A stretch of 64,000 bases of DNA from Pseudomonas putida. Lineage in GTDB: Bacteria > Pseudomonadota > Gammaproteobacteria > Pseudomonadales > Pseudomonadaceae. This document shows positions 1 through 64,000 of this stretch, in pieces. The stretch is from assembly GCF_001976065.1 (NCBI RefSeq), contig NZ_MNAH01000003.1, forward strand, positions 716,589 through 780,588, given 5' to 3'. The notes below the pieces were generated by a model. The model made no database searches, was not told the origin of the DNA, and worked only from the letters and a program-made list of their open reading frames with translations. Numbering within the stretch: position 1 is the first letter of the stretch; every line of letters starts with the position of its first letter. The position numbers and the translations under genes were made by a program.

Positions 1-2
1 GC

Positions 3-362
3 ACCATCCAGGAAGCCTATGCCAAGGCCGTTCTGGACAAGGCTGGGGTGAAAACCCAGGCCTATCAGAACCAGGACCAGGTGTATTCCGACCTGACTTC
101 CGGTCGTCTCGACGCCGGGATCCAGGACATGCTGCAAGCTGAACTTGGCTTCCTGAAGTCGCCAAACGGCGCCGGTTACGAAATCAGCAAACCCGTCGAC
201 AGCGAACTGCTGCCAGCCAAGACTGCAATCGGTATTAAGAAAGGTAACACCGAGCTGAAAGCACTTTTGGATAAAGGTATCAAAGCGTTACACGATGATG
301 GCACCTATGCCACCATTCAAAAGAAACACTTTGGCGATCTGAACCTGTACAGCGGCAAGTAA
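3..362 (+). CDS. Basic amino-acid ABC transporter periplasmic binding protein, C-terminal part
   Basis: This is the 3' end of a gene cut by the left edge; the reading frame is open from base 3 to the TAA at 360-362. The 119 visible residues match the C-terminal lobe of HisJ/ArgT/AotJ-type periplasmic binding proteins, including a segment reading LDAGIQDMLQAE and the closing KKHFGDLNLYSGK helix. Family knowledge: the protein captures arginine, ornithine, lysine or histidine in the periplasm and delivers it to the membrane permease. The two permeases and the ATPase follow on the same strand. The exact substrate cannot be read from the fragment. The N terminus and signal peptide lie outside the window. 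Confidence 0.9.
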   Translation, partial: TIQEAYAKAVLDKAGVKTQAYQNQDQVYSDLTSGRLDAGIQDMLQAELGFLKSPNGAGYEISKPVDSELLPAKTAIGIKKGNTELKALLDKGIKALHDDGTYATIQKKHFGDLNLYSGK

Positions 363-368
363 TGCCCG

Positions 369-396
369 GCGCCCATCTCGTGATGGGCGCTTTTTT
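369..396 (+). terminator. Intercistronic hairpin with T-run after the binding-protein gene
   Basis: A perfect 9-bp stem (369-377 with 382-390, TCGT loop) is followed by six T. It sits between the binding protein and the first permease. Such partial terminators commonly let the abundant binding protein be made in excess over the membrane parts, so this is probably an attenuating terminator inside the operon rather than its end. Confidence 0.8.
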
Positions 397-418
397 CATC
401 CGATCAGGTTGCTGATTT

Positions 419-1147
419 ATGTTCGAAACCCTATTACAAAACCTGGGGCTTTCCGCCTTCAGCCTCAAGGGCTTTGGCCCGCTGCTGATGGAAGGTACCT
501 GGATGACCATCAAGTTATCGGCGATGTCGCTGCTGGTGGCCGTGTTGCTCGGTCTGCTGGGCGCCAGTGCCAAGCTGTCAAAAGTCAAATTGCTGCGCCT
601 GCTTGCCCAGTGCTACACCACGCTGATTCGCGGGGTGCCAGACCTGGTGCTGATGCTGCTGATCTTCTACAGCCTGCAAACCTGGCTGACGTCGCTCACC
701 GACTACATGGAATGGGAATACATCGAGATCAACCCGTTCAGCGCCGGGGTACTGACCCTGGGCTTCATCTACGGCGCGTATTTCACCGAAACCTTCCGCG
801 GCGCCATCCTCGCCGTGCCTCGCGGCCAGGTCGAAGCGGCCACCGCCTACGGGCTCAAGCGCGGCCAGCGTTTCCGTATCGTGGTGTTCCCGCAAATGAT
901 GCGCTATGCCCTGCCGGGTATCGGCAACAACTGGATGGTCATGCTCAAGGCCACTGCACTGGTGTCGATCATCGGCCTCGCCGACCTGGTCAAGGCTGCC
1001 CAGGATGCAGGTAAAAGCAGTTATCAACTGTTTTACTTCCTGGTACTCGCCGCCCTGATCTACCTGGCGATCACCAGTGCCTCCAACGTCATTCTGCGCT
1101 GGCTCGAACGCCGCTACGCCGCCGGTACCCGGGAGGCCGTACGATGA
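419..1147 (+). CDS. hisQ: Basic amino-acid ABC transporter permease, HisQ/AotQ type
   Basis: Inner-membrane permease of 242 residues, one of the two unlike subunits forming the translocation channel of a polar amino-acid importer. It has about five hydrophobic segments, and the EAA loop that contacts the ATPase is visible as VEAATAYGLKRGQRFRIVVFP. The start at 419 has a weak AGG about 10 bases upstream. The TGA overlaps the ATG of the next permease by 4 bases, pointing to translational coupling. Arrangement and sequence also fit the aotQ gene of the P. aeruginosa arginine/ornithine transporter, so the symbol marks the family rather than proven histidine transport. Confidence 0.88.
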   Translation: MFETLLQNLGLSAFSLKGFGPLLMEGTWMTIKLSAMSLLVAVLLGLLGASAKLSKVKLLRLLAQCYTTLIRGVPDLVLMLLIFYSLQTWLTSLTDYMEWEYIEINPFSAGVLTLGFIYGAYFTETFRGAILAVPRGQVEAATAYGLKRGQRFRIVVFPQMMRYALPGIGNNWMVMLKATALVSIIGLADLVKAAQDAGKSSYQLFYFLVLAALIYLAITSASNVILRWLERRYAAGTREAVR

Positions 1148-1854
1148 TCGAACTCCTGCAGGAATACTGGAAAGCCTTCCTTTACACCGATGGCCAGAAC
1201 ATCACCGGCCTGGCCATGACCATGTGGTTGCTCAGTGCGTCGATCTTCATCGGCTTCATCGTCTCGATTCCGCTGTCGATCGCCCGGGTCTCACCGCACT
1301 TCTACATCCGCTGGCCGGTGCAGTTCTACACCTACCTGTTTCGCGGCACGCCTTTGTATATCCAGCTGCTCATCTGCTACACCGGGATCTACAGCCTGGC
1401 CGCCGTACGCGCGCAACCGATACTCGACAGTTTCTTCCGCGATGCGATGAACTGCACCATCCTGGCCTTCGCCCTGAACACCTGCGCCTACACCACGGAG
1501 ATTTTCGCCGGGGCGATCCGCAGCATGGCCCATGGTGAAGTCGAAGCAGCCAAGGCCTATGGCCTGACAGGCTGGAAGCTGTACGCCTACGTGATCATGC
1601 CTTCGGCCCTTCGTCGCTCGCTGCCCTACTACAGCAACGAAGTGATCCTGATGCTGCATTCGACCACTGTGGCATTCACCGCGACCATCCCGGACATCCT
1701 GAAAGTCGCTCGGGACGCCAACTCGGCGACCTTCCTGACCTTCCAGTCGTTCGGCATCGCCGCGCTGATCTACCTGACCGTCACCTTTGCGCTGGTCGGC
1801 CTGTTCCGCCTCGCCGAACGCCGCTGGCTGGCCTTCCTCGGGCCGACCCACTAG
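1144..1854 (+). CDS. hisM: Basic amino-acid ABC transporter permease, HisM/AotM type
   Basis: Second permease subunit, 236 residues, pairing with the upstream HisQ-like protein. The EAA motif reads VEAAKAYGLTGWKLYAYVIMP, in the usual place between the third and fourth membrane segments. The start ATG at 1144 lies inside the stop of the preceding gene (ATGA). A short 24-base gap leads to the hydrolase gene. Family knowledge: HisQM/AotQM heterodimers bind one ATPase dimer and import basic amino acids. Confidence 0.88.
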   Translation: MIELLQEYWKAFLYTDGQNITGLAMTMWLLSASIFIGFIVSIPLSIARVSPHFYIRWPVQFYTYLFRGTPLYIQLLICYTGIYSLAAVRAQPILDSFFRDAMNCTILAFALNTCAYTTEIFAGAIRSMAHGEVEAAKAYGLTGWKLYAYVIMPSALRRSLPYYSNEVILMLHSTTVAFTATIPDILKVARDANSATFLTFQSFGIAALIYLTVTFALVGLFRLAERRWLAFLGPTH

Positions 1855-1878
1855 GACCCGCTTCGGGATAAGAAAAAA

Positions 1879-2997
1879 ATGCGCCACCAGATACACGACC
1901 TGCTGGCCCCCTTGCCGGGGACCGCACGACAGATCCACAGTTTTCATTTCGGCCCACAACCGGCCAAGGGCAAGATCTACATCCAGTCATCCCTGCACGC
2001 CGATGAAATGCCCGGCATGCTGGTGGCATGGCACCTCAAGCAACGCCTGGCCGAGCTGGAAGCCGCTGGCCGACTGCGCAGCGAAATCGTCCTGGTGCCC
2101 GTGGCCAACCCGGCCGGCCTGGAACAGGTGCTGATGGATGTACCGCTGGGCCGCTATGAGCTCGAAAGCGGGCAGAACTTCAACCGCTGGTTCGTCGATT
2201 TGAGCGAAGAGGTCGGCAATGCGATCGAAGGCCAACTCGGCGACGACCCGCAGCGCAACCTCGAACTGATCCGCGACAGCCTGCGCCAAGCCTTGGCACG
2301 CCAGACCGCCAGCACCCAGTTGCAATCCCAGCGCCTGACCCTGCAACGGCTGGCCTGCGATGCCGACATGGTGCTGGACCTGCATTGCGATTTCGAAGCT
2401 GTCGCCCACCTGTACACCACGCCCGAGGCCTGGTCGCAGGTCGAGCCGCTGGCCCGCTACATCGGCGCCCAAGCCAGTCTGCTGGCTACCGATTCCGGCG
2501 GCCAGTCGTTCGACGAGTGCTTCACCTTGCTCTGGTGGCAGTTGAAAGAGCGGTTCGGCGAGCACTTCGACATTCCCTTGGGCAGTTTTTCGGTCACCGT
2601 CGAACTGCGCGGCCAGGGCGACGTCAGCCACCCGTTGGCGAGCCTCGACTGCCAGGCGCTGGTCGATTACCTGATCCAGTTCGGCGCGATTGCCGGTGAA
2701 CCGGCGCCATTGCCCGACCTGCCCTACCCGGCCACTCCCCTGGCCGGCGTGGAACCTGTGGCGACGCCGATCGGCGGGTTGCTGGTGTTCAGTGCGCTGC
2801 CGGGGCAATACCTCGAAGCCGGGCAAGTGATCGCCGAAATCATTGACCCGATCAGCGACCGCGTCACGCCTGTCCATTGCACCGCCGCCGGCTTGATGTA
2901 CGCCCGTTCGCTGCGGCGCATGGCCACGGCTGGCATGGTGATCGCCCACGTCGCGGGCGCCGAAGCCTATCGCAGCGGCTACCTACTTTCGCCTTGA
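1879..2997 (+). CDS. Succinylglutamate desuccinylase/aspartoacylase-family zinc hydrolase (AotO-like)
   Basis: A 372-residue protein of the AstE/AspA branch of M14 metallopeptidases. Zinc ligands are visible as HADE near residue 40 and the His of DLHCD near residue 175; a catalytic Glu is likely in SVTVELRGQ near residue 240. The last 90 residues ([17 protein letters not shown] onward) look like a biotinyl/lipoyl-type beta domain, common in long members. The gene lies between permease and ATPase genes, exactly as aotO does in the P. aeruginosa aotJQMOP operon. The link suggests it trims an acyl or amide group from an imported arginine-type compound, but its substrate is unknown. No strong ribosome-binding site precedes the ATG (GGATAAG, 11 bases upstream). 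Confidence 0.8.
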
Positions 2998-3010
2998 GGA
3001 TGCATGCTCC

Positions 3011-3775
3011 ATGTACAAACTGACCATTGAAGGCCTGCATAAAAGCTATGGCGATCATGAGGTGCTCAAGGGCGTTTCGCTCAAGGCCAACACGGGCGAC
3101 GTCATCAGCCTGATCGGTGCCAGTGGCTCCGGGAAAAGTACCTTCCTGCGCTGCATCAATTTCCTCGAACAACCCAACGACGGCGCCATGAGCCTCGACG
3201 GCCAAGCCATTCGCATGATCAAGGATCGTCACGGCATGCACGTGGCCGATGCCGATGAACTGCAACGGATCCGCACCCGCCTGGCCATGGTGTTCCAGCA
3301 TTTCAACCTGTGGAGCCACATGACGGTGCTGGAAAACATCACCATGGCCCCGCGCCGGGTGCTGGGCTGCAGCAAGCAGGAAGCCGAAGACCGTGCCCGG
3401 CGTTACCTCGACAAGGTCGGGCTGGCGGCGCGCGTAGCGGATCAGTACCCGGCATTCCTTTCCGGTGGCCAGCAACAACGAGTGGCGATTGCCCGCGCGT
3501 TGGCGATGGAGCCGGAAGTGATGCTGTTCGACGAACCGACCTCGGCACTGGACCCGGAACTGGTGGGTGAAGTACTCAAGGTGATCCAGGGCCTGGCCGA
3601 AGAAGGCCGGACCATGATCATGGTCACCCACGAAATGAGCTTCGCGCGCAAAGTGTCGAGCCAGGTGTTGTTCCTGCACCAGGGCCTGGTGGAGGAAGAA
3701 GGCGCGCCGGAAGACGTACTGGGCAACCCCAAAAGCGAGCGTCTTAAACAGTTCCTCAGCGGCAACCTGAAGTAA
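3011..3775 (+). CDS. hisP: Basic amino-acid ABC transporter ATP-binding protein, HisP/AotP type
   Basis: Cytoplasmic ATPase of 254 residues, the normal length for HisP/AotP. Walker A is GASGSGKST at 36-44, the ABC signature is [15 protein letters not shown] in the middle, Walker B is [12 protein letters not shown], and a switch His follows in [28 protein letters not shown] is typical of the polar amino-acid subfamily. Start ATG at 3011 has GAGGA upstream. It is the last gene of the transport operon. In P. aeruginosa aotP is followed by argR; here a convergent hypothetical gene follows instead, so any ArgR control must come from elsewhere. Confidence 0.93.
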
Positions 3776-3786
3776 CGGTCGCAGTT

Positions 3787-3812
3787 GAAAGGGGAGCACG
3801 GGCTTCCCTTTC
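3787..3812. terminator. Possible bidirectional hairpin between convergent genes
   Basis: GAAAGGG at 3787-3793 pairs with CCCTTTC at 3806-3812 in the short gap between two convergent genes. There is no long T-run on either strand, so terminator function is only probable. Confidence 0.4.
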
Positions 3813-3821
3813 ATTTGAGGT

Positions 3822-4205
3822 TCAGCCACTGGCGTGCTCAAGCCTGAAGCTGCCGTTCTCCACCTCGATTCCTTCAGCGTCCAGACCACGGAAACTACCG
3901 GCAAACTGTGCGTCGCCTCCCACCGTCAACTCAAGCGCCCCTCGATACAGCTCCGCTTCCGAGTCGCCCGTCACATGGATGATCATGGGGGAGCGCTCAC
4001 TCAGCCCCAGATGAAACCTGCCACTCTCGATACCGCGCGGCAGATAGACGTAAAACGCTTTGTCCTGACCATTGCTCGCCCCCAGGCAGTGCAGGCCCGG
4101 CTGCTCGAAATAGTCGAGCGTGGGCGCCGCTCGAAACGCGAGGGGCTCACTCGCACTCTGCGCGATCAAATCGGCACGCAAATGCCCCGCACGAACTGAC
4201 TTCAT
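3822..4205 (-). CDS. Hypothetical protein of 127 residues
   Basis: I do not recognise this gene. The start at 4205 (MKSVRAGHL) is chosen because AAGGA lies 8 bases upstream; longer starts at 4229 and 4328 lack such a site. The product has no clear signal peptide or membrane segment. The C-terminal two thirds look rich in short beta strands: FYVYLPRG, FHLGLS, MIIHVTG, ALELTVGG, FAGSFRG, and a final IEVENGSFRLE. The pattern of a strand, a glycine turn and a closing NGxFxL strand resembles small beta-sandwich domains, but that is inference. It is convergent with the transport ATPase and divergent from the helicase gene 250 bases away. Confidence 0.65.
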   Translation of the reverse strand: MKSVRAGHLRADLIAQSASEPLAFRAAPTLDYFEQPGLHCLGASNGQDKAFYVYLPRGIESGRFHLGLSERSPMIIHVTGDSEAELYRGALELTVGGDAQFAGSFRGLDAEGIEVENGSFRLEHASG

Positions 4206-4456
4206 CTGAATATTCCTTTTCCTGTTCATGGACAACGGCGCGCGGTCGGCTTTCGCAAAATGCGCCAGCGCGACCGGTGCAGCGATAAAACCACGGCCAA
4301 TCGGCCAATAGGTTTCAGCCACTAACACAGTTATTTCCGAATATGAAAAGTGCGCGGATGGCGCAGCGGCAAGTGAGCCGAGCCAGGCATTTGATTAAAC
4401 CTTTGCCAGCCCGACGTGGTCATTGAAAGAAGCCTTTCAGAGCGCATGCGGCCCGA

Positions 4457-6946
4457 ATGGGAACCCAAAACGACTTCGCAAAACGCTGGTTTGCCGCTCG
4501 CGACTGGAAGCCGTTCGACTTCCAGAAACAGGTATGGGCGGCCGTCGAGCACGGGCAGTCCGGGTTGCTCCATGCCAGCACCGGCGCCGGCAAGACCTAT
4601 GCGATCTGGTTTGGCGCACTCAATCGCTTCGCTTGCTGCTCCCCGACTGTTGAAACTTCGCGTAAACGAAAAGTAGTTTCTCCCCCCCTGACAGTCCTGT
4701 GGATTACCCCGATGCGCGCCTTGGCGGCGGACACCGCCCGCGCGCTGCAAGGGCCGTTGCCAGACCTGCAGATTCCGTGGAGCGTCGGCCTGCGTACGGG
4801 CGATACCAGCAGCAGCGAACGCGCGCGCCAGAGCCGGCGCCTCCCTACCACCCTGATCACCACGCCGGAAAGCCTCACCCTGATGCTTGCCAGGGCAGAC
4901 GCGGCAACGGCGCTCGCGACGTTGCGCATGGTGGTGGTCGACGAGTGGCACGAACTGCTCGGCAACAAACGCGGCGTGCAACTGCAATTGGCCCTCGCCC
5001 GTCTGCGCCGCTGGAATCCGCAATTGATCGTATGGGGCGTTTCCGCAACGCTGGGTAATCAAGCCCACGCCGAACAGGTTTTGATCCCACAGGGAGGCGG
5101 CGTCAGTGTAGAAGGCCGCACGCCAAAGAAACTGCAGGTCGACACGCTGCTGCCGCCCGAGATCGAACGCTTTCCATGGGCCGGACATATCGGTCTGAAA
5201 ATGTTGCCGCAGGTCGCCGCGCAACTGGAAGCCAGCGCCAGCAGCCTGGTCTTCACCAACACTCGAGCGCAATCGGAGATCTGGTATCAGGCGTTGCTGG
5301 AAGCGCGGCCGGACTGGGCCGGGCTGATCGCACTGCACCACAGTTCGTTATCCCGTGAAACCCGTGACTGGGTGGAGCGCGCCCTCAAGGAGGGTCAACT
5401 CAAGGCGGTGGTCTGCACCTCCAGCCTGGATCTGGGAGTGGATTTCCTGCCGGTGGAACGGGTGCTGCAAATTGGCTCGGCCAAAGGCGTGGCGCGGCTG
5501 ATGCAGCGTGCGGGCCGATCGGGGCATGCGCCGGGGCGGATTTCACGGGTGACACTGGTACCGACGCACAGCCTGGAGCTGATCGAAGCGGCAGCGGCAC
5601 AGGACGCGGTGGCGCAACGACGGGTCGAACCTCGAAAGTCACCCCATAAACCTCTGGATGTGCTGGTCCAGCATCTTGTCAGCATGGCCCTGGGCGGTGG
5701 GTTTGTGCCCGATGAATTGTTTGATGAAGTACGCACAGCCTGGGCTTATCGTGATCTCACCCTGGCGGACTGGAGCTGGGCCCTGGCTTTCGTACGCCAT
5801 GGCGGACTTTCCCTGACAGCCTATCCGGATTACCGCCGGGTCGAACCGGATGAACAGGGAATCTGGCGGGTACCCGATGCGCGACTTGCCCGACGCCACC
5901 GCATGAGTATCGGCACGATTGTCAGCGATGCGAGTATTCAGTTGAAGTTCTGGAGCAAGGGCGGCGGCGGCAAGCAACTGGGCAGTGTTGAAGAAGGTTT
6001 CATCGCACGGCTCAAACCCGGTGACGGTTTTCTGTTTGCCGGTCGCCTGCTGGAATTGGTGCGCGTGGAAAACATGACCGCCTATGTCAAACGCAGCACC
6101 GTGAAGAAAGCCGCGGTGCCGCGCTGGAATGGCGGGCGCATGCCACTTTCCAATGAACTGGCACAAGCGGTGGTCGAGCGGTTCAGTGCAGCGGCGCACG
6201 GCGAGTTCAGTGGCCCGGAAATGCAGGCATTGCGCCCTCTGCTGGAGGTGCAGCAACGCTGGTCTGGTTTGCCGACGTCGCAATCGTTGTTGGCCGAGTC
6301 GCTGAAGTCCCGTGAGGGCTGGCACTTGTTCCTGTATCCCTTCGCCGGCCGCCAGGTGCATCTGGGCCTCGCGAGTTTGATGGCGTGGCGAGTCAGCCAG
6401 CAGCAGGCACTGACATTTTCCATAGCGGTCAATGATTACGGGCTGGAACTGCTCAGCGCCACCCCTGTGGATTGGGCGCAGGCATTGAACCCCGACCTGT
6501 TCAGTCCAGAGCATTTGCTGGCGGATGCACTCGCCAGCCTGAATGCCGGAGAACTGGCCTTGCGGCGCTTTCGGGAAATCGCCCGGATCGCCGGACTGGT
6601 GTTCGCCGGTTACCCCGGCGCACCGAAAAGCACACGTCAGGTTCAAGCGTCGAGCGGATTGTTTTTCGAGGTGTTCAGACAGTACGACGCGGAAAACCTG
6701 CTGTTAGCCCAAGCCGGCGAAGAAGTCCTGCGCGAAGAACTGGATATTCATCGCCTGGAACAGACCTTGGCGCACATCCGTCGTCTGCGTCTCGACCTGC
6801 ATCTGGTCAAACGTCCTACGCCCCTCGGGTTTCCACTGCTGGTGGAACGTATGCGCGAGAGCATGAGCTCGGAAAAACTCGCCGACCGCATCAGGCGCAT
6901 GGTCAGCGACCTCGAGAAAACCGCCGGTATGGGGAAAGCACGATGA
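4457..6946 (+). CDS. Ligase-associated DEXH-box helicase (Lhr family)
   Basis: An 829-residue superfamily 2 helicase of the bacterial Lhr group that normally travels with an ATP-dependent DNA ligase. Walker A STGAGKT is at 41-47, the DEXH box appears as DEWH at 162-165, and motif III SAT at 196-198. Motif VI lies in [12 protein letters not shown] near residue 350. The C-terminal half is the Lhr-specific winged-helix and core region. Its stop overlaps the start of pdeM by 4 bases, so the two are one operon. The usual partners, an ATP-dependent ligase and a beta-CASP exonuclease, are absent upstream. An in-frame TGA just upstream rules out a longer N terminus; the ribosome-binding site is weak. 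Confidence 0.9.
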
Positions 6947-7602
6947 GTTCGCCCTACCCCGTGCGCCTGGCCGGTGAGGAGCTTTGGCTGCTGCCGGAAA
7001 AAGCCCTCTACTGGCCAGCGCAACATGCCCTGTTGATCGCCGACGTGCATTTCGGCAAGGCCGCCGCTTACCGAAGCCTTGGCCAACCGGTCCCGCAGGG
7101 CACCACCCGCAGCAATATCGCCGTGCTTGACGGACTGCTGGCCAGCTTGCCTTGCCGACAGCTGATTTTCCTCGGGGACTTTCTTCACGGACCGGGCTCA
7201 CATGCGAGCGCCACCCTGAACGCCTTGGCTGACTGGAGAGCACGCTACGCCGAAATGCCGATGACGTTGATTCGCGGCAACCACGACAGGCGCGCCGGGG
7301 ACCCGCCGGCTTCGTTGAACATTCGCGTGGTGCCTGAGCCCTTGCTGCTGGGGCCGTTCGCCTTGCAACACGAACCCAAGCCGCACCCGCAACGGCACGT
7401 GCTCGCCGGGCACGTGCATCCGGTTTATCGCCTGAACGGACGGGGTCGGCAGAGCCTGCGATTGGCCTGTTTCAGACTTGGCGGGGATATCAGCCTGCTA
7501 CCCGCCTTTGGCGCGTTTACCGGCGGCTATCAGGTTGAACGGGACGACGACTGCAGGATTTTTGTCATCGGCGACAACGAAATTTGGCCGGTGTCCTTGT
7601 AG
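6943..7602 (+). CDS. pdeM: Ligase-associated DNA damage response endonuclease PdeM
   Basis: A 219-residue calcineurin-like metallophosphoesterase. The metal-binding blocks are in order: IADVHFGK (34-39), [22 protein letters not shown] and AGHVHPVYR. Family knowledge: PdeM is an Mre11-like nuclease encoded beside Lhr and an ATP-dependent ligase and is thought to work in repair. The start ATG at 6943 lies inside the helicase stop region (ATGA overlap); a larger open frame upstream in the same frame runs inside the helicase gene and is not used. The stop TAG at 7600-7602 falls within a REP palindrome, so the repeat supplies the end of the gene. Confidence 0.9.
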
Positions 7603-7697
7603 GAGCGAACTTGCTCGCGATGGACGTTAACGCTGACGCGGGCTTCCCGGGAAAACGCATTGCCCTCACGTTCTTCGCGAGCAAGCTCGCTCCTACA
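7598..7697. repeat. Paired REP palindrome (TGTAGGAGCGAACTTGCTCG type)
   Basis: Two inverted REP arms, 7598-7622 and 7673-7697, flank about 50 bases of unrelated sequence. The left arm overlaps the pdeM stop codon. The arrangement is the BIME-like doublet common in fluorescens-group pseudomonads. Confidence 0.9.
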
Positions 7698-7720
7698 AAC
7701 ACCGGCAAACGCAGGCGATG

Positions 7721-7930
7721 TCAGGCAACCGGCGCAGGAGGCGGTTCGTCGGGCAAAGTGGGCTCGCCGGGTTCGGTCGGTTGTTCGTTGGGGGTATCGG
7801 GATCAGGCTGGCCGGGGATGCCACCGGCCATGCTGATTGGCGGGTGTGCCAACAAGGACCAGGCCAGGACGCCAACCTGATTGGGCTCAAGCCTTGCCAG
7901 TTCGGCACTTATACGCGGGTCGATCTTCAT
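7721..7930 (-). CDS. Small proline-rich hypothetical protein next to dcd
   Basis: A 69-residue protein starting at 7930 with AGGAG six bases upstream. The first half (MKIDPRISAELARLEPNQVG) is probably helical; the second half is a disordered, acidic, proline-rich tail with repeated PTEPGEPTLPDEPPP-like blocks. There is no signal peptide and no known domain that I recognise. It follows dcd on the same strand after about 107 bases and could share its transcript. The good start site and clean codon use argue for a real gene; the function is unknown. Confidence 0.65.
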   Translation of the reverse strand: MKIDPRISAELARLEPNQVGVLAWSLLAHPPISMAGGIPGQPDPDTPNEQPTEPGEPTLPDEPPPAPVA

Positions 7931-8037
7931 AAAGCACTCCTGGGCGATGGCCCGACCCGCTTTGCGCGAATCGGAACAGTACATTCCATAGAGTGTACGC
8001 GCGCCCAGGAATTCCCACGGTTCGTCAGACGGCTGAC

Positions 8038-8604
8038 TCAGGTACGCGGCAGAGTGACGCCGCGCTGGCCCTGGTATTTGCCGCCACGGTCCTTGTAGGA
8101 CACTTCGCACTCTTCGTCCGATTCAAGGAACAGCATCTGCGCCACGCCTTCGTTGGCGTAGATTTTCGCCGGCAGATTGGTGGTGTTGGAAAACTCCAGG
8201 GTCACGTGGCCTTCCCACTCAGGCTCGAGCGGCGTGACGTTGACGATGATGCCGCAACGCGCATAGGTGCTCTTACCCAGGCAAATGGTCAATACATTGC
8301 GCGGAATGCGGAAGTATTCGACAGTGCTGGCCAGCGCGAAGGAGTTCGGCGGAATGATGCACACGTCACTGTGGATGTCGACGAAGCTGCCGGCATCGAA
8401 GTTTTTCGGGTCGACGATCGCCGAATTGATGTTGGTGAACACCTTGAAGTGATTGGTGCAACGCACATCGTAGCCGTAGCTGGACACGCCGTAGGAGATC
8501 ACCCGGCTATCGTCGCTGCCACGCACCTGGCGCTCGACGAAAGGGTCGATCATGCCGTGTTCCTGCGCCATGCGGCGAATCCACTTGTCCGATTTGATGC
8601 TCAT
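8038..8604 (-). CDS. dcd: dCTP deaminase
   Basis: A 188-residue trimeric cytoplasmic enzyme that deaminates dCTP to dUTP, the main route to dUMP for thymidylate synthesis in this group. The sequence is full length and typical: [13 protein letters not shown] start, VSSYGYDVR, the KSTYARCG substrate loop with its Ser and Arg, and the [14 protein letters not shown] block containing the catalytic Glu. It stands alone, upstream of a small proline-rich gene on the same strand and divergent from the cold-shock gene 354 bases away. Confidence 0.96.
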
Positions 8605-8958
8605 GGCGGGTGTCCTGAATAGCGAGGTGGAAAAAATCTGTCCGGCATCTTACCGGGCGCGCCGCCGGGTTCAAAGTCCGCGCTGCAATTCCTCGCCAGA
8701 CATCCAAGAATTACCTGCATTGGCGACGAACCGACACACCGTCGATCCTTAAAACAGAGAAACCTTCGCAAGAAGCATTGGCACGTTCCGGAAAAAGGGT
8801 TAAGGTGGCGTCACTGTGCTGCTTGTGTCACTGAGAATCTCTACACGATATGTTGAATTTCGATCCAACCATCTACAAGAATTTTTCCTGCTCTTTGCAC
8901 TCAGTCTCGGCCAGGGTTTTTCCTGAGTCGCAGTTATCTTTGTTCAAGGAGTTACACC
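8605..8958. other. 354-bp gap: dcd promoter region and long leader of the cold-shock gene
   Basis: No gene is apparent. The right half, from roughly 8820, is AT-richer than the flanks and probably holds the cold-shock gene's promoter and an unusually long 5' untranslated leader, as is usual for cspA-type genes, whose leaders act as temperature-sensitive RNA structures. The left half should hold the dcd promoter. I see no clear operator or riboswitch. Confidence 0.5.
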
Positions 8959-9168
8959 ATGTCTAATCGCCAAACCGGTACCGTTAAGTGGTTCAACGAT
9001 GAAAAAGGCTTCGGCTTCATCACTCCACAATCCGGTGACGACCTGTTCGTTCACTTCAAAGCTATCCAATCCGACGGCTTCAAAAGCCTGAAAGAAGGCC
9101 AACAGGTTTCTTTCATCGCTACCCGCGGTCAGAAAGGCATGCAAGCTGAAGAAGTTCAAGTTATCTAA
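8959..9168 (+). CDS. Cold-shock protein, CspA family
   Basis: A 69-residue single cold-shock domain. The RNA-binding motifs RNP1 (KGFGFITP) and RNP2 (LFVHF) are intact. Family knowledge: such proteins bind single-stranded RNA and DNA, melt secondary structure and act as antiterminators, often but not always cold-induced. Start at 8959 has AAGGAG nine bases upstream. A strong terminator follows directly, so it is monocistronic. The long leader suggests post-transcriptional control. Which Csp paralogue it is cannot be settled from sequence alone. Confidence 0.95.
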
Positions 9169-9185
9169 CTTGTACTTGCTTTAGT

Positions 9186-9218
9186 AAAAAGCCCCGCCCT
9201 CAACAGCGGGGCTTTTTT
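9186..9218 (+). terminator. Rho-independent terminator of the cold-shock gene
   Basis: AAAAGCCCCGC pairs with GCGGGGCTTTT around an 8-base loop, followed by a run of six T. Confidence 0.93.
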
Positions 9219-9242
9219 GTGCCCGCCTGTTTTTGTCGGGCA

Positions 9243-9322
9243 AAAAAGATCGCAACCTTCTACAGCTCCAACAGAGGATTGATGTACACCCTGTAGAAGC
9301 TGCCGAAGGTTGCGATCTTTTT
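9243..9322. repeat. Long inverted repeat of the AAAGATCGCAACCTTC family
   Basis: AAAAAGATCGCAACCTTC (9243-9260) and its exact 18-base complement (9305-9322) flank about 44 bases. The repeat ends four bases before the stop of the DUF481 gene and may serve as a terminator for it. Relatives occur at 15298 and 51381. Confidence 0.85.
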
Positions 9323-9326
9323 GCGT

Positions 9327-10334
9327 TTACCAGGTCACGCCAAATCCGGCCGTGTATCGGGTCTTGTCCAGGTCAGCATCATCGGTGCCGTCGATAATGT
9401 CCCGCTCAGCCTTGAGGTTCAGCGATGCCCAGTCTGTCACCTTGTAACGCAAGCCCATCTCGGCATCCAACGCGTATTCGGCCACGCCCGACAACGGCTT
9501 GCCCACCTCGCCATTGGTGAAGAATTCGACTTTCTTGCCAATCAGGTAACGGTTGTAGTCCCACTTCATCGCGACAGAATAGAAGTTCTCTTTGCTGCCA
9601 TCGCTGAATTGATAATCCGTGCGGTTGACCAGCGAGCCCAGGGAGAATGCCCCCAGCTCGTTATCCCAGAACTGATAACCAGGACCGGTGCCGACAGTAC
9701 GCTGACGGGAAAGGTCTTCGACCTTGTCACGCTTGTACACCAGGCGACCTTGCCAGAACCATTTTTCCGTCAGAAAGCGATCGAGGGAGTACTCTGCGCG
9801 CCAATTATCCGTAGTGACCACGTCATCCTGGAATTCGCGGTTGTACTCGCCTTCTGCAGTATGCCGCCACCGACCATGGCGTGCCGTAGTCTTGAAATCG
9901 ATGTCGTAATCGTCGGTATCCTTGTCAGCCCGCTGATAATCGAGCGCCGCATCGATATTGCCTTTCCACACCAGGTCTTCGACCACCGGCTTGGGCTTGA
10001 GGATTTGCTGGACACTCGCCAGCTCGACCGTCTTGGGCGCCTCACCGTTTTCCAGGGTGACCTTGCCATCCTCTGCCGTATGCAGCGACTTGGCCTTCTC
10101 GCCGGTGTAGGCGTCCTGCTTGACCAGCAACTCCTGATCGCTTTCCAGGGTCTTGACCTGCTTCCAGTCGATCGGGACCGCCCCCGCATATTCAGTCTGG
10201 ACCAGCAACTTGCCGCCATCGAACAGGATGATCTTGCCGCTCAGCTTGTCACCGTTCTTCAACCAGACGGTATCTGCGAGCAAGGGAGTGGAGGCACTGA
10301 CAACAGCGAGGCATAGCAACGTTCTGGACAACAT
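9327..10334 (-). CDS. DUF481 family outer-membrane protein (YdiY-like)
   Basis: A 335-residue exported protein. The N terminus MLSRTLLCLAVVSASTPLLA is a signal peptide ending at LLA-DT. Residues 20-110 form a small beta domain with repeated WLKNGDKLSGKI and GAVPIDWKQVKTLES units. The rest is DUF481, a predicted 12-strand beta barrel with alternating hydrophobic strands, and the chain ends in a barrel-type strand closing with Trp (FGVTW). It is likely salt- or stress-related outer membrane material by analogy with YdiY, but the role is unknown. ATG at 10334 is preferred; a TTG two codons earlier is also open. The ribosome-binding site is weak. Confidence 0.85.
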   Translation of the reverse strand: MLSRTLLCLAVVSASTPLLADTVWLKNGDKLSGKIILFDGGKLLVQTEYAGAVPIDWKQVKTLESDQELLVKQDAYTGEKAKSLHTAEDGKVTLENGEAPKTVELASVQQILKPKPVVEDLVWKGNIDAALDYQRADKDTDDYDIDFKTTARHGRWRHTAEGEYNREFQDDVVTTDNWRAEYSLDRFLTEKWFWQGRLVYKRDKVEDLSRQRTVGTGPGYQFWDNELGAFSLGSLVNRTDYQFSDGSKENFYSVAMKWDYNRYLIGKKVEFFTNGEVGKPLSGVAEYALDAEMGLRYKVTDWASLNLKAERDIIDGTDDADLDKTRYTAGFGVTW

Positions 10335-10497
10335 AAGCAAATACAGGCTCAGGTTCGCGAAAAAAAGTCGGCATTATTCGCAGGAATAAGACCCTAGCAA
10401 GGACTGACCCGACTATTTCTAATGAGTTCATTTCTCAATTGGCGATCCAGCCTTTACTCTACAGACGGTACTGCGAACGACTTCAGGAACTGCGAAC

Positions 10498-10851
10498 GTG
10501 ATCGAGCCAACCGAACAACCCGACAGTGCCGCGCAAATCCGACGCACGGCGCTCTACCTGACACTCGCGCAAGTACCCGAAGGCAAGGTCGTGAGTTATG
10601 GTCAACTCGCCGAACTGGCGGGACTGGGACGCGCCGCTCGCTGGGTCGGCAGGACACTGAGCCAACTGCCCGGCGACAGCAAATTGCCCTGGCACCGCGT
10701 GCTCGGTGCCGGCGGGCGCCTGAGCCTGCCCGCAGGCAGTGCTTCCGGGGACGAACAACGTGCGCGATTGCGCATGGAGGGCATCAGTATCCAGAATAAT
10801 CGTGTTGATATTCAGCGCCATGGGTGGCGCCCGGTAGAGCACAGCGGTTAG
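10498..10851 (+). CDS. Alkyltransferase-like (ATL) DNA repair protein, MGMT family
   Basis: A 117-residue protein with only the DNA-binding/active-site domain of O6-alkylguanine alkyltransferases. The usual active-site PCHRV reads PWHRV at 64-68, so the methyl-accepting Cys is replaced by Trp. Family knowledge: such ATL proteins cannot remove alkyl groups but bind O6-alkylguanine and hand the lesion to nucleotide excision repair. The helix-turn-helix with VPEGKVVSYGQLAELAG and the Arg finger region WVGRTL are present. The start is GTG with AGGAA eight bases upstream. It stands between the DUF481 gene (divergent) and ampG (45 bases downstream, same strand). Confidence 0.92.
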   Translation: MIEPTEQPDSAAQIRRTALYLTLAQVPEGKVVSYGQLAELAGLGRAARWVGRTLSQLPGDSKLPWHRVLGAGGRLSLPAGSASGDEQRARLRMEGISIQNNRVDIQRHGWRPVEHSG

Positions 10852-10895
10852 AGTGCGCGCTTTGTTTCCGTATTTCTTGAGGCAGACTCCAGCCC

Positions 10896-12455
10896 ATGCC
10901 CCGTAAAACCTGGCGCGCCGCGCTTGCTGCCTATGCCAGCCCTTCGACGCTCGTACTGTTACTGCTGGGTTTCGCCGCCGGCCTGCCCTACATGCTGGTG
11001 TTCTCGACGCTTTCGGTCTGGTTGCGTGAAGCCGGTGTGGCGCGCGAAACCATCGGCTATGCGAGCCTGATCGGCCTGGCTTATGCCTTCAAATGGGTCT
11101 GGTCCCCCCTGCTCGACCAGTGGCGCCTTCCGCTGCTCGGCAAACTCGGCCGACGACGTTCCTGGCTGGTGCTGTCGCAAGGGCTGGTCATTCTCGGCCT
11201 GGTCGGCATGGGTTTTTGTGACCCGCAAAAGCATTTGTCCTGGCTGATCGCCATCGCGGTGGTCGTCGCGTTCGCCTCGGCAACCCAAGACATTGCGGTG
11301 GACGCCTACCGCCTGGAAATCGCCGACGACAGTCGCCAGGCGGCGCTTGCCGCCAGTTATATGTCTGGCTACCGCATCGCGGCACTGCTGGCCACGGCCG
11401 GCGCACTGTTCTTTGCCGAGGGCTTCGGCTCCACCGGGTTCAACTACAAGCATTCGGCATGGGCCGGCACTTACCTGTTGTTCGGTGCCCTGATGGTCCC
11501 GGCGCTGCTTACCTCTTTCGTCATGCGCGAACCTTCGGTACCCCTGCGTACGCAACTGCAGGCCGGACGCTACAGTTTTGCGCATCAACTGGCTTCGGTG
11601 TTCGTCCTGATCGTGCTACTGGTCTCCGTACCAGCGATGTTTACCCAGCTCTACAACACCGACTTCGCCAGCGTGCTGTTCGAAGGCGTGAGCCTGCTCG
11701 ACCTGCTGCTTGAAGACCGCGCGTTCCTGCGCGCGATCCTCTACACCACGCTCACTGCCCTGTGCCTCTCGGCCATCGGGCGCCGGGGGTTGGCGCCGGT
11801 GCTGACGCCGGTCAACGACTTCATCCTGCGCTATCGCTGGCAAGCGCTACTGCTGCTGGGGCTGATCGCGACCTACCGGATGTCCGATACGGTCATGGGC
11901 GTCATGGCCAACGTGTTCTACATCGACCAGGGTTTCACCAAGGATCAGATCGCCAGCGTCAGCAAGATCTTTGGCCTGATCATGACCCTGGTAGGCGCCG
12001 GCATGGGCGGCCTGTTGATCGTGCGCTTTGGCATCCTGCCAATCCTGTTCATTGGCGGCGTAGCGTCGGCGGGCACCAATATATTGTTCCTGATGCTCGC
12101 TGACATGGGCGCCAACCTGAACATGCTGATCCTCACCATTTCCCTGGACAACTTCAGTTCGGGCCTGGCGACCTCGGCGTTCGTCGCCTACCTGTCGAGC
12201 CTGACCAACCTCAAGTTCTCCGCCACCCAATACGCCCTGCTCAGCTCGATCATGCTCTTGCTGCCGCGCCTCATCGGCGGTTATTCAGGCGTCATGGTCG
12301 AGAAATTCGGTTACCACAACTTCTTCCTGATCACCGCCCTGCTGGGGGTTCCGACGCTGCTGCTGATCGCCCTGCACTGGTTCCAGGAGAACCGTCGCGC
12401 AGGTCCTACACCGACGCCGGAACCGGTTCCGACCCAGGTTGTGGAAGAATCCTAG
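10896..12455 (+). CDS. ampG: AmpG-type muropeptide MFS transporter
   Basis: A 519-residue inner-membrane protein with 12-14 hydrophobic segments. It carries the AmpG signature in the first loops: GFAAGLPYMLVFSTLSVWLREAGV and WSPLLDQWRLPLLGKLGRRRSW. Family knowledge: AmpG imports GlcNAc-anhydroMurNAc peptides released in cell-wall turnover and so feeds peptidoglycan recycling and, through AmpR, beta-lactamase control. The C-terminal tail is proline-rich (PTPTPEPVPTQ). Pseudomonads carry two AmpG-like paralogues, so which one this is remains open. It follows the ATL gene closely and precedes proS by 142 bases. Confidence 0.82.
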   Translation: MPRKTWRAALAAYASPSTLVLLLLGFAAGLPYMLVFSTLSVWLREAGVARETIGYASLIGLAYAFKWVWSPLLDQWRLPLLGKLGRRRSWLVLSQGLVILGLVGMGFCDPQKHLSWLIAIAVVVAFASATQDIAVDAYRLEIADDSRQAALAASYMSGYRIAALLATAGALFFAEGFGSTGFNYKHSAWAGTYLLFGALMVPALLTSFVMREPSVPLRTQLQAGRYSFAHQLASVFVLIVLLVSVPAMFTQLYNTDFASVLFEGVSLLDLLLEDRAFLRAILYTTLTALCLSAIGRRGLAPVLTPVNDFILRYRWQALLLLGLIATYRMSDTVMGVMANVFYIDQGFTKDQIASVSKIFGLIMTLVGAGMGGLLIVRFGILPILFIGGVASAGTNILFLMLADMGANLNMLILTISLDNFSSGLATSAFVAYLSSLTNLKFSATQYALLSSIMLLLPRLIGGYSGVMVEKFGYHNFFLITALLGVPTLLLIALHWFQENRRAGPTPTPEPVPTQVVEES

Positions 12456-12478
12456 GAAACAATCGCAGAAATCCTACA

Positions 12479-12502
12479 GAGGACGGAGGCAATTCCGTCC
12501 TC
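12479..12502. other. Perfect hairpin in the ampG-proS gap
   Basis: GAGGACGGA pairs with TCCGTCCTC around a 6-base loop. There is no T-run behind it; it may be a weak terminator or an mRNA-end stabiliser of ampG. Confidence 0.45.
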
Positions 12503-12597
12503 CTGCCACCGCACCGACCGCACGCCTGTACGCCAGCGGAACTCGCCCGTACAATGCTCCGTCATTTCTCGTCATCAGCAATCGATAACGGCCAACC

Positions 12598-14313
12598 ATG
12601 CGCACCAGTCAATTTTTGCTTGCCACACAGAAAGAAACGCCTTCCGACGCGGTCGTGATCAGCCATCAGCTGATGCTGCGCGCCGGCATGATCCGCAAAC
12701 TCGCCTCGGGCCTGTACACCTGGCTGCCGATGGGCTTGCGAGTGATGCGCAAGGTCGAAGCCGTCGTTCGCGAAGAAATGAATGCCGCCGGTTCGCTGGA
12801 AGTGTTGATGCCAAGCACTCAACCGGCTGAGCTGTGGCAGGAATCAGGGCGCTGGGAAGAGTACGGCCCTGAATTGCTGCGCTTCAAGGATCGCCACGGT
12901 CGCGACTTCTGCGCCGGCCCGACCCATGAAGAAGTCATCACCGACCTGATGCGCAACGAATTGAGCAGCTACAAGCAGCTGCCGATCAACCTGTATCAGA
13001 TCCAGACCAAATTCCGTGATGAGATCCGTCCACGCTTCGGTTTGATGCGCGGCCGCGAATTCATCATGAAGGACGCCTATTCGTTCCACGCTGACCAGCC
13101 TTCGCTGCAGGTTACGTACGACCGCATGCACCAGGCGTACTGCAATGTGTTCACCCGCCTGGGCCTGAAGTTCCGCCCTGTAGAAGCCGACAACGGCTCC
13201 ATCGGCGGCGCCGGTTCCCACGAGTTCCACGTGCTGGCCGAGTCCGGCGAAGACGATATCGTTTTCAGCAACGGTTCCGACTACGCGGCGAACATCGAGA
13301 AGGCCGAAGCCGTGCCACGCGAGACCTCGCGCGCGGCGCCGACCGAAGAACTGCGTCTGGTCGACACCCCGAACGCCAAGACCATTGCGCAACTGGTCGA
13401 AGGCTTCAACCTGCCGATCGAAAAGACCATCAAGACCCTGATCGTGCATGCCGAGGAAGAAGGCAAGTTGATCGCCCTGATCATCCGTGGCGACCACGAA
13501 CTCAACGAAATCAAGGCGGCGAACCAGCCAGGCGTGGCCAGCCCGCTGGTCATGGCCAGCGATGCCGAGCTGCGTGACGCCATTGGCGCCGGCGCCGGCT
13601 CCCTGGGCCCGTTGAACCTGCCACTGCCAATCATCATCGACCGTTCCGTCGAGCTGATGAGTGACTTCGGCATCGGTGCCAACATCGACGACAAGCACTA
13701 CTTCGGCGTGAACTGGGAGCGCGACCTGCCAGTACCGACCGTGGCCGACCTGCGTAACGTGGTCACCGGCGACCCTAGCCCCGACGGCAAGGGCACCCTG
13801 GAAATCAAGCGCGGCATCGAAGTCGGGCACATCTTCCAGCTGGGCAACAAGTACAGCAAGGCGATGAAGTGCGAAGTGCTGGGCGAGAACGGCAAGCCGG
13901 TGACCCTGGAAATGGGCTGCTATGGCATCGGCGTCTCCCGCGTGGTCGCGGCTGCCATCGAGCAGAACAACGACGACAAAGGCATCATCTGGAGCGACAC
14001 CCTGGCCCCCTTCCAGGTTGCCCTGGTGCCACTGCGCTACGAAACCGAACTGGTTCGCGAAGCCACCGACAAGCTGTATGCCGAACTGACTGCTGCCGGC
14101 TTCGAAGTACTGCTGGATGACCGCGACAAGAAAACCAGCCCGGGCATCAAGTTCGCGGACATGGAGCTGATCGGCATTCCTCACCGGATCGTGGTCAGCG
14201 ACCGCGGCCTCGCCGAAGGCAACCTGGAATACAAGAGCCGTACCGAGGCCGAGCCGCAAGCGCTGCCCGTCGCTGACGTACTGCCTTTCCTTCAGGCCCG
14301 TATCCGCCGCTGA
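12598..14313 (+). CDS. proS: Prolyl-tRNA synthetase
   Basis: A 571-residue class II aminoacyl-tRNA synthetase of the bacterial type, charging tRNA-Pro. Class II motif 2 is seen in [24 protein letters not shown] and motif 3 in [12 protein letters not shown]. Between them, residues about 225-405 form the INS editing domain that hydrolyses Ala-tRNA-Pro, with the catalytic Lys in IEKTIKTL. The anticodon-binding domain lies at the C terminus. Length and all motifs are normal. A lipoprotein gene follows 17 bases later and is probably co-transcribed. Confidence 0.98.
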
Positions 14314-14330
14314 AACCAGATAGAGACGTC

Positions 14331-15287
14331 ATGTTCAAGCGAAACACCTTAGGCCTCGGTGGTGCCGCCCTGTGCGGCACCCTGCTGGTCAGCGGCTGTG
14401 CCAACCACATGTCACAACGCAGCGAGCACGAGGAACGAGTCGAGCGAAAACTGCTCGACCATAGCCTGCAGATCGATGTTGGCGAGCCCAAGGTGCTTGA
14501 GCTGCCGCAACGTCGGGTGAAAATCCACGAGCAGAAGACTTTTGAAGTCACCGAGTTCGAGGTCACCCGCCATTACGATCGCTACACCCCGTACCAACCC
14601 TGGCGGGAGGTCTACGAGATCCCGCTGGGCGCGGTCGCGGTGGTGGCCGGTGTCGGCGCCAATGTGGCCAACGTGTTCGCCCTGGGCAATCTGCCGGACA
14701 GCATGACCAAGGACTGGTTCAGCTACGGCTTCGCCGGGCTCAACCCGTTCATGAACGTGCAGTCCCATGGACGCGCTCAGCAGAACCTGGCCGGTATCGA
14801 TGAAGTCCAGCTCGACAAGCGCACGGAGTATTCGAGCCTGCCCTGGAGCGAGCGCCCAGTCGAAGTCAAGGCCGGCAAGGAAACCTTCGAGCTGAGCACC
14901 GACAAGAATGGCGTATTGCGCCTGAACCTGCTGGACAGCCCGTTCGCCGAACATGACCTCAATCACCTGACCAAGCTGCAGATCAACGTCCAGGACGCCA
15001 AGGACGAAGTGCACAGCGATTCGTCGCTGGCGCTGAGCAGCACCTTGCGCGGCAAGTTGCTCGAAGCCCATGGGTTGATTTACGACGACCTGGAAGATGA
15101 CGAAGTGAGCCAGTGGGTTCACCGAGTCAAGCGCCTGTCGGAGCTGGGTCTGGAAGAAGAAGCCACCGAACTGGAACAGAGCCTGATCGAACTGACCCGC
15201 AACGACCCCGAGTTGCAGGCCGAATTCCTCAAATCCCTGACCAAGGATGCCGGGCGACTCGTGGCGGCGGATCCCCGTCCGAACTGA
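14331..15287 (+). CDS. Conserved Pseudomonas lipoprotein downstream of proS
   Basis: A 318-residue predicted lipoprotein. The signal peptide ends in LLVSGC with the lipidated Cys at 23; the next residues (ANHM) carry no Asp at +2, so outer-membrane sorting is expected. The middle contains a hydrophobic glycine/alanine-rich stretch (IPLGAVAVVAGVGANVANVFALG) that could be a second membrane contact. The C terminus is helical and acidic. I recognise it only as the gene that follows proS in pseudomonads; the function is unknown. It starts 17 bases after proS. Confidence 0.8.
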   Translation: MFKRNTLGLGGAALCGTLLVSGCANHMSQRSEHEERVERKLLDHSLQIDVGEPKVLELPQRRVKIHEQKTFEVTEFEVTRHYDRYTPYQPWREVYEIPLGAVAVVAGVGANVANVFALGNLPDSMTKDWFSYGFAGLNPFMNVQSHGRAQQNLAGIDEVQLDKRTEYSSLPWSERPVEVKAGKETFELSTDKNGVLRLNLLDSPFAEHDLNHLTKLQINVQDAKDEVHSDSSLALSSTLRGKLLEAHGLIYDDLEDDEVSQWVHRVKRLSELGLEEEATELEQSLIELTRNDPELQAEFLKSLTKDAGRLVAADPRPN

Positions 15288-15297
15288 GGCGCCTGTT

Positions 15298-15343
15298 AAA
15301 AGATCGCAGCCCCTGCAGGAGCTGCCGAAGGTTGCGATCTTTT
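15298..15343. repeat. AAAGATCGC-family inverted repeat, probable bidirectional terminator
   Basis: AAAAGATCGCA (15298-15308) is the exact complement of TGCGATCTTTT (15333-15343). It lies in the 61-base gap between two convergent genes (the lipoprotein gene and dinB), with A/T runs on both sides, so it can end transcripts from both. Confidence 0.85.
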
Positions 15344-15348
15344 GATTT

Positions 15349-16410
15349 TCAACGCTCAAACAATTCCATCTGCTCGAACCCGCCCCGCAAATCCTCCAGC
15401 CTGACCCCTACCCCCAACAACCGCACCGGTTTACCGCCTCGATTGAACGCCTGGGTCAGCAACAGCTGATAACTGCCCAGATCCCGCCCTGCCCCGGCCT
15501 GCTCTAGCGTGGTCTGGGTGAAATCATGGAACTTCACTTTGACGAAAGGTTTGCCCGGCCGATAGCTGCTGTCGATTCGTGCCATGCGACCGGCCAGGGT
15601 CTCCAGCAGCTCCGGCAATTTGTCCAGGCAACTGCGCAGATCCGGCAAGTCGACGTCGTAGGTGTTTTCGACACTGATGGACTGGCGGCGACTGTCGTTA
15701 TGCACCAGGCGATCATCGATCCCCCGGGCCAGGCTCCAGAGCCGCTCGCCAAAACTGCCGAATTCGCGCACCAGCGCCAGCTTGTTCCATTCGCGCAGTT
15801 GCGAGCAGTCGACGATGCCGAGCTTGCCCAGTCTCTCGGCGGTGACTTTACCGACCCCGTGCAGCTTGCTCACTGGCAAGCCACTGACAAACGCCTCGAC
15901 CTGACCCGGGGTAATGACAAACAACCCGTTGGGCTTTTTCCAGTCGCTGGCGATCTTGGCCAGGAACTTGTTGGGCGCCACCCCGGCGGAGACGGTGATG
16001 TGCAACTGATTAGAGACGCGTCGGCGTATGTCTTGGGCAATTCGCGTCGCACTGCCGCCAAAATGAGCGCTGTCCGACACATCGAGGTAGGCCTCATCCA
16101 GGGAAAGCGGCTCGATGATGTCGGTGTAATCGCGAAAGATCGTATGAATTTCCCTGGACGCTTCCCTATAGGCTTCCATGCGCGGCTTGACGATCGTCAG
16201 GTCCGGGCACAGCTTCAGGGCATGCCCGGAGGACATGGCTGAACGTACGCCATAGGCCCGCGCTTCATAATTGCAGGTGGCAATCACCCCACGTCGGTCC
16301 GCCGACCCGCCGACCGCCAAGGGTTTTCCTGCCAGGCGCGGGTCATCCCGCATCTCGATGGCGGCGTAGAAACAGTCACAATCGACGTGGATGATTTTTC
16401 GCTGGGTCAT
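15349..16410 (-). CDS. dinB: DNA polymerase IV
   Basis: A 353-residue Y-family translesion polymerase. The first catalytic block is IIHVDCDCFYAAIE and the second SLDEAYLDVS; the helix-hairpin-helix (VSKLHGVGKVTAERLGKLGI) and little-finger domain follow. The tail ends in QMELFER, a beta-clamp-binding motif. The start at 16410 (MTQRK) matches family length; a longer open frame upstream lacks homology. A LexA box lies 69 bases upstream of the start codon, so it is SOS-induced. It bypasses damaged template bases at the cost of fidelity. Confidence 0.96.
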   Translation of the reverse strand: MTQRKIIHVDCDCFYAAIEMRDDPRLAGKPLAVGGSADRRGVIATCNYEARAYGVRSAMSSGHALKLCPDLTIVKPRMEAYREASREIHTIFRDYTDIIEPLSLDEAYLDVSDSAHFGGSATRIAQDIRRRVSNQLHITVSAGVAPNKFLAKIASDWKKPNGLFVITPGQVEAFVSGLPVSKLHGVGKVTAERLGKLGIVDCSQLREWNKLALVREFGSFGERLWSLARGIDDRLVHNDSRRQSISVENTYDVDLPDLRSCLDKLPELLETLAGRMARIDSSYRPGKPFVKVKFHDFTQTTLEQAGAGRDLGSYQLLLTQAFNRGGKPVRLLGVGVRLEDLRGGFEQMELFER

Positions 16411-16478
16411 TTCAACGCGGTGTTCATGGTGTAGAAATAGCGTCACGCGGTGTAGGAAAAACAGTATCTCACTGACAA

Positions 16479-16494
16479 CTGTATATAGCACCAG
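16479..16494 (-). promoter_or_regulatory. LexA (SOS) box of dinB
   Basis: CTG-TATATAGCAC-CAG fits the CTG-N10-CAG LexA consensus with a TATATA core. It lies in the dinB promoter region, 69 bases before the start codon. Confidence 0.85.
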
Positions 16495-16668
16495 TACCTT
16501 GTTGGTTCTTTTTTACTCGTAGGAAACCTGTGAGAAATTTATTTTCTCAATCGAGAAGAGCCCCCCAATAGAGCCGCAGCCCTTGCCATGCCTGCCTCTC
16601 AGGCCTCCAGCACACCACCATCGGCAGCTAAGCGATTGAACAGGAACAGGTTTTATCAAAATAGCAGG

Positions 16669-16696
16669 TTGACACCCCGGCGTATTTCTATAGAAT
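16669..16696 (+). promoter_or_regulatory. Sigma-70 promoter of the first initiator tRNA
   Basis: TTGACA (16669-16674), a 16-base spacer and TAGAAT (16691-16696), twelve bases before the mature tRNA 5' end. The same promoter is repeated in front of the second copy. Confidence 0.88.
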
Positions 16697-16708
16697 TGCC
16701 AACACAGA

Positions 16709-16785
<77 letters not shown>

Positions 16786-16791
16786 AACATC

Positions 16792-16823
16792 AAAAAAGGC
16801 TACTCGAAAGAGTGGCCTTTTTT
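16792..16823 (+). terminator. Terminator of tRNA-fMet copy 1
   Basis: GGC-ACTC stem with GAAA loop, A-run before and six T after; the same sequence follows copy 2. Confidence 0.93.
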
Positions 16824-16974
16824 GTGCGTGTCAGTTTTTGTCGTCGGCCTGCCCAAGCCTCGCAGTGACTTGCAATACGCGGCAATGAGAAATCGTTTTG
16901 ATTCCACAACTTATGTCACCTCCCCCGTGCTTTGCGCTTTCTCACACTTATTTGACTCAATTGGGGATTAACGG

Positions 16975-17002
16975 TTGACACCCCGGCGATTCTCTATAGA
17001 AT
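16975..17002 (+). promoter_or_regulatory. Sigma-70 promoter of the second initiator tRNA
   Basis: TTGACA (16975-16980), a 16-base spacer and TAGAAT (16997-17002). The CCCCGGCG block after the -35 box is shared with the copy 1 promoter. Confidence 0.88.
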
Positions 17003-17015
17003 GCCGCCACACAGA

Positions 17016-17092
<77 letters not shown>

Positions 17093-17098
17093 AACATC

Positions 17099-17130
17099 AA
17101 AAAAGGCTACTCGAAAGAGTGGCCTTTTTT
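17099..17130 (+). terminator. Terminator of tRNA-fMet copy 2
   Basis: Same hairpin as after copy 1, AAAAAAGGC-ACTC-GAAA-GAGT-GCC, followed by six T. Confidence 0.93.
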
Positions 17131-17369
17131 GTATCTGTTGAAAAAGTCCTTTCGCAACAATGACCTGTCACTGTGCAGTGAGCCCTCCGGGTCACCGATT
17201 CGCTGGGTTCCGACTATGCTCAATCGCAGGATGAGCCCTCTACGACTGACGACGAACTGTCACCGGGACAGGGTGCCAGTCGTTAATATTTGTGATTATT
17301 TTTTTCTACAGGGATTGGTAACTTGGCTGGATACCCCCATCCTGTCGCGCACAATCCAAGAGGTGATTG

Positions 17370-20012
17370 ATGCGCGCCAACTCGTCTGATCCACAAGACA
17401 CCGTCACAGCGACACAGCCGATCAAGGCGCAGCGGTTACGCTTGCTTGATCGAATCAGCAAGTACCGCCAACCCATCGGCCTGGCGGTCACCCTACTGTT
17501 GTTCACCATCGCGCTGATTGCCTGTCGTCACTTGTTGAGCGAACTCGACCTGGACGCGTTGCACGACTCGATCCTCGAGGTTCCGCAACCGGCACTGCTG
17601 GGCGCGCTGGGCGCTACCGTCGCAGGCTTCATCATTTTGCTCGGTTACGAATGGTCGGCCAGCCGCTACGCCGGCGTAAGCCTGGCACCACGAACCCTGG
17701 CGCTGGGCGGCTTCACCGCTTTTGCCATCGGCAATGCCATTGGTCTTTCGATGCTGTCCGGCGGCTCGGTTCGCTACCGCCTGTATGCGCGTCATGGCCT
17801 GGGGGCCACTGAAGTCGCACGCATGACGCTGTTCGCCAGCCTCTCGCTCGGCTGCGCCCTGCCACCGCTTGCCGCGCTGGCGACACTCAGCGACCTGCCC
17901 GACGCCTCCGCCGCCCTGGGGCTTTCGCAAATCTTGCTGGGTACCCTGGCGGCGGCTGTGCTGCTGCTGTTTACGGTACTGGCCATCGGTATCTACCGCC
18001 GCCGCCTGCCGGAACAACCTTACGCCGACAACCTGCTGGTCAAGATCGGCCGCCGCACCCTGCGCCTGCCCGGGCGCCGCCTGACTTTCCTGCAACTGAT
18101 CATTACCGCGCTGGACGTGGCCGCCGCCGCCACCGTGCTCTATCTGTTGCTGCCGGAAGCACCGCCGTTCGGCGCCTTTCTTCTGGTGTACCTGCTGGCC
18201 CTGGCCGCTGGCGTACTCAGCCATGTGCCGGGCGGCGTCGGCGTGTTCGAGGCGATCCTGCTCGCGGCCTTCTCCGACACACTCGGCGCTGCTCCACTGG
18301 CCGCCGCCCTGCTGCTCTATCGCCTGATCTATGTGGTGCTGCCGATGCTGGTGGCCTGCCTGTTCCTGCTGATCAGCGAAGGCCAGCGCTTGTTCCAGAC
18401 GCGCCAGACCCTGCGCGCGGCTTCCGGCTTGGCCGCGCCTATATTGGCGCTGCTGGTGTTCCTGTCCGGTGTTGTCTTGCTGTTCTCCGGCGCGACCCCG
18501 GAAATCGACACGCGCCTTGAACATATCGGCTTTCTGATCCCGCACCGCCTGGTCGACGCCTCGCACTTTGGCGCCAGCCTGATCGGCGTGTTGTGCCTGT
18601 TGCTGGCCCAGGGCCTGCGTCGTCGCCTGTCGGCGGCGTGGATGCTGACCACCATTCTGCTGCTGGTCGGCGCCCTGCTCTCCCTGCTCAAGGGCTTCGA
18701 CTGGGAGGAAGCCACGCTGATGGTACTGACGGCGAGCCTGCTGGGGGTTTTCCGTCGCTCGTTCTATCGCCCCAGCCGCCTGACCGAGCTGCCGTTTTCA
18801 CCCCTGTACTTGGTGGCCAGCGTGTGCGTACTCGGCGCCTCGATGTGGCTGCTGCTGTTCGCTTACCAGGACGTTCCGTACAGCCATCAACTCTGGTGGC
18901 AGTTCACCCTCGATGCCGATGCCCCCCGTGGCTTGCGCTCGCTGCTCGGCGCGGCAGTCCTGCTGGTGGTGGTTTCGCTGACCTGGTTGCTGCGCACCGC
19001 ACGCCCGGTGATCCACCTGCCCACACCCGATGAGCTTGCGCGCGCAAGCAAGATCCTCATGGCATCCGCGCAACCGGATGGTGGCCTGGCCCTGACCGGC
19101 GACAAGGCACTGCTATTCCACCCCAACGATGAGGCGTTCCTGATGTACGCCCGTCGCGGCCGCAGCCTCGTGGCGCTGTATGACCCGATCGGCCCGGGCC
19201 AGCAACGGGCGGAAATGATCTGGCAGTTCCGCGACCTGTGCGATATCCATCACGCCCGCCCCGTGTTCTATCAAGTGCGCGCGGAAAACCTGCCGTACTA
19301 CATGGACATCGGCCTGACCGCGATCAAACTGGGCGAAGAAGCCAGGGTCGATCTCGTGCGCTTTGACCTTGAGGCCAAGGGCAAAGAGATGAAGGACCTG
19401 CGTTACACTTGGAACCGTGGAACCCGCGATGGCTTGTCGCTGGAAATCCATGAACCAGGACAAGCGCCAATGGATGAGCTCAAGGTCATCTCCGATGCCT
19501 GGCTGACCGGCAAGAACGTGCGCGAGAAAGGCTTCTCCCTCGGCCGTTTCAGCGACGATTACCTTAAGCACTTCCGCATTGCAGTGATCCGTTTCGAAGG
19601 ACGCCCGGTGGCGTTCGCCAACCTGCTCGAGACCTACGGCCATGACCTGGCCAGCCTCGACCTGATGCGCGCACACCCGGACGCCCCCAAGCTGACCATG
19701 GAGTTCATGATGGTCGGCCTGATCCAACACTATAAGAGTCACGGATACGCGCGTTTCAGTCTGGGCATGGTGCCATTGTCGGGGCTGCAGCCCCGTCGCG
19801 GTGCACCCTTGACCCAGCGCCTGGGCTCGATGGTATTCCGCCGTGGTGAGCAGCTCTACAACTTCCAAGGCTTGCGCCGCTTCAAAGACAAGTTCCAGCC
19901 TGACTGGGAACCCCGTTATATGGCCGTGCCCGCCGGACTCGATCCGCTGGTTGCCTTGGCCGACACTGCCGCCCTGATCGCGGGTGGCTTGACTGGATTG
20001 GTGAAACGCTGA
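17370..20012 (+). CDS. mprF: MprF: aminoacyl-phosphatidylglycerol synthase/flippase
   Basis: An 880-residue inner-membrane protein. The N-terminal 500 or so residues form the multi-span flippase domain, with motifs such as IGNAIGLSMLSGGSVRYRLY and LSHVPGGVGVFEAILL. The C-terminal 300 residues are the soluble DUF2156 synthase that transfers an amino acid from tRNA to phosphatidylglycerol. P. aeruginosa's homologue of about the same length makes alanyl-phosphatidylglycerol, lowering surface charge and raising tolerance to cationic peptides and acid; alanine is therefore the likely amino acid here, but the sequence alone does not prove it. Start at 17370 follows AGGTG. The stop overlaps the start of the next gene by one base. 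Confidence 0.93.
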   Translation: MRANSSDPQDTVTATQPIKAQRLRLLDRISKYRQPIGLAVTLLLFTIALIACRHLLSELDLDALHDSILEVPQPALLGALGATVAGFIILLGYEWSASRYAGVSLAPRTLALGGFTAFAIGNAIGLSMLSGGSVRYRLYARHGLGATEVARMTLFASLSLGCALPPLAALATLSDLPDASAALGLSQILLGTLAAAVLLLFTVLAIGIYRRRLPEQPYADNLLVKIGRRTLRLPGRRLTFLQLIITALDVAAAATVLYLLLPEAPPFGAFLLVYLLALAAGVLSHVPGGVGVFEAILLAAFSDTLGAAPLAAALLLYRLIYVVLPMLVACLFLLISEGQRLFQTRQTLRAASGLAAPILALLVFLSGVVLLFSGATPEIDTRLEHIGFLIPHRLVDASHFGASLIGVLCLLLAQGLRRRLSAAWMLTTILLLVGALLSLLKGFDWEEATLMVLTASLLGVFRRSFYRPSRLTELPFSPLYLVASVCVLGASMWLLLFAYQDVPYSHQLWWQFTLDADAPRGLRSLLGAAVLLVVVSLTWLLRTARPVIHLPTPDELARASKILMASAQPDGGLALTGDKALLFHPNDEAFLMYARRGRSLVALYDPIGPGQQRAEMIWQFRDLCDIHHARPVFYQVRAENLPYYMDIGLTAIKLGEEARVDLVRFDLEAKGKEMKDLRYTWNRGTRDGLSLEIHEPGQAPMDELKVISDAWLTGKNVREKGFSLGRFSDDYLKHFRIAVIRFEGRPVAFANLLETYGHDLASLDLMRAHPDAPKLTMEFMMVGLIQHYKSHGYARFSLGMVPLSGLQPRRGAPLTQRLGSMVFRRGEQLYNFQGLRRFKDKFQPDWEPRYMAVPAGLDPLVALADTAALIAGGLTGLVKR

Positions 20013-21307
20013 TGATTCAACGCTCCCTGCGCTATGTACTGGGCACCCTGGTAGTGGTGGCCCTGATTCTCGGTGGTGGCTACTGGTACCTCAAACGCCC
20101 GGCCCCGGAACCGACCCTCGAACAATTACCCGCTGCCGGCGGCGCGGCCATGACCCGGGTCATCCCCGGCACCACGGCAAAAGCCCAGGTACTGGTGGCG
20201 GTCAACGAAGACCAGAAGCTCAGCGACAAGCAATTGCTGACCCTGAGTCGCAGCGGTTCGGCGCAGATTGTCCAGGTGATCCTGCCCAAGGACTGCCTGC
20301 TGCAAAGCCGTGCCCTGCAGTCGGGCCTGCGGGAACTGAAGGGCCCGGCCACGCTGGTCAGCGGCATAGGCCCAGGCGCGGTGCTGGCCTGGCGCTGGCT
20401 GTCCGAGCAGAAGAACGACAACGCCCAGGCCGTGTCGGTGGACCTGGCGCTGGAAAAACCCGGCTGCACCCACCTGCTGCCAAAGAGCGCTGCTCATGGC
20501 CACTGGCTGGTGGCGTGGAACGACAACCCGGACGACACCAGCGCCGGTTTCGTGCGAGACCAGCCCAACGCCGAAACCAGCATCAGCGACTACGACATCA
20601 ACCTGCCGCAAGTGTTGAACAACGAACTGCGCAAACTGCTGGTCGGTGGCGACAAGGACGCCGGTGGCCTGCAGATCCCGGTGGTGGAAGTGCCCGCCGG
20701 CCAGGCCAAGGATACGGTTACCCTGTTCCTGTCGGGCGATGGCGGCTGGCGCGACCTCGACCGCGACGTCGCGGGCGAGATGGCCAAGATCGGCTACCCC
20801 GTGGTCGGCATCGACACCCTGCGCTACTACTGGCAGCACAAGAGCCCCGAGCAAAGCGCCCTGGACCTCGCCGAGCTGATGCAGCACTACCGGCAGAAAT
20901 GGGGCACCAAGCGCTTCATCCTGACCGGTTACTCGTTCGGCGCCGATGTGCTGCCGGCGATCTACAACCGCCTGGCAGAGTCCGAGCAGCAGCGCGTCGA
21001 CGCCATTATCCTGTTGGCCTTCGCCCGCACCGGCAGCTTCGAAATCGAAGTCGAGGGTTGGCTCGGCAACGCCGGCAAGGAAGCCGCCACCGGCCCGGAA
21101 ATGGCCAAGTTGCCCGCCGCCAAAGTGGTGTGCATCTACGGTGAGGAAGAAGTCGACGAAAGCGGCTGCACCGACAAGAGCGCGGTGGGCGAAGCGATCA
21201 AGTTGCCCGGTGGTCACCACTTCGATGAAAACTACCCGGCCCTGGCCCAGCGGTTGGTGGATGTGATCGAGAAGCGGCAAGCGCAGCAAACAGAAGCTCA
21301 AGAGTGA
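20012..21307 (+). CDS. AcvB/VirJ-family hydrolase, probable aminoacyl-phosphatidylglycerol hydrolase
   Basis: A 431-residue protein with one N-terminal membrane anchor (LGTLVVVALILGGGYWYL), the rest probably periplasmic. The C-terminal half is an alpha/beta hydrolase: the nucleophile elbow reads LTGYSFGADVLPA and the His is likely in LPGGHHFDENY. The N-terminal half is the VirJ/AcvB domain. Its start shares a base with the mprF stop (TGATG), so both proteins are made together. In P. aeruginosa the gene beside the MprF homologue encodes a hydrolase that removes alanine from alanyl-phosphatidylglycerol, so a turnover partner for MprF is the best call. Confidence 0.85.
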   Translation: MIQRSLRYVLGTLVVVALILGGGYWYLKRPAPEPTLEQLPAAGGAAMTRVIPGTTAKAQVLVAVNEDQKLSDKQLLTLSRSGSAQIVQVILPKDCLLQSRALQSGLRELKGPATLVSGIGPGAVLAWRWLSEQKNDNAQAVSVDLALEKPGCTHLLPKSAAHGHWLVAWNDNPDDTSAGFVRDQPNAETSISDYDINLPQVLNNELRKLLVGGDKDAGGLQIPVVEVPAGQAKDTVTLFLSGDGGWRDLDRDVAGEMAKIGYPVVGIDTLRYYWQHKSPEQSALDLAELMQHYRQKWGTKRFILTGYSFGADVLPAIYNRLAESEQQRVDAIILLAFARTGSFEIEVEGWLGNAGKEAATGPEMAKLPAAKVVCIYGEEEVDESGCTDKSAVGEAIKLPGGHHFDENYPALAQRLVDVIEKRQAQQTEAQE

Positions 21308-21319
21308 TCTGAGCCGCAC

Positions 21320-21358
21320 AAAAAAGCCCCCGCTGCCGTTCGGTTGCGGGGGCTTTTT
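21320..21358 (+). terminator. Terminator of the mprF operon
   Basis: AAAAAAGCCCCCGC pairs with GCGGGGGCTTTTT around CCGTTCGGTT-type loop sequence. Confidence 0.93.
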
Positions 21359-21385
21359 CATTCCTGCAAGCAACAGAAATCCAAA

Positions 21386-21475
21386 TGTGGGAGCGGGCTT
21401 GCTCGCGAAAGCGGTGGGTCAGGCGACATCACTGTCGATTGTCAGTCCGTCTTCGCGAGCAAGCCCGCTCCCACA
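21386..21475. repeat. Paired REP palindrome (TGTGGGAGCGGGCTTGCTCG type)
   Basis: Inverted arms 21386-21410 and 21451-21475 lie between two terminators in the gap separating the convergent mprF and kup units. Confidence 0.92.
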
Positions 21476-21509
21476 TTCTGGATCGTTGTCGCCTTCAGGC
21501 AATGTACAC

Positions 21510-21549
21510 AAAAAAGCCCCCGCTGCCGCAAGGCAACGGGGGCTTTTTT
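21510..21549. terminator. Terminator of kup, usable from both strands
   Basis: AAAAAAGCCCCCG with CGGGGGCTTTTTT. It closes kup on the minus strand; its A-run also makes it look like a terminator on the plus strand. Confidence 0.88.
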
Positions 21550-21555
21550 ATCGGC

Positions 21556-23457
21556 TTACATTTCTACCTGCGTCCCCAGTTCAATCACCCGGTTCAGCGG
21601 CAAATTGAAGAAGCGCAAATTGCCGTTGGCGTTCTGCAGCATGAACGCGAACAACCCCTCGCGCCAGCGGGCCATGCCTTCGAGCTTGGAGGCGATGACC
21701 GTCTCGCGGCTGAGGAAGTACGTGGTGCGCATCGGGCTGAAGTCCAGCTCATCGAGATGACACAGTTTCAGCGCTTTCGGCACGTCCGGCTCGTCGGTGA
21801 AACCGAAATGCAGGATCACCCGGAAGAAGCCTTCGCCGTAGGATTCAACCTCGAAGCGTCGGCTCGCCGGCACGCGCGGGATATCTTCGTAGACCACCGT
21901 CAGCAGCACCACCTGTTCGTGCAGCACCTGGTTATGCAGCAGGTTGTGCAACAGCGCGTGGGGCACGGCGTCCGGGCGCGCGGTGAGGAACACCGCCGTG
22001 CCCTGCACACGGTGCGGCGGCTGCACGGCGATGCTGCTGATGAAAATCTCCAGCGGCAGGCCACCCTCGTCGATTCGCTCCACAAGCAGCTGCTTGCCGC
22101 GCTTCCAGGTGGTCATCAACACGAACAGCGCGATACCGGCAATCACCGGGAACGCACCGCCCTGGACGATCTTCGGCACGTTGGCGGCGAAGTACACTCC
22201 GTCCACCAGCAGGAAGCCCAACAGGACAGGCACCGCCAGCACCGGTGGCCACTTCCACAACAGCAGTATCACCGCCGACACCAGGATACTGGTCATCAGC
22301 ATGGTCCCGGTCACCGCCACGCCGTAGGCCGAGGCCAGGGCACCGGAGGATTCGAAACCCAGCACCAGGAGCACCACGCCGACCATCAGCGCCCAGTTCA
22401 CCGCGCCGATGTAGATCTGGCCCTGCTCGGCGCTGGAGGTGTGCTGGATGTGCATGCGCGGTATGTAGCCGAGCTGGATCGCCTGGCGGGTCAGGGAGAA
22501 CGCCCCGGAAATCACCGCCTGGGAAGCGATCACCGTGGCCAGGGTCGACAGCGCCACCAGCGGAATCAGCGCCCAGCTTGGCGCCAGCAGGTAAAACGGG
22601 TTACGTGCGGCTTCCGGATCGCCCAGTAGCAGCGCCCCCTGGCCGAAATAATTGAGCACCAGCGCCGGCAGCACCAGGATGAACCAGGCACGGGCAATCG
22701 GCTTGCGGCCGAAGTGGCCCATGTCGGCATACAGCGCCTCGGCACCGGTCAATGCCAGCACTACCGCGCCAAGGATCGCAACGCCCATGCCCGGGTGCAC
22801 GACGAAGAAGCGCACGCCCCACGCCGGGTTCATCGCCTGCAGCACTTCTGGGTGCTGGATGATCCCATGGACACCCAATGCCCCGAGCACCACGAACCAG
22901 GTGACCATGATCGGCCCGAACAGGATGCCGATGCGCGCGGTGCCGTGACGCTGGATCAGGAACAGCCCTACCAGCACCACCAGCGACAGCGGCACCACCC
23001 AGTGGTCGATGCCGTCGAAGGCCAGCCCCAGGCCCTCAATGGCCGAGAGTACGGAAATCGCCGGGGTGATCATGCTGTCGCCATAAAACAACGCCGCACC
23101 GATCAGCCCGCAGACCACCAGCAGCGTGCGCAATTTCGCATGCCCTGCCGCCGCCCGCCGGGCGAGCGCGGTCAAGGCCATGATCCCGCCTTCGCCCTGG
23201 TTGTCGGCGCGCAGGACAAACATCATGTACTTGATCGACACGACCCAGATCAGCGACCAGAAGATCAGTGCCAGAATGCCCAGCACGCCATCATGGTTGA
23301 CCGGTACGCCATAGCCCCCCGAAAACACTTCCTTGAGGGTGTACAGCGGGCTCGTGCCGATATCGCCATAAACCACCCCGACCGCCGCGACCAGCATGCC
23401 AATAGGCTTGGCCGCCGAGTGACCGGCACCCTCAGCCTGACTACTTGCCTGACCCAT
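21556..23457 (-). CDS. kup: Low-affinity potassium uptake protein Kup
   Basis: A 633-residue KUP/HAK/KT potassium transporter working as a proton symporter in the inner membrane. The family signature [19 protein letters not shown] starts near residue 27, followed by 12 hydrophobic segments to about residue 460 and a cytoplasmic C-terminal domain of about 170 residues. Start at 23457 has AGGAG upstream. It is monocistronic with its own terminator. No c-di-AMP element is expected or seen in the leader. Confidence 0.96.
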
Positions 23458-23746
23458 CCACCACTCCTACTACCCAGACCTGGGCTTCTATGAAGAAGCA
23501 CTATGCTTTGTCATGCAGCATGCGCTGTTTTACTTGCTGTTACAGACGTTTCGTTGACTGTAAAAAATCGGTAAAGCCCAACGGCGCGAAGCATAGCGCA
23601 GCACTCGTCGTATTTCCCTGCATAAAGCTGGTCAACTGCGTCCGCCATCGATAGAATTGCGCACTTTTTGACCAGAGGCGCAACATGGCGCCCGTCTGTC
23701 GCCTTGCCGTCTTCGGCTGGAGGCGTCACAAATACCGAGGTTAGAC

Positions 23747-25084
23747 ATGTCCACCACTCCTGCGCCTGCCAATCCTAAAGTTGGCTTCGTATCCCTGGGT
23801 TGCCCCAAAGCACTGGTCGACTCCGAGCGCATCCTGACCCAGCTGCGCATGGAAGGCTATGACGTCGTGTCCACCTATCAGGACGCTGACGTCGTGGTGG
23901 TCAACACCTGCGGCTTCATCGATTCGGCCAAGGCCGAGTCCCTGGAAGTGATCGGCGAAGCCATCAAGGAAAACGGCAAGGTCATCGTCACCGGCTGCAT
24001 GGGCGTCGAAGAAGGCAACATCCGCAACGTGCACCCGAGCGTGCTGGCCGTGACCGGCCCGCAGCAGTACGAGCAAGTGGTCAACGCCGTGCACGAAGTC
24101 GTGCCGCCGCGCCAGGATCACAACCCGCTGATCGACCTGGTGCCGCCACAAGGCATCAAGCTGACCCCGCGCCACTATGCCTACCTGAAGATTTCCGAAG
24201 GCTGCAACCACAGCTGCAGCTTCTGCATCATCCCATCGATGCGCGGCAAGCTGGTCAGCCGTCCGGTCGGTGACGTACTCGACGAGGCCCAGCGCCTGGT
24301 CAAGTCCGGCGTCAAGGAGTTGCTGGTGATCTCCCAGGACACCAGCGCCTACGGCGTCGATGTGAAGTACCGCACCGGCTTCTGGAACGGCGCGCCGGTG
24401 AAAACCCGCATGACCGAACTCTGCGAAGCCCTCAGCACCCTCGGTGTCTGGGTGCGCCTGCACTACGTTTACCCGTACCCGCACGTCGACGAACTGATCC
24501 CGCTGATGGCCGCCGGCAAGATCCTGCCGTACCTGGACATCCCGTTCCAGCACGCCAGCCCGAAAGTGCTCAAGTCGATGAAACGCCCGGCGTTCGAAGA
24601 CAAGACCCTGGCGCGGATCAAGAACTGGCGCGAAATCTGCCCGGACCTGATCATCCGCTCGACCTTCATCGTCGGCTTCCCCGGCGAGACCGAAGAAGAC
24701 TTCCAGTACCTGCTGAACTGGCTGACCGAAGCCCAGCTCGACCGCGTCGGCTGCTTCCAGTACTCGCCGGTAGAAGGCGCCCCGGCCAATGACCTGGACC
24801 TGGAAGTCGTCCCGGACGACGTCAAGCAGGACCGTTGGGAGCGCTTCATGGCGCACCAGCAGGCCATCAGCTCGGCGCGCCTGCAAATGCGCATCGGCCG
24901 TGAAATCGAAGTGCTGGTCGATGAAGTCGACGAGCAAGGCGCGGTCGGCCGCTGCTTCTTCGATGCCCCGGAAATCGACGGCAACGTGTTCATCGACAAC
25001 GGCAGCAACTTGAAGCCGGGCGACAAAGTCTGGTGCAAAGTGACCGACGCCGACGAATACGACCTGTGGGCTGAACAGATCTAA
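23747..25084 (+). CDS. rimO: Ribosomal protein S12 methylthiotransferase
   Basis: A 445-residue radical-SAM enzyme that methylthiolates an Asp of ribosomal protein S12. Two iron-sulfur clusters are readable: the UPF0004 domain Cys at 19, 55 and 84 and the radical-SAM CNHSCSFC at 153-160. A TRAM domain forms the last 65 residues. GAGG lies seven bases before the ATG. It forms its own unit with a terminator behind it. Confidence 0.97.
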
Positions 25085-25098
25085 ACGCAAAAAATACG

Positions 25099-25136
25099 AA
25101 AAGCCCTGCTCTCTTGACGAGATGCGGGGCTTTTTT
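25099..25136 (+). terminator. Terminator of rimO
   Basis: AAAAGCCC and GGGCTTTTTT arms with an inner TCTC/GAGA stem. Confidence 0.9.
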
Positions 25137-25196
25137 ACGGCTATCGTTTGGAGAGGAACGGATTCTCATCTCCAACAACCCAAGGGGCAGGCTGGC

Positions 25197-25670
25197 ATGC
25201 ACCAACATTCGGTCATTCATACACCGAAACAAAGCGACTACGAAGAACTGACCCGGGTCTGGGAGGCCTCGGTCCGTGCTACCCACGATTTTCTGCCGGA
25301 CAGCTACATCGAACTGTTGAAGAACCTGGTGCTGACCCGCTACCTCGACGCGGTAATGCTGATCTGCACCAAAGACCCGCAGCAGCGAATCACCGGGTTC
25401 GCCGGCGTCGCGGCGGGCAAGATCGAGATGCTCTTCATCGACCCGGCGCACCGCGGCCAGGGCCTTGGCAAGCGCTTACTGCGCTACGCCCTGGAAAATC
25501 TCAATGCCGATGAACTGGACGTCAACGAACAGAACCCGCAAGCCCTGGGGTTTTACTTCAAGCAGGGCTTCGAGGTGATCGGGCGTTCGGAGGTCGATGG
25601 CATGGGGCAGCCGTATCCGCTGTTGCACATGCGGTTGCGGCAGAATCAGCAGCGCTCACACCACGGCTGA
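25197..25670 (+). CDS. GNAT N-acetyltransferase, YjaB-like
   Basis: A 157-residue GCN5-type acetyltransferase. The acetyl-CoA site reads IEMLFIDPAHRGQGLGKRLL (the RGxGxG loop), and the C-terminal block NEQNPQALGFYFKQGFEVIGRSEVDGMG matches E. coli YjaB closely, as does ATHDFLPDSY near the N terminus. The acceptor is unknown. Start 25197 gives the family N terminus; a longer frame from 25122 runs through the rimO terminator and is unlikely. Confidence 0.88.
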   Translation: MHQHSVIHTPKQSDYEELTRVWEASVRATHDFLPDSYIELLKNLVLTRYLDAVMLICTKDPQQRITGFAGVAAGKIEMLFIDPAHRGQGLGKRLLRYALENLNADELDVNEQNPQALGFYFKQGFEVIGRSEVDGMGQPYPLLHMRLRQNQQRSHHG

Positions 25671-25750
25671 CACAACTCCCACAAATGGAACCGGGCTTAA
25701 CCGGCGCCAGGCAGGTACAATGCCCACCCCTTTTTTGTTACGGCCCTGTC

Positions 25751-26461
25751 ATGACTGACCCGATTCGTCTCTCCAAACGCCTCATCGAACTCGTCGGCTG
25801 TTCCCGTCGGGAGGCTGAGCTGTTCATCGAGGGCGGCTGGGTCACCGTCGACGGCGAAGTCGTCGACGAGCCGCAGTTCAAAGTCGCCGACCAGAAAGTC
25901 GAGCTGGACAAGGACGCCAAGGCCACCGCGCCGGAGCCAGTGACCATCCTGCTCAACGTGCCCGCGGGCATGGACGTGGAAAGCGCCATGGCGACCATCA
26001 GCGCCGAAACCCTGAGCGAGGAGCACCGTTACGGCAAGCGCCCGCTCAAGGGCCATTTCCAGCGCCTGACCGCCAGCACCGACCTGCAGGCCAATGCCAG
26101 CGGTTTGCTGGTGTTCACCCAGGACTGGAAGATCCTGCGCAAGCTCACCGCCGACTCCAGCAAGATCGAGCAGGAATACGTGGTCGAAGTCGAAGGCAAC
26201 ATGGTTGAGCATGGCCTCAATCGCCTGCAGCACGGCCTGACCTACAAGGGTAAGGAACTGCCGCCGGTCAAGGCCAGCTGGCAGAACGAAAACCGTCTGC
26301 GCTTCGCCATGAAGAACCCGCAACCGGGCGTGATCGCCCTGTTCTGCCAGGCCGTCGGCCTGAAGGTCGTGGGCATACGTCGCATCCGTATCGGCGGCGT
26401 GTCCATTGGCAAGGTGCCTCTTGGGCAATGGCGCTACCTGTCCGGCAAAGAGAAGTTCTAA
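25751..26461 (+). CDS. RsuA/RluF-family RNA pseudouridine synthase
   Basis: A 236-residue protein with an N-terminal S4 RNA-binding domain (RLSKRLIELVGCSRREAELFIEGGWVTV is its helix-turn) and a C-terminal pseudouridine synthase domain. The catalytic motif is unusual: the family's GRLD is replaced by ASTD at 108-111, while the Asp (111) and the following SGLLVFT are kept. Motif III IRRIRIGGVSIGKVPLGQWRYL is present. The target uridine in rRNA or tRNA cannot be named. No strong ribosome-binding site precedes the ATG. Confidence 0.85.
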   Translation: MTDPIRLSKRLIELVGCSRREAELFIEGGWVTVDGEVVDEPQFKVADQKVELDKDAKATAPEPVTILLNVPAGMDVESAMATISAETLSEEHRYGKRPLKGHFQRLTASTDLQANASGLLVFTQDWKILRKLTADSSKIEQEYVVEVEGNMVEHGLNRLQHGLTYKGKELPPVKASWQNENRLRFAMKNPQPGVIALFCQAVGLKVVGIRRIRIGGVSIGKVPLGQWRYLSGKEKF

Positions 26462-26535
26462 GGCTTCTCACGCCGCCACACATTCTGGCGCCACGGCTAT
26501 GCGGCGCCCACTGCTGAATATCAGGATTGCACACC

Positions 26536-27006
26536 ATGATTCATAACGACGTACTGCGCAGCGTGCGCTACATGCTCGACATCAGTGACAAGAAAGTCAT
26601 CGAGATCATCAAGCTCGGCGGCATGGACGTGACCTTGCCGGACCTGCTGACCTACCTCGACAAGAAAGAGGAAGACGAAGAAGGCTTCGTACGCTGCCCG
26701 GACGAAGTCATGGCGCATTTCCTCGACGGCCTGGTGATCTTCAAGCGCGGCAAGGACGAAAGCCGCCCACCGCAGCCAATCGAAGTGCCGGTGACCAACA
26801 ACATCATCCTGAAAAAGCTGCGCGTGGCCTTCGAGCTGAAAGAAGACGACATGCACGCGATCCTCAAGGCCGCCGAGTTCCCTGTCTCCAAACCTGAGTT
26901 GAGCGCGCTGTTCCGCAAGTTTGGCCATACCAACTACCGCCCGTGTGGCGACCAGCTGCTGCGCAACTTCCTCAAGGGCCTGACCCTGCGTGTGCGCCCG
27001 CAATAA
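26536..27006 (+). CDS. DUF1456 family protein (YehS-like)
   Basis: A 156-residue soluble protein made of two repeated DUF1456 units: residues 1-70 (MIHNDVLRSVRYMLDISDKKVIEII) and 85-156 (NNIILKKLRVAFELKEDDMHAIL). Each unit has the same pattern N-x-x-L-x-x-L/V-R followed by a short acidic helix and a PELSALFRKxGH-like segment. The family is widespread in gammaproteobacteria without a known function. It follows the pseudouridine synthase by 74 bases on the same strand. Confidence 0.88.
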   Translation: MIHNDVLRSVRYMLDISDKKVIEIIKLGGMDVTLPDLLTYLDKKEEDEEGFVRCPDEVMAHFLDGLVIFKRGKDESRPPQPIEVPVTNNIILKKLRVAFELKEDDMHAILKAAEFPVSKPELSALFRKFGHTNYRPCGDQLLRNFLKGLTLRVRPQ

Positions 27007-27025
27007 CCTCGACGCTGATCGCCCA

Positions 27026-27108
27026 TGTAGGAGCTGGCTTGCCAGCGAAGGCGGCTGGTTGATCGCCGCAAGGCTCTCGGGCCCTTCGCTGGCAAGCCAG
27101 CTCCTACA
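27026..27108. repeat. Paired REP palindrome (TGTAGGAGCTGGCTTGCCAG type)
   Basis: Arms 27026-27050 and 27084-27108. This subtype has CCAGC where the other type has CTCGC. Confidence 0.92.
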
Positions 27109-27215
27109 GGGGTCGACGTCCGGCCGTATGGCTTCCCATTCCGCGCAAAAATAATGGCTCCGCTTCCTGCGACTGACGACTAGGGTGTAATGACCTTCTG
27201 TCTTCAGGATTCGCC

Positions 27216-27986
27216 ATGCATTCCTACTTTTCCCTGCAAGGCCGCACCGCATTGGTGACCGGCGGAACCCGCGGCATCGGCAAAATGATCGCCAAGGCCT
27301 ATGTCGAGGCTGGCGCCACCGTTTACGTCTGTGCCCGCGATGTCGAAGCCTGCCGGCAAACCGCCGATGAGCTCGGCGCGCTCGGACGCTGTCACGCCGT
27401 GGCCGCCAACCTGGCGACTGAAGAAGGCGTGCAGCAACTGGCCACGCGCCTGGGCGAGCAGATGACCCACCTCGATATTCTGGTGAACAACGCCGGCACC
27501 ACGTGGGGGGCGCCATTGGAAAGCTACCCGATCAAGGGCTGGGAAAAGGTCATGCAGCTGAATGTGACTTCCGTATTCAACTGCATCCAGCAATTTCTGC
27601 CGCTGTTACGCAAGGCCGGTTCGCCCGCGAACCCGGCACGTATCATCAATATCGGTTCAGTCGCCGGGATTTCATCCTTCGGCGAACAGGCGTATGCCTA
27701 CGGACCGAGCAAAGCAGCCTTGCATCAACTGTCGCGGATTCTGGCGCGGGAACTGGTGAGCCAGCACATCAACGTCAACGTGATCGCCCCGGGGCGCTTT
27801 CCGAGCAAGATGACCCAGCACATCGGCCATGACGAGCAGGCATTGGCGCAGGACACCGCGTTGATCCCGATGAAGCGCTGGGGACGCGAGGAAGAAATGG
27901 CGGCGCTGGCGATCAGCCTGGCGAGTACGGCTGGGGCGTACATGACCGGGAACATCATTCCGCTGGACGGTGGGTTTAGCCTCTGA
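27216..27986 (+). CDS. rhlG: RhlG-like short-chain dehydrogenase/reductase
   Basis: A 256-residue NADP-dependent SDR. The cofactor loop TGGTRGIG (15-22), NNAG, and the catalytic Tyr-Lys in YAYGPSKAA are intact; the end TGNIIPLDGGF is typical. The whole sequence follows P. aeruginosa RhlG, also 256 residues (YFSLxGRxALVTGG, GAPLESYPIKGWEKVMQLNVTSVF). RhlG was first tied to rhamnolipid fatty-acid precursors, but that role is disputed, so the substrate (a beta-ketoacyl group or other ketone) is uncertain. AGGA lies six bases before the ATG. REP elements lie on both sides. Confidence 0.88.
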   Translation: MHSYFSLQGRTALVTGGTRGIGKMIAKAYVEAGATVYVCARDVEACRQTADELGALGRCHAVAANLATEEGVQQLATRLGEQMTHLDILVNNAGTTWGAPLESYPIKGWEKVMQLNVTSVFNCIQQFLPLLRKAGSPANPARIINIGSVAGISSFGEQAYAYGPSKAALHQLSRILARELVSQHINVNVIAPGRFPSKMTQHIGHDEQALAQDTALIPMKRWGREEEMAALAISLASTAGAYMTGNIIPLDGGFSL

Positions 27987-28001
27987 AATCGGCGTTACGG
28001 C

Positions 28002-28079
28002 CTTCGCGAGCAAGCCCGCTCCCACACTGATCTCCTGTGTACCCTATATCAAATGTGGGAGCGGGCTTGCTCGCGAAGG
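28002..28079. repeat. Paired REP palindrome, arms in opposite order
   Basis: CTTCGCGAGCAAGCCCGCTC type at 28002-28026 precedes its complement at 28054-28079, the reverse order to the other doublets of this type in the window. Confidence 0.9.
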
Positions 28080-28154
28080 GGCCGGCACAGGCACAACTGA
28101 ATGCTGGTCGAACGGGTTATCATGCGCGCCTTAATTCTGCCTCGACCCCAAACC

Positions 28155-28853
28155 ATGACCTACAGCGTTTCCCCCATCGGCTTCGTACACTCCTGCTTCA
28201 AGGAGAAGTTCGCCATTCCGCGCCAACCGCAACTGGCCCCGGCCGCCCGTGGCGTACTGGAACTGGTGGCACCGTTCGATCAAGGGGATGCAGTGCAGGG
28301 CCTGGAGCAGGTCAGCCACGTGTGGCTGCTGTTCCTGTTCCACCAGGCCCTGGAGGAAAAACCACGGCTCAAAGTCCGCCCTCCGCGCCTTGGCGGCAAC
28401 AAATCCATGGGCGTGTTCGCCACCCGCGCCACCCACCGACCTAACGGCATTGGCCAGTCAGTGGTCAAACTGGACAAGGTCGAAGCCGATCGCCTGTGGA
28501 TATCCGGGATCGACCTGCTGGACGGTACACCGATCCTCGATATCAAACCCTACGTGCCCTACGCCGACATCATCGACACAGCCACCAACAGCATCGCCAG
28601 CGCCGCGCCACAACTGATTCCCGTACAGTGGACGAAGTCGGCCCTGCAACAGGCTCACGGGCATGCCCAGCGCCTTGAAGAGCCATTGGTTGAACTGATC
28701 GAGCAATGCCTGGCGCAAGATCCGCGCCCGGCGTACCAGACGCCTGTGCCGGAACGGGAATACGGTGCGCAATTCTGGGATGTGGATGTGCGCTGGCATT
28801 ATCCGTGCCCCGAGCAGATCCGCGTGCTCGAAGTCATTCCCGCAAAGGGCTGA
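28155..28853 (+). CDS. trmO: tRNA (t6A37) N6-methyltransferase TrmO
   Basis: A 232-residue protein of the TsaA/VirR family, which methylates N6-threonylcarbamoyladenosine at position 37 of tRNA-Thr(GGU). Family blocks are clear: IGFVHSCFKEKFAIPRQPQL, HVWLLFLFH, RPPRLGG, FATRATHRPNGIGQSVV and DIKPYVPYAD. The C-terminal extension of about 70 residues is normal for gammaproteobacteria. The ATG at 28155 is chosen because homology begins right there; upstream codons in the same frame do not match the family. Confidence 0.93.
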   Translation: MTYSVSPIGFVHSCFKEKFAIPRQPQLAPAARGVLELVAPFDQGDAVQGLEQVSHVWLLFLFHQALEEKPRLKVRPPRLGGNKSMGVFATRATHRPNGIGQSVVKLDKVEADRLWISGIDLLDGTPILDIKPYVPYADIIDTATNSIASAAPQLIPVQWTKSALQQAHGHAQRLEEPLVELIEQCLAQDPRPAYQTPVPEREYGAQFWDVDVRWHYPCPEQIRVLEVIPAKG

Positions 28854-28867
28854 ACACCAGAAACGAC

Positions 28868-28957
28868 TGTGGGAGCGAGCCTGCTCGCGATTGCGGTGTG
28901 ACAGCCAACATTGATGTCGACTGACACTCCCCCATCGCGAGCAGGCTCGCTCCCACA
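28868..28957. repeat. Paired REP palindrome (TGTGGGAGCGAGCCTGCTCG type)
   Basis: Arms 28868-28892 and about 28933-28957, between the convergent trmO and fpr genes. Confidence 0.92.
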
Positions 28958-28983
28958 GGTAAAACAAAAGCAGTTACTGGTGC

Positions 28984-29763
28984 TTATTTCTCGACGAACG
29001 CACGCTCGATCAGGTAATCACCCGGTTCGCGCATCCGCGGCGAAACCTTCAGGCCGAAGCTGTTCAGCACTTCGCTGGTCTCGTCGAGCATGCTCGGGCT
29101 ACCGCACAGCATGGCGCGGTCGTCCTGCGGGTTGATCGGTGGCAGGCCGATGTCGCTGAACAGCTTGCCGCTGCGCATCAGGTCGGTCAGGCGACCTTCG
29201 TTCTCAAACGGCTCGCGGGTCACGGTCGGGTAGTAGATCAACTTGTCACGCAGGGCGTCGCCGAAGAACTCGTTCTGCGGCAAGTGCTCGGTGATGAACT
29301 CGCGGTAGGCGACTTCATTGACGTAACGCACGCCGTGGCACAGGATCACTTTTTCGAAACGCTCGTAGGTTTCCGGGTCCTGGATGACGCTCATGAACGG
29401 CGCCAGGCCGGTACCGGTACTGAGCAGGTACAGATGTTTGCCAGGCTTCAAGTCATCCAGCACCAGCGTGCCGGTAGGCTTCTTGCTGATGATGATCTCG
29501 TCGCCTTCCTTCAGATGCTGCAGCTGGGAAGTCAGCGGACCATCAGGCACCTTGATGCTGAAGAACTCGAGATGCTCTTCCCAGTTCGGGCTGGCAATCG
29601 AGTAAGCGCGCATAAGCGGGCGGCCGTTGGGCTGTTGCAGGCCGATCATCACGAACTGACCGTTCTCGAAGCGCAGGCCCGGATCACGGGTGCACTTGAA
29701 GCTGAACAGAGTGTCGTTCCAGTGATGAACACTGAGGACACGCTCGTGGTTCATGTTGCTCAT
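28984..29763 (-). CDS. fpr: Ferredoxin-NADP+ reductase
   Basis: A 259-residue flavoprotein of the bacterial subclass, exchanging electrons between NADPH and ferredoxin or flavodoxin. The FAD site RAYSIAS, the NADP site STGTGLAPFMS and the C-terminal aromatic-poor EPGDYLIERAFVEK end match P. aeruginosa Fpr almost residue for residue. The start at 29763 (MSNMNHERV) matches that protein; a longer frame upstream has no homology. It is divergent from finR, which in P. putida activates fpr under superoxide and osmotic stress. Confidence 0.96.
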   Translation of the reverse strand: MSNMNHERVLSVHHWNDTLFSFKCTRDPGLRFENGQFVMIGLQQPNGRPLMRAYSIASPNWEEHLEFFSIKVPDGPLTSQLQHLKEGDEIIISKKPTGTLVLDDLKPGKHLYLLSTGTGLAPFMSVIQDPETYERFEKVILCHGVRYVNEVAYREFITEHLPQNEFFGDALRDKLIYYPTVTREPFENEGRLTDLMRSGKLFSDIGLPPINPQDDRAMLCGSPSMLDETSEVLNSFGLKVSPRMREPGDYLIERAFVEK

Positions 29764-29902
29764 GTACGGGGACTCCTGGAGATTGGGTCTGCGCTTGCTC
29801 TTTCTGGAAGAGACCGGCGGTGCGCAATTGCATCGCATTCTAATAGCGCCGACAATATCTGTTAACTGGATTATTAAGATAAGGGTTATCGGTTATATCG
29901 AT
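29764..29902. promoter_or_regulatory. Divergent fpr/finR control region
   Basis: The 139-base gap must hold both promoters. The finR-proximal half is AT-rich and contains the dyad TTATCGGTTATATCGATA near 29887-29904 and TTAACTGGATTATTAA near 29862-29877, candidate LysR-type binding sites. Which of them FinR uses cannot be decided from sequence. Confidence 0.5.
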
Positions 29903-30829
29903 ATGCGATTTACTCTCCGTCAGCTTCAAGTGTTCGTTGCCGTCGCCCAGCAGGAAAGCGTTTCCCGTGCTGCGGGCCTGCTTAACCTCTCGCAGTCGGC
30001 GGCGAGCACATCAATCACCGAACTGGAGCGCCAGTGCAGCTGCCAGCTGTTCGATCGCGCTGGCAAGCGGCTGAGCCTCAACGCCCTGGGTAAACAGCTA
30101 CTGCCCCAGGCGGTGGCCTTGCTCGACCAGGCCAAGGAGATCGAAGACCTGCTCAATGGCAAATCCGGTTTCGGCTCATTGGCGGTGGGCGCAACCCTGA
30201 CCATCGGCAATTACCTCGCGACCCTGTTGATCGGCGGCTTCATGCAGCGCCACCCGGAAAGCCAGGTAAAGCTGCACGTGCAGAACACCGCCAATATTGT
30301 GCAACAGGTTGCCCACTACGAAATTGACCTGGGTCTGATCGAAGGCGATTGCAGCCACCCGGACATCGAAGTGCAAAGCTGGGTCGAAGATGAGCTGGTG
30401 GTCTTTTGCGCGCCGCAGCACCCGCTGGCCAAACGCGGTACCGCGAGCATGGAGGAGTTGAGCCACGAAGCCTGGATCTTGCGCGAACAAGGCTCAGGCA
30501 CGCGCCTGACGTTCGACCAGGCTATGCGCCATCACCGTAGTGCGCTCAATATCCGCCTCGAACTGGAACACACCGAAGCCATCAAGCGCGCCGTGGAATC
30601 CGGCCTGGGGATAGGCTGCATTTCGCGACTGGCATTGCGGGATGCTTTCCGTCGCGGCAGCCTGGTCGCGGTGGAAACTCCGGACCTGGACCTGGCGCGA
30701 CAGTTCTATTTCATCTGGCACAAGCAGAAGTACCAGACCTCGGCGATGCGTGAATTCCTCGACCTGTGCCGCGCGTTCACCGCCGGGGTGCAACGCAGCG
30801 ACGAGATCGTCCTGCCAGCGATCGCTTAA
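29903..30829 (+). CDS. finR: LysR-type regulator FinR
   Basis: A 308-residue LysR regulator: winged helix-turn-helix at 1-60 (FTLRQLQVFVAVAQQESVSRAAGLLNLSQSAAS) and a type 2 periplasmic-fold effector domain from about 90. It is transcribed away from fpr, the arrangement of finR-fpr in P. putida, where FinR is required for fpr induction by redox cyclers. The effector is unknown. There is no clear ribosome-binding site before the ATG. Its stop overlaps the dgkA stop on the other strand by four bases. Confidence 0.87.
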   Translation: MRFTLRQLQVFVAVAQQESVSRAAGLLNLSQSAASTSITELERQCSCQLFDRAGKRLSLNALGKQLLPQAVALLDQAKEIEDLLNGKSGFGSLAVGATLTIGNYLATLLIGGFMQRHPESQVKLHVQNTANIVQQVAHYEIDLGLIEGDCSHPDIEVQSWVEDELVVFCAPQHPLAKRGTASMEELSHEAWILREQGSGTRLTFDQAMRHHRSALNIRLELEHTEAIKRAVESGLGIGCISRLALRDAFRRGSLVAVETPDLDLARQFYFIWHKQKYQTSAMREFLDLCRAFTAGVQRSDEIVLPAIA

Positions 30830-31188
30830 AGCAGGATCACCGCCCAAACCAGCGCGATCATGGTCAAGGCCACAAATTGGGCGGCGCTGCCCATGTCCTT
30901 GGCGTTTTTCGACAACGGGTGCAATTCCAGGGAAATGCGATCGATGGCCGCTTCCACGGCAGAATTGAGCAACTCGACGATCAGCGCCAGCAGGCAGACC
31001 GCAATCAGCAACGCCTGCTCGACACGACTCACGTTCAAGAAGAACGACAGCGGGATCAAAATGACGTTGAGCAACACCAGTTGCCGAAAAGCGGCTTCAC
31101 CGGTGAAAGCTGCACGCAGGCCGTCCAGCGAGTAACCGGAGGCATTGAGGATACGTTTCAGGCCGGTCTGGCCTTTGAAAGGTGACAT
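30826..31188 (-). CDS. dgkA: Diacylglycerol kinase
   Basis: A 120-residue inner-membrane enzyme phosphorylating diacylglycerol to phosphatidic acid, recycling the by-product of membrane-derived glucan and lipid modification. Three membrane segments and the signature ELLNSAVEAAIDRIS are present, with the N-terminal amphipathic helix KGQTGLKRILNASGYS. The start at 31188 (MSPFKG) is the natural one; no good ribosome-binding site is visible. The gene converges on finR with overlapping stop codons and lies beside erdR as in P. aeruginosa. Confidence 0.93.
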   Translation of the reverse strand: MSPFKGQTGLKRILNASGYSLDGLRAAFTGEAAFRQLVLLNVILIPLSFFLNVSRVEQALLIAVCLLALIVELLNSAVEAAIDRISLELHPLSKNAKDMGSAAQFVALTMIALVWAVILL

Positions 31189-31263
31189 AGAGTAGGAACT
31201 GACCAAAAAAGGAGTGAGAAAGCTAGATCAACCAAAGTCAAAAAAGCGTGAAGATGCCAGCGC

Positions 31264-31914
31264 TTAATGGCTTGAAATTGACTCAAGTTGTTGCAGCAGC
31301 AGCGCCGCCTGGGTGCGGGTGCGCACATTCAGCTTACGAAAAATCGCGGTTACGTGAGCCTTGATGGTCGCTTCGGAAACGCTCAGCTCGTAGGCAATCT
31401 GCTTGTTCAGTAACCCTTCGCAGACCATGGTCAGCACCCGGAACTGTTGCGGAGTCAAGCTGGCAAGGCCTTCACTGGCCGCCTTGGCTTCATCGGAAAC
31501 GCTGACGGCTTCGAACGCCTGCGGTGGCCAGAACACATCGCCATCGAGCACCGCGCGCACCGCTTTCTGGATAACGCTCAGGTCGCTGGACTTGGGTATG
31601 AAACCGCTTGCACCAAATTCGCGGGATTTCACCATGATCGTCGCTTCTTCCTGGGCCGAAACCATGACCACAGGAATTTGCGGATACTGGCCGCGCAACA
31701 GCACCAACCCGGAAAAACCGTACGCACCCGGCATGTTCAGATCCAGCAGCACCAGGTCCCAGTCTGCCTTTTCGGTCAGGCGGGTCTCCAGTTCGGCAAT
31801 GCTCGCCACTTCTACCAGGCGCACATCCGGGCCCAGGCCCAGGGTCAGCGCTTGATGCAGGGCGGAACGAAAAAGCGGATGGTCATCGGCAATCAGGATT
31901 TCGTATGTGGCCAT
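31264..31914 (-). CDS. erdR: LuxR-type response regulator ErdR
   Basis: A 216-residue NarL/FixJ-family response regulator. The receiver domain has the acidic pocket ADDHPLF, the phospho-acceptor Asp in VLLDLNMPG and the conserved Lys in FIPKSSD; the C-terminal LuxR helix-turn-helix reads LTPQQFRVLTMVCEGLLNKQIAYELSVSEATIKAHV. In P. aeruginosa the gene next to dgkA is erdR, a regulator of ethanol and acetate metabolism, and sequence and position agree. No sensor kinase gene is adjacent. Confidence 0.88.
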   Translation of the reverse strand: MATYEILIADDHPLFRSALHQALTLGLGPDVRLVEVASIAELETRLTEKADWDLVLLDLNMPGAYGFSGLVLLRGQYPQIPVVMVSAQEEATIMVKSREFGASGFIPKSSDLSVIQKAVRAVLDGDVFWPPQAFEAVSVSDEAKAASEGLASLTPQQFRVLTMVCEGLLNKQIAYELSVSEATIKAHVTAIFRKLNVRTRTQAALLLQQLESISSH

Positions 31915-32133
31915 TTTTCAAATGATCCTGTTTTTCATGGGATGCCCGATGCATTCGGGACTCACCAAAACAACTCAAGGTAACAGCCACGGAGCTGCAC
32001 CAACAGGGCACGTTCAACGCAAAAAACGGCGTTTCAAACTCTGGCCGCACCCTAATCGGCGCCAAGCATGCCCAGCGAAACCGGGGTGGTCAAGCGACAT
32101 GGCCGGCACACTTTATTGCAGCATTGGCGACAA

Positions 32134-32877
32134 TCAGTCCATCAATACCCCGGCTGGCTGAACATAGGCCAGCAACTCGGTGTGCGCCGGCGTCGAAACA
32201 TTCATTTCCAGCTGACGCTTGGCATCGAGGTAATGCTGGCTGAACACATCGAAATAAGCGTCGAGTGCCGACGCCGCCTCTACATCGCCCGCCAGATCAA
32301 GACACAACGCCGCGACTTCCGCGGTGCACAGGTGTTCGCTGCGAGTAGAGCGGCGCAGCTGATAACGGGAGAGCTTCTCGGGCAACAGGCTGAGAATCGG
32401 AAGCGCGTCGAAATAGGGGCTTTTGCGGAAAATCTTCCGGGCTTCTGTCCAGGTCGCGTCCAGTAAAATGAATAGCGGGCGTCGGGTGTGATCGACTGCC
32501 ACGCAGTGAGTCACCCGCTCGGGCGCGACATATTCACCCGGGAAGACCAGATAAGGCTGCCATTGCGGGTCGCAGAGCAACGCCAGCAGTTGTTGATCGA
32601 CCTCGGTACGCGACCAGATGAAGGCATGGTTGTCACGCACCACATCAGCAATCAGCCAGCCGGTGTTGCTGGGCTTGAACACTTCCTTGCCGGTCATGAT
32701 CAAGCATACCCCGGAGCGAGTCTCGACCTGCGGGCGCCAGGCGCACAGGCAGTGACTCTCGATCACGCGGCACGCGCGGCAGCGGGTCGCCCGCCAGCCA
32801 CGGGCCTGGATCGGCTTGATGCCTTCCTCTTCGCGCTGGTCGCGCAGACGGGCAACGGCGTTGGGGGCATGGTTCAT
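32134..32877 (-). CDS. DTW-domain tRNA-uridine aminocarboxypropyltransferase
   Basis: A 247-residue DTW protein. The name-giving motif appears as DATWTEARKIF near residue 140; a Cys cluster CRACRVIESHCLC near residue 35 probably binds zinc. Family knowledge: DTW proteins such as E. coli TapT put the 3-amino-3-carboxypropyl group of SAM on uridine 47 of tRNAs, giving acp3U. Gammaproteobacteria have two such families; assignment to TapT rather than the other is likely but not certain. The gene stands alone. Confidence 0.87.
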   Translation of the reverse strand: MNHAPNAVARLRDQREEEGIKPIQARGWRATRCRACRVIESHCLCAWRPQVETRSGVCLIMTGKEVFKPSNTGWLIADVVRDNHAFIWSRTEVDQQLLALLCDPQWQPYLVFPGEYVAPERVTHCVAVDHTRRPLFILLDATWTEARKIFRKSPYFDALPILSLLPEKLSRYQLRRSTRSEHLCTAEVAALCLDLAGDVEAASALDAYFDVFSQHYLDAKRQLEMNVSTPAHTELLAYVQPAGVLMD

Positions 32878-33063
32878 TGCAAGCCACGCCGGCAGGAAAA
32901 AGAGATCGACACGAAAAACACTCGCAGGGAGAAAGAGCAGGCAGTTTACCAGACCTACCCGTGCAAACCTGTACCGTCCAGGCCTGCTCCCCTATAATTC
33001 GCCGCCACTGAACGCACAGTCATGTGGTGGGTCAAACCCCCATCACTGCCCCAGGAGAGTTTC

Positions 33064-33486
33064 ATGCTGCGCTTTATCGTTCCCACCGCTGCCATTCTGC
33101 TGGCGTCGTCCTTCAACGCCCAGGCTGCGTCCTTGAGTGAGCAGAATCTGAACAGAGAGCTGCGAAACGTCGCCGCGCAAAGCAGCGTCGGCACTCCACG
33201 GGCGATCAATGAAGACATTCTCGATCAGGGCTACACGGTCGAAGGCAATGTGCTGATCAATCATCTGAGCGTGCAAAGCAGTCACGCCAACAAGATGCGC
33301 GCCGATCCCAAGGCCGTGTACTTCCAGCTTGGCGCGTCGGTATGCAACAACCCGTCCTACCGCAAGCTGATGGCCAAGGGCGCGGTCATGCGTTACGACT
33401 TCACCGAAGTAAAGACCAACCGTGCGGTCGGCTCTGCCAGCTATAAGGAATCGGATTGCCCGAAAGCAACCCAGAAGAAAAAGTGA
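33064..33486 (+). CDS. Secreted protein of the quorum-sensing-regulated virulence factor family (QSregVF)
   Basis: A 140-residue exported protein. The signal peptide MLRFIVPTAAILLASSFNAQA is cut before ASLSEQ; the mature part has one Cys pair (SVCNNPSYRK and ESDCPKAT), likely a disulfide in the periplasm. The sequence resembles P. aeruginosa PA3611, whose family is named from its quorum-sensing-controlled expression; the biochemical role is not known. Start 33064 has AGGAG seven bases upstream. It overlooks a small gene on the opposite strand whose stop is 1 base away. Confidence 0.78.
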   Translation: MLRFIVPTAAILLASSFNAQAASLSEQNLNRELRNVAAQSSVGTPRAINEDILDQGYTVEGNVLINHLSVQSSHANKMRADPKAVYFQLGASVCNNPSYRKLMAKGAVMRYDFTEVKTNRAVGSASYKESDCPKATQKKK

Positions 33487-33487
33487 G

Positions 33488-33682
33488 TCAGTGAGATTTG
33501 GCGCGCCGCTGTTCATCCTCGGCGCGCAGTTCCGCCACCAACGCCTGCAAATAGCGTGAGCGCCGCTCCGCGTCCATAAGACGCCGGCAACACTCCTCCT
33601 CGAGACTCAGATGATGGATCTCGGCTGATGACTTCAGCAATCGATACAGTTGCGTATCGATCTCCAGAATGACCCTGGCCAT
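33488..33682 (-). CDS. Small protein with Arc/FitA-like ribbon-helix-helix look
   Basis: A 64-residue protein: a short strand MARVILEID, then helices QLYRLLKSSAEIHHLSLEEECCRRLMDAERR and a charged coiled tail. The strand followed by two helices and the EEECCRRLM segment resemble ribbon-helix-helix antitoxin or Arc-type DNA-binding proteins, but no toxin gene is next to it. AGGGAG lies 10 bases before the ATG. It converges on the QSregVF gene with a 1-base gap. I infer a DNA-binding role only from shape. Confidence 0.6.
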   Translation of the reverse strand: MARVILEIDTQLYRLLKSSAEIHHLSLEEECCRRLMDAERRSRYLQALVAELRAEDEQRRAKSH

Positions 33683-34162
33683 GGCTTGCCAGCTCCCTGC
33701 ACTTCACTCGTGATGAGCGAAAAAATCCTTGAACCGCTTGTACCTGCGCCCTGCCCTTGACGCGAAGTTGTCGTGTAATACCTGTATCTAAGTAAATCAG
33801 AGTGCAGAGTGCCCGGGGCGGGTTCTGACGAGCGGTGAAACCACCTTGCAAATCGTCAATAAACGGTTGCCAGGAAAGACTTTGCGGCGCAATGATCAAG
33901 GCACGAATAACCGCGAGGGTCTAGATTTCAGGTATCCACGTTCATTTGTCAGAGCAGGAAAAAGGGCCGCCCGTTAGGTCTTGCGCTATGCGAACGTTTC
34001 TTTCATCCAAGGGAAAGACAGAGCCGGTATGGATGACTCGATCGCCGATCGGGTCAAGTGGATCGCCCAGGCATGGGCCTGGGCAGACAGCGACACATGA
34101 CGTGTCGTGGCGTTGACGGTGAATTGTCGAAGCCGATGGCTCTGTGCAGAAGGAGAAGTTGA
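33683..34162. other. 480-bp gap without a convincing gene
   Basis: No recognisable protein or RNA gene is seen. A 42-codon open frame at 33988-34116 (+) has no clear ribosome-binding site and no recognisable sequence. The right end (AAGGAG at 34151-34156) is the ribosome-binding site of the next gene, so part of this gap is its promoter and leader. A small RNA cannot be excluded. Confidence 0.5.
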
Positions 34163-35281
34163 ATGCCTTACCAACCGAATGACCTCCTGAGCCGTCATTT
34201 TGAAGAAAGCGGCCACGACCTCATCAGCAAGGTCGAAGAACAACTTAACCTGGTTTCACCCAATAGCCCGAACACTCCGATCTACCGCGACATGATCCTG
34301 ACCGTGCTGCGCATGGCCCAGGAAGACCACAACCGCTGGAATGCCAAGATAACCCTGCAAACCCTGCGCGAACTCGAGCATGCGTTCCGTGTATTGGAGC
34401 AATTCAAGGGGCGACGCAAGGTCACTGTTTTCGGCTCCGCTCGCACGCCAGTGGAACACCCCTTGTATGGCCTCGCCCGAGAACTGGGCGCCGCCCTGGC
34501 GCGCTCGGACATGATGGTCATCACGGGTGCGGGAGGCGGCATCATGGCCGCGGCCCACGAAGGCGCAGGACTTGCTAATAGTCTGGGATTCAACATCACC
34601 CTGCCCTTCGAGCAACATGCCAACCCGACCGTCCAGGGCACGACCAACCTGCTGCCCTTCCATTTTTTCTTCACCCGCAAGCTGTTCTTCGTCAAGGAAG
34701 CGGACGCACTGGTGTTGTGTCCGGGCGGGTTCGGCACCCTGGACGAAGCGCTGGAAGTACTGACGCTGATCCAGACGGGTAAAAGCCCATTGGTGCCCGT
34801 GGTGCTGCTGGATGCGCCGGGCGGCAAATTCTGGCAAGGGGCGCTGGACTTCATCCACCATCAACTGGAGGAAAATCGCTACATCCTGCCCGCCGACATG
34901 AAGCTGGTGAAGCTGGTCTACAGTGCCGAAGAAGCGGTGGAGCAGATCAACCAGTTCTACAGCAATTACCACTCCAGCCGCTGGCTCAAGCATCAGTTCG
35001 TGATTCGCATGAACCACAAGCTCAGTGACCAGGCTCTCGAGCACATGCAGGAGGCATTCGCCGACCTGTGCCTGAGCGATCAATTCCATCAACATGCCTA
35101 CAACGGCGAGGAGCACAACGAAGCACAGTTCAGTCACCTGGCGCGACTGGCCTTCACCTTCACGGCCCGTAATCATGGGCGGCTGCGCGAATTGGTGGAT
35201 TACATCAACCTGGCGGAAAACTGGGCGCAAAACCAGTCAACTGTGCAGCAGCATACTCGAGAGTCATTAAAGGTTTCGTGA
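34163..35281 (+). CDS. LOG-family (TIGR00730) Rossmann-fold protein
   Basis: A 372-residue protein with the LOG domain in the centre: GAGGGIMAAAHEGAG near residue 124 and the nucleotide-binding PGGFGTLDE near residue 187. This family includes cytokinin riboside 5'-monophosphate phosphoribohydrolases and the nucleotide-cleaving PpnN; it is often mislabelled lysine decarboxylase. Extra N-terminal (about 70) and C-terminal (about 100) helical regions make it longer than plain LOG proteins. It probably splits nucleoside monophosphates, but substrate and purpose are unknown. AAGGAG precedes the ATG. It is convergent with recX across a shared terminator. Confidence 0.85.
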   Translation: MPYQPNDLLSRHFEESGHDLISKVEEQLNLVSPNSPNTPIYRDMILTVLRMAQEDHNRWNAKITLQTLRELEHAFRVLEQFKGRRKVTVFGSARTPVEHPLYGLARELGAALARSDMMVITGAGGGIMAAAHEGAGLANSLGFNITLPFEQHANPTVQGTTNLLPFHFFFTRKLFFVKEADALVLCPGGFGTLDEALEVLTLIQTGKSPLVPVVLLDAPGGKFWQGALDFIHHQLEENRYILPADMKLVKLVYSAEEAVEQINQFYSNYHSSRWLKHQFVIRMNHKLSDQALEHMQEAFADLCLSDQFHQHAYNGEEHNEAQFSHLARLAFTFTARNHGRLRELVDYINLAENWAQNQSTVQQHTRESLKVS

Positions 35282-35285
35282 GGCA

Positions 35286-35319
35286 AAAACGGCCCGCTAT
35301 TGAAATAGCGAGCCGTTTT
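35286..35319. terminator. Bidirectional terminator between the LOG gene and recX
   Basis: AAAACGGC and GCCGTTTT outer arms with an inner GCTAT/ATAGC stem and GAAA loop; A and T runs serve both strands. Confidence 0.9.
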
Positions 35320-35321
35320 AG

Positions 35322-35789
35322 TCAATCGTCCATCCCTCGACCGCTGAACAAGCGGCTGATCATTTCCATGGAGTATCCCCGATACGCCAGGAACCTGCCT
35401 TGCTTGGCACGCTCACGGGCGTCTATCGGCAATTGCCCGGAAAATTTGCGCCGCCAGGTGTCTTGCAATTGCTCCTGCCAGTCGATGCCGCTCTCACGCA
35501 AGGCGAGTTCGATGTCGCTACGTTGCAGGCCGCGCTGGCTCAATTCTTCACGAATGCGTAACGGCCCATAGCCAGAACGGGCGCGGTAGGAAACAAAACT
35601 TTCAAGATAGCGGGATTCGGACAACAAACCCTCTTCCGTCAATCGGTCGAGTGCTGTTTCGATCATTTCGGGGAGAGCGCCGCGCTGACGCAGTTTACGC
35701 GTCAGCTCGACTCGACCATGCTCGCGTCGTGCGAGCAGGTCCATTGCGGTTCGCCGCACCGCGACGAGGGTATCGAGTACGGCGGTCAT
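35322..35789 (-). CDS. recX: RecA regulatory protein RecX
   Basis: A 155-residue all-helical protein of three repeated three-helix units, the normal RecX form. It caps or blocks RecA filament growth. Family signatures [17 protein letters not shown] and [29 protein letters not shown] are present. It lies 8 bases behind recA on the same strand, so it is made from recA read-through and rises with the SOS response. Confidence 0.95.
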
Positions 35790-35797
35790 CGGATCAA

Positions 35798-36856
35798 TCA
35801 GATATCAGCGTCAGCCAGATCGTCTTCAGTCTCTTTGACCGCAGAAGCCTTGGCGTCTGCTACCGAAGCTGGAGACAACAACTTGTCACGCAGTTGCTTC
35901 TCGAGCGTTGCGGCAATATCCGGGTTATCCGCCAGGTACTTGGCCGAGTTGGCTTTACCCTGGCCGATCTTGGTGCCGTTATAGGCATACCAGGCACCGG
36001 ATTTTTCAACGAACCCGTGAAGAACACCCAGGTCGATCATCTCGCCATTGAGATAGATGCCCTTGCCGTAAAGAATCTGGAACTCGGCCTGGCGGAACGG
36101 CGAAGCCACCTTGTTCTTGACAACCTTGACGCGGGTTTCGCTACCGACGACTTCATCACCTTCTTTCACCGCGCCAGTACGACGGATGTCCAGACGCACC
36201 GAGGCGTAGAACTTCAGCGCGTTACCACCGGTGGTGGTTTCCGGGCTGCCGAACATCACGCCGATCTTCATGCGGATCTGGTTGATGAAGATCACCAGGC
36301 AGTTGGCGTTCTTGATGTTGCCGGTGATTTTACGCAGCGCCTGGGACATCAGGCGGGCTTGCAGGCCCACGTGCATGTCACCCATTTCGCCTTCGATTTC
36401 AGCCTTCGGCACCAGCGCCGCCACGGAGTCGACGATGATCACGTCAACCGCATTGGAACGCACCAGCATGTCGGTGATTTCCAGGGCTTGCTCACCGGTG
36501 TCCGGCTGGGACACCAGCAGGTCGTCGACGTTGACGCCCAGCTTGCCGGCGTACTCAGGATCCAGGGCGTGCTCGGCATCGACGAATGCGCAGGTCGCGC
36601 CGGCTTTCTGAGCCTGGGCGATCACGGACAATGTCAGTGTGGTTTTACCGGAGGATTCAGGACCGTAGATTTCAACAATGCGGCCTTTTGGCAGACCGCC
36701 AATGCCCAAAGCGATGTCCAGACCCAGAGAGCCAGTGGAGATGGCCGGGATCGCCTGACGGTCCTGATCGCCCATACGCATTACGGCACCCTTGCCGAAT
36801 TGACGTTCGATCTGACCCAGGGCCGCAGCCAAGGCTTTCTTCTTGTTGTCGTCCAT
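35798..36856 (-). CDS. recA: Recombinase RecA
   Basis: A 352-residue DNA-dependent ATPase: Walker [10 protein letters not shown], Walker B in [17 protein letters not shown], loop 2 region [28 protein letters not shown], and an acidic C-terminal tail. It drives strand exchange and, as a filament on single-stranded DNA, triggers self-cleavage of LexA and related S24 repressors, including probably the repressor encoded 2 kb away at 38791-39525. The start at 36856 (MDDNKKKAL) has GAGGAC upstream. A LexA box lies 41 bases before the start codon. Confidence 0.99.
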
Positions 36857-36896
36857 TAAAGTCCTCACGTAATCAATAAGGCCTGACGGCCAACAC

Positions 36897-36912
36897 CTGT
36901 ATAAGTAGACAG
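36897..36912 (-). promoter_or_regulatory. LexA (SOS) box of recA
   Basis: CTG-TATAAGTAGA-CAG fits CTG-N10-CAG. It lies between the recA start and the cinA stop. Confidence 0.9.
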
Positions 36913-36939
36913 TATTATTCCACAGCGTTTGCGGATCGC

Positions 36940-37446
36940 CTACCCCTGATTTGAGATTTCTCCCGCGGCATGACGCAGCAGCCCCTCTAGCGCGGCCTTC
37001 ACCGTTTGTCGGCGAACCTCGTCGCGGTTACCGGCAAAGTGCTGCACCTCGCTGAACACCTGCTCGTCGACACCCCACGCCAACCAGACGGTGCCCACCG
37101 GCTTGTTTGGCGAACCGCCGTCCGGCCCTGCCACTCCGCTGACCGCCACGGCAAAACGTGCACTGCTCTTTTCCTGTGCTCCACGGACCATGGCCTCGAC
37201 CACTTCCCGACTGACCGCCCCCACCGTTGAAAACAATTCGGTCGGGACATTCAGCTGAAGCGTCTTCTGTCGGTTGGAATAGGTGACATAACCGGCCTCG
37301 AACCATGCCGAGCTACCCGGTATCCGGGTAATCGCCTCGCTGATACCGCCGCCCGTACAGGACTCTGCGGCGGTGACGTGGGCATTGAGAACCTGTAGGC
37401 GCCTGCCGAGTTCAGCGGCCAGCTGAGTGATTTCTTTCACGGTCAT
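36940..37446 (-). CDS. pncC: CinA-family nicotinamide-nucleotide amidohydrolase (PncC)
   Basis: A 168-residue stand-alone CinA C-terminal domain, which deamidates nicotinamide mononucleotide in the NAD salvage route. The catalytic block [21 protein letters not shown] and the later [19 protein letters not shown] are intact. Pseudomonads usually annotate it as cinA, upstream of recA. It marks one border of the tailocin insertion site; the endolysin gene ends about 100 bases upstream on the same strand. Confidence 0.94.
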
Positions 37447-37548
37447 CTCCTGATCGAGCGGAATGGGGCCTAACGTACACGAGCGAGTAGCGCTTGCAAG
37501 TGACAGGACCGATCAAAATGTGAGCGGGCAACCGCTCTGACGCAGGCC

Positions 37549-38106
37549 TCACAGACTTGCAGGCGGGCATAACACCGCCTTTGCCCGTTCCCAAAGCAGC
37601 AACCGATCCTGCAGCCCGTTCAAGCCCCCATTGATCCGTCGGGTAATACTGTTGAACTCATCGCCGTCGGCCAGTTCATTAAGGCCGTTTCGCTCCCAGA
37701 ACCAGGCGGCGGACTCAGCGGCCCACTGTGGTAGCTCCAACAGTTCGGGATGTTGCAACAAGCGCTCATCACTAAACAGTGCCCGACTGCATTGCAGATA
37801 ATTACTACGGCCGGTGACCTGGATCAGACCACGGCCCCGGTAGCGTTGACCGTCGCCAGGGGAATTGCCCAAGCGCCTGGCCAGGACCCCGGCATCGTAT
37901 TTCTCGAAATACTTCTCGCTGCCCAACTCCCGCACATGCTGCAACTGCCCCGACTCGTGGCCGATTTGCGCCAGGAAGGCGGCAGTGCGCACCGGAGTAT
38001 TGATATTACGACGTGCCATGGCGTCATTGAGGGCCAGGATGAACACGCCCGCCCGAGTGCGGGCGACTGGAAAAATCATGAGTAACTGTTGCTCGGTGAG
38101 GCGCAT
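37549..38106 (-). CDS. Phage-type endolysin, glycoside hydrolase family 19
   Basis: A 185-residue muramidase/chitinase-like endolysin. The catalytic Glu is E51 in IGHESGQLQHVREL, and RYRGRGLIQVTGRSNY is the substrate-cleft signature of GH19. There is no signal peptide, so it needs a holin to reach the wall. AAGGAG lies six bases before the ATG. Family knowledge: this is the lysozyme found at the cinA end of fluorescens-group tailocin clusters and related to the pyocin Lys protein. Here it follows the holin directly after 189 bases, with no tail genes between. No spanin gene is visible. Confidence 0.9.
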   Translation of the reverse strand: MRLTEQQLLMIFPVARTRAGVFILALNDAMARRNINTPVRTAAFLAQIGHESGQLQHVRELGSEKYFEKYDAGVLARRLGNSPGDGQRYRGRGLIQVTGRSNYLQCSRALFSDERLLQHPELLELPQWAAESAAWFWERNGLNELADGDEFNSITRRINGGLNGLQDRLLLWERAKAVLCPPASL

Positions 38107-38295
38107 CGCTCGCTCCTTTGATTGATGCATGAGACTGGCAAGGTGAGGTTGGTGGAATTCCGTCTTCAGCGTGTTGGACACCGTGCCCCGATCGCAAGAT
38201 TACAGATCTGCCCCGCGCAAGCCTCGCCAGCAATTGTTGCGCCGTGTTGTGTCGCGCTGCGCCGCGCTCATGCCAGCGAGCAGAGCGACACCGAT

Positions 38296-38646
38296 TCACT
38301 GTTGGTCGGAGCGAGAATCGCGCTGCGGCCCGTCCTCTATACCGATGCGCCTGGCCACCCAGCGCCCGTACAAACCAACGGCCATGTCGGCCCCGGCTAT
38401 CGCCGTGAGGCACCCGAAGGCGCCAGCGGCCCAGATCGACATCCCGGCGGCGTACAGCAGCATCATTGCCGAGACACCGCAGACCATGCAGGCCCCGGAG
38501 CGCAGGGCCACTCGTCGCAGCAGCGACCAGCCACGGGCGCCCTCCTTGTCGGCGCGCCACATTTCCCCGGACACCCCGCTGACCACTGCAAGCGTGACGA
38601 CAAGCCAGATCGGCAGGTCCAACAACAATTGTTGCTCGTTTGTCAT
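38296..38646 (-). CDS. Phage holin (tailocin lysis cassette)
   Basis: A 116-residue small membrane protein with three probable membrane segments at about 12-27, 48-66 and 70-92, a short N terminus and a highly charged C-terminal tail (RRIGIEDGPQRDSRSDQQ), the form of class I holins. GGAGG lies seven bases before the ATG. In fluorescens-group tailocin loci a holin of this kind is the first gene after the repressor. It would form lesions in the inner membrane that release the GH19 endolysin. A strong promoter overlapped by repressor-type sites lies just upstream. Confidence 0.85.
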   Translation of the reverse strand: MTNEQQLLLDLPIWLVVTLAVVSGVSGEMWRADKEGARGWSLLRRVALRSGACMVCGVSAMMLLYAAGMSIWAAGAFGCLTAIAGADMAVGLYGRWVARRIGIEDGPQRDSRSDQQ

Positions 38647-38693
38647 GCCGGGCCTCCAGGATGTTTGGGGTGCGATGTTAACGGGCAGGCCCA

Positions 38694-38722
38694 AGATTAT
38701 GCATGGATGCATATACAGTCAA
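38694..38722 (-). promoter_or_regulatory. Promoter of the holin-endolysin unit
   Basis: On the minus strand TTGACT (-35, 38717-38722), exactly 17 bases, then TAATCT (-10, 38694-38699): a near-consensus sigma-70 promoter 48 bases before the holin start. The spacer carries an inverted ATGCAT pair, so a repressor bound there would block the polymerase. Confidence 0.75.
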
Positions 38723-38734
38723 TGCACTAATGCA
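38699..38734. promoter_or_regulatory. Two candidate repressor operators in the holin promoter
   Basis: ATGCAT-GG-ATGCAT (38699-38712) lies between the -35 and -10 boxes; TGCA-CTAA-TGCA (38723-38734) abuts the -35 box. Both are near-perfect dyads of the same half-site, which recurs upstream of the repressor gene. Confidence 0.65.
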
Positions 38735-38790
38735 TTTTTTAACACGCAAGAAATGCAGTCCAGGCAGGTGCGAGGCAAGTACACGAAAGA

Positions 38791-39525
38791 TCAACGAGCG
38801 TACATGCCCCACCAGAACACATGGCCGAGGATAAGGATCTGCTCCTCCTGCATCTCCAGGAAGGAATAGTCTTCGTCGGGGTGCTCTTCGCGGTTGAAGC
38901 TGCGCAGGCGAATCCCTGTCGGCAGTCGATACAGCTGTTTCACCCGCAACTGGCCGTTATGGTTGATGGCATACAGGTCGCCATCGACGATATCGCCAAT
39001 CCCCCGTTTGCCGGCGTTGACCCCCACCGTGGCGCCGTCGCGCAACACGGGCAGCATGCTGTTGCCGCGTACCGTCACGCATTTGGCCTGGTCGAATTGC
39101 ACACCGTTATGACGCAGGCTGCGCTTGCCAAAGCGCAGGCTGGCGCGCTCGCTCTCTTCGATGACGAATCTTCCTGATCCTGCAGCCAATTCAACCTCAC
39201 GAAGAAAAGGTACCGAAACCTCGTCGTCATCGATGGGGGTGTCATCGTCCCACAGACTGATGTCGGTGAGCTGAGAATGCGCGGCTTCACGCCGGGCACT
39301 GATCGTCGGCGCGATAACCGCACGGCCGCGCAGTTGATCGGTACTTACCGCGAAGTAATCGGCGATCTTCGAAATGTGTTTATCCGAAGGATCGACGATC
39401 TTCCCGCCGAGGATGCGCGAGAGCGTGGATTGAGGCACGCCGGTACGACGGTGTAGCTCCGTGGGGGAGATACCGTGCTGATCGAGCAGCGCTCGTAAAA
39501 CGGTCGAAACATTGCGTTTTTGCAT
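38791..39525 (-). CDS. PrtR/CI-like S24 self-cleaving repressor
   Basis: A 244-residue repressor. Residues 1-65 are an XRE helix-turn-helix (TELHRRTGVPQSTLSRILGGK is the recognition unit). Residues 110-244 are a LexA-type S24 peptidase: cleavage site A115-G116 in ELAAGSGRF, nucleophile S156 in VRGNSMLPV and K196 in LRVKQLYRL. All parts needed for RecA-stimulated self-cleavage are present. It fits the tailocin repressor found next to mutS in fluorescens-group strains. The start at 39525 (MQKRN) is preferred; 39534 (MRIMQKRN) is also possible. ATGCAT-type dyads lie on both sides of the gene, suggesting it represses the holin unit and itself. Confidence 0.88.
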   Translation of the reverse strand: MQKRNVSTVLRALLDQHGISPTELHRRTGVPQSTLSRILGGKIVDPSDKHISKIADYFAVSTDQLRGRAVIAPTISARREAAHSQLTDISLWDDDTPIDDDEVSVPFLREVELAAGSGRFVIEESERASLRFGKRSLRHNGVQFDQAKCVTVRGNSMLPVLRDGATVGVNAGKRGIGDIVDGDLYAINHNGQLRVKQLYRLPTGIRLRSFNREEHPDEDYSFLEMQEEQILILGHVFWWGMYAR

Positions 39526-39570
39526 AATGCGCATATTGCTCGAAGTTTTTTGCCGCGACAAATGCTTATT

Positions 39571-39585
39571 TGCATAGCCCATGCA
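39571..39585. promoter_or_regulatory. Candidate operator upstream of the repressor gene
   Basis: TGCAT-AGCCC-ATGCA, an inverted repeat with the same half-site as the holin operators, placed in the gap between the divergent repressor and mutS genes, 46 bases before the repressor start. Further TGCAT half-sites lie at 39521-39534. It probably serves autoregulation. Confidence 0.6.
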
Positions 39586-39728
39586 TGAGTCATCAATTAA
39601 GGCGTCACCCGGCCGTGGATGCCTGCGTCGACAAGACTGCCCATGGTAACCTTGCGCCCATCGCGGAAAAGCCGTGCCAATGCCCGCTTTTGCCCCACAC
39701 CTTTTGAACGAGTTTTCCTGGCAATCCG

Positions 39729-42308
39729 ATGAATAAAGCCCTCTCCGACCTGTCCTCGCACACGCCGATGATGCAGCAGTACTGGCGCCTGAAGAACCAG
39801 CACCCTGACCAATTGATGTTCTACCGCATGGGCGACTTCTACGAGATCTTCTATGAAGACGCGAAGAAGGCCGCCAAGCTCCTCGACATCACCCTGACCG
39901 CTCGCGGGCAGTCGGCTGGCCAGGCTATCCCGATGTGCGGTATTCCCTACCATGCGGCGGAAGGATACCTGGCGAAGTTGGTGAAACTGGGCGAATCCGT
40001 GGTGATCTGCGAGCAGGTCGGCGATCCCGCCACCAGCAAAGGTCCGGTGGATCGTCAGGTGGTGCGGATCATCACCCCGGGCACGGTGAGCGATGAGGCC
40101 CTGCTCGATGAGCGCCGGGACAACCTTATCGCTGCCGTGCTGGGGGATGAGCGCCTGTTCGGCCTGGCGGTGCTGGACATCACCAGCGGCAACTTCAGCG
40201 TGCTGGAGATCAAGGGCTGGGAAAACCTGCTGGCGGAACTGGAGCGCGTCAATCCGGTGGAATTGTTGATCCCGGATGACTGGCCCAAGGATCTGCCGGC
40301 CGAGAAGCGTCGTGGCGTTCGTCGTCGGGCACCCTGGGACTTCGAGCGCGATTCGGCGCTGAAGAGTCTGTGCCAGCAATTCTCTACCCAGGACCTGAAA
40401 GGGTTCGGTTGCGAAAACCTGACCCTGGCCATCGGCGCAGCCGGCTGCCTGCTGGCCTATGCGAAGGAAACCCAGCGCACCGCCCTGCCGCACTTGCGCA
40501 GCCTGCGCCATGAACGCCTGGACGATACGGTAGTGCTGGACGGTGCGAGCCGCCGCAACCTGGAACTGGACACCAACCTGGCCGGTGGCCGCGACAACAC
40601 CTTGCAATCGGTGGTCGATCGCTGCCAGACCGCCATGGGCAGCCGCCTGCTGACCCGTTGGCTGAACCGTCCGCTGCGTGACTTGAGCGTGTTGCTGGCG
40701 CGCCAGACCTCAATCACTTGCCTGCTGGACGGCTACCGTTTCGAAAAGCTGCAACCGCAGCTCAAGGAAATCGGCGACATCGAGCGCATTCTCGCCCGGA
40801 TCGGCCTGCGTAACGCCCGCCCACGAGACCTCGCTCGCCTGCGGGATGCCCTCGGCGCGCTGCCGCAACTGCAAGCGGCAATGACCGAGCTGGAAGCGCC
40901 ACACCTCAACCAACTGGCAACCACCACCAGCACCTATCCGGAGCTGGCGGCATTGCTGGAAAAAGCCATCATCGACAACCCGCCTGCGGTGATCCGTGAC
41001 GGCGGCGTGTTGAAAACCGGTTACGACAGCGAGCTCGATGAGCTGCAATCGCTAAGCGAGAACGCGGGGCAATTCCTGATCGACCTCGAAGCCCGGGAAA
41101 AAGCCCGCACTGGCCTGTCTCACCTGAAAGTCGGCTATAACCGCATCCACGGCTACTTCATCGAACTGCCGAGCAAGCAGGCCGAATCCGCACCCGCCGA
41201 TTACATTCGTCGCCAGACCCTCAAAGGTGCCGAGCGCTTCATTACGCCGGAACTGAAGGCCTTTGAAGACAAGGCACTGTCCGCCAAAAGCCGTGCCCTG
41301 GCGCGCGAGAAGATGCTGTACGAAGCACTTCTCGAAGACCTGATCGCCCAGTTGCCACCGCTGCAGGACACGGCGGCCGCGCTGGCCGAGCTTGATGTGC
41401 TGAGCAACCTGGCCGAACGGGCGCTGAACCTCGACCTGAACTGCCCGCGCTTTGTCAGCGAGCCGTGCATGCGCATCAGCCAGGGTCGCCACCCGGTGGT
41501 TGAACAGGTATTGACCACCCCGTTCGTGGCCAACGACCTGAGCCTCGACGACAATACCCGCATGCTGGTGATCACCGGTCCGAACATGGGCGGTAAATCC
41601 ACCTACATGCGGCAGACGGCGTTGATCGTGCTGCTGGCGCACATCGGCAGCTTCGTCCCGGCCGCCAGCTGCGAGCTGTCCCTGGTCGACCGGATTTTCA
41701 CCCGGATCGGCTCCAGCGACGACTTGGCCGGTGGGCGCTCGACCTTCATGGTCGAGATGAGCGAAACCGCCAACATCCTGCACAACGCCACCGAACGCAG
41801 CCTGGTGCTGATGGACGAGGTCGGGCGCGGCACCAGCACCTTCGACGGCTTGTCCCTGGCCTGGGCAGCGGCGGAGCGCCTGGCGCACCTGCGGGCGTAC
41901 ACGCTGTTCGCCACCCACTATTTTGAGCTGACGGTGCTACCGGAAGCCCAGCCGTTGGTGGCCAACGTGCATCTCAATGCCACCGAGCACAACGAACGCA
42001 TCGTGTTCCTGCACCATGTACTGCCAGGGCCAGCCAGCCAGAGTTATGGCCTGGCGGTTGCGCAGTTGGCCGGCGTGCCGAACGAAGTGATCACGCGTGC
42101 CCGTGAGCATTTGAGCCGGCTGGAAGACACTGCCCTGCCCCACGAAGCGCCTGCGCCGACCAAAGGCAAACCAGCCGCGCCGCAGCAAAGCGACCTGTTC
42201 GCCAGCCTGCCACACCCGGTGCTGGATGAACTGGCCAGACTCGATCTGGATAACATGACGCCACGGCGCGCACTCGAAATGCTCTATACACTAAAGACAC
42301 GGGTCTAA
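39729..42308 (+). CDS. mutS: DNA mismatch repair protein MutS
   Basis: An 859-residue mismatch-recognition ATPase. The N-terminal mismatch-binding motif is [15 protein letters not shown] (the Phe-X-Glu wedge), Walker A is GPNMGGKST, Walker B is [14 protein letters not shown], and the helix-turn-helix lies near FATHYFEL. A proline/alanine linker and a C-terminal tetramerisation tail follow. Full length and normal. It marks the left border of the tailocin site and is divergent from the repressor gene. Confidence 0.99.
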
Positions 42309-42450
42309 CGCACTGGCTTGCAAGCTGTTAGAATCTCGCGCGGTTTGGGATGCTGCTGGCTATTAGCCTGGCTTGCAGACTATCGCTCCCAAACCTTGCG
42401 ACCCCTATGTGAAGGGGCGCAGCAAGCCGCGCCTGAGGAGAAAATTAGAA

Positions 42451-42774
42451 ATGACCTTCGTCGTCACCGACAACTGCATCAAGTGCAAGTACACCGACTG
42501 CGTAGAAGTCTGTCCGGTGGACTGCTTTTACGAAGGCCCGAATTTCCTGGTGATTCACCCGGATGAGTGCATCGACTGCGCACTGTGCGAACCTGAATGC
42601 CCGGCTGTGGCCATCTTCTCCGAAGATGAAATACCTGCAGGCATGGAAAACTTCATCCAGCTGAACGTTGAGCTGGCTGAAATCTGGCCGAACATTACCG
42701 AACGCAAAGAGCCATTGCCCGACTCTGCCGAGTGGGATGGCAAGCCAGGCAAGATCGAACACCTCGAACGCTGA
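42451..42774 (+). CDS. fdxA: Seven-iron ferredoxin FdxA
   Basis: A 107-residue ferredoxin with a [3Fe-4S] and a [4Fe-4S] cluster: [18 protein letters not shown] for the first and [12 protein letters not shown] for the second, followed by the long C-terminal extension usual for FdI. TGAGGAG precedes the ATG. In pseudomonads fdxA lies between mutS and rsmZ-rpoS, as here. The terminator of fdxA directly follows. Confidence 0.96.
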
Positions 42775-42791
42775 TTATCCCCGCGTTCCCG

Positions 42792-42816
42792 AAAAAGGCC
42801 TCACAAGGGCCTTTTT
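42792..42816 (+). terminator. Terminator of fdxA
   Basis: AAAAAGGCC pairs with GGCCTTTTT around a short loop. Confidence 0.9.
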
Positions 42817-42830
42817 GCTTTTCTGCAGGC

Positions 42831-42959
42831 AAAAAAAGGGGCGGTTCGACCCGCCCACTTTTTCCCTATTCCCTGTATTCCTTTTTCATCATCCTGATGA
42901 ATCGCTTCCTGCGATGTCCTTTCCCCCTCGTCCATGAGGAGTGTGTCTGTCCGTAGACA
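42831..42959 (-). ncRNA. rsmZ: Regulatory small RNA RsmZ
   Basis: About 129 nt between fdxA and rpoS, the standard place of rsmZ. The RNA begins TGTCTACGGACAGACA (a GGA in the first hairpin loop) and has nine GGA trinucleotides in all, several in hairpin loops (CAGGAAG, CAGGATGATG) and several in single-stranded spacers. It ends in a G/C-rich terminator, GGGCGG and CCGCCC arms with seven T. Family knowledge: RsmZ binds and sequesters RsmA/RsmE, relieving translational repression of secondary-metabolite and exoproduct genes under GacS/GacA control. The exact 5' end is inferred from known homologues. Confidence 0.95.
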
Positions 42960-42967
42960 CATCACCG

Positions 42968-42995
42968 ATACTAGAGTGTTTAGCGTCAGGAGCAA
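42968..42995 (-). promoter_or_regulatory. rsmZ core promoter
   Basis: On the minus strand TTGCTC (42990-42995), 16 bases, TAGTAT (42968-42973), eight bases before the inferred RNA start. Confidence 0.6.
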
Positions 42996-43132
42996 TCGCC
43001 CGCCTCGGCCAGGATGGCTTGTCACATCCCCTTCATATTAAAAAACTTACTGGCTTTTCAAATAGATAGGACTGACCTCTAAACAATATGGTCGACTGCC
43101 AACCTGTAAAAATAGTGAACACTTACGAAAAG

Positions 43133-43150
43133 AGTAAGCGATGACTTACA
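43133..43150 (-). promoter_or_regulatory. GacA box (upstream activating sequence) of rsmZ
   Basis: AGTAAG-CGATGA-CTTACA matches TGTAAG-N6-CTTACA with one mismatch. It lies about 175 bases upstream of the rsmZ start, the long distance typical of Gac-controlled small RNAs. Confidence 0.85.
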
Positions 43151-43186
43151 CCGTGAAGCTACAAAGCTGCGCTATCGCCCAACAAC

Positions 43187-43214
43187 AAAAAGCCCCGAAC
43201 CAGTCGGGGCTTTT
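43187..43214 (-). terminator. Terminator of rpoS
   Basis: AAAAGCCCCGA pairs with TCGGGGCTTTTT just downstream of the rpoS stop. Confidence 0.92.
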
Positions 43215-43235
43215 CACTGAGCACTAACGAATGGC

Positions 43236-44243
43236 TTATTGAAACAGCGACTCGCTCGACAGCCCGTTTTTCTCCAGGATCTCACGCAGGCGCTTCAGAC
43301 CTTCTACCTGAATCTGTCTGACCCGTTCCCGGGTCAGGCCAATCTCCAGGCCTACATCTTCAAGGGTGCTGCTCTCGTGACCGCGCAGGCCGAAGCGGCG
43401 TACAACCACCTCGCGTTGCTTGTCGGTCAACTCCGAGAGCCACTGATCGATGCTTTGAGACAGGTCGTCATCCTGCAGCAGCTCGCATGGATCGGTTGGG
43501 CGATCGTCGGTCAGGGTGTCCAGCAGGGTTTTATCCGAATCCGGACCCAGCGAGACGTCGACCGAAGAAACCCGCTCGTTGAGGCCGAGCATGCGCTTGA
43601 CCTCTGCTACCGGTTTTTCCAGCAGGTTGGCGATCTCTTCGGGTGAGGGTTCATGATCGAGTTTTTGCGTCAGTTCCCGTGCAGCCCGCAGGTACACGTT
43701 GAGCTCCTTGACCACATGGATCGGCAACCGGATGGTCCGGGTCTGATTCATGATCGCGCGCTCGATGGTCTGACGAATCCACCAGGTTGCGTAGGTCGAG
43801 AAGCGGAAGCCGCGTTCAGGGTCGAACTTCTCCACCGCCCGAATCAAGCCGAGGTTGCCCTCTTCGATCAGGTCGAGTAGCGACAGCCCCCGATTGACGT
43901 AACGTCGGGCGATTTTCACCACCAGCCGCAGGTTACTTTCGATCATGCGTTTGCGCCCGGCCGGATCACCACTTTGCGACAGGCGCGCAAAATGAACTTC
44001 TTCTTCGGGGGACAGTAGAGGGGAAAAGCCGATTTCATTGAGGTACAGCTGCGTGGCATCAAGTGCACGCGTGTAATCGATGTACTTATGTTGCTTCAAT
44101 GTCGCGGAGTGTTTGGATTTGGCACGAACGGAAGGTGGAGCCGCCCCTTCATCATTCGACATCGAATCCGTGCCGATGCCGGTCTCCATTAGGAGAACCT
44201 CATCGTCGATGTCAAACTCCGGCACTTCTTTACTGAGAGCCAT
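43236..44243 (-). CDS. rpoS: RNA polymerase sigma factor RpoS
   Basis: A 335-residue stationary-phase and general stress sigma factor. Regions 1.2 ([17 protein letters not shown]), 2 ([55 protein letters not shown]), 3 and 4.2 ([27 protein letters not shown]) are intact. AAGGA precedes the ATG. The gap to nlpD holds a hairpin (AGCCTGT with ACAGGCT, about 44309-44339) in the rpoS leader. The main rpoS promoter usually lies inside nlpD. Confidence 0.99.
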
Positions 44244-44347
44244 TGTTATAGTCCTTTGGTGAGTTCGACCTCAAGCTCAAGCGGCGCCTTTATCCTTGGC
44301 AACGCTGGAGCCTGTCCCCTCTACGTGACGGAACAGGCTGGAAGCGA

Positions 44348-45205
44348 TCAACGACGTGGCAGGAATTGCAGCGGATCTACAGGTTTACCTTGGCGGCGAA
44401 TCTCAAAATGCAGCTTCACCCGGTCTGTACCCGTTGACCCCATTTCGGCAATTGTCTGTCCGACCTTGACCTGCTGCCCCTCCCGAACCAACAGCCTGCG
44501 GTTATGTCCGTAGGCACTGACGTAGGTTTCACTGTGTTTGATGATGACTAATTCGCCGTAGCCCCTTAAGCCACTCCCGGCGTATACCACCGTCCCATCA
44601 GACGCAGCTAAAACAGGCTGTCCCAAATCCCCTGCGATATCAATTCCTTTATTCAAACTACCGTTTGAAGAGAATTTACCAATTAAAATGCCATTAGAAG
44701 GCCATCCCCAGCCGGTCGGGGCTGGGCCCGCTGGAGGGAGTGGAGCGGGTGCCGGCTTGTTGGCGACGGACGGTACAACCACCGGTGTGGTCGTGGTCGT
44801 ACCGTCTGCAGAGCGGCGAATGACCGTGGTTTTACTCGAGGATGAAGGCGAGGAACTGGACGAGCTGACCACTGTGGTCGGCGTTGAACCGCTGCGCCCA
44901 TCGAAGCGAATCGTCTGACCTGGATGGATGGTGTACGGCGGCGCAATGTTGTTGCGTGCCGCCAACGCCTTGTAGTCCCAGCCATAACGAAAGGCGATGG
45001 AAAACAGGGTGTCCTTGGGTCGAACGACGTACTGCCCCGTGGTCACGGCCGGCCGCTGGGCGGCAGCATTATTGCGATCGACAACGCGGACGTCGCTGGA
45101 TTTGTTACTGGAGCAACCAACCAGCAAGGTGCTCATGACAAGGCCAGTCACCAGGCGCTGAAAGCTCGTTGTACCCATACGCTGCGCTATGACTGTGAGA
45201 CTCAC
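44348..45205 (-). CDS. nlpD: Murein-hydrolase activator NlpD (LysM, degenerate M23)
   Basis: A 285-residue outer-membrane lipoprotein from a GTG start at 45205, chosen for its GGGAG site; an ATG nine codons later at 45178 would still keep the lipobox. The lipidated Cys is 31 in LLVGC. One LysM domain (QYVVRPKDTLFSIAFRYGWD) is followed by a serine-rich linker (SSSSSSPSSSS) and an M23/LytM domain. The catalytic metal residues are lost: NKGIDI has Asn for His and LHFEI lacks the second His. It therefore activates an amidase (AmiC type) during cell separation rather than cutting wall itself. It is in an operon with pcm and rpoS. Confidence 0.92.
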   Translation of the reverse strand: MSLTVIAQRMGTTSFQRLVTGLVMSTLLVGCSSNKSSDVRVVDRNNAAAQRPAVTTGQYVVRPKDTLFSIAFRYGWDYKALAARNNIAPPYTIHPGQTIRFDGRSGSTPTTVVSSSSSSPSSSSKTTVIRRSADGTTTTTPVVVPSVANKPAPAPLPPAGPAPTGWGWPSNGILIGKFSSNGSLNKGIDIAGDLGQPVLAASDGTVVYAGSGLRGYGELVIIKHSETYVSAYGHNRRLLVREGQQVKVGQTIAEMGSTGTDRVKLHFEIRRQGKPVDPLQFLPRR

Positions 45206-45417
45206 CCGCCGCTCCCTTTGTGGTGGCTGAAAATGTGATTTTGCCGTGTTACAGCACGAAGTGTCGCAAGTATAACGGGCCGTACCGGTTTTACCCTTAA
45301 TGAAGCGAAATGGCTTGGCGCACACGTTTGCTGCCAGACAAAACAACCCGTTTAATCAATCGCCGCCGCTGTAAGACAGAGGCAATCGAAGAGAATTCAG
45401 CACGTTTAAATAAATGC

Positions 45418-46831
<1,414 letters not shown>

Positions 46832-46844
<13 letters not shown>

Positions 46845-47890
46845 GGGCTGTCCGTCTGCCCCACCGGCACCAGATCAACAAGCTCGCGCACCAATACGGT
46901 GGCGAAGCATCCGGCCGGCAGGACGAATTCCAGTTGCAGAATGTCAGGCTCGGGATAATGCCACGTCAACCCGGCAATGGGCAGCCGCAGGATGCGACGT
47001 TCGTGGCTCATTCCGGCGTTGATCAACCAATCGCGAAGGTCTGCTTCGCGAGCGGCGATCGCCTGCTCCAGTTCATGGACAGCGCCCGTGGCCGGCGAGT
47101 CACCTTCGCCCCACTGCGGACCCGTCGGGTGCAGATCGAGAATCGCCAGTCGCGGGTCGCTGCACTCGGCTTCGCCGGCCGGGAAAAAGCTGCGGCTGTC
47201 GGTGAACGCCAGCAGATCGCCTATCTGAGCACGCTGCCAGGTGCCGTCAGCGACACGCGCGGCCAACACCTGGTTGAACAGGAAACTGCGGGCGGTCGAC
47301 AGCAGGCGCGAACGCACGTTGCGTTGCTCCGGCAAGGCCTTGCGCGCGGCCCAGGTGCGGGCGTCGACGACGTTGCCACCGTCGTGCCCGAAACGCTGGG
47401 CGCCGAAATAATTGGGGATGCCTTGCCTGGCGATCAGTTGCAGGCGTTCTTCGATCGCCGCATTGTCGCCAGCGAATTGCGTCAGGCGCAATGTGAAGCC
47501 GTTGGCCGAATGGGCACCGCGTTGCAGCTTGCGCTTGTGGCGGCTGGTCTTGAGGATTTTCAGCGTATCGTTTTCTGCCGCCGACAGATCCGGATCAGCC
47601 TTGCCCGGCAATTGCACGCTGAACCACTGGCGCGTCAGCGCCTGGCGATCCTTGAGCCCGGCATAGCTGACAGTACGCAATGACACGCCCGCCGCCTTGG
47701 CGATTCGGCGTGCCGCCTCTTCGGTATTCAGACCGCGCTTTTCCACCCAGATCCACAGGTGTTCGCCGTCGCCGCTCAAGGGAATATCAAGGACTTCGTC
47801 GACTTGGAAATCTTCCGCGATGGCTTTCAGTACGGCGGTACCGAGTGCTTCACCGTAGGCCCGCGGGCCGAGTAATTGCAGTTCGTTCAT
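46832..47890 (-). CDS. truD: tRNA pseudouridine(13) synthase TruD
   Basis: A 352-residue pseudouridine synthase of the TruD family acting on U13 of tRNA-Glu. The catalytic Asp is in [18 protein letters not shown]; the TRUD domain block [14 protein letters not shown] is intact. Start and stop overlap ispF and surE by 4 and 13 bases. Confidence 0.97.
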
Positions 47891-48360
47891 GCGCGCAGCA
47901 ACAAGGCAACGGAATGCACGGCAATGCCTTCTTCGCGACCGACAAAGCCGAGCTTTTCGGTGGTGGTGGCTTTCACGTTCACTTGATCCAATTCAACTTG
48001 AAGATCCGCGGCAATCAGCGCGCGCATCGATTCGATATGGGGGGCCATTTTCGGCGCCTGGGCAACGATGGTGTTGTCGACGTTACCGACTTTCCAGCCT
48101 TTGGCGTGGATCAATTCGACGACATGACGCAACAGCACGCGGCTGTCGGCGCCCTTGAATTGCGGATCGGTGTCCGGGAAATGCTTGCCGATGTCACCCA
48201 GCGCAGCAGCGCCAAGCAATGCATCGCTCAAAGCATGCAGCAGGACGTCACCATCGGAGTGAGCGAGCAGCCCGAAGCCGTGTGCAATGCGCACGCCGCC
48301 CAGAGTGATGAAATCGCCTTCAGCGAAACGGTGCACATCATAGCCGTGGCCAATACGCAT
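47887..48360 (-). CDS. ispF: 2-C-methyl-D-erythritol 2,4-cyclodiphosphate synthase
   Basis: A 157-residue trimeric enzyme of the MEP isoprenoid pathway. The zinc ligands are in GYDVHRF (residues 6-12) and [31 protein letters not shown] binds the cytidine product. Its start codon directly follows the T-run of a terminator hairpin, leaving only GGGG inside the hairpin's 3' arm as ribosome-binding site. It overlaps truD by 4 bases. ispD is 3 kb away, not adjacent as in E. coli. Confidence 0.97.
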
Positions 48361-48391
48361 AAAAAAACGCCCCGAATTTTGTCAGGGCGTG
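48361..48391 (-). terminator. Terminator of fghA, abutting the ispF start codon
   Basis: On the minus strand ACGCCC pairs with GGGCGT around about 11 bases, followed by seven T; the next three bases are the ispF ATG. Confidence 0.85.
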
Positions 48392-48401
48392 ATTCTACCT
48401 G

Positions 48402-49250
48402 CTATTGGCCTGCTAGAGCATGCGCGTGATGCCGCAAGTGATCTTCGATGAAACTGGCGATGAAGAAATAGCTGTGGTCGTAGCCCGGTTGCAGACGCAA
48501 CGTCAGCGGATGGCCGGCCAGTCTGGCCGCCTGTTGCAAGGCTTCAGGCTTGAGCTGGGTGGCCAGGAAATCGTCGCGATCACCTTGGTCGACCAGCAGC
48601 GGCAGCTTTTCATCGGCCTCGGCAATCAATGCGCAGGCATCCCACTCGCGCCATTTCGAACGGTCTTCACCCAGGTAACGGGAGAAAGCCTTTTGACCCC
48701 AAGGGCAGTCCATCGGATTGTTGATTGGCGAGAACGCCGACACCGACCGATAACGCCCCGGATTGCGCAAGGCACAGACCAGCGCACCGTGGCCACCCAT
48801 GGAGTGGCCGCTGATGCCGCGCTTGTCCGACGCCGGGAAATGCGCCTCGACCAATGCAGGCAATTCCTGCACGACATAGTCATGCATCCGATAGTGCCGC
48901 GACCAGGGTTCCTGGGTGGCGTTCAGGTAGAACCCGGCCCCGAGACCAAAGTCCCAGGCGCCGTCCGGATCGCCCGGTACGTCGGGGCCACGGGGACTGG
49001 TGTCCGGCGCGACGATGATCAGCCCGAGCTCGGCGGCCATGCGCATGGCGCCGGCCTTCTGCATGAAGTTCTCGTCGGTGCAGGTCAGGCCGGACAGCCA
49101 GTACAGCACCGGCAATTTGCCGCCCTGCTCCGCTTGCGGTGGCAGGTACACCGCGAAAACCATGTCGCAGCCGAGCGCTTCCGAGCGATGGCGATAACGC
49201 TTGTGCCAGCCGCCGAAGCTTTTCTGGCAGGAGATATTTTCCAGGCTCAT
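48402..49250 (-). CDS. fghA: S-formylglutathione hydrolase
   Basis: A 282-residue esterase-D-type alpha/beta hydrolase completing glutathione-dependent formaldehyde detoxification by splitting S-formylglutathione to formate and glutathione. The nucleophile Ser is in [13 protein letters not shown], the His in [10 protein letters not shown]. The N-terminal [19 protein letters not shown] is typical of the family. It lies 8 bases behind frmA on the same strand. Confidence 0.97.
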
Positions 49251-49258
49251 GGCGGACC

Positions 49259-50452
<1,194 letters not shown>

Positions 50453-50479
50453 TTATTGCCATACAGGGATAATCATTGA

Positions 50480-51376
50480 ATGCCTGACAGTCGCTGGGAA
50501 GGTATCGACGAATTCGTTGCCGTCGCCGAATGCAGCCAGTTCACCGCTGCCGCGGAACGCCTGGGCGTTTCGTCCTCGCATATCAGTCGACAAATCGTAC
50601 GCCTCGAAGAGCGCCTGCAAACCCGTCTGCTCTATCGCAGCACGCGCCGGGTCACACTGACCGAGGCCGGGCAAACGTTCCTGCAACATTGCCAGCGTTT
50701 GCAGGATGGTCGCGAAGAAGCGCTGCGGGCGGTCGGCGACTTGACCAGCGAACCCAAGGGCATGCTGCGCATGACCTGTGCCGTGGCGTACGGCGAACGG
50801 TTCATCGTGCCGCTGGTGACCCGTTTCATGGGGCTTTATCCACAACTGCGGATCGACATCGAATTGAGCAACCGCCAACTCGACCTGGTGCATGAGGGCC
50901 TGGACCTGGCGATCCGCCTGGGGCGCCTGCAGGACTCGAGACTGGTGGCCACGCGCCTGGCGCCACGGCGCATGTATCTATGCGCGTCGCCTTCCTACGT
51001 GGAACGTTATGGTCGGCCACACAGCTTGTCGGAACTGAGCCGGCACAATTGTCTCATCGGCAGTTCGGACCTCTGGCAACTGGAACAAAACGGGCGGGAA
51101 TTTTCGCAACGGGTGCAGGGAAACTGGCGCTGCAACAGTGGGCAAGCGGTGCTGGATGCGGCGCTACAGGGCGTGGGGTTGTGTCAGCTACCGGATTATT
51201 ACGTGCTGGAGCATCTGAAAAGCGGCGCATTGATTTCGCTGCTGGAAGCGCATCAACCGCCCAATACGGCGGTGTGGGCGCTGTATCCGCAGCAACGGCA
51301 TTTGTCGCCCAAGGTGCGCAAGCTGGTGGATTATTTGAAGGAAGGGTTGGCCGAGCGGCCGGAGTATCGGGGTTAA
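50480..51376 (+). CDS. gfnR: LysR-type regulator of formaldehyde detoxification (GfnR-like)
   Basis: A 298-residue LysR regulator: helix-turn-helix at 1-60 (FVAVAECSQFTAAAERLGVSSSHISRQI) and an effector domain with RMYLCASPSYVERYG. It is transcribed away from frmA-fghA with a 108-base shared promoter gap. In P. aeruginosa the LysR protein in this place (GfnR) activates the glutathione-dependent formaldehyde operon; position and family agree, so the symbol is by synteny. Confidence 0.82.
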   Translation: MPDSRWEGIDEFVAVAECSQFTAAAERLGVSSSHISRQIVRLEERLQTRLLYRSTRRVTLTEAGQTFLQHCQRLQDGREEALRAVGDLTSEPKGMLRMTCAVAYGERFIVPLVTRFMGLYPQLRIDIELSNRQLDLVHEGLDLAIRLGRLQDSRLVATRLAPRRMYLCASPSYVERYGRPHSLSELSRHNCLIGSSDLWQLEQNGREFSQRVQGNWRCNSGQAVLDAALQGVGLCQLPDYYVLEHLKSGALISLLEAHQPPNTAVWALYPQQRHLSPKVRKLVDYLKEGLAERPEYRG

Positions 51377-51380
51377 GAGC

Positions 51381-51433
51381 AAAAGATTCCGCCTTCGGCA
51401 GTCCCTGCAGGGGCACGTTGTACGCGATCTTTT
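51381..51433. repeat. Imperfect AAAGATCGC-family inverted repeat overlapping the ispD stop
   Basis: AAAAGAT at 51381-51387 and ATCTTTT at 51427-51433 are the outer arms; the inside (CTTCGGCAGTCCCTGCAGGG) matches the core of the copies at 9243 and 15298. The ispD stop codon lies in the right arm. Confidence 0.75.
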
Positions 51434-52139
51434 AGCGGCGGTTCGTCCAACGCTGTCTCAACCATTCAAGGTCCTCAGGGCGAGTGACCTTAAGGTTATC
51501 GGATCGCCCTTCGATCAGCCGAGGCGCCATCCCGGACCACTCCATGGCCGACGCTTCATCGGTGATGACAGCATCCGCCACCAGGCTGTCCGCCAATGCG
51601 CGATGCAGTGCACCCAGGCGAAACATCTGCGGTGTGTAGGCCTGCCAGATCACACTGCGATCCACGGTCTCAACCACACGACCCTGTTTATCGACCCGCT
51701 TAAGCGTATCCCGCGCAGGCACCGCCAACAGTCCGCCCACCGGGTCATCCGCCAGTTCGCCCAACAACTTGTCCAGATCATCGCGACTCAGGTTGGGCCG
51801 TGCCGCATCGTGCACCAGCACCCAATCCTCATCCTCAGCACCCAACGCATGCAAGTGCAGCAAGGCATTGAGCACCGACCCGGAACGCTCGGCGCCGCCG
51901 TCAACGCGTTGGATGCGTTTGTCGCCAGCACAGGCCAGGTTCGGCCAATAAGGATCATCAACAGCAAGACTGACCACCAGGCCCTTCAGGCCAGGATGAT
52001 CGAGGAAACAGCCGAGGCTGTGTTCGAGAATAGTGCGCCCGCCCAGTTGCAGATATTGCTTGGGACGGTCCGCGGCCATACGGGCACCGACGCCCGCGGC
52101 AGGAATCACGGCCCAGAAGGCCGGCAGAGACAGGTTCAT
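51432..52139 (-). CDS. ispD: 2-C-methyl-D-erythritol 4-phosphate cytidylyltransferase
   Basis: A 235-residue MEP-pathway enzyme joining CTP to methylerythritol phosphate. The CTP-binding loop PAAGVGARMAADRPKQYLQLGGRTILEHSL is intact, as are VLVHDAARPNL and TDEASAMEWSG. The start overlaps the ftsB stop by 4 bases. Converges with gfnR. Confidence 0.97.
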   Translation of the reverse strand: MNLSLPAFWAVIPAAGVGARMAADRPKQYLQLGGRTILEHSLGCFLDHPGLKGLVVSLAVDDPYWPNLACAGDKRIQRVDGGAERSGSVLNALLHLHALGAEDEDWVLVHDAARPNLSRDDLDKLLGELADDPVGGLLAVPARDTLKRVDKQGRVVETVDRSVIWQAYTPQMFRLGALHRALADSLVADAVITDEASAMEWSGMAPRLIEGRSDNLKVTRPEDLEWLRQRWTNRR

Positions 52140-52414
52140 TGTGCCAACTGGTAAAGGGTTTCACCGTCCTTGACCATGCCCAATTCATGGCGAGCCCGCT
52201 CTTCAACGGTCTCCATGCCCTTTTTCAACTCACTGACTTCCGCGTCCATCACCCGATTGCGCTCCAGCAGCGTCTGGTTCTCAGCTTGCTGATCGGCAAT
52301 CTGCTGAGTCAGCTCGGCCACTTGCGCCAGACTTCCGTTTCCCACCCACAGGCGGTACTGCAGGCCAGCCAGCAGCAGGAGCAAGACGAGGAACAACCAA
52401 TTGGGACTGCGCAT
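52136..52414 (-). CDS. ftsB: Cell division protein FtsB
   Basis: A 92-residue bitopic membrane protein: membrane segment LFLVLLLLLAGLQYRLWVG at about 7-25, then a periplasmic coiled coil (LAQVAELTQQIADQQAENQTLLERN). It links FtsL and FtsQ in the divisome. It lies between eno and ispD, the usual gammaproteobacterial order, and overlaps ispD by 4 bases. A hairpin (AAGCCTGG and CCAGGCTT, about 52478-52498) lies in the gap to eno. Confidence 0.96.
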   Translation of the reverse strand: MRSPNWLFLVLLLLLAGLQYRLWVGNGSLAQVAELTQQIADQQAENQTLLERNRVMDAEVSELKKGMETVEERARHELGMVKDGETLYQLAQ

Positions 52415-52584
52415 CGAATATCAGGTATCCAGTGAAAAAAGACAGCCACATCAAAACATGAAGCTACTGATAGCACGAAGCCTGGAAGAACCAGGCTTGT
52501 GCTTATAAGGCATCAGATTAGTGGCAAAAACGTCGCTATAGCGATTTTTCCGACACAATCCGCTGTCTTTTTATCAGCAATCGA

Positions 52585-53919
<1,335 letters not shown>

Positions 53920-53939
53920 TTATAACTTTCGCATTACTT

Positions 53940-54080
53940 TGTGGGAGCCGGCTTGCTGGCGATGGCGTCCTTTCGGGCCCCTTCGCTGGCAAGCCAGCTC
54001 CTACAGGTCACATTTGTGGGAGCCGGCTTGCTGGCGATGGCGTCCTTTCGGGCCTCATCGCTGGCAAGCCAGCTCCTACA
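53940..54080. repeat. Tandem pair of REP doublets, 75-bp period
   Basis: Two 66-base inverted-arm units, 53940-54005 and 54015-54080, differ at very few positions. Each starts TGTGGGAGCCGGCTTGCTGG and ends CCAGCTCCTACA. They lie between kdsA and eno. Confidence 0.93.
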
Positions 54081-54100
54081 CAGGATCGGGGTTGCCGATA

Positions 54101-56604
<2,504 letters not shown>

Positions 56605-56857
56605 TTAAAGCGGTCCGAGCCGCCGGGGAAAGCGAAGGAAGGCCGAAGCCCCCGATCACCTGCATTAATCACAGTGCACCTTTCAAAAAAACCGCCGCGT
56701 TGGGACAGACCGGGAGATGAAACACCGGTTCGTTGCTCGCTACACATTTTTTGGAATCGCCCAGCAAAGACTGCTTGGTAATCGGCAACTCCTGCAATTC
56801 AGGCGAATCCACAGAAGTTGTATCAAGAAGGGAGCGTAGTCTACCGGAAAGCCCCTT

Positions 56858-58186
56858 TCAGCTCAAACCTTGATCTTCGCCTGGTGGTTGCCAATGTAGA
56901 TTCCAGCCTCCGGCCGCCTCGCCATCCAGCCCCGACAGATTGGCCACCGCCAGCAATTGCGCGTCTTTGAACAGCAGCGGCAATCTGCCGCGCACGAACG
57001 GCGGCACCCCGCGCTCATTGAGCAATCGCTTCAGGTCGCGATGGCCGCGGCCAGCTAACTCCATCACCTCGCCCCCTTCACGATAGCGGATCTGCAAGGG
57101 GCCATCAGGGATTTGCCCATTCAGCGTGAGCACACCATTGTCGGGCAACGCCAGCGGCTGCGCGGGCTCAAGCCATGCTCCAGGCACTGGCGCTGCGCGC
57201 AACCAGCGACCGGATAACCACCAGATACGCCCGCCCGCCCGATGCAGCTCACCCTCGGCCAGGCGCCAGATCGGCCGGGCGTCGCCGGTGGCATCGCGCA
57301 AATCGAGCCAACCCGACCAATGGTCACTGTCTGGCAGCCGAGTCAGGGGTTCGAGCCAGTGGCTGAGCGCATTTCGCTGGCGGGCGTCGGAGAGTTTTTC
57401 CAGAGGCGTCAACTTGATCGACGGCAACTTCAACCAATCGAATTCGCTGGCGGCGCTGGCTTCGCTCAAATCGATCCGTGCCAGCTCATTTAGCAATTCC
57501 TGCGCCTCGCTCAAATGCGCAGCACTGCGCGCCATGCTCGCCATGGCCTGCGGCCAGCGTTGGGTCAAGGCCGGGAACACCTGATGACGCAGGTAATTGC
57601 GTGAGAACTGCCGATCCTGGTTTGAAGGATCCTCGATCCAGCGCAGCTTGTGTTGCGATGCATAGGCCTCAAGCTCGGCACGGGTTGCATCGAGCAAGGG
57701 CCTCAGCAGTTGCCCCTTGCCCAGCGGGCGCTGGCGCGGCATCCCTGACAATCCTCTTACGCCAGCCCCACGTAGCAGGCGAAACAGCAAGGTTTCCGCC
57801 TGATCGTCTCGGTGCTGGGCCGTCAGCAGCACTTCATTGGCTTGAGTGGCCTCGATGAACGCCGCATACCGCGCATCACGGGCGGCACGCTCAAGGCTGG
57901 CGCCGGGTTGCACCTGGACGCGAATGACTTGCAGCGGCACTCCCAGCGACTCGCACATAGAACGGCAATGCTCTGGCCACGCCTCAGCCGCAGCCTGAAG
58001 GCCATGATGGACATGGATGGCGTTCAACGCTGGCAGAGATTGGTTTTTTGCCAGATCGGCGAGGAGATGAAGCAGCACGGTGGAATCGAGACCACCGGAG
58101 AAAGCGATATGCCAGGTTGTAGCGTGGCGCCAGGGCTGAAGATTCAGCAACAGCCTGCCAGGCAGATTCATCATGGGATGACTCAT
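56858..58186 (-). CDS. tilS: tRNA(Ile)-lysidine synthase
   Basis: A 442-residue enzyme that changes C34 of tRNA-Ile(CAU) to lysidine, so it reads AUA. The PP-loop is FSGGLDSTVLLHLL near residue 30; HHGLQ and QHRDDQAETLLFRLLRGAGVRGL follow. The C-terminal TilS domains end in FKDAQLLAVANLSG. The start at 58186 has AGGTGA six bases upstream. It lies between accA and pyrG. Confidence 0.96.
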   Translation of the reverse strand: MSHPMMNLPGRLLLNLQPWRHATTWHIAFSGGLDSTVLLHLLADLAKNQSLPALNAIHVHHGLQAAAEAWPEHCRSMCESLGVPLQVIRVQVQPGASLERAARDARYAAFIEATQANEVLLTAQHRDDQAETLLFRLLRGAGVRGLSGMPRQRPLGKGQLLRPLLDATRAELEAYASQHKLRWIEDPSNQDRQFSRNYLRHQVFPALTQRWPQAMASMARSAAHLSEAQELLNELARIDLSEASAASEFDWLKLPSIKLTPLEKLSDARQRNALSHWLEPLTRLPDSDHWSGWLDLRDATGDARPIWRLAEGELHRAGGRIWWLSGRWLRAAPVPGAWLEPAQPLALPDNGVLTLNGQIPDGPLQIRYREGGEVMELAGRGHRDLKRLLNERGVPPFVRGRLPLLFKDAQLLAVANLSGLDGEAAGGWNLHWQPPGEDQGLS

Positions 58187-58210
58187 ATCGATCACCTAGC
58201 GCAAATCAAA

Positions 58211-58314
58211 TGTGGGAGCGCCGGTGCGACGATTCGACTTGCTCGCGAAGGGGCTTAACATCCAACAAAATTGTCGATTGTTATACCGCGTTCGCGAGCA
58301 AGCCCGCTCCCACA
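58211..58314. repeat. REP doublet with an expanded left arm
   Basis: The right arm (58291-58314) is a standard TTCGCGAGCAAGCCCGCTCC type. The left arm (58211-58250) begins TGTGGGAGCG and ends CTTGCTCGCGAAGG but carries about 14 extra bases (around CGGTGCGACGATTCGA) between them. Confidence 0.85.
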
Positions 58315-58333
58315 TGAGTAAAGCGCGGTCAGA

Positions 58334-59281
58334 TCAGAGACCGTAGCTCATCAGACGCTCGTAACGACGGTCCAGCAGCGCCTTGTGGTCGAGCTTCTTC
58401 AGCATCGCCAGTTGCGTGCTCAGCTCGGCACGGATCGAGGCAGCCGCAGCTGCCGGATCACGGTGCGCGCCGCCCAATGGCTCGCCAATTACCTTGTCGA
58501 CGATGCCCAAGCCCTTGAGACGCTCGGCAGTGATGCCCATGGCCTCTGCGGCGTCCGGTGCTTTCTCGGCGGTTTTCCACAGGATCGAGGCGCAACCTTC
58601 CGGCGAGATCACCGCGTAGGTCGAGTACTGCAGCATGTTCAGCTGATCGCAAACGCCGATGGCCAACGCACCACCGGAACCACCCTCACCGATCACAGTG
58701 GCGATGATTGGGGTTTTCAGGCGAGCCATCACGCGCAGGTTCCAGGCAATCGCTTCGCTCTGGTTGCGCTCTTCAGCGTCGATGCCAGGGTAAGCACCCG
58801 GGGTGTCGATGAAGGTCAGGATCGGCATTTTGAAACGCTCGGCCATTTCCATCAGGCGACAGGCCTTGCGGTAGCCTTCCGGACGCGGCATACCGAAGTT
58901 GCGGCGAACCTTTTCGCGCACTTCGCGGCCCTTCTGGTGACCGATGACCATGACTGGCTGGTCGTCCAGGCGGGCAATGCCGCCCACGATGGCAGCGTCG
59001 TCGGAGAAGTGGCGGTCGCCGTGCAGCTCATCGAACTCGGTGAAGATGTGTTCGATGTAGTCCAGGGTATATGGACGCTTCGGGTGACGCGCCAGACGCG
59101 CGATCTGCCAGCTGGTCAGCTTGCCGAAGATGTCCTCGGTCAGCGTACTGCTCTTGTCCTGCAGGCGGGAAATCTCATCGCCGATATTCAGCGAATTGTC
59201 ATTACCGACCAAGCGCAACTCTTCGATCTTGGCTTGCAGGTCGGCGATCGGCTGTTCGAAATCTAGAAAATTCGGGTTCAT
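58334..59281 (-). CDS. accA: Acetyl-CoA carboxylase carboxyltransferase subunit alpha
   Basis: A 315-residue subunit that with AccD moves the carboxyl group from biotin to acetyl-CoA, the first step of fatty acid synthesis. Family blocks [39 protein letters not shown] and [13 protein letters not shown] are intact. Start at 59281 ([11 protein letters not shown]). It follows dnaE by 150 bases, as in most gammaproteobacteria. Confidence 0.98.
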
Positions 59282-59431
59282 AGGCGTCCGTCTTGGGTCG
59301 ACGTCCAAGAGAGCTTGGGCCGGCCGGTTGTCTATTCGCGCCCTACCATAAGGGACAGGCGCGTTCAGGTCGAGATTAAATTCTGGTCAAGCTCAGGGTC
59401 CCGCTCAAAGTCAAAAGCGACACCCTGACCG

Positions 59432-62953
<3,522 letters not shown>

Positions 62954-62983
62954 AGTGATCCTGCGTTAAGTCATGAAAACAAC

Positions 62984-63007
62984 AAGGCCCGGATTGTACC
63001 GGGCCTT
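62984..63007 (-). terminator. Terminator-like hairpin between rnhB and dnaE
   Basis: AAGGCCCGG pairs perfectly with CCGGGCCTT; on the minus strand a T-rich TGTTGTTTT follows, so it probably attenuates transcription from lpxB-rnhB into dnaE. Confidence 0.7.
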
Positions 63008-63030
63008 GGTAAAAAAAATCAGCCTTGCAA

Positions 63031-63672
63031 CTAAGTCTCGATGAGACTCTCCCGGGCCTCGTACGCCAGACGCACCGGGGCAAACGAGCGCCGGTGAATC
63101 GGGGTCGGCCCCAGGCGTGCAAGCGCTTCCAGATGAACGGGCGTCGGGTAGCCTTTGTGCCCGCCGATCCCGTAACCCGGGTAGATCAATTCGAAAGCAG
63201 CCATTTCACGGTCGCGACTGACCTTGGCCAGGATCGATGCCGCGGCGATCGCCGGAACCTTGCCATCGCCCTGCACCACCGCTTCGGCACGCATCGACAG
63301 TTTCGGGCAACGGTTGCCGTCGATCATCGCCAGTTTCGGCTGGATGTGCAGCCCGGCGATGGCGCGCTGCATGGCCAGCATGGTGGCGTGGAGGATGTTC
63401 AGCTCATCGATTTCTTCGACTTCGGCGCGGGCAATGCACCAGCTCAGGGCTTTTTCGCAGATTTCGTCGTAGAGTTTTTCGCGCCGGGCCTCGGTGAGCT
63501 TCTTCGAGTCGTTCAGGCCGAGGATCGGACGGTTCGGATCAAGAATCACAGCCGCCGTCACCACGGCGCCACAGAGTGGGCCGCGGCCGACCTCGTCGAC
63601 ACCGGCAACCAATTCTTCCACTTCAGCGACCAAGGTGAAATCCAGCCCCATCTGCATGCTTGTTTTACTCAT
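63031..63672 (-). CDS. rnhB: Ribonuclease HII
   Basis: A 213-residue endonuclease that cuts RNA in RNA-DNA hybrids and removes single ribonucleotides from DNA. The catalytic block is [17 protein letters not shown], with further acids in MIDGNRCP and the later [12 protein letters not shown] and [15 protein letters not shown] signatures. The ATG at 63672 overlaps the lpxB stop by 4 bases, which supports it over the internal Met at 63657. Confidence 0.98.
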
Positions 63673-64000
63673 TGTACTTGGCCGATCAGGTTCAGCACTG
63701 CATCCGCAGCCTGGTTGGAAGCGTCCAGACGAAGGGTCCGGTGAATTTCATCAAAACCGCGGGTTTGCTCCTGGCCACCTTCGATCAGCGGCGACAAGGT
63801 CTGGGCCAAGGCTTCGACGGTGGCGTCATCCTGCAGCAACTCGGGCACCAACAGGCGTTGGGCCAGCAGGTTCGGCAAGGAAACGTAGGGGCTTTTCACC
63901 ATACGCTTGAGAATCCAGAATGTCAGCGGTGCCAGGCGATAGGCAACGACCATTGGCCGCTTGTACAACAAGGCTTCAAGCGTTGCTGTACCGGAGGCAA
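63669..64000 (-). CDS. lpxB: Lipid-A-disaccharide synthase, C-terminal part
   Basis: The 3' end of lpxB, cut by the right edge; about 109 residues are visible. The glycosyltransferase signature [21 protein letters not shown] is the nucleotide-sugar contact of LpxB, followed by [21 protein letters not shown]. The enzyme joins UDP-diacylglucosamine and lipid X in lipid A synthesis at the inner membrane face. Its stop overlaps rnhB by 4 bases. Confidence 0.97.

Follow-up and report, generated by a model that had tools for sequence, protein, structure and literature searches.

R- and F-type tailocins with prtR, hol and lys are described, in the available excerpts of two reports (PMC2647930, PMC7815802), as occupants of the interval between mutS and cinA, and such loci are carried by Pseudomonas fluorescens group strains Pf-5, Q8r1-96, SBW25 and CHA0. 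A 2012 comparison (PMC3390384, excerpts) reported that mosaic prophages occupy this site and that, across whole genomes, some prophage remnants are as short as 3.4 kb. According to excerpts of PMC2647930, a holin from such a locus brought about lysis in E. coli, as did the endolysin once chloroform was added. In P. aeruginosa, in which the pyocin cluster is complete with PrtN and putative spanins, explosive lysis through the pyocin proteins Lys and Hol (PA0629 and PA0614) requires Lys, and not the pyocins, for release of extracellular DNA, and a maltocin endolysin of Stenotrophomonas acts similarly to P. aeruginosa Lys (excerpts of PMC4834629 and PMC13393414). Lysis genes detached from phage particles, with release by lysis, characterize Type 10 secretion and other lysis cassettes, e.g. 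in Yersinia entomophaga, and autolysis genes are turned on by DNA damage in the Alp programmed cell death system of P. aeruginosa (AlpR, AlpA, alpBCDE), as far as the excerpted accounts of both systems go. AlpR is the repressor of the Alp system, in which an AlpA-type antiterminator gene is linked to repressor and holin.

The window, i.e. the whole stretch of 64,000 nucleotides that was analysed, lies in a genome of 6.96 Mb whose mutS differs from that of P. serbica IT-P366 (L055) by 8 synonymous changes. Open reading frames and Pfam/PHROG matches gave the following genes, with start codons chosen by conserved sequence and, for the holin and endolysin, also by Shine-Dalgarno sequence:

36940-37446, minus strand: cinA
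37549..38106, minus strand: GH19 endolysin, 185 aa, start taken at 38106, Shine-Dalgarno AAGGAG
38296..38646, minus strand: holin (Phage_holin_3_5), 116 aa, start taken at 38646, Shine-Dalgarno GGAGG
38791..39534, minus strand: PrtR-like repressor with HTH and S24 domains, 247 aa, start taken at 39534
39729-42308, plus strand: mutS, the flank on the repressor side

Both kinds of evidence agreed with the original prediction that mutS and cinA enclose three genes only, for S24 repressor, holin and GH19 endolysin. No gene for sheath or tube, tape measure, baseplate or fibre was found in this interval, whose intergenic gaps of 102-194 bp are too short to hold a tail gene. The good ribosome-binding sites that had been claimed for the two lysis genes are present; the repressor start lacks a Shine-Dalgarno sequence as good as theirs. 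The endolysin aligns to PDB 9EOI and shares its H50, E51 and E60, as expected of a pyocin-type GH19 enzyme; the enzyme in 9EOI is PaGH19Lys/PA0629, the pyocin endolysin of P. aeruginosa, which acts as a muramidase and for which E51 and E60 were proposed as catalytic (PMC12329726, in excerpt).

A PrtR-like repressor, a holin and an endolysin together at the mutS-cinA site are what a tailocin locus carries, and the repressor and holin of the full loci compared were 84-90% and mostly 64-81% identical, respectively, to those of the window. A holin search over 298 Pseudomonas genomes gave a match in 206, and best matches were listed for 147. For these, cinA was located (146 by search, that of the window by its own coordinates); 138 of the 147 had holin and cinA on one contig and strand, and eight with the two genes on different contigs and one without cinA were dropped. 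Among these 138 listed, linked loci, the distance from holin to cinA was less than 0.4 kb in 9, 0.4-2 kb in 10 (the class of the window), 2-8 kb in 12, 8-20 kb in 59 and 20-80 kb in 48. Thus in 107 of the 138 more than 8 kb separates holin from cinA, and 19 are emptied, with less than 2 kb after the holin; full loci were called occupied by this distance alone. These counts and the deletion scars that the window retains bear out the earlier claim that structural genes were lost, and the view that its mutS-cinA interval is a reduced tailocin locus is well supported. Two scars were placed:

38255..38284, minus strand: approximate junction of the structural-gene loss, one flank matching DNA downstream of the holin in full loci, the other matching DNA upstream of the endolysin in full locus L048
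37515..37570, minus strand: approximate scar of a deleted spanin gene, a 3' remnant plus at most the first codons, overlapping the end of the endolysin gene

Judged by alignment with full loci, three stretches are evidently lost, namely a leader that precedes the holin, every structural gene and a spanin pair, so that DNA is missing from the outer flank of each lysis gene and from the gap between the two, while both lysis genes are spared.

Collapse of the short form during assembly, which the original prediction had named as a finding that would refute it, was ruled out, since the same layout recurs in three other assemblies, those of P. serbica (L055), P. umsongensis (L056/L043) and genome G264 (L044), the last a single contig of 7.0 Mb. 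The holin-endolysin gap of the window is homologous in the sister genomes, and the window, P. serbica, P. umsongensis and G264 form one clade on a quick mutS tree (SH-aLRT 100). The shared layout and this clade indicate that their divergence postdates the loss, and we infer that reduction of the locus predates the split of the P. serbica-type, P. umsongensis and G264 lineages.

Emptying, which had been presented as an event of the window strain, is real in this strain but not peculiar to it, as the 19 emptied loci among the 138 listed linked loci show. Classification of 123 rows gave 73 occupied, 16 repressor-holin (RH), 12 repressor-holin-endolysin (RHE) and three RHE with spanin; the rest were one repressor-endolysin, five partial, ten bare and three too short. 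After removal of duplicates (L043, L157, L162 and L164) and with L165 left out of the emptied class for its 1.7 kb between holin and endolysin, there were 27 distinct emptied loci, in which the window and L055 count as two: 15 RH, 10 RHE, one RHE with spanin (L131) and one repressor-endolysin (L094). None of the 26 holins retained in these loci had a stop within its matched part; in L075, L076 and L082 the match covered only 103-112 of 116 residues. Starred branches of the mutS tree required at least five changes for RHE (9 rows) and at least seven for RH (11 rows), with no direction inferred. No description of tailocin loci reduced to a repressor and lysis genes was found in the open-access literature, most subscription journals being outside the scope of that search.

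The claim that the lysis module had stayed intact held for holin and endolysin but not for the spanin pair, whose deletion scar had been overlooked. Full loci carry an i-spanin between endolysin and cinA, which in L131 is 178 aa long with a nested 71-aa o-spanin (PHROG Rz-like spanin), and the i-spanin was matched over nearly its whole length in five of five full loci having both endolysin and cinA in reach; at this position, 3' of the endolysin, the window has the scar alone. With "kept" defined as a match from residue 32 or earlier to residue 176 or later, and with the window clade, as well as L095 and L114, taken once each, the i-spanin was kept in one of seven presumably independent emptied RHE loci versus 10 of 11 loci retaining more DNA (Fisher p = 0.0025, not corrected for relatedness). 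Spanins were judged by PHROGs and homology because PF03245 gave no match in the window genome, even in its phage-like region where PHROGs call a spanin.

The repressor has the Ala-Gly site and Ser-Lys dyad of a self-cleaving S24 repressor at their presumed positions, together with a Pfam S24 match. Assigned by the LexA/CI pattern, these residues did not vary in any of 112 aligned rows, a number that includes duplicates. A phmmer search against solved structures returned no match for the repressor. The control region contains the following elements:

38694..38722, minus strand: putative holin promoter, TTGACT-17-TAATCT, with a spacer of 17 bp
38698..38713, minus strand: operator-like palindrome O1, TATGCA-N4-TGCATA, over spacer and -10
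38721..38736, minus strand: operator-like palindrome O2, AATGCA-N4-TGCATT, overlapping the -35
39561..39576, minus strand: operator-like site with one mismatch, upstream of the repressor start

The starts of O2 and O1, which lie between repressor and holin, are 23 bp apart. The promoter, predicted to be near consensus, deserves that description at its -35 element but not at its -10, which is weak (TAATCT in the window, TATTCT in relatives), and a simple promoter scanner called no minus-strand promoter. Of 86 rows, duplicates being counted, 83 carry one or more exact TGCA-N4-TGCA sites in the first 260 bp beyond the repressor; the exceptions, L076, L094 and L133, had one-mismatch sites only, and a third operator-like site present in many full loci is absent from the window clade. 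In the genome of about 7 Mb, the exact pattern WATGCAN4TGCATW occurs at two places, both at the holin promoter. Allowing one mismatch gave 20 places in all, 17 of them beyond this locus, compared with 8 for a reversed control pattern; 12 of the 17 were inspected and 11 of these sit inside naive open reading frames of at least 100 aa, and a wider repressor regulon is not claimed.

Between repressor and holin, full loci have at least 497 bp, versus 138-214 bp in the window clade (144 bp in the window), and what is absent there is a leader, approximately 150-190 nt long, that separates tailocin promoter from holin (e.g. L103:10943-11244; alignment A1 holds 17 other loci). This leader is nearly identical across species, with a median ungapped core identity of 94% (minimum 51%) and a median of 88% for the repressor gene. 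The leader, which in L103 folds better than shuffled sequences (z -3.1), ends in a GC hairpin followed by a T run; folding shows this hairpin, although a terminator scanner did not call it. Rfam gave no match to the L103 leader at gathering score, and the best one, to a microRNA family (E 0.0018), was judged to be due to chance. The leader looks like an antitermination or attenuation leader, and no description of it was found in the open-access literature, a search that left most subscription journals outside its scope. All 72 of the full rows scored carry it, as do 12 of 28 RHE/RH rows and 116 of 199 genomes (some with second matches), and it had no match in the window genome. Its presence in every full locus scored and its absence from many emptied ones point to a control step of tailocin expression.

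The distribution of the leader also bears on the possibility that repressor-holin on one side and endolysin on the other are recombination anchors through which tailocin cassettes are gained and lost, the empty form being transient. A recombination hotspot between prtR-hol and lys was proposed by Mavrodi et al. (PMC2647930, in excerpt), and emptied and full loci are interspersed among close relatives in the mutS tree. However, the window clade is empty through three lineages, among which mutS dS is 0.24-0.38, and it lacks the leader held by all of the scored full rows. We regard such a gain-and-loss cycle as improbable.

Another possibility is a decaying relic, in which erosion continues after loss of the structural genes and the intact reading frames are mere leftovers. 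Under the GY codon model, omega in the emptied window clade was 0.086 for the holin, 0.147 for the endolysin and 0.062 for the repressor, approximately 1.4-1.9 times the values in full loci (0.045, in a set of 9 rows, 0.095 and 0.044, respectively). Omega = 1 was rejected for all three genes of the window clade (2dlnL of 63.4, 76.1 and 142.5 for holin, endolysin and repressor). Comparison of the window with its two sisters, P. umsongensis and G264, gave dS of 0.37-0.44 and dN/dS of 0.05-0.14 for the three genes, and comparison of these sisters with each other gave dN/dS of 0.10-0.21, with 0.21 for the holin. The check on holin and endolysin that had been suggested thus returned values far below 1 after the loss, and purifying selection on holin, endolysin and repressor of the window clade since then is well supported by these codon comparisons; it is strong, if rather less so than in full loci, with some relaxation possible. 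In other emptied sets, omegas mix possibly separately emptied lineages and part of the divergence may predate the loss. In the emptied pair L095-L114, dN/dS of the endolysin was 0.66 (5 synonymous and 11 nonsynonymous changes), and the L114 endolysin has a short internal deletion, a sign of decay at that locus. Of decay or relaxed selection in sister strains, which had been named as evidence against a functional module, the window clade shows at most some possible relaxation, and signs of decay are seen in this other pair.

The loss of spanin and leader, the slightly raised omega, the decay signs in L114, the absence of the endolysin from 15 distinct emptied loci and of the holin from one (L094), and the bare locus of five related genomes would all suit a relic. 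Against it stand window-clade omegas that lie well below 1 since the common scar arose, the 26 retained holins without stops, and the retention of operators and Shine-Dalgarno sequences. A simple pseudogene relic is made unlikely by the low omega and the absence of stops, and we consider relic status in general unlikely as well.

Genomes that lack the holin were also analysed. Those absent from the match list were taken as having none (92 of 298); cinA was sought in 80 of them and found in 79, and 12 were left out. In five holin-less genomes with cinA at least 92% identical to that of the window, the locus was bare in five of five, i.e. without a repressor, holin or endolysin match, with mutS and cinA 235-477 bp apart, which indicates that the locus is dispensable; three more distant holin-less genomes were also bare. 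In genome G201, three contigs (L170, L171 and L172) have a bare mutS-cinA interval and equal cinA scores, perhaps an assembly duplication.

Except for L094, the emptied loci seen keep either repressor and holin or nothing, a pattern to be read with sampling by repressor or holin similarity, which favours loci retaining these genes. Such a pattern would be expected of an addiction-like trap, in which the repressor cannot be lost while the holin is active and the pair persists without benefit until both go together. Consistent with this, the holin-less related genomes also lack the repressor at the locus (5/5), and among 80 repressor loci only L094 has no holin match. A trap predicts, however, that holin null mutations are common and leave repressor-only loci; none were seen, the omega of the holin is low, and retention of the endolysin at an omega of 0.147 would be left unexplained. 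We consider a trap improbable as the reason for the persistence of these genes.

The explanation that we favour, and hold to be probable though far from certain, is that before the split of the P. serbica-type, P. umsongensis and G264 lineages the tailocin locus was reduced to a repressor-controlled self-lysis module that is kept for its own sake. Of the two functions originally proposed, lysis for its own sake is the best reading of the module. The repressor would bind O1 and O2, as well as its own promoter, and block transcription. DNA damage would lead to RecA-stimulated self-cleavage of the repressor and free the promoter, and holin and endolysin could then be made at once from a transcript of approximately 1.1 kb without leader hairpin or tail genes. 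The holin would permeabilise the inner membrane, allowing the muramidase to reach and digest the wall. With the locus's own spanin missing, rupture of the outer membrane might come about via turgor, shear or other proteins, and the benefit would lie in the death of a damaged subpopulation and the release of its DNA, vesicles and cytoplasm. Loss of the spanin may impair efficient lysis, which counts against this explanation, as do the weak -10 of the promoter, the raised omega, the signs of endolysin decay in L114 and the dispensability of the locus.

The other proposed function, release of bacteriocins or tailocins whose genes lie elsewhere in the genome, considered here together with release of phage, was not supported. 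The genome has a single sheath match, in a phage-like region (G000:C7, about 1000200-1023850; L038 and L039), which might be co-induced. That region carries its own PHROG-called holin, GH19 endolysin and spanin, its head-like open reading frames being judged by size and order only, and the genome has no Phage_tail_L or Pyocin_S match. Colicin_M also had no match in the genome, its controls being equally silent. With the one sheath match lying in a region that has lysis genes of its own, help to another tailocin was rejected, and from the sheath, Phage_tail_L and Pyocin_S searches lysis in trans seems very improbable.

A self-lysis module of this kind would resemble explosive lysis of P. aeruginosa in its GH19 muramidase with H50, E51 and E60 and in its holin from a tailocin-type locus, with the difference that the locus has repressor and lysis genes alone in place of a complete pyocin cluster. 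It shares with full mutS-cinA tailocin loci the site, PrtR-like repressor, holin and GH19-type endolysin, and differs from them in lacking structural genes, spanin pair and conserved leader. Its presumed induction by DNA damage would be analogous to that of the Alp system, but Alp uses the antiterminator AlpA, and the repressor-holin gap of the window (deprived of the leader hairpin) has no room for such a gene. In contrast to Type 10 secretion cassettes, which combine holin, endolysin and spanin, the locus has no spanin, no cargo gene in the interval and an S24-type repressor as regulator. A lineage that kept self-lysis genes under selection after tailocin loss would mean that lysis has been separated from weapon delivery in nature, and the window clade may serve as a natural test of whether explosive lysis is worth its cost through extracellular DNA, vesicles or the elimination of cells that are damaged or infected.

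In other parts of the group, reduction has gone further. The holins of RH loci L076, L082 and L133, whose rows lie apart on the mutS tree, formed a separate clade with an omega of 0.138 (SH-aLRT 99, in a quick tree without mixture model and with long branches), which suggests that a long-lived repressor-holin unit may exist. On this basis we tentatively propose, as a scenario about which we remain somewhat doubtful, that tailocin loci of the P. fluorescens group repeatedly become stand-alone repressor-controlled suicide switches, first as RHE without spanin and then as a two-gene RH unit that can persist as a separate lineage marked by a distinct holin subtype (L076, L082 and L133), in which case the selected unit would be controlled death of the damaged cell and not the weapon. 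The repeated, graded reduction provides natural replicates.

Beyond mutS, an RsmZ small RNA gene was identified at 42831-42961 of the window on the minus strand (Rfam PrrB_RsmZ, 123 bits), flanked by open reading frames that we take to resemble a ferredoxin and an RpoS-like sigma factor.
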